Below, piece by piece: positions 1-36,039 of a stretch of 36,039 nucleotides of DNA. The stretch spans positions 1 through 36,039 of the forward strand of contig DVMA01000021.1 of assembly GCA_018715195.1 (NCBI GenBank), written 5' to 3'. The notes beneath the pieces were generated by a model. The model saw only the letters and a program-made list of their open reading frames with translations. It had not been told where the DNA came from and ran no database searches. Position 1 is the stretch's first letter; every line of letters starts with the position of its first letter. The DNA is from Candidatus Coproplasma excrementavium. GTDB taxonomy: Bacteria; Bacillota; Clostridia; Christensenellales; Borkfalkiaceae. A program made the translations under genes and the position numbers.

Positions 1-30
1 ATTCGGGTTTAGGTGGCGACACTGTCGCGG

Positions 31-897
31 TTAAAGCAGTACGCTGGAGGTATCGGTCGGGTCGAATGTATCCTTGTTGCCGGAGCTGTATGTGGGGTGT
101 ACGGAAAACGAATTGTAGTCTGCGGGCAGAAGTCGCGGCGCGTAACCCGTTATGTCCCTGAATACTCTGTTAAAGTTGCGTATCGACCCGAACCCGCAGC
201 ATATCGCCGTTTCTGTTATGGTGTTCTTGCCCTCGCGCATCATCTCTATGGCCTTTTCTACGCGCACCATATTCAGGTAGCGCGTAAATGTGGTGTCCGC
301 CATATGCTTGAACAGCTTGGAAAAGTGCGACTCGCTCACGGACATGAATTTTGCCGCATCGGCAAGAGTGTAGTTGGCAAAATTTTTGTCGATGTCGTCT
401 AAAAGCCTTCTGAAATTGTTTTCGCTTTCACCGCTTTTTTTGTCTACCGCGCAGGTGGGCTCGTTTGCAAAGATATCGATAAGCAGTCGCTCCGTTCTGT
501 TGAGCGCGCTAATCGGCGAAAGACGGGTCATGGGGTGCATATCCAAAGAGAGTTTTTCTGCAAGGGCGGGGAAGTTGTAATCTTTTGTAAGCAGCGGTGT
601 TGCAAGCTGGAATCCGTCCGTCACCCTTTGCAGCGGCTTTTGCGCAAATATGAACAGCAAAAGTATGCTGTCGCCGTCAGAATGTATGTAATGCACGCTT
701 TCAGACTGTATGAATATCGCTTGGCCCTGTTCAACCGTATAAGTCTGGTTGGCTATATGTACAGTGGCGCGGCCCTTTTCCGCATACACTATCTCGTGGT
801 CGGAGTGCCAGTGCGGCAGATTGCTCAGATTTTTATATCTGCCAACCCATACCTTTATATTTTTATCGTATTCGCGGTGCTCGTGCCGTGCCTGCAT
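31..897 (-). CDS. AraC family transcriptional regulator (N-terminal cupin-like sensor, C-terminal double HTH)
   Basis: 288 aa; C-terminal 'LADAAKFMSVSESHFSKLFKHM...TFTRYLNMVRVEKAIEMM...ITETAICCGFGSIRNFNRVFRDITGYAPR' is a typical AraC/XylS HTH; N-terminal 'LPHWHSDHEIVYAEKGRATVHI' is cupin-like. Confidence 0.93.
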   Translation of the reverse strand: MQARHEHREYDKNIKVWVGRYKNLSNLPHWHSDHEIVYAEKGRATVHIANQTYTVEQGQAIFIQSESVHYIHSDGDSILLLFIFAQKPLQRVTDGFQLATPLLTKDYNFPALAEKLSLDMHPMTRLSPISALNRTERLLIDIFANEPTCAVDKKSGESENNFRRLLDDIDKNFANYTLADAAKFMSVSESHFSKLFKHMADTTFTRYLNMVRVEKAIEMMREGKNTITETAICCGFGSIRNFNRVFRDITGYAPRLLPADYNSFSVHPTYSSGNKDTFDPTDTSSVLL

Positions 898-923
898 AAA
901 TTCACCTTTATCTCTTTTTTTCT

Positions 924-952
924 ATTATAGCATAAATGACTGAAATTGTCTA
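924..952 (-). promoter_or_regulatory. Sigma-A-like promoter for the AraC-type regulator (TAGACA-17-TATAAT on minus strand)
   Basis: Reverse complement reads TAGACA ATTTCAGTCATTTATGC TATAAT, just upstream of the start at 897. Confidence 0.65.
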
Positions 953-971
953 TATTGTGATAAAAACTTTC

Positions 972-1000
972 TTGAAGGCGGCGCCTTTTGAGGCTATACT
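972..1000 (+). promoter_or_regulatory. Sigma-A-like promoter for the pentose operon (TTGAAG-17-TATACT)
   Basis: TTGAAG 972-977, 17 bp spacer, TATACT 995-1000. Confidence 0.6.
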
Positions 1001-1110
1001 GAAAGCAGATAAAAAGGTCTGCGAAACTGCTGACGCGGAAATGCATGGAAAAAGACTTCGCAATGTTCGGCCTCATCGCAGATACCGATGTGAAAATTAT
1101 TGAAAGGTGA

Positions 1111-3063
1111 ATGAATATGACCATACACGAAAAATCTGTTGACGCTATACGCATTCTCTCCGCGGAGATGATTTCCAGGGCTAAATCGGGTCACCCAGGC
1201 ATATGCTTCGGCGCGTCGCCAATCGTTTACTCGCTCTATTCAGATATAATGAATTATAACCCCGCCGACCCCGCGTGGGAGAACAGGGACAGGTTCGTTC
1301 TGTCGGCAGGTCACGGCTCGGCAATGCTGTATGCGGCGCTCAGTCTGTTCGGGTTCGGTCTGAAAAAGGAAGACCTGATGTCCTTCCGTCAGCTCGGCTC
1401 AAAAACGCCCGGTCATCCCGAATGGGGCGTAACCCCAGGCGTGGAAGTTTCCACGGGTCCGCTCGGTCAGGGTGTGGCAAACGCCGTCGGTCTTGCGCTG
1501 GCCGAGGCGTACCTTGCGGCAATATTCAACCGCGAAGGTTTTCCCGTTGTGGACCACTATACATATGCGCTCTGCGGCGAGGGCTGCCTTGAAGAGGGCA
1601 TCTCCTACGAGGCCTGCTCCTTTGCAGGTACGCAGAAACTAGGCAAGCTGATTCTTTTTTACGACTGCAACCATATTTCCATAGAGGGCAACACGGACGA
1701 CGCCTTTGGCGACAACGTTGCCGCAAGGTTCTCTTCGCAGGGGTGGCAGGTGCTGGAAGTTGCGGACGCCAACGACTTGTCTGCAATACTTGCCGCCGCA
1801 AAGCAGGCTAAGGCAGACGCGGAAAGACCCTCGCTTATAATCTGCCATTCGCAGATAGGTTACGGCACGCCCGTATCGGGCAGCGCAAAGGCGCACGGCA
1901 CGCCCCTTTCAGAAGATGAGCTCCGCCGCACCAAGGAATTTTTCAACTGGAACGAACAGCCCTTTGAAGTGCCTTCCGCAGTAAGATACAACTGCGCGGA
2001 AATTGCAAAATCGCACGCAGCCGCAGAGGAAGAGTGGAAAAAGATGTTCGCTTCTTACTGTGAAAAATATCCCGAACTTGCGGCGCTCTATGCGCGTTAT
2101 TTTGAAAATTCACCCGCGGATATGTCCGATTTATTTGAAAGACTGTGCACGGAAAAGCCCGAGGCTTCACGCATTTCGGGCGGGGTGGTTATCAACGAGG
2201 CGGCGGCCGTATATCCCAATCTGCTCTCCGGTTCGGCAGACCTCAGTCCCTCTACAAAGACTAATCTTACCGGAGAAAAGTGGTTCTCGCCCGAGTGCAG
2301 AACGGGTCGCAACATTCACTTCGGCATACGCGAACACGCAATGGCCGCAATTTGCAACGGCATAGCGCTTCACGGCGGACTTAAAATAATCTGCTCTACG
2401 TTCTTCGTTTTCTCCGACTATATGAAGGGGGCAATGCGCATGTCGGCAATAATGGGTCTGCCCGTGATATACGTGCTCACGCACGACTCGATTGGCGTGG
2501 GGGAGGACGGTCCCACCCATCAGCCGATAGAACAGCTTGCGGCATTGCGCGCAATGCCCTCGATAAACGTTTTCCGTCCCTGCGACAGAAGCGAAACGGT
2601 GGCGGCGTTCATAAGTGCGTTCAGCGAAAAACGCCCGACCGTAATTGTGCTTACAAGGCAGAATCTTGAACAGTACAGCTGCGGCGAAAATGCGTTCAAA
2701 GGCGCATATGTGCTGGGCAATTACAATAAAAATGCAAAAGTCGCCCTCATTGCAAGCGGCTCTGAAGTGCAGATTTGCGTTGCCGCGCAGAAACTTCTTG
2801 CAAAAAATTCGGTCGAATCAAACGTAATCTCCGTGCCCTGCACGCAGCTTTTCGACCGTCAGAAAGAAAGTTATAAAAAGAGGCTGCTCTCCGCAGAAAA
2901 ACGACTCTGCGTGGAGGCCTCTTCGGACAATATCTGGTACAGATACGCCCCCGACGTGCTTGAAATGACCACGTTCGGCGAGTCGGGCCCCATGGAAAAA
3001 CTGTACGAAAAATTTGGCTTTACCGCAGAAAATATTGCGGAAAGAGTTATGAAAGATTTATAA
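1111..3063 (+). CDS. tkt: Transketolase
   Basis: 650 aa; 'SGHPGICFGASPI', 'GHGSAMLYA', 'GPLGQGVANAVGLALAE', 'HDSIGVGEDGPTHQPIEQLAALRAMP' are transketolase signatures. Confidence 0.96.
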   Translation: MNMTIHEKSVDAIRILSAEMISRAKSGHPGICFGASPIVYSLYSDIMNYNPADPAWENRDRFVLSAGHGSAMLYAALSLFGFGLKKEDLMSFRQLGSKTPGHPEWGVTPGVEVSTGPLGQGVANAVGLALAEAYLAAIFNREGFPVVDHYTYALCGEGCLEEGISYEACSFAGTQKLGKLILFYDCNHISIEGNTDDAFGDNVAARFSSQGWQVLEVADANDLSAILAAAKQAKADAERPSLIICHSQIGYGTPVSGSAKAHGTPLSEDELRRTKEFFNWNEQPFEVPSAVRYNCAEIAKSHAAAEEEWKKMFASYCEKYPELAALYARYFENSPADMSDLFERLCTEKPEASRISGGVVINEAAAVYPNLLSGSADLSPSTKTNLTGEKWFSPECRTGRNIHFGIREHAMAAICNGIALHGGLKIICSTFFVFSDYMKGAMRMSAIMGLPVIYVLTHDSIGVGEDGPTHQPIEQLAALRAMPSINVFRPCDRSETVAAFISAFSEKRPTVIVLTRQNLEQYSCGENAFKGAYVLGNYNKNAKVALIASGSEVQICVAAQKLLAKNSVESNVISVPCTQLFDRQKESYKKRLLSAEKRLCVEASSDNIWYRYAPDVLEMTTFGESGPMEKLYEKFGFTAENIAERVMKDL

Positions 3064-3158
3064 TGTATGTGAACGCGCGGCGTAGCGGCCGCAAATTCGG
3101 CGCAATGCTTTCCGCGGCAGATTATCACGCGGAGGATATGACTTATCAGGTGGATACT

Positions 3159-4709
3159 ATGTTGAATCTGTTGAAGTGCACCGTGGGAATTGAGTTCGGC
3201 TCTACCCGCATAAAGGCGGTGCTTATCGATGAAAACTGCAAAGTGCTTGCCTCGGGCGGGTACGACTGGGAAAACAAACTTGAAAACGGACTCTGGACAT
3301 ATTCTTACGAGGAGATTGTCCGCGGTCTGCAGACCTGCTATGCCGCGCTCAAAGAGGACATAAAGCAGAAATTCGGCGTGACGGCAAAGAGTTTCGGCGC
3401 AATAGGCATTTCCGCAATGATGCACGGATATATCCCGCTCGACGGACGGGATAAGCCGCTCGTCGCCTTCAGAACGTGGCGCAACAACAATGCCGAAAGC
3501 GCGGCCGAGGAGCTTACAAGGCTTTTCGGTTACCCCATACCCGCGCGCTGGAGCATTGCGCACCTCTATGAGGCGGTAAAGGATGGCGAACCGCACGTAA
3601 AGGACATAAAAAAACTGTGCACGCTGGCCGTATATGTGCACTATCTGCTTACTGGCAGATTCTGCGCGGGCATAGGCGAGGCCAGCGGAATGTTCCCCAT
3701 AGACACCGCCGAAAAAAATTACAGCAGACGAATGCTTGAAAGTTTCCGCGCGTACTGCGGCGTGGACGCCGCCGCGCTCCTGCCCGAAGTGCTTATTGCG
3801 GGCGTTGAAGGCGGAAAACTTACGGAGAGCGGCGCGCTCCTTCTTGACCCCTCTGGCGAGACTGAGGCGGGAATTTTACTCTGTCCGCCCGAAGGCGACG
3901 CGGGCACGGGCATGGTTGCAACCAATTCCGTAAAGCCCGGCACGGGCAACATCTCGGCGGGGACTTCGGTATTCGGAATGGCGGTGCTTGAAGCTCCGCT
4001 GAAAAACGTGCACAGCGGCATAGACCTTGTTACAACCCCCTGCGGGGACGAGGTGGCTATGGTTCACTGCAACAATTGCTCCTCCGAAATAAACGCCTGG
4101 GTAAACATTTTCGGCGAGTTCGCAAAGGCAATTGGTGCGGATATATCCCGCAACGAACTGTATAAAGTGCTGTTTACCCGCTCTCTTTCTGGCGAGGAGG
4201 ACTGCGGCGGCGCGGTTGTCTGCAACTACCTTTCGGGCGAGAATATCGCGGGCGTTGAAAAGGGCGTTCCCGCGGCCATACATACGGCCGAATGTAACTT
4301 TACTTTAGGCAACTTCATGCGCGCGCAGCTATATTCGGCGTTCGTCACGTTAAAGCTGGGAATGGACGTGCTCACGCGCGACGAAAACGTTAAACTTGAT
4401 AAAATTTACGCTCACGGCGGCATATTCAAGACGGAAGGCGTATGCCAGAAGTTCCTTGCCGCGGCCATAAACACCCCCGTATCCGTACTGGAGACGGCGG
4501 GCGAGGGCGGCGCGTGGGGCATGGCGGTGCTCGCCGCCTGCACGCTCAAAGGCGCCGAACTTGAAAAGTTCCTTTCCGATACCGTCTTCGTAAATTCAGC
4601 GGAGAAGGTCGTCTCACCCGACGCGACCTGCGCGGACGGGTTCGACAGATACACCCGCAACTTCGGCAAACTGCTCTCTGCCGAAAAAGTGCTTTCAGAT
4701 ATTCTGTAA
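3159..4709 (+). CDS. FGGY-family carbohydrate kinase (xylulokinase/ribulokinase-like)
   Basis: '[16 protein letters not shown]' ATPase motif, '[13 protein letters not shown]', '[16 protein letters not shown]', '[27 protein letters not shown]'; start placed at ATG 3159 behind AGGTGG (ORF is open from 3063). Confidence 0.9.
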
Positions 4710-4719
4710 GGAGAAAATT

Positions 4720-5415
4720 ATGCTTGAACAGCTCAAAGAAAAGGTTTTAAAAGCCAATCTCGACCTCGTAAAAAACGGTCTGGTGCTCTTTACCTGGGGC
4801 AACGTTTCCGCTATTGACAGACAAAGCGGCCTTGTGGTAATCAAACCGAGCGGCGTAAGCTACGACGGAATGACGGCCGAAGATATGGTTGTCGTCGACC
4901 TCGAAGGCAAAGTAGTGGAGGGCAAGTACAGGCCTTCCTCCGATACTCCCACGCATATCGAACTGTATAGGGCTCACCCCGAAATAGGCGGCGTGGTACA
5001 TACGCACAGCACGTTCGCCACGGGCTTTGCCCAGGCCTGCCGCGCAATCACCGCATACGGAACAACTCACGCCGACTACTTCTACGGCGACATTCCCTGC
5101 ACCCGCTCGTTAAGACCCGACGAAATGGACGAGTACGAGCGCAATACCGGCAGGGTTATAAACGAAACGTTTGAAGATAAAGACGTGGTCGCCGTTCCCG
5201 CCTGCCTGGTCGCAAACCACGGCGTGTTTGCCTGGGGCAAGGATGCGGCCGAGGCCGTATATCACGCAACTGTTGTGGAAGAGGTCGCAAAGATGGCCTT
5301 CATCACCGAACACCTTGCAAAAAAGCCCGAAAGACTTCCCGCACACGTTGCGGACAAGCATTATTTCAGAAAACACGGCAAGAACGCCTATTACGGACAG
5401 GATAAAAAGGACTGA
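4720..5415 (+). CDS. araD: L-ribulose-5-phosphate 4-epimerase
   Basis: 231 aa class II aldolase/epimerase: '[26 protein letters not shown]', '[34 protein letters not shown]', '[27 protein letters not shown]'. Confidence 0.95.
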
Positions 5416-5572
5416 TATTTTGTCTGTTGCGGGTAGAAGTATGCACGGACTTATGACCTTTCGGGTACGCAATTTGCGCCCGATGACGTAAACACTGAAG
5501 GCTTTGCCCCTGCTTAAAGCTTGCCGAAAAAATTAACGTTATATAAGTTAAATGTCAGATGAGGTGGAACTT

Positions 5573-6226
5573 ATGAAATTGTTTATAGATACTGCCATTA
5601 CCGAAGAGATTGCCGCGGCCGCCGAACTCGGCGTGATAAGCGGCGTTACCACTAACCCCAGCCTGCTTGCAAAGAGCGGCAGAACGCTCAACGACGTAAT
5701 AACCGAAATACTCTCACTGGTGAACGGCCCCGTCTCCGCAGAGGTGGAGGAGAGCTCCGCCGAAAATATGTACCGTCAGGCTCACGAAATTGTCAATTCA
5801 GTAAACTTTAACCCCAATATTACTATCAAACTTCCGATGACGGAGGACGGCATCAAGGTGTGCCGCAGACTCTCTTCCGAGGGGATAATGACAAACGTAA
5901 CCCTCGTGTTCTCCGTTCCCCAGGCCCTGCTCGCAATGGAGGCGGGCGCGGAGTTCATAAGCCCCTTTATGGGCAGAATGGACGATAAGTACGCCGACGC
6001 CGAATCGGGCTTCAAACTCATTAAAAAAATTGCAGAAGTAAAGCGCATTTACGGATATAAATCAAAGATAATCGCCGCGTCCATACGCCACACCGCTCAC
6101 GTTGAGCAGGCCGCTCTTGCAGGCGCGGACATCGCAACCATACCTTTCAAGGTGATTAAGCAGATGTACTGCCACGAACTCACCGAAAACGGACTTAAAA
6201 TTTTCCGCGACGCCTCCAAAAAATGA
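5573..6226 (+). CDS. Small transaldolase / fructose-6-phosphate aldolase family protein
   Basis: 'MKLFIDTA..EEIAAAAELGVISGVTTNPSLLAKSG', 'NITIKLPMTEDG', 'NVTLVFSVPQALLAMEAGAEFISPFMGRMDD'; start at ATG 5573 preceded by GAGGTGG. Confidence 0.94.
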   Translation: MKLFIDTAITEEIAAAAELGVISGVTTNPSLLAKSGRTLNDVITEILSLVNGPVSAEVEESSAENMYRQAHEIVNSVNFNPNITIKLPMTEDGIKVCRRLSSEGIMTNVTLVFSVPQALLAMEAGAEFISPFMGRMDDKYADAESGFKLIKKIAEVKRIYGYKSKIIAASIRHTAHVEQAALAGADIATIPFKVIKQMYCHELTENGLKIFRDASKK

Positions 6227-6265
6227 GGACGCGGCTCTGACATATAATATCAAGGAGATTGTACC

Positions 6266-7678
6266 ATGAAAAAATTATATTTTATAGCGGGCAGCCAGGA
6301 CCTCTACGGCGAGGCCGTGCTCAGACAGGTGGCAAAGGACGCAAAGGATATCGCCGACTTCCTTAACGGTCAGCTTGCACCCGCAGTCGGCGTGGAGTAC
6401 GCCGCAACCGTGCGCGACTCCGACGAGGCCGAGGACATGCTCGTAAAGGCAAGTGCCGATAAGGACTGCGTGGGCGTAATCTGCTGGATGCATACCTTCT
6501 CGCCCGCAAAAATGTGGATAAGGGGCTTGCAGGCGCTTAAAAAACCTCTTCTCCATCTGCACACCCAGCACAACGAAAAACTGCCCTATGAAACCATAGA
6601 TATGGACTTTATGAACCTCAACCAGTCGGCTCACGGCGACAGGGAATTCGGCTTTATCTGCACAAGACTCGGCGTAAAGCGCGAAGTGGTTGTAGGCTAC
6701 TATAAGCACCCCGAAACGGTGGAGGCTATCCGCAAGTTTGCCGATGTTGCCACCGCACTCAACTTCTCTCACGGAATGAAGGTTGCAATGTTCGGCAACA
6801 ACATGCGCGACGTTGCCGTAACAGACGGCGACAGAGTGGAGAGCGAAATCCGCTACGGCTGGAACGTCAACTACTATGCGGTCGGCGACCTCGTAAGCCT
6901 TGTGAATTCCGTCACTGAAGAGGAGACGGATAAAAAGATGGCGCAGTATGCCGCCAAATATACAATGGCTACCGACAATATCGCATCCGTAAGGGAGCAG
7001 GCCAGGTATGAGATAGCTCTGGAAAAATTCATTGAAAAAGAGCGCGTGGGTGCGTTCACCGATACCTTCCAGGATCTCTACGGACTCAGACAGCTGCCCG
7101 GCCTCGCCGTTCAGGACATTATGGCAAGCGGCATCGGCTTCGGCCCCGAGGGCGACTACAAGACGAGCGCGCTCATGGCCGTTATGTGCAAGATGGCCGA
7201 AAACAGAAAGGGCGCTACCGCCTTCATGGAGGACTACACCTACGAACTTACCCCCGGCGAGGAGAAGGAACTGGCCGCGCATATGCTGGAAGTATCCCCC
7301 GTATTTGCCGCAAATAAGCCTGAAATTCAGGTTCATCCCCTCGGCATAGGCGGCAAGGAGGACCCCGCTCGCCTCGTGTTCGACGGCATTGAGGGCGACG
7401 CAATCGCCGTTTCCATGGTGGATATGGGCACGCATTTCCGCCTTGTATGTGCAAAAATTCAGCTTATAAAACAGCCCAAACCCATGCCCGCGCTTCCCGT
7501 TGCTCGCCTTATGTGGAAGATTCTGCCCGATTTCAAGACGGGCGCGGCTGCCTGGATATATGCGGGCGGCGCTCACCACGCAGTAGTTTCCACCGCGCTC
7601 ACCGTGGAGGATATGAAGTTGTTTGCGCGCCTCACCGATATTGAAATAATTGTGATAGACGAAAACACCAGACTCTGA
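6266..7678 (+). CDS. araA: L-arabinose isomerase
   Basis: 470 aa; 'YFIAGSQDLYGEAVLRQVAKDA', 'WMHTFSPAKMWIRGLQALKKPLLHLHTQHNEKLPYETIDMDFMNLNQSAHGDREFGFI', 'EDYTYEL'. Confidence 0.98.
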   Translation: MKKLYFIAGSQDLYGEAVLRQVAKDAKDIADFLNGQLAPAVGVEYAATVRDSDEAEDMLVKASADKDCVGVICWMHTFSPAKMWIRGLQALKKPLLHLHTQHNEKLPYETIDMDFMNLNQSAHGDREFGFICTRLGVKREVVVGYYKHPETVEAIRKFADVATALNFSHGMKVAMFGNNMRDVAVTDGDRVESEIRYGWNVNYYAVGDLVSLVNSVTEEETDKKMAQYAAKYTMATDNIASVREQARYEIALEKFIEKERVGAFTDTFQDLYGLRQLPGLAVQDIMASGIGFGPEGDYKTSALMAVMCKMAENRKGATAFMEDYTYELTPGEEKELAAHMLEVSPVFAANKPEIQVHPLGIGGKEDPARLVFDGIEGDAIAVSMVDMGTHFRLVCAKIQLIKQPKPMPALPVARLMWKILPDFKTGAAAWIYAGGAHHAVVSTALTVEDMKLFARLTDIEIIVIDENTRL

Positions 7679-7698
7679 TCAGTCTTTAATGCTCTGAA

Positions 7699-7731
7699 AA
7701 ATGCGGCAACATTTTGTTGCCGCATTTTTTT
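7699..7731 (+). terminator. Intrinsic terminator of the pentose operon
   Basis: AATGCGGCAACA-TTT-TGTTGCCGCATT followed by a T run. Confidence 0.9.
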
Positions 7732-7938
7732 GTGCGCAGTTTTGCATGTTTGACTGAACGTTCGGGGAAGTCGGTGCGTGGTTTTGGCTGTCGTGTGGTG
7801 TATGTTTGCCGTGTCGGTAAGCGGGAAGGGATATCGTGAGTGTGTGGCGGTGTGCTGTATGATATGCGGTCGGACGGGGCAGTGGCGCAGCGTTGCTTGC
7901 TCGGCGGCAAGACGGGCGGCGTGGTGATGTGGGCAGGT

Positions 7939-7998
7939 GGGTGAGTGTGCAAGGCGGGTGAGTGTGCAAGGCGGGTAATGGTGTCAGGCGGGTAAGGG
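7939..7998. repeat. 17-bp tandem repeat, about 3.5 copies
   Basis: GGGTGAGTGTGCAAGGC x2, then GGGTAATGGTGTCAGGC, then partial GGGTAAGGG. Confidence 0.8.
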
Positions 7999-8071
7999 TG
8001 ATTGATTGGTTGGTAGCCGAACAGCGTGGGTGAAGCGGTGTGACGGACTGGTTCAAATTGCATAGGTAATT

Positions 8072-8108
8072 AAAAAATGCGTGCACCCGCTCAAAGCGGG
8101 TGCACGCA
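8072..8108 (-). terminator. Intrinsic terminator for the minus-strand gene 8161-9588
   Basis: TGCGTGCACCCGC-TCAAA-GCGGGTGCACGCA perfect 13-bp stem, T run on the minus strand. Confidence 0.88.
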
Positions 8109-8160
8109 TAATGTCTCTTATTTATGTCGCCGCGCGTAGTGCACGGCTCATTTTTATTTT

Positions 8161-9588
8161 TCAGCCTTTCTTTTCTTCGTCCGCGGGAGTTTCCTTTTTA
8201 TTCTTTCCGCTGCCGCTGGAATAGGCAAGGTAAGCTACGCCCGCTATGACAATTACAACTATTACGATTATAAGCACAACCGTTAAAATGACGTTGTCTT
8301 CGGAATAGTTTTCGGGAGTCTGGGGTTCGCCAAAGTCGCCGTCCTCGCCCGAAAAATCGTACGCGGTGAGAAATGACGTGGCTATATATCCCTCAATCTG
8401 CTGACCGTCTGCCGCGGTGTAGGTTACTTTGCAGAAGTTTGCCGCCAACGCGCCCAGTACCGAGGTCTGTTGCGAGGCAACTATCTCTTCAGATACCGTA
8501 ACTTTTGCGCCCGGCTCAAGCTGTATAAGTTCGGTCGCGTCGCACATGTACGGCGAACTGTATATCCCAGCCGCATAGTTGAGCTGTGCGCCCGTAAATT
8601 GCGGAACGGTGGTTATAGCCGTCTGCGGAGAGTCGGTTTTCAGCGTTATATATGACTTTTCGCCTATCGCAACTATGTCGGCGTTGCCCGTGGTGCAGAG
8701 TATGAGTGCGGGGGTGTCCTTTTCCAGACGGAACGTTCCGCCCTCGGCTACCTTGAAATATTGTCCGCTCAGGTCGGAGAGGTCTATCTCGGTGACATAC
8801 TTATTGCTTGCCAGCATTGTGAAAGTTACGTCCCTTGTCTGCTTCAAAAGCTCCGCAGTGTCGCCCGTCGCTATCGTTTCCGAATGGGAGACATCGGTAT
8901 ATCTGAACTTTACGGGCGTTACGCTTACCAGCGAGTCCGTTCCTCTTTCAATGTAGCAAAGGCCGCCGTCCATAATGGCATAAGCGCCGTTCACGGCCTC
9001 CTGCAGACAGGAAAAAGTGCTGTCAGGTGCGGGCTTTACGGGAACCGAATCGGCGGACGAGGTGTCCATTGCAAGAAGAGTGCCGTCCGCTATATACAAC
9101 AGAATGTCGCCGTAAAAAATACGCTCTTTCTGCGCGGCGGGCGCGCTCTCCGATTGCGTGGCCTTGCCGTCAGAATAGCTGTAATCGGCGCCCGTTGCGT
9201 CGGTAAACAGCAGACTGCCTTCGGCATAGCCAAGGTTTACTATCGTGCTGGTGTGTCTGTATGCGTAGATGTTATCCTCCGTGGAGTTTGTCATCACGCC
9301 GCCTTCAAAGTAGTAAGAAAAGCCGCCCTGACCGTCGGACTGGGGAGTCTTGCTCATACTGCCGCCCGAATATATGAATATATATTCATCGCGCGAGAAC
9401 GCAAATTCGTTTTCACCTACGGCGTAACAATCTATGTCGCCCGTCTCCAGATCGGATACAAAGTCGGGGTAGATTGTCTGGCTCTCCTCGGCGTTTGCAT
9501 ATTGAGTTTTTATGCCTGTCGCGGCCGCGCATACCGTACAAGTGGTAAATGTTGCGGCGGCGAGAAGTGCAATTGCAAATCTTTTCAC
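8161..9588 (-). CDS. Secreted, C-terminally membrane-anchored protein of unknown function
   Basis: 475 aa from GTG; N-terminal signal peptide 'FAIALLAAATFTTCTVCAAA'; C-terminal TM 'VILTVVLIIVIVVIVIAGVAYLAY' then Lys/Glu-rich tail. Confidence 0.82.
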   Translation of the reverse strand: MKRFAIALLAAATFTTCTVCAAATGIKTQYANAEESQTIYPDFVSDLETGDIDCYAVGENEFAFSRDEYIFIYSGGSMSKTPQSDGQGGFSYYFEGGVMTNSTEDNIYAYRHTSTIVNLGYAEGSLLFTDATGADYSYSDGKATQSESAPAAQKERIFYGDILLYIADGTLLAMDTSSADSVPVKPAPDSTFSCLQEAVNGAYAIMDGGLCYIERGTDSLVSVTPVKFRYTDVSHSETIATGDTAELLKQTRDVTFTMLASNKYVTEIDLSDLSGQYFKVAEGGTFRLEKDTPALILCTTGNADIVAIGEKSYITLKTDSPQTAITTVPQFTGAQLNYAAGIYSSPYMCDATELIQLEPGAKVTVSEEIVASQQTSVLGALAANFCKVTYTAADGQQIEGYIATSFLTAYDFSGEDGDFGEPQTPENYSEDNVILTVVLIIVIVVIVIAGVAYLAYSSGSGKNKKETPADEEKKG

Positions 9589-9595
9589 GTTATTG

Positions 9596-9624
9596 ATTAT
9601 AACATACGCGCGTGTGAATGTAAA
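9596..9624 (-). promoter_or_regulatory. Sigma-A-like promoter TTTACA-17-TATAAT ending 7 nt before the GTG start
   Basis: Reverse complement TTTACA TTCACACGCGCGTATGT TATAAT CAATAAC GTG AAA. Confidence 0.7.
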
Positions 9625-10125
9625 GATTTTTAAAAGTTTGTTGATAAATAAAAAATCGTATGCGCGCGCATATTGTCGAATGCAAATTTTTTCCTTTTTC
9701 AGCTGAAACGGGCGCGGGGGCTGCCGAAATGGCTGGGTGTGGCCGAAAACTGTGAAAATTGCGAAGATATCAGAAGGAATGGGGAAGGCGTGCGGCTATG
9801 GGGGAATGGGTAAAGGGGTGTGTCAGGTTTGAAATGTGCGGCAAAAGGCGGCTGAACAGCAACTTTAATGTTTTCAGAAAGCAAGTTTGACGGCCGAAAA
9901 ACTTCTTCAGCAGGGTGAAATGCGGTTCGTACAGAAATAAAATTTCATTATGCTTCCCGAAAAGGTACTTTAACGTCCCGAAAAGTCCCTCCGTACGCAA
10001 AAATAACAAATTTTTTCATAAAAAAAGTAAGAAAATTTTTTTAATTATGAACTTTTTGTCAGGTTTATCGGTTATAATCAAATTGTCAAAAGCAAACATA
10101 TGTTTGTATGCGGGAATTGCGAGAT

Positions 10126-10509
10126 ATGAATGTAAAAAAGGTTTTAAAGTTTTATTTCGGTGCTGACAGAGCGGAGGGGCTTCTGGACAGACTTATTTTA
10201 AAAAAGGCTTACAGTGCGGACTGTACGCGCGGGGCGCAGCAATGCGCGGAAGAGGTTGCAAAGCTTGTTCAGGCCAAGTGTGAAATGTGCAGGTTCTACG
10301 GCTTTATAGACAGAGTGCTTGCTCGTCTGAACGAAAGAGAGCGCGGCGTGCTTGAAAAGTATGCCACCCGCTCCGCCGCCAGCCTTGCGCCCGACGAGTG
10401 CAGGGAGGCGCACAGACTTTCCGTGGCGTTTGCCCGCCGCATAAAGGGATGTTCGGAAAAGTTTGCCGCGGGACTGCGCATAGCGCTCTGTTACAGCTTT
10501 CAGGCATGA
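10126..10509 (+). CDS. Small protein with HTH/sigma-region-4-like C-terminal half, possible regulator
   Basis: ORF 10108-10509; 'RVLARLNERERGVLEKYATR...LAPDECREAHRLSVAFARRIKG' resembles sigma70-r4/ArpU-type helices; start ATG 10126 or 10108; TATAAT at 10073-10078 upstream. Confidence 0.55.
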   Translation: MNVKKVLKFYFGADRAEGLLDRLILKKAYSADCTRGAQQCAEEVAKLVQAKCEMCRFYGFIDRVLARLNERERGVLEKYATRSAASLAPDECREAHRLSVAFARRIKGCSEKFAAGLRIALCYSFQA

Positions 10510-10703
10510 AGTGAGGCGAGGGTGGGTGGGAGCTTAAGGAGTCTGGTGGGACAATCTGCCGCGGCATTGCAGATTATGTGTCGCCGCGTACAAAATGTTT
10601 TGTCGGGTTGGTAAGGTGCGGAAAATCTGAAGTCTGCTTCGCAAGACGTTTCGCTTAAGGCCGACTGCGCTTAAGGCGACAAATTCAATCGATATGTTTT
10701 AAG

Positions 10704-11402
10704 TCAGCTCTGTGTGCGGTTTTTGCTCTTCTTGCCGGAGAGCAAAACTATAGCAGCGGCAAGCACGGCCAGTGCGCCTATCGCGCAGAATGCCACAACC
10801 GTGCCCGCCGCGGGAGATTTGCCGGGCGTTTCCTCTTCCTCGTTCTTTTCGGGAAGAATGAGGGGGTAATCTTCATTTGCCCCCGCAATATAGCCGAACG
10901 AATCGTTGTAAAGTACGTACGAATACCCCGCCGCGCCACTGTAATATGAACCGTAAAACGCCGCCGTGACGGTAATGTCCTCTATCACGGGCAGATTTCC
11001 CGAAGGGGAGTCCTGCGAAAAGGTTACGCTTACCGATTTGTATAAAAACACCGTTTCGGGCGGCTCGGTGAGAAGAGTGAATTCGCTTTTCCGCACATAG
11101 CCGTAAAGGGCGCGGTATATGCCGAAATCATCGGCGTATTTTACGCGGTACCACTCGCCCTCCTCGCCAAGTACTTCCACGCAGTAGGTGTACGGCACGG
11201 CGAATATTCCCGTGGCCGCGTCAGCCGAGGTGCAGAAGTATGCCGTGCGCGAATCCGACCGCGCATATGTGGCATTTACCGAGCTCTGCGGTGGCGAAAT
11301 CGTGCTTTCCGCCGCGGCGTATTCTGTTGTACGCGCCGCATACGGCGCACAAAAAAGCGTTAACGCGGCAATCGCTGCCGCAACCGCAGCCAATCCTTTC
11401 AT
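10704..11402 (-). CDS. Secreted, C-terminally membrane-anchored protein with SH3-like region
   Basis: 232 aa; signal peptide 'LAAVAAAIAALTLFCAPYAA'; 'YCVEVLGEEGEWYRVKYADDFGIYRALYGYVRKSEFTLL' is SH3_3-like; C-terminal TM 'GTVVAFCAIGALAVLAAAIVLLSGKKSKNRTQS'. Confidence 0.8.
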   Translation of the reverse strand: MKGLAAVAAAIAALTLFCAPYAARTTEYAAAESTISPPQSSVNATYARSDSRTAYFCTSADAATGIFAVPYTYCVEVLGEEGEWYRVKYADDFGIYRALYGYVRKSEFTLLTEPPETVFLYKSVSVTFSQDSPSGNLPVIEDITVTAAFYGSYYSGAAGYSYVLYNDSFGYIAGANEDYPLILPEKNEEEETPGKSPAAGTVVAFCAIGALAVLAAAIVLLSGKKSKNRTQS

Positions 11403-11451
11403 ATTAAGTTACAGTGTACGTTGCGGCGGAGCGCAAAAATTATACAAGTAT

Positions 11452-11471
11452 ACATTATTTTGTAATAATGT
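11452..11471. promoter_or_regulatory. Perfect inverted repeat (candidate operator) upstream of the terminase gene
   Basis: ACATTATT-TTGT-AATAATGT, in the 79-bp divergent intergenic region, ending 10 bp before ATG 11482. Confidence 0.6.
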
Positions 11472-11481
11472 GAGGAATGCA

Positions 11482-12915
11482 ATGAGGGAGGATATTTTAA
11501 ACGCCGTAGCACGCATTGACCGCGAACTGGAAAAGCGGCGCGCCGATAATAAACTTTCCTGCTACAACGCGGGCAGAAAAAAACATAAAAAACAGCTGGC
11601 TTTCCACAAGTGCAAAAAACGCAACCGCTGGGTGTTCGGCGGCAACCGCTCGGGCAAGACGGAGTGCGGCGCCGTGGAGGCAATATGGATGGCCCGCGGA
11701 AATCACCCCTACCGCAAGAACAGAAAGGACGTGTTCGGCTGGGTGGTTTCCCTTTCGCAACAGGTTCAGCGCGATGTGGCTCAGGCCAAAATTTTATACT
11801 ATCTGCCCAAAAGCTGGATTGCCGATATCGTAATGCTCTCTGGCAGAAAGGACAGCCCCGCCGCGGGCGTCATCGACCAGATAAAGATAAAAAACGTCTT
11901 CGGCGGCATATCCACCATAGGTTTTAAAAGTTGCGACCAGGGCAGAGAAAAATTCCAGGGCGCATCGCTCGACTTCGTATGGTTCGACGAGGAGCCTCCG
12001 CAGGATATCTACGAAGAGTGCCTGATGAGGGTTATGGACAGGCGCGGCGACATATTCGGCACAATGACCCCGCTCAAGGGCCGCACATTCGTGTACGGAG
12101 AAATCTACTTAAACCGCAAGCACAATGCCGAGGTGTGGTACGAGTTCATGAACTGGGAGGATAATCCGTTCCTCTCCAAGAGCGAGATAAAACTGCTGGA
12201 AGGCGCGCTTGAAGGCTCTTCGCTGGACAGCCGAAAGTATGGCAGATTTTCCGAGGGGTACGGCCTCGTATACCCCGAATTTGACGAGAGCGTGCACGTA
12301 ATTGACCCGTTCGACGTGCCGAAGGAGTGGCAGGAGAACATTTCCATCGACCCAGGGCTGAACAACCCGCTCTCCGCGCACTGGTACTGCGTGGACTGGG
12401 ACGGCAACATCTACGTAATCGCCGAACACTTTGCCCAGGGCAGGGACATCGACTTCCACGCCGCCGCCATTCAGGAGATAAGCCGAAAACTCGGCTGGAA
12501 GAGAGATTCCTGCGGGCGCATTCAGGCGCTTATAGACAGCGCCGCAAATCAGCATACTCTCGCCTCGGTGAGCTCCGTTTCCGAACTCTTTTACGAGCGG
12601 GGCATTGCCGTGAATGCCAATGTGGACAAGGATGTGTTCAGCGGCATATCCCGCGTAAAAAGCTACCTTGCGCGGGACAACGGACTGCCGAACATCTACA
12701 TTTTCAGAAACTGCGAAAATATGATTTCGGAGTTCAAAAGTTACAGCTGGGGCGCGGGCGACAGACCGGTAAAGGTTGACGACCACGCCATGGACGAGCT
12801 CAGGTACTTTATAATGAGCCGTCCTCTCCCCGCAAAGGCGCAGGAAAGCGTCGGCGCGGTGAGAAGGGACAAGGAGCGCAGAATAAGGAGGTTACACAGA
12901 AAAATTGAGCGATGA
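11482..12915 (+). CDS. Phage terminase large subunit
   Basis: Walker A 'VFGGNRSGKTE', Walker B 'LDFVWFDEEPP', 'GTMTPLKG' coupling motif, nuclease-like acidic motifs 'SIDPGLNNP', 'ALIDSAA', 'VDDHAMDELRY'; start ATG 11482. Confidence 0.95.
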   Translation: MREDILNAVARIDRELEKRRADNKLSCYNAGRKKHKKQLAFHKCKKRNRWVFGGNRSGKTECGAVEAIWMARGNHPYRKNRKDVFGWVVSLSQQVQRDVAQAKILYYLPKSWIADIVMLSGRKDSPAAGVIDQIKIKNVFGGISTIGFKSCDQGREKFQGASLDFVWFDEEPPQDIYEECLMRVMDRRGDIFGTMTPLKGRTFVYGEIYLNRKHNAEVWYEFMNWEDNPFLSKSEIKLLEGALEGSSLDSRKYGRFSEGYGLVYPEFDESVHVIDPFDVPKEWQENISIDPGLNNPLSAHWYCVDWDGNIYVIAEHFAQGRDIDFHAAAIQEISRKLGWKRDSCGRIQALIDSAANQHTLASVSSVSELFYERGIAVNANVDKDVFSGISRVKSYLARDNGLPNIYIFRNCENMISEFKSYSWGAGDRPVKVDDHAMDELRYFIMSRPLPAKAQESVGAVRRDKERRIRRLHRKIER

Positions 12916-13174
12916 AGGAGTGAAAAAAGCGCTCATCCGCTGCGCCGTGGGGTTCGATACCAGCGAGGTGGTCGAAGAGTACACGATGGATGAGGGCGAA
13001 CTTAAACTTGTGAAGAGAAAGGTCACCCGCCGCGACGTTCCGCCCGATATCAAGGCGGTGAAGATGCTGCTGGACGGGGAGGGCGACATTGACGGTATGA
13101 GCGACGAGGAACTTCAGGAGCGCAGAAAAAAACTTATTGAAATGTTAAAGGAGAACAACGATGAACAGGACTGA
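12905..13174 (+). CDS. Small acidic phage-associated protein of unknown function
   Basis: 89 aa, TTG start, overlaps terminase end and portal start. Confidence 0.65.
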   Translation: MSDEGVKKALIRCAVGFDTSEVVEEYTMDEGELKLVKRKVTRRDVPPDIKAVKMLLDGEGDIDGMSDEELQERRKKLIEMLKENNDEQD

Positions 13175-14945
13175 TTTTTCAGACGAAAAGGCCAAGGCGG
13201 AGGCGCGGCTTGCGCAAGAGGTGGAGGACGACTTCCTCTCCCGCCGCGCAGACCGCAAAAAGCTTGAACGCGGCTGGGAACTCAATATGGACTTTGTCAG
13301 CGGCAGACAGTACTGCGGCATAAACTCCGCGGGCGAGATTGAGGAGGAGGAAAAGGCGTACGGCTGGCAGCCGAGGCGGGTATTCAACCGGATTGCTCCC
13401 ACCGTGGAGTTAAGGTGCGCCAAGCTTGCGCGCATCCGTCCCGCTCTATCCGTGAGGGCGGCCTCCGACGACGAGGCAGACAAGGCCGCCGCGGCGCTCT
13501 CTGCGGCAATACTCTCTTCTTCGAGGGAGAGTTCGGGGCTGGAAGAGGCGCTCTCCCGCGCGACTACCTGGTCGGAAACGTGCGGCACTGCCTTTTACAA
13601 GGTGGTGTGGGACAACGGCGGCGGCGCCGTGATTGGCCGCACAGAGGACGATATCCCCGTGCACGAGGGCGGCGTTAAGGTCGTGGCGGTGTCGCCGTTC
13701 GAAATCTATCCCTACTCCCTCGCCGAGGAGAGCATAGAGGCGCAGCCCTCGATAATTCAGGCGCGCGCCCTGCCCGTGCAGGACATATTCGCCGCGTACG
13801 GCGTAAAACTTGCAGGCAGGGACATAGAACAGTACGGCGGCGGCAAGACCGTTCAGCACGGATACGAGATGCTCATCGAACGCTACATGCGGCCGTGCGC
13901 CGACCTGCCCGACGGCAGATATACCGTGGTTGCGGGCGGCAGACTGCTATATGACGGGCCTCTGCCCTATAAAAACGGCGAGGACGGTCAGCGCGGATAT
14001 CCCTTCGTAAAACAGCAGTGCATGCCGCTTGCGGGCAGCTTTTTCGGCGCGAGCGTGGCCGAGAGAATGATTCCCGTTCAGCGCGCTTACAACGCCGTGC
14101 GCAACAGAAAACACGAGTTTCTCAACCGCATATCCATGGGTACCGTGGCCGTGGAGGAGGGCTCGGTGGATACGGAGGACCTGGAAGAGGACGGTCTGCG
14201 ACCCGGCAAGATAATAGTATACCGTCAGGGCGGCAAGCCGCCCGAAATGCTGACGCTTGGCACGCTGCCCGAATCGTTTGAAAAGGAGGAACAGACCCTC
14301 CGCGACGAGTTCGCCGCAATTTCAGGCACGGGCGACCTCACGCAGAACGGCGATTCCTTCTCTTCGGTTACTTCGGCCACGGGATTGCAGCTGCTCGTCG
14401 AGCAGGACGACGCCCGACTCAATGTGTGCTACGACAGCATAAAGCAGGCGCTCAGGGCGGTCGGCCGTCAGATACTCCGTCTTTACAGACAGTTCGCCAC
14501 CGATGTCCGCCTTCTGGAGGGCGCGTGCTTTACGGGCTGCGACATAACGTGCGACGACGTTATTCTGGAGGCGGACAGCGACATCAACCTCACCCCCGCG
14601 GAGAGGCGCAACGTGGTGTACGAACTTATCGACAAGGGACTTTTAAGCGACGAGAGCGGCAACGTAAGCCGTTCGGTGAAGAACAGAGTGCTGGAATTCA
14701 TTGGCTACGGCGCTTTTGCCTCGGGACGCGACCTTGCACGCATGCAGGCCGAACGCGCCGACGAGGAGAACAAAAAGATGTGTTCGGAGGAGGCGGCGGT
14801 CAACGAGTATGACGACCACTCCGTTCATATAAGCGAACATACGGCCTTTCTGCTTTCCCGCAAGGCGGACAAAGCTACGGAAGAGCGCGTGTGCGCGCAC
14901 ATAAAAATTCATAAACAAAAAATCAAGGAGGAACAGAATGGATAA
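13161..14945 (+). CDS. Phage portal protein (P22-like type)
   Basis: 594 aa; 'RRADRKKLERGWELNMDFVSGRQY', 'WQPRRVFNRIAPTVELRCAKLARIRPALSVRA', 'ERMIPVQRAYNAVRNRKHEFLNR', 'ATGLQLLVEQDDARLNVCYDSIKQALRAVGRQILRLYRQFA'. Confidence 0.88.
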   Translation: MNRTDFSDEKAKAEARLAQEVEDDFLSRRADRKKLERGWELNMDFVSGRQYCGINSAGEIEEEEKAYGWQPRRVFNRIAPTVELRCAKLARIRPALSVRAASDDEADKAAAALSAAILSSSRESSGLEEALSRATTWSETCGTAFYKVVWDNGGGAVIGRTEDDIPVHEGGVKVVAVSPFEIYPYSLAEESIEAQPSIIQARALPVQDIFAAYGVKLAGRDIEQYGGGKTVQHGYEMLIERYMRPCADLPDGRYTVVAGGRLLYDGPLPYKNGEDGQRGYPFVKQQCMPLAGSFFGASVAERMIPVQRAYNAVRNRKHEFLNRISMGTVAVEEGSVDTEDLEEDGLRPGKIIVYRQGGKPPEMLTLGTLPESFEKEEQTLRDEFAAISGTGDLTQNGDSFSSVTSATGLQLLVEQDDARLNVCYDSIKQALRAVGRQILRLYRQFATDVRLLEGACFTGCDITCDDVILEADSDINLTPAERRNVVYELIDKGLLSDESGNVSRSVKNRVLEFIGYGAFASGRDLARMQAERADEENKKMCSEEAAVNEYDDHSVHISEHTAFLLSRKADKATEERVCAHIKIHKQKIKEEQNG

Positions 14946-15369
14946 CCTGACGGAGGAATTACAGGGTACGGCAAACCCCGCGGAGGCGGAAAAAAGTGAT
15001 TGCGTTGCGGCAGACCTTGGAAAATTCAAAGACGTAAAGGCCCTTTTGAACGCTTATGCCAGCCTGGAGGCCGAATTCACCCGACGCAGTCAGAGGCTGA
15101 AGGAGCTGGAAGAGAAGAACAAGGAGCCGCTGCCCGCTGAGCAGTCGGCGCCCTCTTCGGCGGAAAATGACGCGCGCTCGCTGTACGAGCAGGCAAGCGG
15201 CGACGAGGCGGTTAAAACCGCCATAATCGCCGACTATCTCAAGGCCGTGCAGTCGGGCAGGGGCGCGCCCGTGGTGGCGGGCGGCATATTCGTGCCGTCG
15301 CCCAAAAACAAGCCTGTCAGCATAAGAGAAGCAGGCAGGCTGGCTAAGGAATTTTTAAACAATAATTGA
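14938..15369 (+). CDS. Putative phage scaffolding protein
   Basis: 143 aa between portal and capsid; acidic and helical, 'LGKFKDVKALLNAYASLEAEFTRRSQRLKELEEKNKE'. Confidence 0.65.
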   Translation: MDNLTEELQGTANPAEAEKSDCVAADLGKFKDVKALLNAYASLEAEFTRRSQRLKELEEKNKEPLPAEQSAPSSAENDARSLYEQASGDEAVKTAIIADYLKAVQSGRGAPVVAGGIFVPSPKNKPVSIREAGRLAKEFLNNN

Positions 15370-15382
15370 GGAGGAGAAAAAT

Positions 15383-16525
15383 TTGATTACTATTGAAAAT
15401 GCCGATAAGGCTCTCAAAACTTATTACCTGGACGCGGTAACCGCGCAGCTCGACGCCGTTTCGCCCTTCTATGCCGCCGTTGAAAAGAACAGCGCGGCCG
15501 TCTACGGCAAGGAAGTAAAACTGGCCGTAGTGAGAAACGACAACAACCGCGTGGTTGCCGGCACCGAGGACGGCGACCTTCCCGTAGCGGGCAAAAACAG
15601 GTACGTCACCCTTACGTCCACGCTCAAAAACATCTATGGCACAATTGAAATTTCAGATAAGGCCATGCGCGCTTCAAAAAATTCCGAAGGCGCGTTCGTC
15701 GACCTCGTAAATGCCGAAATGGAGGGCCTTGTCACAAGCGCCAAGGCTAACTTCTCGCGCATGCTCTACGGCGACGGCAACGGCTACATCGGCCTCATCA
15801 TAAAGACGGAGGAATCCAAGCTATATGTGGACAACATAGGCAGAATTTACGAGGGCATGGCCGTAGATATCAGAAGCAACACCATGGTGGTCGAAGGCGG
15901 CGAAAACGTAACCGTCGCCAGCGTGGACTACGCCAACGGCTGCATCACCCTTTCGCAGACCGTTTCCGGCACGCTTGTGGGTAAGTTCGTCTACATACAC
16001 GGCGCGTACGGCAACGAAATAACAGGTTTCAAGGCGCTCTTCGGCACCGACGACATCTACGGTCTTTCGCGTGAGGGCGAGGGATATCTCACCCCTTCGA
16101 CGTTTAATGTGACTTCCATAACCGAGGCGGAAATTGCCGAAAAGATAAGCTTCCTCGAACAGTACTACAACAGTCGCCCCAACATGATTCTCTGCTCCTA
16201 TAAGACCAGGGCGGCGATTGCCGCGGCCCTTGCGGAATCGCGCATGCAGGTCAACACCACCGTGCTGCAGGGCGGTTATTCCGCCGTTCTGTTCGACGGC
16301 ATTCCCGTGGTTGCGGACAGGTACTGCGAGGACGACAACATATATCTTCTCAACACCGACGACTTCTGCATAGCGCAGCTGTGCGACTGGTCGTGGCTGG
16401 AGGACGAGGACGGTAAAATCTTAAAGCAGGTGCCCGGCAAGGCGGCTTACAGCGCAACGCTTGTAAAGTATGCCGAACTCATCTGCAAAAAACCCTGCGG
16501 TCAGGGCATCATAACGGGATATTGA
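15383..16525 (+). CDS. Phage major capsid protein (HK97-fold type)
   Basis: 380 aa, TTG start after GAGGAGG; 'YGKEVKLAVVRNDNNRVVAGTEDGDLPVAGKNRYVTLTSTLKNIYGTIEISDKAMRASKNSEGAFVDLVNAEMEGLVTSAKANFSRMLYGDGNG'; lies downstream of portal and scaffold. Confidence 0.88.
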   Translation: MITIENADKALKTYYLDAVTAQLDAVSPFYAAVEKNSAAVYGKEVKLAVVRNDNNRVVAGTEDGDLPVAGKNRYVTLTSTLKNIYGTIEISDKAMRASKNSEGAFVDLVNAEMEGLVTSAKANFSRMLYGDGNGYIGLIIKTEESKLYVDNIGRIYEGMAVDIRSNTMVVEGGENVTVASVDYANGCITLSQTVSGTLVGKFVYIHGAYGNEITGFKALFGTDDIYGLSREGEGYLTPSTFNVTSITEAEIAEKISFLEQYYNSRPNMILCSYKTRAAIAAALAESRMQVNTTVLQGGYSAVLFDGIPVVADRYCEDDNIYLLNTDDFCIAQLCDWSWLEDEDGKILKQVPGKAAYSATLVKYAELICKKPCGQGIITGY

Positions 16526-16685
16526 TGGCCTTTTAACGCCGTAAAAACCGCATTCGTCAGGCCATATTGCCGCACCTTTTGAATTTTATGCCATTTTTCC
16601 CCTTTTCTTCGGCGAACGGGCGGAAATGACGGTCTGAAAGTGCGTTGTCTGCGGCATATTACCGCACCAATTGAGTTATTTAAGC

Positions 16686-16714
16686 CTGCGCGCGGGGCAA
16701 GGCCCCGCGCGCAG
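16686..16714 (+). promoter_or_regulatory. Perfect 13-bp hairpin in the capsid-adaptor spacer, just upstream of a ribosome-binding site
   Basis: CTGCGCGCGGGGC-AAG-GCCCCGCGCGCAG; no following T run; AAGGAGG at 16721. Confidence 0.75.
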
Positions 16715-16735
16715 AATAATAAGGAGGAAAAAACT

Positions 16736-17296
16736 TTGCTCGTATCCGATATTGTAAAAACCGCGCTCTCGCTGGTCGGCAGAGAGGACGCCGCCGCGGC
16801 CATTGACGGCGGGGAATATGAAGCCGATTCGTCCCTTTCGCAGGCCGTGCGCACTATGCTCTACTGCGCCAACGCCGTGGAGGACGAGCTCGCCCGCGGC
16901 GCCTTCCCGCTGGAGAGAGAAGAGGTGCTCAACGCGGTGAACGGAAGAATATATTACGTAAACTTTTACCGCACTCCCGTAAAAATACTTTCCGTAAAGA
17001 GCGGGGATAAAAAAATTGCATACAAAATGAGCCCCGAATATCTTGAAACCAACGGCCGCAATCTCACCATAAAATACATCTATTGTCCCGAGAAAAAGGA
17101 ACTTGACGGCGAGAGCGAGTACGACGGTTACCCCGTGGGCGAAAGATTGCTTGCCTACGGCGCGGCGGCCGAATACTGCCTTATTGAGGGCGCGTTCGAG
17201 GAGGCGGAAAACTGGGAGAAGAGGTATCGCGAGGAGGTCGAGCGCGTCCGCCCCTTCGATAAGCGCGGGTATATTCCCTCGCGGGTGTGGGAATGA
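16736..17296 (+). CDS. Phage head-tail adaptor-like protein
   Basis: TTG start after AAGGAGG; 'LTIKYIYCPEKKELDGESEYDGYPVGERLLAYGAAAEYCLIEGAFEEAENWEKRYREEVERV' resembles podoviral adaptor/gp4-like proteins; position after the capsid gene. Confidence 0.6.
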   Translation: MLVSDIVKTALSLVGREDAAAAIDGGEYEADSSLSQAVRTMLYCANAVEDELARGAFPLEREEVLNAVNGRIYYVNFYRTPVKILSVKSGDKKIAYKMSPEYLETNGRNLTIKYIYCPEKKELDGESEYDGYPVGERLLAYGAAAEYCLIEGAFEEAENWEKRYREEVERVRPFDKRGYIPSRVWE

Positions 17297-18510
17297 GGTA
17301 CGTTGAACGCTCCACGCCCTTTGCCTGCGCGGATGTCAAAACTTACGACCTTCTAGACGGTGGCACGCTCTTCGGACTGAAAAGATGCGGGGAGGAGCTG
17401 GTGCCTGCTTTCGCCCTCTCGCCGCTCACCCTTTTAAACATTCCCGCGGCGGCGCAAAGGGCCTATCTTTCGGCAAAAGGCAACCTCTATCTCTACGGCG
17501 ACGGAGCGGTGTACCGCTCCATGAAGGCGTACGCCAACTTTATTAAACCGGGCGTAACCTTTGCGGGCGTACCCTCGTTTACGGAGGTGAACGGCGGCGA
17601 AATGCTCGTCTACGACGGCCAGACTACCCTGCGCGTCACTTCCAGTCTGATGGAGCCGATAAACGCTTCGCCCGTGGTGAACGGAGCTTTCCACTATTCC
17701 CGCCTTTTCGGTGTGGACAGCTCGGACGAATATACAATCAGATGGTCGGCTCCCGACAATGTAAGACAGTGGACGGAGGAGCTGAACGGCGCGGGACATA
17801 TGCGCCTGCCTTCCCTCCGCGGCGGCGTGCTCAGACTTATCTCCTATGACGGCAAACTGGTGGCAGTGCGCAGATACGGGCTCACGCTGCTCAGAATTTA
17901 CGGAGATGTGCAGGACTTCCGCGTGGAGGTTACCGATACCGATACCGATGAAATGGTTGAGGGTACCGCCATCGTATGTGCGGGCAAGCTGGTGTTCTTT
18001 ACCGTCTCGGGGCTGTATGCCTTTGAAAGTAAAGTGAAAGCGTATGCAAAGGAGCAGCTTGGCGGCTTCGTTCCGTCGGGCAGCGTGGCTGCGTGGGGCA
18101 ATGTGTTGCTCGCATGCGGTCAGCTTGAAGGTCGCGGCGTAATTGCCTGCATCGACTGCGAAAACGAGGAGGTCAGCTACATAGAACTTGCCGCAACCTG
18201 CGTATGCGCGGCGGGCAGAGCCTTCTGTTTCTGTCAGGGGACTGTATACGAAATAGTGCGCGGCGCGGGCGGCGGAGCGTGGGAAAGCGGTCCCTGCAAT
18301 TTCGGCAGCTGTGCCGAAAAATATCTCGAAAGCGTGGATGTGGATGGTACGGCCGAAAGTTTAAGCATTTCAAGCGGCAACAGACAGCGCACCTTCCACG
18401 CCGTCAGCGGCCGCATAAAGGTGGATATGGCGGGTCGGGAATTTACCTTCCGCGCCGACTGCGAAAACGGCCTTAAATTTCTGTGCGCACGCTACGCGGT
18501 CAGGAGGTGA
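17293..18510 (+). CDS. Phage structural protein, possibly tail hub/stopper (P22 gp10-like beta-propeller)
   Basis: 406 aa, ATGA overlap with previous gene; repeated beta-rich segments, including 'FHYSRLFGVDSSDEYTIRWSAPDNVRQW'; position after adaptor. Confidence 0.5.
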   Translation: MRYVERSTPFACADVKTYDLLDGGTLFGLKRCGEELVPAFALSPLTLLNIPAAAQRAYLSAKGNLYLYGDGAVYRSMKAYANFIKPGVTFAGVPSFTEVNGGEMLVYDGQTTLRVTSSLMEPINASPVVNGAFHYSRLFGVDSSDEYTIRWSAPDNVRQWTEELNGAGHMRLPSLRGGVLRLISYDGKLVAVRRYGLTLLRIYGDVQDFRVEVTDTDTDEMVEGTAIVCAGKLVFFTVSGLYAFESKVKAYAKEQLGGFVPSGSVAAWGNVLLACGQLEGRGVIACIDCENEEVSYIELAATCVCAAGRAFCFCQGTVYEIVRGAGGGAWESGPCNFGSCAEKYLESVDVDGTAESLSISSGNRQRTFHAVSGRIKVDMAGREFTFRADCENGLKFLCARYAVRR

Positions 18511-18513
18511 CGT

Positions 18514-19008
18514 ATGCAATTCGATATAATAGATATGACGGAAGAGGAACTTACGGCGCTCTCCACCGTACAGATGCGCCTGCTCCGCTCCGCCCAGCGC
18601 GAAAAGGACGAACTTACCGTAAAGCTGGCTGAAGATAAGCAGACCTTTTACAGCATTCTCATCTCCAACGGCACGTCGGATTCCTCTCTGTACGAAGACA
18701 AGTGTGCGGAGCTTGACGAGGCGTATCAGAGAGAGGTGGAGATAATAAAGGACGATCTGGTGTACAACATGTCGCTCAACGTTCCCACCGCGGACGACGA
18801 CAACCCCTCGGGCAGCGGCGAGGAAGTGGGGTACATTGTGGACTACTCGCTCAGTTATCTGGACAGATACCAGATTGTGCGCAACTACTATATGTCCATA
18901 GCCGACCCCGCGGAGCGCATTGCCGCCTATACCGCGGACGATACCGCAAAGGACTATCTGGGGCAGTACTATACCACGCTGTATAACGTGCTGTACCAGT
19001 ACATTTAA
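18514..19008 (+). CDS. Hypothetical protein, terminal gene of the phage cassette
   Basis: 164 aa, start 3 bp after the preceding stop with GGAGGTGA in the overlap; helical N-terminus. Confidence 0.6.
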   Translation: MQFDIIDMTEEELTALSTVQMRLLRSAQREKDELTVKLAEDKQTFYSILISNGTSDSSLYEDKCAELDEAYQREVEIIKDDLVYNMSLNVPTADDDNPSGSGEEVGYIVDYSLSYLDRYQIVRNYYMSIADPAERIAAYTADDTAKDYLGQYYTTLYNVLYQYI

Positions 19009-19167
19009 AAGGCGATAAATTATCGGGCGGTCTGTATATAAAGCGCTTTAAGGTTGTGTTTCCGCGAGCGGAATATCCGATTTTTGGCGTAATGTAAAAA
19101 ATTTACAGCTATTACAGTAAAAATTTTACACATTATATGGCGGCGTGTGCGTCGCCTGGAGGCGTTT

Positions 19168-19201
19168 GCGGCGGCGGAAATTGTTTCCGCCGCCGCTTTT
19201 T
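19168..19201 (+). terminator. Intrinsic terminator closing the phage cassette
   Basis: GCGGCGGCGGAAA-TTG-TTTCCGCCGCCGC-TTTTT. Confidence 0.88.
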
Positions 19202-19203
19202 AC

Positions 19204-19232
19204 TTTACAATGCGGCCGTTTTACTATATAAT
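19204..19232 (+). promoter_or_regulatory. Sigma-A-like promoter TTTACA-17-TATAAT for the methyltransferase gene
   Basis: TTTACA 19204-19209, TATAAT 19227-19232, ATG 7 nt downstream at 19240. Confidence 0.7.
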
Positions 19233-19239
19233 GTTTGAT

Positions 19240-20109
19240 ATGAAAATTGCGGACAAGTGGAAGGATTATACAATACTCGCTACCGGCGACGGCATGAAGC
19301 TGGAACGCTGGGGGGACGTGGTGCTTCTTCGCCCCGACCCCCAGGTAATATGGCATTCTTCAACCGATCTTTACGCCTGCAAGGAGCTCAACGCCGTATA
19401 TCGGCGCAGCAACAAGGGCGGCGGCGGTTGGGAATATTTAAAACCCATGCCCGAGGAGTGGCAGATATCCTACCGCGACCTTAAATTCATAGTAAAGCCG
19501 ATGGGCTTCAAGCATACGGGGCTGTTTCCCGAGCAGGCGGCCAACTGGGACAGCATGCGTTCGCTGATAGAACAGCGGATGCAGAAAGACCCTTCGCGCC
19601 AGCTCAAAGTTTTAAACCTCTTCGCATACACGGGCGGCGCATCCGTAGCCTGCGCAAAAAGCGGCGCTCTGGTTACCCACGTGGACGCTGCGAAGGGAAT
19701 GGTGGAGCGCGCCGGTCGCAATGCAAGGCTTTCGGGCGTGGAGAGCGGCATACGCTACATAATCGACGACTGTTTCAAGTTCGTAAGAAAGGAGATACGC
19801 CGCGGCAACCGCTACGACGCGATAATCATGGACCCTCCCAGCTACGGGCGCGGTCCGGGCGGCGAGATGTGGAAGATAGAGGACGACATATTCGACTTTA
19901 TGCTCACCTGCGCCCAGGTGCTCTCCGATGACCCGCTGTTCGTGCTTATAAACAGCTATACCACGGGCCTGCAACCGACGGTAATAAAGAATATTTTAAC
20001 GCTTTCGCTCAGAGGCAGCGGCGCATCCGCGGAGGCGTACGAGCTGGGCCTGCCCACCGAAGAAGGCATTTGCCTGCCTTGCGGCGCAAGCGGACTTGCA
20101 ACCTTTTAA
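19240..20109 (+). CDS. Class I SAM-dependent methyltransferase, RlmI/RlmK-like (probable 23S rRNA methyltransferase)
   Basis: 'KVLNLFAYTGGASVACAKSGALVTHVDAAKGMVERAGRNARLSG', 'IRYIIDDCFKFVRKEIRRGNRYDAIIMDPPSYGRG'. Confidence 0.88.
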   Translation: MKIADKWKDYTILATGDGMKLERWGDVVLLRPDPQVIWHSSTDLYACKELNAVYRRSNKGGGGWEYLKPMPEEWQISYRDLKFIVKPMGFKHTGLFPEQAANWDSMRSLIEQRMQKDPSRQLKVLNLFAYTGGASVACAKSGALVTHVDAAKGMVERAGRNARLSGVESGIRYIIDDCFKFVRKEIRRGNRYDAIIMDPPSYGRGPGGEMWKIEDDIFDFMLTCAQVLSDDPLFVLINSYTTGLQPTVIKNILTLSLRGSGASAEAYELGLPTEEGICLPCGASGLATF

Positions 20110-20113
20110 AAAA

Positions 20114-20144
20114 GGCAATTGACCCGCACATATGCCGCAACCAA
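20114..20144 (-). repeat. Dispersed intergenic repeat, copy 1
   Basis: Reverse complement TTGGTTGCGGCATATGTGCGGGTCAATTGCC. Confidence 0.7.
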
Positions 20145-20154
20145 CAACATTTTT

Positions 20155-20862
20155 ATGGTGCAACAGATGAATACCGAAGACCTTATAATTTTATACGAAG
20201 ACAACCACATAATAGTAGTTTTAAAGCCTCAGAATATTGCCTGCTGCCCCGATGAGAGCGGCGACGACAACCTCTTCGACTGCATAAAGCGCTACATCAA
20301 GGAAAAGTACGAAAAAACCGGCAACGTCTTTCTGGGACTAGTCCACAGACTGGACAGACCCACGGGCGGCGTAATGGTGTACGCCAAGACTTCCAAGGCG
20401 GCGTCAAGGCTCTCCGAACAGCTCAAAAGCGGCGGCTTTGAAAAGAAGTATCTTGCCGTGCTGTGCGGCGTGCTCCAGAAAAAGAGCGGCACGCTGGAAA
20501 ATTATCTGCGCAAAAACTCCGTGAACAATATGGTTTACGTCTGCACGCAGACAGAGGAGGGCGCAAAGTACGCCGCGCTCGACTACAATATTCTCGAGGA
20601 AGTCGGCAACATGAGCCTTGCGGAAATAAAGCTCCGCACGGGCAGAACGCACCAGATAAGGGTGCAGACGGCCGCAATGAACGCGCCCGTCTACGGCGAC
20701 ATGCGCTACGGCGGCGAAAACGCGGTCAAGGGCAAGCTTGCGCTGTGGGCGTACTCGCTCACCTTCCCTCATCCCATAACGGGTGAAAAGCTGAGGTACA
20801 TTGCCGAACCGCCCCTTTCAGAAAAGCCGTGGAAATTCTTCCATATAGATTTAAAAGCGTAA
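20155..20862 (+). CDS. RluA-family pseudouridine synthase
   Basis: 'LGLVHRLDRPTGGVMVYAKTSKAASRLSEQL', 'LAEIKLRTGRTHQIRVQTAAMNAPVYGDMRYG'. Confidence 0.95.
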   Translation: MVQQMNTEDLIILYEDNHIIVVLKPQNIACCPDESGDDNLFDCIKRYIKEKYEKTGNVFLGLVHRLDRPTGGVMVYAKTSKAASRLSEQLKSGGFEKKYLAVLCGVLQKKSGTLENYLRKNSVNNMVYVCTQTEEGAKYAALDYNILEEVGNMSLAEIKLRTGRTHQIRVQTAAMNAPVYGDMRYGGENAVKGKLALWAYSLTFPHPITGEKLRYIAEPPLSEKPWKFFHIDLKA

Positions 20863-20889
20863 AAATTGCGTTATTTATGTGAAAAATTC

Positions 20890-20938
20890 AAAAGTATTTG
20901 TCGGGCGCAAACAAAAGCGTTTGACAAATACTTTTTTT
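20890..20938 (+). terminator. Hairpin/terminator whose right arm overlaps a TTGACA promoter
   Basis: AAAAGTATTTGTC ... GACAAATACTTTTTTT. Confidence 0.7.
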
Positions 20939-20949
20939 AATAGTAAACT
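20921..20949 (+). promoter_or_regulatory. Promoter TTGACA-17-TAAACT for the anchored protein gene
   Basis: TTGACA 20921-20926, TAAACT 20944-20949. Confidence 0.55.
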
Positions 20950-21079
20950 TAAACGGTAAGTTTATGCGGAGGGGTGTTTTGCGCGCATAGTGCGCATTTG
21001 CTCCAGCGGAAAAAATTTTTCCGCACGCTTCGCGGCGTCCGCAATTTTAACCAGACAAGCTTTTTTTCGGAGCCGAATT

Positions 21080-23401
21080 ATGACTAAGAAAAGGAAAATA
21101 TCCATATCTGTCCTTGCGCTTGCTTCCGCGGCATCGCTGTGCGCTGCTGCTGCAATAACAAGCGGTGCGCTTGCGGCAGACGCCGAAAGGGAAGTAACCC
21201 TCAACGGCGGCAACTTTTTCTACACAGCAAACCAGGCCCAGGTTCAGGACTACGAAACCGACAACGGCGACTACTACACGTCCTTCACCTTTGCCGACGG
21301 CGACAGCGCCGTAACATACCGCAAAAACCTTGCGTATCACTGGTATGCCAGCGTAAGGGACGGTGAAAACAAACCCACCGCAACCGCTCAGGAAGGCTGG
21401 CTTTCCACAAAAATAGGCTTTGACGCCGTTACCTTTGAAACTTTCACCATAAAGTTCCAGAGCCAGCAGTATACGCAGACCGACAGTGAAGTCACGGAAA
21501 ACTACATCACCTTCGTTGCAAACGACGAGGCTGACGGCGTATACGTGAAGATTGGCGAGGCTCTCCCCGCGGACGAGACCGAAAAGGCAGAGGCGCTTGA
21601 AGAGATTACTTCCGGCACGCTCCTCTCGCCCGACGAAATCACCATTTCGTTCACCTCCTATGCAAAGGGCAGCTACTCCGTTGAAATTACCGACGGCGAA
21701 AATACCGCTGAAGGCAGCTTCGACAACATCGGCGGCAGCTATGTGCGCTACGTATCCTCTTCCAGCGATACGTCGGTCATTCCCGTAACGTACAGCGCGC
21801 AGTTCGCGGAGAACGCAACCTCCACCGCAACGATGGTTTTATATGAGTTCAACGACCAGTCCTTCAAGCTTGAAGGCACGGGTTCGCGACACATAAACGA
21901 CAACGTTGCCCCCGTAGTATGCCTCAACGAAGACATCACCACGCTTGAATACGGCCGTTCGCTTGACCTCGACTACGCCGTTATAGACATGCTTGCAACT
22001 TCGCCCCGCTCTACCGTAAATTATTACGTGCTCAAAAACAGCCAGCAGCAGGCGGGCAACCTCAACAACACGGGTGACGACGGCTACTTCAAAGCCATAG
22101 CAAGCGGCGACATCTCCCCCATAATCAAGGGCAGCGGCGCATACCTTCCCGAAGGCGTTGACGCTGATAACGATGCTTACACGACGGAGTGCCTCGTAAA
22201 AGTATACATCTCCGTGCAGGATACTTCGGCTTCCAACAACAACTCCGACAACGTGTTCCTCGACTGGTACGTTCCTTCGGAATATCTCTGCAAGGTAACT
22301 TCCGCGGGCACCGATTATAACTTCATCCGCGCAACGGACGACGGCGAGGGCGCTCACTACGTTGGCACGACCGAGGCCATTCAGGAGAGCTATCAGAGCC
22401 TTGTCGACCAGGCAATAACCGACCAGAAGGCAACGGCGGGCGACGATAACTTCTTCTATCTTCCCGCATTTGAAGATTACGTAAAGGACAACATAACGCT
22501 GTATCGCGACCTGTCCTTCTCCGTATATTATATAAGCAGCAGTTCCGGTTCTTCTTCCTCGCTCGACTACAACGAACTTGCAATCGAGCTTAAGGACGAA
22601 GGTCTGTACAAGTTTGCCATATATGCAACCGATGTTGCGGGCAACAGCATGTACTACATCGACGAGAACGGCGAGAAGGTTGAGTTTGCGGCAAGCGAAC
22701 TTACTTCGCTGCTCAGCGACCCTGCAGAGAGCGACCTTGTGGACTACGTTCCCGTGTTCCAGTTCGAAGTAAGTTACGAAGGTCTTTCGGTAACCGCACC
22801 CGGCGGCCAGGATATAGGTTTCAAGGGTACGGAATACAGCGTTTCCGACTTCGAGGTAACGGGTCTTTCTTCCCAGTACAATCAGACCTATTCGCTCTAT
22901 AAGTTCGACAGATACGCATACTACACCGAAAACGGCAATAAGACTATATCCTATGCGCAGTTCCTTGCTCAGCTTGACGAGCTGTTCAACGGCGAGGCAA
23001 CCAGAAAGTACTTTGTGGAAATAATCCCCATCGACGACATGGAGGAGACCGACCCCGAGTATAAGGAATTTGCCGACTACGAGTGGGATGACAGCGCGCT
23101 CACGTTTGTTCCCCAGGATGAAAACGCATTCTATCTTGTAAGAATGGAGGCGGTTGATACCACCTTCCAGACCAAGCCCATAGAGAGCCTTATGGGCATA
23201 AGCGTGTCGGCTGCGGCTGATCCCGTATACGGCGAGGATAACTGGGTAGAAGATAACGTTGCGGCAATCGTACTGTTCTGCGTAGCGGGCGTTGCGCTCA
23301 TCGGCATAATAGTGCTTGCGGTAATCAAACCCAAGGACAAGGGCGATATCGACATGATTGCTGAAAAAGATGCAAAGCGTGCATCCAAAAAGACAAAGTA
23401 A
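21080..23401 (+). CDS. Large secreted, C-terminally membrane-anchored surface protein
   Basis: 773 aa from ATG 21080; signal peptide 'ISISVLALASAASLCAAAAITSGALA'; C-terminal TM 'AAIVLFCVAGVALIGIIVLAVI' plus Lys-rich tail; Asp/Asn-rich beta segments. Confidence 0.85.
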   Translation: MTKKRKISISVLALASAASLCAAAAITSGALAADAEREVTLNGGNFFYTANQAQVQDYETDNGDYYTSFTFADGDSAVTYRKNLAYHWYASVRDGENKPTATAQEGWLSTKIGFDAVTFETFTIKFQSQQYTQTDSEVTENYITFVANDEADGVYVKIGEALPADETEKAEALEEITSGTLLSPDEITISFTSYAKGSYSVEITDGENTAEGSFDNIGGSYVRYVSSSSDTSVIPVTYSAQFAENATSTATMVLYEFNDQSFKLEGTGSRHINDNVAPVVCLNEDITTLEYGRSLDLDYAVIDMLATSPRSTVNYYVLKNSQQQAGNLNNTGDDGYFKAIASGDISPIIKGSGAYLPEGVDADNDAYTTECLVKVYISVQDTSASNNNSDNVFLDWYVPSEYLCKVTSAGTDYNFIRATDDGEGAHYVGTTEAIQESYQSLVDQAITDQKATAGDDNFFYLPAFEDYVKDNITLYRDLSFSVYYISSSSGSSSSLDYNELAIELKDEGLYKFAIYATDVAGNSMYYIDENGEKVEFAASELTSLLSDPAESDLVDYVPVFQFEVSYEGLSVTAPGGQDIGFKGTEYSVSDFEVTGLSSQYNQTYSLYKFDRYAYYTENGNKTISYAQFLAQLDELFNGEATRKYFVEIIPIDDMEETDPEYKEFADYEWDDSALTFVPQDENAFYLVRMEAVDTTFQTKPIESLMGISVSAAADPVYGEDNWVEDNVAAIVLFCVAGVALIGIIVLAVIKPKDKGDIDMIAEKDAKRASKKTK

Positions 23402-23426
23402 TCAAATAGTCAGCGGACTATGTTCT

Positions 23427-23458
23427 CCGCCGCGCGGCAGCGCGGCGGGGATTTTTTT
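23427..23458 (+). terminator. Intrinsic terminator after the anchored protein gene
   Basis: CCGCCGCG...CGCGGCGGGG followed by a T run. Confidence 0.82.
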
Positions 23459-23770
23459 ATGCCTTGAATCGCATACTGCTGTTGCGGCATTTTTTCAGCG
23501 GTATGCGCATTGCCGTGTCGCCGTGACTAAGCGTTAAATAATTTTTGCCGCGGCCAGGCTTTTTTTACGCCTTTTGTCTTTTGCCGCGAGGGGCAAAGGC
23601 ACATTGTCGCGGCAAGTAAATCTTCGGCGTATGCCGCGCGGCATAAGGCGCTTTTTCGGCCTCGACTGCGGCCGTTTCCGTCGCCGCCGTACGGCCTTTG
23701 CGCGGGGCGGAAAATATGCTCAAAGTAAAAAGTTTGGGATAAGTTTCGGGCATAAAATATGGGTTATGTC

Positions 23771-23799
23771 TTGCAATTGCACACAAAATATGGTATAAT
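23771..23799 (+). promoter_or_regulatory. Promoter TTGCAA-17-TATAAT for the topoisomerase genes
   Basis: TTGCAA 23771-23776, TATAAT 23794-23799. Confidence 0.7.
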
Positions 23800-23857
23800 T
23801 GATTGAAAGATACTCTTTTTTACAAATGTTTTCATTTACTCGGAGAAAGTATAAAAA

Positions 23858-25942
23858 ATGGCAGTTAAAAAGTCAGGTTCGTACGATGCCGACGACCTTA
23901 AAATATTAGAGGGACTGGAAGCCGTCCGCGTTCGTCCGGGCATGTATATAGGTTCAACCGGCGTGCGCGGTCTTCACCATATTCTGTGGGAGATAGTGGA
24001 TAACGCCATAGACGAGGCGGCCAACGGCTATGCCGACGAAATAAGCGTAAAGCTGTGGAAGGACGGCTCGGCCTCCGTGCAGGATAACGGGCGAGGAATG
24101 CCTACTGACATAAACAAAAAGGCGGGCATTTCGGGCGTGGAGCTGATATTCACCAAACTTCACGCGGGCGGCAAGTTCGATTCGGGCAACTATGCCTTTT
24201 CGGGCGGACTGCACGGCGTGGGCGCATCGGTAACCAACGCGCTTTCGCGCTGGCTGGAGGTGGAAGTCTGCCGCGGAAAGGTGTATTCCATGCGCTTTAC
24301 CTCCTCGTACGACGCCAAGAACAAGAAATGGCTGTGCGGCGTGCCTGACGGCCCACTGAAGGAGACGGGCGCAAAGGCGGGCGTGCGCGGCACGTTCGTG
24401 CGGTTTATGCCCGACGACAGAGTTTTTGAAACTGTCGAGTGGAACTACGAAACGATAGCAAAGCGGCTCAAAGAGCTGGCCTTTCTCAACAAGGGCGTCC
24501 GCATAAATTTTGAGGACGAGCGCGTTTTATACCGCACGACCGAGGGTGAGGACGGCGAGCAGATAAAGGAAAAGCTGCCCCCGCGCGAAAAGGTCACTTA
24601 CAAGTATGACGGCGGCCTCATCGACTTTGTAAACTACCTCAACGATGGCAATACAAAGGCGTATGAAAACCCGCTTTACTATTCGGCGATAAAGGATATA
24701 ACCATAAAGGGATTTGCCCCTTCCAAAATAAAGGTTGAATTTGCCATTCAGCACACCAAGGAGGATACGGAAAATCTGTATTCCTTCGTCAACAACATCT
24801 CCACGGTGGAGGGCGGCTATCACGAAACGGGCTTCCGCAACGGTCTTCTCAAGGCGGTAAACGAATACGCCCGCGGCAACGGCGTGCTCAGGGCCAAGGA
24901 CCAGCCGTTCATCGTGGACGACGTAAAGGAGGGCCTGACCGCCGTGCTCACAGTGCAGATGAGCAATGTGGAGTTCGAGGGTCAGACCAAGACCAAACTC
25001 GGCAACCCCGAAGTAAAGCCCGTGGTGGAGCAGGTCGTGCTCGAGGGGCTCAAAAAGCTTATGGAGTCGCGCTCCAACAAGGCCACGTTCGACGAAATCG
25101 CGCGCAAGGCCAAGTTTGCGGCGGACGACAGAATAAAGCACCGTCACGAGAGGGACGTAGCCAAGGCCGCGTCTGAAAACGACGGGCTCAACCTGGTGGG
25201 CAAGCTGGCGGCGTGCTCGGGCAGGGACCCCGAAAAGAACGAGCTGTTCATAGTCGAGGGCGACAGCGCGGGCGGCACGGCAAAGCAGGCGCGCGTGCGT
25301 CAGTTCCAGTCCATACTTCCCCTCCGCGGCAAGCCGCTCAACGTACAGAAGAAGAGCGCGCTGCAGGCGCTGCAGAACGAGGAGCTCAAGACGCTCATTT
25401 CGGCGATAGGCGCGGGCTTCGGCAAGAGCTTCGACGTGGAAAAGACGCGCTACAAAAAGGTTATCATTCTCTCCGATGCCGACCAGGACGGCATGCACAT
25501 ACGCTGCATACTGCTCACGTTCTTTTTCAAGTATATGTGCGACCTCATCAAGGCGGGCTGCGTGTACATCGGCATGCCGCCTCTGTACAAGGTGTATAAA
25601 AAGGACGTGGCGGAGTACGCTTACGACGACAAGGAACTGGACGAAAAGATTAAAAAAGTGGGCAAGGGGTACCAGATACAGCGCTACAAAGGTCTGGGCG
25701 AAATGTCGGCCGACCAGCTGTGGGAAACCACCATGGACCCCGCCACGCGCAACTTAATTCAGGTCACCATAGAGGACATTGCCGAAGCGGGCAGAGTGAT
25801 AGATATGCTCATGGGCGACAAGGTAGAGGGGCGCAAGGTATTCTTAAACGAAAACGCCAACTTCAACAAGGTTGACGGCTTTATAGAAAAGGTACACTTC
25901 AAGGAAGAGGGCAAGAGCACTTCCGCAGATTACTACGATTAA
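23858..25942 (+). CDS. Type IIA DNA topoisomerase subunit B (ParE/GyrB-like)
   Basis: 'VRVRPGMYIGSTGVRGLHHILWEIVDNAIDEAANGYA', 'GGLHGVGASVTNALS', 'EGQTKTKLGNPEV', 'FIVEGDSAGGTAKQAR', 'DADQDGMHIRCILLTFFFKYM'. Confidence 0.96.
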   Translation: MAVKKSGSYDADDLKILEGLEAVRVRPGMYIGSTGVRGLHHILWEIVDNAIDEAANGYADEISVKLWKDGSASVQDNGRGMPTDINKKAGISGVELIFTKLHAGGKFDSGNYAFSGGLHGVGASVTNALSRWLEVEVCRGKVYSMRFTSSYDAKNKKWLCGVPDGPLKETGAKAGVRGTFVRFMPDDRVFETVEWNYETIAKRLKELAFLNKGVRINFEDERVLYRTTEGEDGEQIKEKLPPREKVTYKYDGGLIDFVNYLNDGNTKAYENPLYYSAIKDITIKGFAPSKIKVEFAIQHTKEDTENLYSFVNNISTVEGGYHETGFRNGLLKAVNEYARGNGVLRAKDQPFIVDDVKEGLTAVLTVQMSNVEFEGQTKTKLGNPEVKPVVEQVVLEGLKKLMESRSNKATFDEIARKAKFAADDRIKHRHERDVAKAASENDGLNLVGKLAACSGRDPEKNELFIVEGDSAGGTAKQARVRQFQSILPLRGKPLNVQKKSALQALQNEELKTLISAIGAGFGKSFDVEKTRYKKVIILSDADQDGMHIRCILLTFFFKYMCDLIKAGCVYIGMPPLYKVYKKDVAEYAYDDKELDEKIKKVGKGYQIQRYKGLGEMSADQLWETTMDPATRNLIQVTIEDIAEAGRVIDMLMGDKVEGRKVFLNENANFNKVDGFIEKVHFKEEGKSTSADYYD

Positions 25943-25957
25943 AAGGGCGCAGGCACT

Positions 25958-28441
25958 ATGGCAAAAAAGAACAACGGCAATTTTCAGACATCGATACCGC
26001 AGGGCAACGTATTCATCACTCCGATAGAGGACGTAATGCCCCAGTCAATGCTGCCTTACGCCGAATTTGTAATTCTGGACAGGGCGTTGCCCCGCGTGGA
26101 GGACGGCCTCAAACCAGTTCAGCGCCGCATACTCTATACAATGATGGAGATGGGGCTCACGCCCGATAAGCCGCACAAAAAGTCTGCGCGCATAGTCGGC
26201 GACTGCATGGGCAAGTACCACCCTCACGGCGACAGCTCGGTATACGACGCAATGGTGCGCATGGCGCAGGACTTCAACATGCGCATGACGCTCGTCAACG
26301 GACACGGCAACTTCGGTTCGGTGGACGGCGACCCCGCCGCCGCGATGAGGTATACCGAGGCCAGACTGGAGCCGCTCGCGCTCGAACTTTTAAAGGATAT
26401 CGACAAGGAGACGGTGCCCTTTTCCTTCAACTTCGACGATTCCCTGCTCGAGCCCGACATACTCCCGGGCAGGTTCCCCAATCTGCTTGTAAACGGCGCT
26501 AACGGCATAGCGGTAGGCCTTGCAACCAACATACCCACCCACAACCTGGGCGAGGTGATAGACGGCGTCTGCGCCTATATAGACAATCCACGCATCTCGC
26601 TCAAAGAGATGATGAAGATAATTCCCGGCCCCGACTTTTCCACGGGCGGCTTTGTAATCGGCAACGAGCTGGAGCAGGCCTATGAAACGGGCAAGGGCAG
26701 AATAACGCTGCGCGCAAAGTACTCGGTGGAAACGGGTACGGGCGGCAAAAAGAACATAGTAATAACCGAACTTCCCTACCAGACCAACAAGGCCGAACTT
26801 CTGCGCAAGATAATGCTGTTGAAGGAGGCCAAAAAGGACGTTCTCTCCGACATAACGGACATCGTGGACGAATCTGACCGCACGGGCATGCGCGCCGTAA
26901 TCTCCTGCAAGAAGGAGGCGGACGTGGACGCCATTCTCGCGGTGTTGCTCAAGTATACCGACCTGGAGTGCACGTTCGGCATAAATATGGTCGCCATAGC
27001 GGGCGGCAAGCCGCAGCAGCTGGGACTTCTGGACATAATAAGGTACTACGTAAACTATCAGAGGCTTGTGGTTCTGCGCCGCGCCAAGTTCGAGCTCAAG
27101 GAGGCGCAGGCCCGCAAACACATACTCGAAGGCCTTATCGTAGGCGTACACAACATTGACGAGGTTGTGCGCATAATCAAAAATGCCGAAAGCACGGCGG
27201 ACGCGCGCCAGAAACTTATGTCAAAGTTCAGCCTCTCCGAACGCCAGGCGCAGGCCATACTCGATTTAAGGCTTGCCCGCCTTGCCAAGCTGGAAGTTTA
27301 CAAGCTTGAGCAGGAGCTGGAGGAACTCAAAAAGAAGATAGCTCACCTGCAGAAGGTCATCGGCGACAAGAATATGCAGATGTCCATCGTCAAGCAGGAA
27401 ATTCTTGAAATAAAGAAAAAGTACCCCTGCCCGCGCAAGACGGTCATAAAGGGCGTCACCGAAGAAATATATGTAAAGCGCGACGACATCAAGCGCGCCG
27501 TCACCGAGTGGGCGGTATCGCTTACGGCGGACGGCAAAATCAAGTTTACCGAAAAGGCGGACTTCATTTCAAAGTTCAAAAAGCCGTTGGGCGGCCCCAA
27601 ACTTTCGGGTATGCACACGCAGGTTATATTTACGGGTTCGGATGCAATGCTTGTATGCTTTACAAACCTGGGCAACTGCGTATACGTCAACCTGGACGAC
27701 GTGGACCCCACCGACTACCGCGCCGACCCGCTCTCCCTGCACGAACTCTGTCCCGACGCTCTGGAGGGCGAGCGTGCCGTCAAGCTGTTCACCCGCCAGG
27801 AAACTTCGGGCGACGTGCTGTTCTTCACGCGGCTGGGCATGGTCAAGCGCACGGCGTGGTCGGAATATAACCTCAAAAAGAGCTACTACCAGGCAATCGT
27901 CCTCAAAGAGGGTGACGAGGTAATCAATGCGGAGACGTACGATACGGACGAGTTCTCCACAATGTTCTTCGTAAGCCGCGGCGGCTTTGCTCTCAACGCC
28001 GTCAAGGACAATCTGCCCGTTCAGGGCAGGGTAGCGGGCGGCGTGCGCGGCATGGCGCTCGGAAACGGCGACGAATGTATCTTTGCCTCGCAGATAAACG
28101 GCGAGGGCGAAATTGTCGTCGTCACCGCCGCAAACGGGTTCAAGAGGGTAATTTCCTCGCTCATAGACCCCATCGGCCGCGCCTGCAAGGGCGTAATCAT
28201 AGCCGACGTAAAGGACTGCAAGTCGCTGCTGTTCGCCGATTACGTGACAATTCCCTACACACTTGCCATAATCAACAAGGACGGCACCGTCGTTGAGCTG
28301 AACACCGAGGAAATCTCCATAGAAAACCGCGTAACCAAGGGCAAAAAGCTCAAACGCAATCCTCCGCTCGACCCCGCAAAAATAGTTGCGCTCAAACAGA
28401 AGTCGGACTACTCCGACGGCAACGTGCAGATGAGAATGTGA
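25958..28441 (+). CDS. Type IIA DNA topoisomerase subunit A (ParC/GyrA-like)
   Basis: '[26 protein letters not shown]', '[32 protein letters not shown]', 'RYTEARL' active-site Tyr; degenerate GyrA box. Confidence 0.96.
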
Positions 28442-28530
28442 CAGAGCCTTCTCAATGCGCGCGCCTTGAAAATAATAAAGAACGCGCGCAAACGTGCGCA
28501 CGCGCGTATATATAATATGGTATATGGAAC

Positions 28531-28563
28531 GGCCGACCGCAATTTTTGCGGTCGGCCTTTTTT
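28531..28563 (+). terminator. Intrinsic terminator after the topoisomerase A gene
   Basis: GGCCGACCGCAA-TTT-TTGCGGTCGGCC-TTTTTT. Confidence 0.92.
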
Positions 28564-28672
28564 CTGCGCAATATATTTTGGCGAAGTCTGCAAAATTTTT
28601 TGTGATTTTTTGGTTAAAGGCGGGCGTCGTTGTTTATATTATTACTGTAAACAAAATGGCAGGATAAATAAG

Positions 28673-29272
28673 ATGTCAGAAAAGCATAACAAACATAAAC
28701 ATGCAGCCGATGCCGCAGAAAATTCCGAAGAGCTGCCCGAAGAGGAGCTCCCCGAAGCAGAGGAACCTGAAAAGGAACTTCCCGAAACGGAGGAGCAGCC
28801 CGCTGAAAAGCAGCCCGAGGAAAAACAGCCCACCGAGCTGGAAAAAGCTCAGGCGCTGGCTGAAGATTACAAGCGTAAATGGTATATGGTAGCCGCCGAA
28901 TACGATAACTACCGCAAGCGTACGGCAACGCAGGCTTCGCAGTCGTATGAAGCAGGCAAGGCGGAGGCCATTTTAAAACTTCTGCCCGTAGCCGATACCT
29001 TCGGTTACGCTCTCGATGCGGCAAAGGATGAGGCCACAAGGGCCGGCATTGATAAGATAATAAAGAATTTTGTAAATATACTCGCCTCTCTCGGCGTGGA
29101 GGAAGCGGACATAAAGCCGGGCGACAAATTCGATGAAAGCGTTGCCGAAGCAATAATGAACGTTCCCTGCGGCGACGGCGAACAGCCCAATACCGTAAAG
29201 CTGGTACTCAAAAAGGGGTACAGACAGAACGGCAAGGTAATACGTTTTGCACAGGTTTCCGTAACGGTCTGA
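28673..29272 (+). CDS. grpE: Nucleotide exchange factor GrpE
   Basis: 'WYMVAAEYDNYRKRTATQ', 'LPVADTFGYALDAAKDE', 'VAEAIMNVPCGDGEQPNTVKLVLKKGYRQNGKVIRFAQVSV'; start at ATG 28673. Confidence 0.94.
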   Translation: MSEKHNKHKHAADAAENSEELPEEELPEAEEPEKELPETEEQPAEKQPEEKQPTELEKAQALAEDYKRKWYMVAAEYDNYRKRTATQASQSYEAGKAEAILKLLPVADTFGYALDAAKDEATRAGIDKIIKNFVNILASLGVEEADIKPGDKFDESVAEAIMNVPCGDGEQPNTVKLVLKKGYRQNGKVIRFAQVSVTV

Positions 29273-29342
29273 AAGGGCAGCAAAGAGAAATCTGATGCGC
29301 GAGGGCAATTCCCTCATATGCGGAAATCTTTCCGCTGACTGA

Positions 29343-31184
<1,842 letters not shown>

Positions 31185-31220
31185 TTAAAGGTTTCACCTC
31201 CTAAAAATAAATAGAACGCT

Positions 31221-31254
31221 GGCGCACGGGGGAAGCAGAAAGCCTCCGTGCGCC
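31221..31254 (+). promoter_or_regulatory. Strong hairpin in the dnaK-dnaJ spacer, no T run
   Basis: GGCGCACGGGGG ... CCTCCGTGCGCC, 12-bp stem with one G-U pair. Confidence 0.65.
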
Positions 31255-31312
31255 GTGCGGCATTAAACGAAAGCGCATCCGGCGCTGTAAAATAATACAA
31301 CAAAAAAGGGCA

Positions 31313-31339
31313 TTGGTTGCGGCATATATGCGGTCCTAT
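31313..31339 (+). repeat. Dispersed intergenic repeat, copy 2
   Basis: TTGGTTGCGGCATATATGCGGTCCTAT. Confidence 0.7.
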
Positions 31340-31382
31340 CATAAATTTCGGGGACGGCCGCAGGCCCGTTTCAGGGTAAACT

Positions 31383-32534
31383 ATGGCAGAGAAAAAGAAC
31401 TATTATGAAATTCTGGGCGTATCGAGAACGGCCACGCAGGACGAAATAAAGTCGGCGTACCGTAAGCTTGCCAAGCAGTATCATCCCGATTTCCACCCGG
31501 GCGACAAAGAAGCGGCGGATAAGTTCAAGGAAGTGAACGAGGCCAACGCCGTACTTTCCGATGAGCAGAAGCGCAAGCAGTACGACTTTGAGCTGGATCA
31601 TCCCAACATGGGCGGTTTCAGCGGCGGCGCAGGCGGCTTTTCGGGCTTCTCGGAGGGCGGATTCGGCGGTTTCGAAGATATAATAAGCTCCATGTTCGGC
31701 GGCGGATTCGGCGGTGCAAGCCGTCAGTCAAGACCCGCGCGCGGCGCTGATATCGAACAGACAATATCGCTCTCCTTCTTGGATGCCATAAAGGGCTGCA
31801 CCAAGGAAATCAGCTACTTCAGGAACGAACCTTGCCGTTCGTGCAACGGCACCGGTGCGCGCGGCGGTACGGAATACACAAAATGTACGCGCTGCGGCGG
31901 TACGGGCCGCGTAAAATTCCAGCAGGATACGCTGTTCGGCCGCACCATTCAGGTGGGTGCCTGCCCCGATTGCGGCGGTACGGGCCGTAAAATCACCGAA
32001 AAGTGCCCCGACTGCAAGGGCAAGGGCTACAAACGCGTTGAAACGCGCTTTACGGTAAACATTCCCGCGGGTGTGGATAAGGACAGCTCCCTGAGAAAAC
32101 GCGGTTTCGGTCAGGCTGCACCCAACGGCGGCGAGCCCGGCGATCTGTACATCTATTTCCGCATAGAGCCTCACAAATTGCTCCGCAGGGAGGATAAGGA
32201 CCTGTTCGTAACGGTGCCCATCTCCTACAAGACGGCCGTCTGCGGCGGTAAAATCATGGTGCCCGGCATAGACGATATGATTGAATATACCGTACCCGAA
32301 GGCACTCCCTCGGGCACAAGGTTCTGTCTGCGCGGCAAGGGCGTAAAAACGGTCAACGGCACGGGCAATCTGTACGTCACCGTAGAGATAGAAGTTCCCA
32401 CCCGCCTTACCCGCGACCAGGAGAAAAAGGTTGCGGAAAGCGAGGACAATATCGCGCTCAAATCGTGCGACAATATGTCCAGGTTTGCCAACACCGTTTC
32501 GGCAGTCTACGGCAAAACTTTGGGCAAACAGTAA
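31383..32534 (+). CDS. dnaJ: Chaperone DnaJ
   Basis: J-domain '[38 protein letters not shown]'; Gly/Phe region; four zinc-finger repeats 'CRSCNGTG', 'CTRCGGTG', 'CPDCGGTG', 'CPDCKGKG'. Confidence 0.98.
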
Positions 32535-32580
32535 GCAGTCATTTGCAAAACTTAATCAGATTATAAATAATCAGATTATA

Positions 32581-32611
32581 AAAAAGCTCCGCTTATGCGG
32601 AGCTTTTTTTG
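32581..32611 (+). terminator. Intrinsic terminator after dnaJ
   Basis: AAAAAGCTCCGC-TTAT-GCGGAGCTTTTTTT. Confidence 0.9.
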
Positions 32612-32695
32612 TGTGTTTTAAGCTATATCTGCGTGCCTTGCGTGTCGCAAAATTGCGGCTGTAATTTTTGCGTCGGCAGTCTGTTTTCTTTGATA

Positions 32696-32723
32696 GTTGC
32701 GGCATATATGGCGGTCAATCGCC
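32696..32723 (+). repeat. Dispersed intergenic repeat, copy 3 (overlaps the tail of the GH5 region)
   Basis: GTTGCGGCATATATGGCGGTCAATCGCC. Confidence 0.65.
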
Positions 32724-34029
32724 TTTTGTGCCCTTTTTAAAGTATTCCTTCCAGTAGCCGAGAGCGGCGGAGGGAGTGGCATTTCGCGTGGCCGTTGCCG
32801 AGTATGTTGCGGCAATTTCTTTATAAGTGGCGGAGGAGAGGTCCACGGGCGGTATTTCCAGTTCGTACAGCCCCCAGTTCAGCTGTCCGCTGCCGCGGTG
32901 GGTGCGCACGTAAAGATTGCGGTATTTTTTTCTCGCGGCGGTATATTGCGGCGTTAGTCTTGTATGTCCAGGAAGTGAACGACCACCCCAGCGTGTCAAA
33001 GTAATCAAAGTAAGTCTGCCAGTCCTTTTTTCTGCCGTATGCGTTCCATTCGCCTATATATACGGGCGTATTGTAGCGCATAAGGTTGTGCAGAGCCTTG
33101 TACGTTTTAAGACACGTCTTCTGCGAAAAGGGTGTAAGGTTGTAAATGTGATACTCTATGCATATGTTTTTCCAGCCGAAGGGCTTTATTCTCGCGCCGT
33201 TGAATGGGAAGGAAAAACATTCAATGAATATAAGGTGAAACGGGTCGGCTTCGCGCACGGCGCGATATAGCCTGTCGTAGTATTCAAAATTAATTTTTCC
33301 GCCGTAGCGGTGCGGCCGTCTGCGCGGTTCGTTAAGCAGGTCATAGCCTGCAACCGTCTTGTTGTCGCGGAAGTGCGCCGCTATTTCACGCCACAGCCTT
33401 TCGCAGTTTGCCTCATTCTGTGCGTTGCCGTAAAGCTCAAAGTGATTGTCGTCGCCCGAGTGGTGGTCCATATTCTGCGAACCGTGTCCGCCGTGCATAT
33501 CAAGTATGGCGTACAGTCCGTATTTTTCGCACATATCCACAGCCCAATCAAGCCGCGCAAAGGCGTTCTCTTTCAGCTTGCCGTCCCGTTCAAGGTTCAT
33601 GTAGCAAAACGGTATGCGCACGGCGTTCATTCCTGTGCTCGCAATATTTTCAAAGTCCTCTTCGCGTATGTAGGTGTCAAGGTACAGCTCTTCCAGCTCC
33701 TCGGCCTGCCTCGGCGTAAGGTTGGGGTTTGAAAGCATTGCCGCTCTGCCGCGGCGCAGGGTATATACGCCCGTTTCAAAGTTGTTTACTTTTGTTACGC
33801 TCATCCACGGTTCGGGTATGAACCAGTTGCCAACATTCACGCCTTTAAGTTGCAGTATGTTGCCCTCGCCGTCGTAAAGATTTGTCCCCACGGCCTGCAC
33901 ATATCCGTTTGAATCGGCTATATGTGCGGGTCTTTTACTGTTCGGGTCTGTATTTAAAAGAATAATCGCCGCAGTCGCCGCGGCTATTAGTATGGCTGCA
34001 ATGATGCAGCCGATAATAATTCCTGCCAT
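32715..34029 (-). pseudogene. GH5-like glycoside hydrolase with N-terminal TM, split by an apparent frameshift at an A7 run (pseudogene, assembly error or recoding)
   Basis: ORF 32821-34029: 'NGYVQAVGTNLYDGEGNILQLKGVNVGNWFIPEPWM', 'GMNAVRIPFCYMNL', 'YDLLNEPRRR', 'VYIGEWNAYG'. The coherent C-terminus 'YRNLYVRTHRGSGQLNWGLYELEIPPVDLSSATYKEI' is in ORF 32715-33008, another minus frame. Confidence 0.8.
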
Positions 34030-34097
34030 TTTTTCTCCCTTATCTTAATGGCGCAACTGGCTGATTCAAGGTTTTAAAGTAAAGCACATCGGCTTTT

Positions 34098-34292
34098 TTA
34101 CGTTTCTGAACTGTCGTTCCCGCCGCCTTGCTCCTTGTTGCCTTTGCGCCTTTTTACGCATTCGGTCAGCAGATATTCTATCTGCCCGTTTACCGAGCGG
34201 AAGTCGTCCTCCGCCCAGGCGGCAATTTCGGCGTAAAGCTTGGCCGAAAGCCTTAAAGGTATCTGTTTTTTGCCTTTTTCCTTTTCCATCAT
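34098..34292 (-). CDS. Arc/ribbon-helix-helix family small DNA-binding protein
   Basis: 64 aa; 'KKQIPLRLSAKLYAEIAAWAEDDFRSVNGQIEYLLTECVKRRK' is RHH-like. Confidence 0.8.
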   Translation of the reverse strand: MMEKEKGKKQIPLRLSAKLYAEIAAWAEDDFRSVNGQIEYLLTECVKRRKGNKEQGGGNDSSET

Positions 34293-34312
34293 TTCACCTT
34301 TAATGCCGCTTT

Positions 34313-34349
34313 ATTTTTTCGCACCCTCCCGCAAAAAGCGGGAGGGTGC
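34313..34349 (-). terminator. Intrinsic terminator for the SPFH gene
   Basis: GCACCCTCCCGC-AAAAA-GCGGGAGGGTGC, T-rich on the minus strand downstream. Confidence 0.85.
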
Positions 34350-34370
34350 AAGGCTTATTTGTGCGTTATT

Positions 34371-34395
34371 TATGGCATATATGCGGGGCAATTGC
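34371..34395 (+). repeat. Dispersed intergenic repeat, copy 4 (degenerate)
   Basis: TATGGCATATATGCGGGGCAATTGC. Confidence 0.55.
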
Positions 34396-34402
34396 TCTTT
34401 AA

Positions 34403-35413
34403 TCAGTACAGAGAGCCGCTGTTGACTATCGGCTGGGCGTCCTTGTTGCCGCAGAGTACGACTAAAAGATTGGATACCATTGCCGCCTTGCGCTCTTCGT
34501 CCAGTTCCACGGTGTGCTTTTCGCTGAGCCTTTCAAGCGCCATTTCAACCATTCCGACCGCGCCGTCCACAATCATTTTGCGCGCGTCGATAATGGCGGA
34601 GGCCTGCTGACGCTGCAACATTGCCGCCGCAATTTCGGGTGCGTAGGCAAGGTAGGTTATGCGCGCTTCAATTATCTCAAGTCCCGCATCGGCCACTTTT
34701 TCCTGTATTTTGTCGCGTATGCGCTTTACAACAACTTCGCTTGAACCGCGCAGACTGCCGTCGTCTGCCATTCCGTCACCCGTGGTATCCACGTTGGGCG
34801 CCACGTCGTAGGGGTATATGCGCACAATGTCCCTCAGCGCGGTGTCGCATTGCAGGGATAAAAATTCCTTGTAGTTATCCACGTTGAACACCGCCTTTGC
34901 CGTATCCACAACGCGCCAGGTTACGGCAATGCCTATCTCAACGGGGTTGCCCAGGCAGTCGTTAATCTTCTGCTTTGCGTTGGAAAGCGTCATAACCTTA
35001 AGCGAAATTTTCATGTTGCTGGAAAAGCCCTGTGCGGCGGAGGCAATAGGCTTTTCGGTGGTTACGTCGCCGCTCTGCCCCAGTTTTGTCTTTGCGGCGG
35101 GGTTGAACGACTGGCAGAAGGGGTTTACATAATAAAATCCGTCTCCGCGCAGCGTGCCGTAGTACTTTCCGAACAGAGTTAAAACAAGCGCCTCCTGCGG
35201 CTTTATAACTTTCAGACCGCCGAAAAGTATCCACCCGAATATAAGGTAGACAACGCATATAATCGTGCCTGCAATATAGCCCGTGTTGTTCGCGCCCTCC
35301 TCAAAGTGCAGCGAGCACGCAATCGCGCCGGCAATGGCCGCTATGTAAAGAATAGCAAGCACAATCAGTGCCGCCATGCCGTTCGGCTTTTTGTTGAGTG
35401 TTTTTTCAGTCAT
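34403..35413 (-). CDS. SPFH domain (stomatin/prohibitin/flotillin-like) membrane protein
   Basis: 336 aa; N-terminal TM segments; 'VIKPQEALVLTLFGKYYGTLRGDGFYYVNPF', 'ITYLAYAPEIAAAMLQRQQASAIIDARKMIVDGAVGMVEMAL'. Confidence 0.92.
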   Translation of the reverse strand: MTEKTLNKKPNGMAALIVLAILYIAAIAGAIACSLHFEEGANNTGYIAGTIICVVYLIFGWILFGGLKVIKPQEALVLTLFGKYYGTLRGDGFYYVNPFCQSFNPAAKTKLGQSGDVTTEKPIASAAQGFSSNMKISLKVMTLSNAKQKINDCLGNPVEIGIAVTWRVVDTAKAVFNVDNYKEFLSLQCDTALRDIVRIYPYDVAPNVDTTGDGMADDGSLRGSSEVVVKRIRDKIQEKVADAGLEIIEARITYLAYAPEIAAAMLQRQQASAIIDARKMIVDGAVGMVEMALERLSEKHTVELDEERKAAMVSNLLVVLCGNKDAQPIVNSGSLY

Positions 35414-35609
35414 TTTTCATATCCTCCTCATTTTGGATATTTATTTGGTATCATTATGATATCACACATCTCATGCTTTGTCAATATGCATTTTTTATGT
35501 TGCACGTAATTCTGCCGCACTGGTCTTGGCGGTTCATAAGTTTAGCCAAAACATTTTGCGGCGGTGGAACTGCCCGCCGTATCGGTGAAAAGTGTGTTCT
35601 GCTCATAAG

Positions 35610-35895
35610 TTTTCCACAAAAGTTGCAGACATTACACGGTGGATAACTTTGCAATAACAATGTAAAAAATTCGTCGAAAAACCGTCCGAAAAGGGAATTA
35701 TACAGCGGTTTGGGTATAAATTGTGGATAAGTGGATAATTACTCACAAGTTTTACGGTCAGTTACCCACACCAAAATGTGGAAGAATGTGGATAACGCGG
35801 CGGTATATGCACACAGTAATGTGGATAACTTTTGCCTGTATATGCTCGTCTGTTGATAAATACAGAAACCTGCGTATATAAAAAATTTTCTCCGC
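35610..35895 (+). other. Candidate chromosomal replication origin (DnaA-box cluster plus AT-rich segment)
   Basis: TGTGGATAA exact at 35722, 35787 and 35820; one-mismatch boxes at 35610 (TTTTCCACA), 35638 (GGTGGATAA), 35730 (AGTGGATAA), 35762 (TTACCCACA) and 35851 (TGTTGATAA); then GTATATAAAAAATTTTC. Confidence 0.68.
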
Positions 35896-36039
35896 TATGA
35901 GACTATTGCGAGGTAAAATATGGAAAAGCACTGGCACGCTTCAGCTATATTCAGACTGCAATGGCGGGGCATCCGTCTGCCGTAGAATGTGGCTGACGGC
36001 AGAGCGCTGTAATGCTGTTCCCCGTTTCTTGTAAATCTG

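Follow-up and report, generated by a model that had tools for sequence, protein, structure and literature searches.

Very few gene clusters for gene transfer agents (GTAs) are known outside the Alphaproteobacteria. Judged by likeness of gene content, in the absence of a sequence comparison, the closest known system to the locus described here is FpGTA of Faecalibacterium, whose particles have heads of about 40 nm and about 9 kb of host DNA (PMC12946183, 2026). FpGTA is counted there as the second Gram-positive GTA-like system after PBSX. GTA-like packaging has also been observed in Christensenellaceae, with no genes identified (PMC12946183, 2026). Here, we describe a cassette of phage-type genes in a stretch of 36,039 nucleotides from Candidatus Coproplasma excrementavium (contig DVMA01000021.1; hereafter the window). 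The cassette probably holds the structural genes of a putative GTA with podovirus-like particles; its expression, random packaging, lysis and transfer are inferred.

The cassette and its genes

An ORF check of the window revealed eight intact, tightly spaced plus-strand genes at 11482-19008, flanked by housekeeping genes. They encode, from 5' to 3', the large terminase subunit (TerL), a small terminase (TerS), a portal, a scaffold-like protein, a capsid protein, an adaptor, a tail nozzle and a coiled-coil protein. Two genes upstream are also part of the unit: a divergent one for an SH3 protein of the membrane, and a sigma-like one of phage type, whose role as a regulator is inferred; from the regulator gene to the last gene it spans about 8.9 kb. 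The features are:

10108..10509, plus strand: candidate gene for a regulator; in other families, its homologues are sigma-70 region 4-like phage transcription regulators
10704..11402, minus strand: gene divergent from TerL, for a secreted SH3-domain protein with membrane anchor
11455..11471, plus strand: conserved element upstream of TerL, TTATTTTGTCATAAAAG in relatives and TTATTTTGTAATAATGT in the window
11482..12915, plus strand: TerL (Pfam Terminase_6N 4.6e-12; phrog_2 8.7e-30)
12905..13174, plus strand: TerS, C-terminal part only, without helix-turn-helix (HTH), by alignment to the TerS of relative L076
13161..14945, plus strand: portal protein, P22/SU10 type (Pfam P22_portal 4e-18, SU10_portal 5.8e-12; phrog_156 3.5e-35)
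14938..15369, plus strand: scaffold-like protein, between portal and capsid in all families
15383..16525, plus strand: major capsid protein (phrog_14242 7.8e-46; NCBIfam capsid_maj_Podo)
16394..16498, plus strand: capsid codons 338-372, towards the 3' end of the gene; insertion target in relatives, intact in the window
16736..17296, plus strand: portal-tail adaptor (AlphaFold pLDDT 89.1; Foldseek matches to podophage adaptors in the PDB)
17287..18510, plus strand: tail nozzle (hub), P22 gp10 type (AlphaFold pLDDT 91.8; Foldseek)
18514..19008, plus strand: short coiled-coil protein (weak PF25588 match, profile positions 265-322)
19168..19196, plus strand: intrinsic terminator closing the cassette, with a 13-pair stem, a 3-nt loop and a TTTTTACTTT tail

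Since the identical gene order was found again in dozens of genomes, the cassette is well beyond chance. Neither integrase nor replication nor repressor genes were found among the window genes scanned, and scanning the window for Rfam families and tRNAs gave no matches. An earlier, sequence-only reading had claimed eight contiguous intact plus-strand ORFs between housekeeping genes, a downstream terminator (19168-19201), the presence of terminase catalytic motifs and, among the genes scanned, the absence of integrase, repressor and replication genes. All of this held, with the terminator hairpin confirmed at 19168-19196. Its claims that the cassette is tail-less and has no small terminase failed: AlphaFold and Foldseek identified an adaptor and a nozzle of the P22 gp10 type, and what it had called a small acidic ORF (12905-13174) is a TerS without its DNA-binding domain.

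TerL starts with the ATG at 11482; a longer ORF from 11188 merely reflects an open frame upstream. The Walker A and Walker B motifs and three acidic nuclease residues are invariant across 19 TerL sequences. The protein also matches the TerL model TIGR01547, weakly and below the cut-off of that model. The TerS of the window aligns with the C-terminal half of the full-length L076 TerS (phrog_309, 1.4e-26), and a PPD motif is conserved. Among 105 loci inspected, only L076 has kept the N-terminal HTH and the order TerS before TerL.

The scaffold-like protein had no match in the domain and profile databases searched and its role is inferred from position. The capsid protein reached 215.9 bits against capsid_maj_Podo (cut-off 80). 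A search of IMG/VR with a single capsid sequence gave nothing; with a capsid alignment, homologous capsid genes of less than 30% identity were found in long contigs. The closest match from an isolated phage is 23-25% identical. In relatives, prophages and defence islands have repeatedly inserted at the 3' end of the capsid gene, with junctions in the 3' segment at L187, L283/G235, L070/G012, L170 and L145. The prophage insertions suggest that phages and GTAs are in conflict.

The adaptor starts with the TTG at 16736, behind AAGGAGG, and not at 16640. Its best Foldseek matches in the PDB are the adaptors of KHP30 (7wmp_m, 5.4e-6), Pa223, PhiM1 and SU10. For the nozzle these are the Pa223 nozzle (9.0e-15) and P22 gp10 (9.4e-12), and matches in BFVD are annotated as P22 Gp10. 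A PDB sequence search with adaptor and nozzle profiles was uninformative, and both identities rest on structure prediction. The last gene product is apparently the C-terminal remnant of a DUF7934 protein of about 310-330 amino acids that occupies the same place in other families. DUF7934 is full-length in these relatives (1.7e-121); Coproplasma has the short form alone, and no full-length version was found elsewhere in the genus. By inference, the coiled-coil protein is a possible internal or ejection protein. Two holins lie within the cluster of other families; no convincing BhlA-type or phage_holin_1-like holin was found in the window genome or the rest of Coproplasma. A fibre or receptor-binding protein could not be identified either. 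Both of these absences speak against a GTA.

Upstream of the motor genes, the regulator copy of the window aligns with its homologues L310, L313 and L040 (phrog_36 down to 6.8e-12, DUF1492 1.9e-7, Sigma70_r4_2 6.4e-6), but its HTH region is weak. Where the cluster is split, the regulator gene moves together with SH3 and TerL. The SH3 protein has an N-terminal hydrophobic signal, a weak SH3_3 match and a C-terminal hydrophobic stretch followed by Lys/Arg; its gene adjoins TerL in the genus, in other families and in L040. In family f26, where TerL has a locus of its own, the SH3 gene is found there too. The conserved element was found by aligning the SH3-TerL intergenic regions of the genus. Across the searched genomes, sites with 0-1 mismatches to the element are confined to the cassette, and sites elsewhere with two mismatches are at control level. 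The element is probably an operator or promoter. A second co-regulated locus was sought via this element and none was found above control.

Distribution, co-divergence and selection

The cassette sits at the same locus and in the same orientation, between the SH3 gene and a methyltransferase gene, in all 25 Candidatus Coproplasma contigs that contain both flanks (25/25). The capsid gene was found in 32 of 36 genomes of the genus, normally as a single copy without internal stops (2/32 are broken), and ORF lengths are near-constant in about 29 same-genus loci. This synteny comparison, a check proposed in the sequence-only reading, showed no att-bounded larger prophage around the cassette. No circular or excised form was seen, nor did closely related strains show the cassette at unrelated sites. 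Losses do occur: the cassette is cleanly absent from G025, the cluster is lost or broken in G025, G235 and G012, and a further broken copy is found in G011. Across the order it was detected in only 8 of 24 other sampled families. Such losses and patchiness count against the GTA reading, and the genomes compared are mostly incomplete MAGs.

In family f26, whose genomes are reduced to 0.8-1.2 Mb, the cluster occupies two separate loci that lie 34-104 kb from each other or on different contigs; all ORFs but one are intact. The f66 genomes, from another order, also have the cluster in split form, together with a candidate TerS of the HTH type.

The tree of the cassette follows that of its hosts. 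It shares 17 of 22 splits with flanking host genes, compared to a maximum of 3 in 1000 shuffles, without any strongly supported conflict. With rpoB, the sole unlinked marker (27 genomes, about ten families), 18 of 24 splits are shared and 20 of 21 strong splits are compatible. The f66 genomes are not a clean outgroup; because they carry the split cluster themselves, the rpoB comparison is rooted by convention only.

Core-gene dN/dS values of 0.04-0.2 demonstrate purifying selection: 0.07-0.09 for TerL, 0.04-0.11 for TerS, 0.11-0.18 for the portal and 0.10-0.20 for the capsid. The nozzle gene (0.25-0.41) ranks among those that evolve fastest in the cassette. At the synonymous sites compared, substitutions are close to saturation. 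This check, too, had been proposed beforehand, and the values are far from neutral. Synteny, dN/dS and host-matching trees support the earlier suggestion of a retained, domesticated, GTA-like module; random packaging and transfer remain inference.

The gene transfer agent reading and its rivals

The identities of the genes, the truncation of TerS, the fixed locus, co-divergence with the hosts, purifying selection and the split loci are shown, and all GTA criteria that can be tested in genomes are met. For GTA viriforms (PMC9662315), these are particle proteins derived from tailed phages (TerL, portal and capsid families, adaptor and nozzle folds), full endogenisation, often at more than one locus (fixed in the genus, two distant loci in f26) and mostly vertical inheritance with co-diversification (host-gene and rpoB trees). 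Packaging and transfer are inferred. A TerS without HTH is consistent with packaging of mostly random host DNA, which is the most likely cargo because the DNA-targeting domain has been lost. The definition also asks for heads that cannot hold the GTA genes, here a unit of about 8.9 kb. There are no data on expression, particles or DNA from the carrier bacteria, which also weighs against a GTA.

According to our model, a short-tailed phage would have been domesticated before the host order diversified and inherited chromosomally since. Probably in a small number of cells only, the sigma-like regulator (10108-10509) would turn on the operon at the conserved element in front of TerL, and a procapsid would be built from scaffold, portal and capsid proteins. 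TerL and the TerS without DNA-binding domain would then begin packaging without sequence choice and fill the heads with host DNA. Adaptor and gp10-type nozzle would close the head as a short tail, and the fast-changing nozzle would probably touch recipient cells. Lysis may be brought about by the two cluster-encoded holins in relatives; in Coproplasma, the lysis genes may be elsewhere or lost.

The cassette could also be a domesticated phage particle that packages or contains host DNA without delivering it and acts as a killing or signalling particle like PBSX of Bacillus subtilis, an alternative raised for FpGTA as well (PMC12946183). The lack of an identified fibre or receptor-binding protein, the merely inferred transfer and the dN/dS of the nozzle, which would also suit target recognition by a killer, speak for it. 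However, a killer needs no efficient packaging, yet TerL, TerS and portal are under strong purifying selection. PBSX has a long phage tail, and such a tail is absent here. We consider this explanation unlikely. A simple nanocompartment was rejected, as the packaging motor is retained under strong selection.

Less likely still is an old element, either a temperate phage or a satellite that forms capsids, which has stayed mobile and gives the impression of co-divergence by infecting each host lineage. The full-length HTH TerS in phage order in the basal relative L076/G048 and the homologous capsid genes in IMG/VR contigs would fit. Against it stand the fixed chromosomal locus in the genus, the cluster split over distant loci in f26, the lack of integrase, replication and repressor genes among those scanned, the match to host trees and the distance to capsids of isolated phages. 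A temperate prophage, with such genes in an att-bounded element, is not what the window genes scanned show, and a capsid-forming PICI, a mobile island that relies on helper tails, was rejected, given the lack of integrase and replication genes among those scanned, the fixed locus and the cassette's own adaptor and nozzle. A decaying prophage remnant, intact by chance in the window genome, can practically be ruled out: the phage origin is certain and broken copies exist in G235, G011 and G012, but near-constant ORF lengths, purifying selection and co-divergence across families are not compatible with decay.

Returning to the GTA, it is tempting to speculate further. The cassette may belong to a GTA lineage that spans an order of uncultured Clostridia and that arose, separately from FpGTA and RcGTA, by one domestication before the order diversified; its motor and head genes would have been separated yet both kept in one family, and phages and defence islands would land in the GTA capsid gene, so that a prophage can break a gene-transfer machine. 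Taken as a whole, this joint claim could as well be wrong as right.

Comparison with known systems

If the GTA reading is true, the cassette is a third Gram-positive lineage, apparently an old one, carried by gut Clostridia that have not been cultured. Its genes are also candidates for the GTA-like packaging observed in Christensenellaceae particles (PMC12946183). The cassette would add a naturally split GTA and, alongside RcGTA, another example of a TerS that lacks its DNA-binding domain; the reading also gives a directly testable prediction for existing read sets of faecal virus-like particles.

Like PBSX, the cassette consists of chromosomally fixed, phage-derived particle genes in Bacillota and has the weak TIGR01547 match in TerL, but PBSX has another type of tail and its particles do not inject DNA (PMC12946183). 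With P22-like podoviruses it shares the portal, adaptor and gp10-type nozzle folds; unlike these, its chromosomal locus is fixed and no replication, lysogeny, tailspike or needle genes were found. A TerS without N-terminal DNA-binding domain is known from RcGTA and the Rhodogtaviriformidae (PMC6854486), and vertical inheritance through an order, slow evolution and genes at more than one locus are also shared with RcGTA. RcGTA, in contrast, is an alphaproteobacterial system whose tail is of the siphovirus type; the RcGTA-like tail gene set is missing from the cassette, where only the adaptor, the gp10-type nozzle and the short coiled-coil gene follow the capsid, and the tail is short and P22-like.

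FpGTA differs in its bacterial family and order, in having TerS upstream of TerL, whereas the TerS of the cassette follows TerL, and in its known second operon, which encodes fibre, RBP, holin and endolysin; no such operon was found for the cassette. A 16S probe for Faecalibacterium gave no hit in the sampled genomes (0/392), many of which are MAGs without 16S. FpGTA and the cassette have the following in common: both are podovirus-type, GTA-like clusters of Clostridia whose TerS lacks its DNA-binding domain, both encode TerL, portal, scaffold, capsid and short-tail proteins, both are genus-wide, and both systems include holin genes, here in the clusters of other families (PMC12946183).

Locus, structural genes and small terminase

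The window comes from a MAG of 1.45 Mb, in which it is contig 75. It belongs to the genus Candidatus Coproplasma, which NCBI places in Eubacteriales incertae sedis; the GTDB order is Christensenellales. The sequence-only reading had described eight intact plus-strand genes ending at a terminator, and this held:

11482-19008, plus strand: cassette of eight intact genes, with a terminator at its end

To the left lies a pentose/arabinose operon and to the right methyltransferase, pseudouridine synthase and topoisomerase genes and grpE-dnaK-dnaJ, consistent with the earlier description of the flanks as an arabinose operon and RNA-modification and topoisomerase genes.

The gene identities are established. 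TerL, portal and capsid were clear from profile matches. For the adaptor, whose start was moved to TTG 16736, and for the nozzle, the AlphaFold models were of high confidence (pLDDT 89.1 and 91.8), and their top Foldseek PDB matches were podophage adaptors (KHP30, Pa223, PhiM1, SU10) and podophage nozzles (Pa223, 9e-15; Pan3; P22 gp10, 9e-12), respectively. These folds lead to the conclusion that the cassette encodes a short tail, and the initial description as "tail-less" failed. The last cassette gene is a C-terminal remnant of DUF7934.

A perfect 13-bp inverted repeat with a 3-nt loop and no T run (16686-16714) lies in the capsid-adaptor interval, the site of a 120-aa gene in other families; it is perhaps a processing or attenuation hairpin. 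A few compared loci have a tandem duplication of the capsid gene (L040 10001-12374; L267 8035-10394; L153), possibly giving two capsid variants.

The small terminase (TerS) is truncated: the 89-aa ORF 3' of TerL aligns with the C-terminal half of the full-length TerS of a basal relative, L076 (phrog_309, 1.4e-26). Among 105 loci with a TerS homologue, TerS precedes TerL only in L076, follows it in 93 and is found without TerL on the same stretch in 11; apart from L076, an HTH-containing N-terminus was seen in none of those inspected. L076 (5592-6113; basal family G048), with its full-length, HTH-containing small terminase in phage gene order, may represent an intermediate of domestication.

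Inheritance and selection

The locus is fixed in the genus. Among the 36 genomes of the genus, the capsid gene gave 33 matches, of which that in G034, at 24%, was left out as spurious; of the remaining 32 genomes, G012 has a fragment and G011 a split gene. The arrangement is identical in all 25 same-genus contigs having both flanks. Eight of 24 other families sampled in the order have the capsid gene; in a class-wide sample it was present in 17/22 genomes of the order versus 11 of about 370 others.

The cluster co-diverged with its hosts. The cassette-core tree shared 17/22 splits with that of the flanking host genes, without strong conflict (Mantel r 0.93), and 18/24 with unlinked rpoB in 27 genomes (Mantel r 0.92; 20/21 strong splits compatible), whereas label shuffling never gave more than 3 shared splits. 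rpoB was the sole unlinked marker, and the genomes are MAG data.

Selection on the genes is likewise established, although the Nei-Gojobori dN/dS values are rough because dS is near saturation: TerL 0.07-0.09, TerS 0.04-0.11, portal 0.11-0.18, capsid 0.10-0.20, adaptor 0.10-0.28 and nozzle 0.25-0.41, compared with 0.08-0.12 for the adjoining host methyltransferase.

No close isolated phage was found, the best capsid identity being 23-25% (Arthrobacter and Microbacterium phages); TerL is about 29% identical to isolated phages. IMG/VR holds 75 capsid relatives, mostly short contigs with the gene order of the cassette, and we infer that most are likely pieces of host chromosome called viral.

Associated genes, loss and insertions

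Two further genes lie upstream of the cassette: one, divergent, for a membrane SH3 protein, and one for a small candidate regulator, the homologues of which match phage transcription regulators. A conserved element precedes TerL; across the searched genomes, no other site matched it with 0-1 mismatches. Family f26 of the same order has reduced genomes (0.8-1.2 Mb, about 100% complete) and carries the cluster in split form: regulator-SH3-TerL form one locus, whereas the genes from TerS to the holins lie 34-104 kb away or on a separate contig. Since these three genes stay together, regulator and SH3 belong with TerL. The split units (L310-L316 with L262-L265, L268-L270) are intact except for one TGA in TerL of G319. 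Outside the family of the genus, the cluster is also richer in genes: the 120-aa gene follows capsid and precedes adaptor, DUF7934 is present at full length, and there are two holin genes, of the BhlA and phage_holin_1 types.

A second split cluster was seen in family f66 of another order (L271-L274, L317-L319), possibly independent of that in f26: scaffold, capsid, 120-aa, 176-179 aa and nozzle genes lie at one locus between housekeeping genes, and TerL and a candidate HTH-type small terminase are on another contig. No f66 portal was found with the profiles used.

Genome G025 (L321 3353-6657) is without regulator, SH3 and the whole cassette: only about 100 bp separate the methyltransferase from the gene homologous to window 8161-9588. 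The G009 contig merely stops at the cassette position. In G235, an island with Thoeris and C5-methyltransferase genes replaces the stretch from the end of TerL to the capsid gene. In G449, a record from IMG/VR, the cluster is split by a phage some 55 kb long that encodes tail fibre, holin and two large serine recombinases and lies between the capsid and the 120-aa/adaptor/nozzle genes. L187, G235 (L283) and G012 (L070) have the same element terminus, in each case attached to capsid codon 338, and L170, L187, L145 and L188 have a left-end motif after codon 372 in common. These shared junctions identify the capsid 3' end, intact in the window (16394-16498, codons 338-372), as a recurrent integration site. 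The inserts are prophages with one or two large serine recombinases, or islands that carry genes for type I restriction, a C5 methyltransferase, Mrr or Thoeris.

Loci with an insertion at the capsid 3' end: L170/L398/L399 (G449), L187, L283 (G235), L070 (G012), L145, L160, L167, L188

TerL is without its N-terminal part in L163 (1-7187) and is directly preceded by phage-like genes together with genes for an amidase and a small membrane protein; TerL could be a second insertion site.

A putative gene transfer agent and its relatives

The cluster is likely a gene transfer agent (GTA), but there is no experimental evidence. All three genome-testable features of a published GTA definition (PMC9662315) are met and three further features need experiments; therefore "putative GTA" is justified and "GTA" not yet. 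Such a system would involve regulated expression, random headful packaging of DNA, lysis of the producing cells and DNA delivery to other cells. All four steps are inferred, and lysis and receptor binding in Coproplasma remain unexplained.

No prior report of this cluster was found in the open-access literature searched. GTA-like packaging has been described in Christensenellaceae (3/25 events) without genes being named (PMC12946183). The closest described system is FpGTA of Faecalibacterium, to which sequence homology has not been established. The alphaproteobacterial RcGTA also has a TerS without the HTH-containing N-terminal domain, a feature linked by its authors to random packaging (PMC6854486), and the TerS of FpGTA is described likewise (PMC12946183). 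The cassette resembles both systems in having a TerS without the DNA-binding N terminus.
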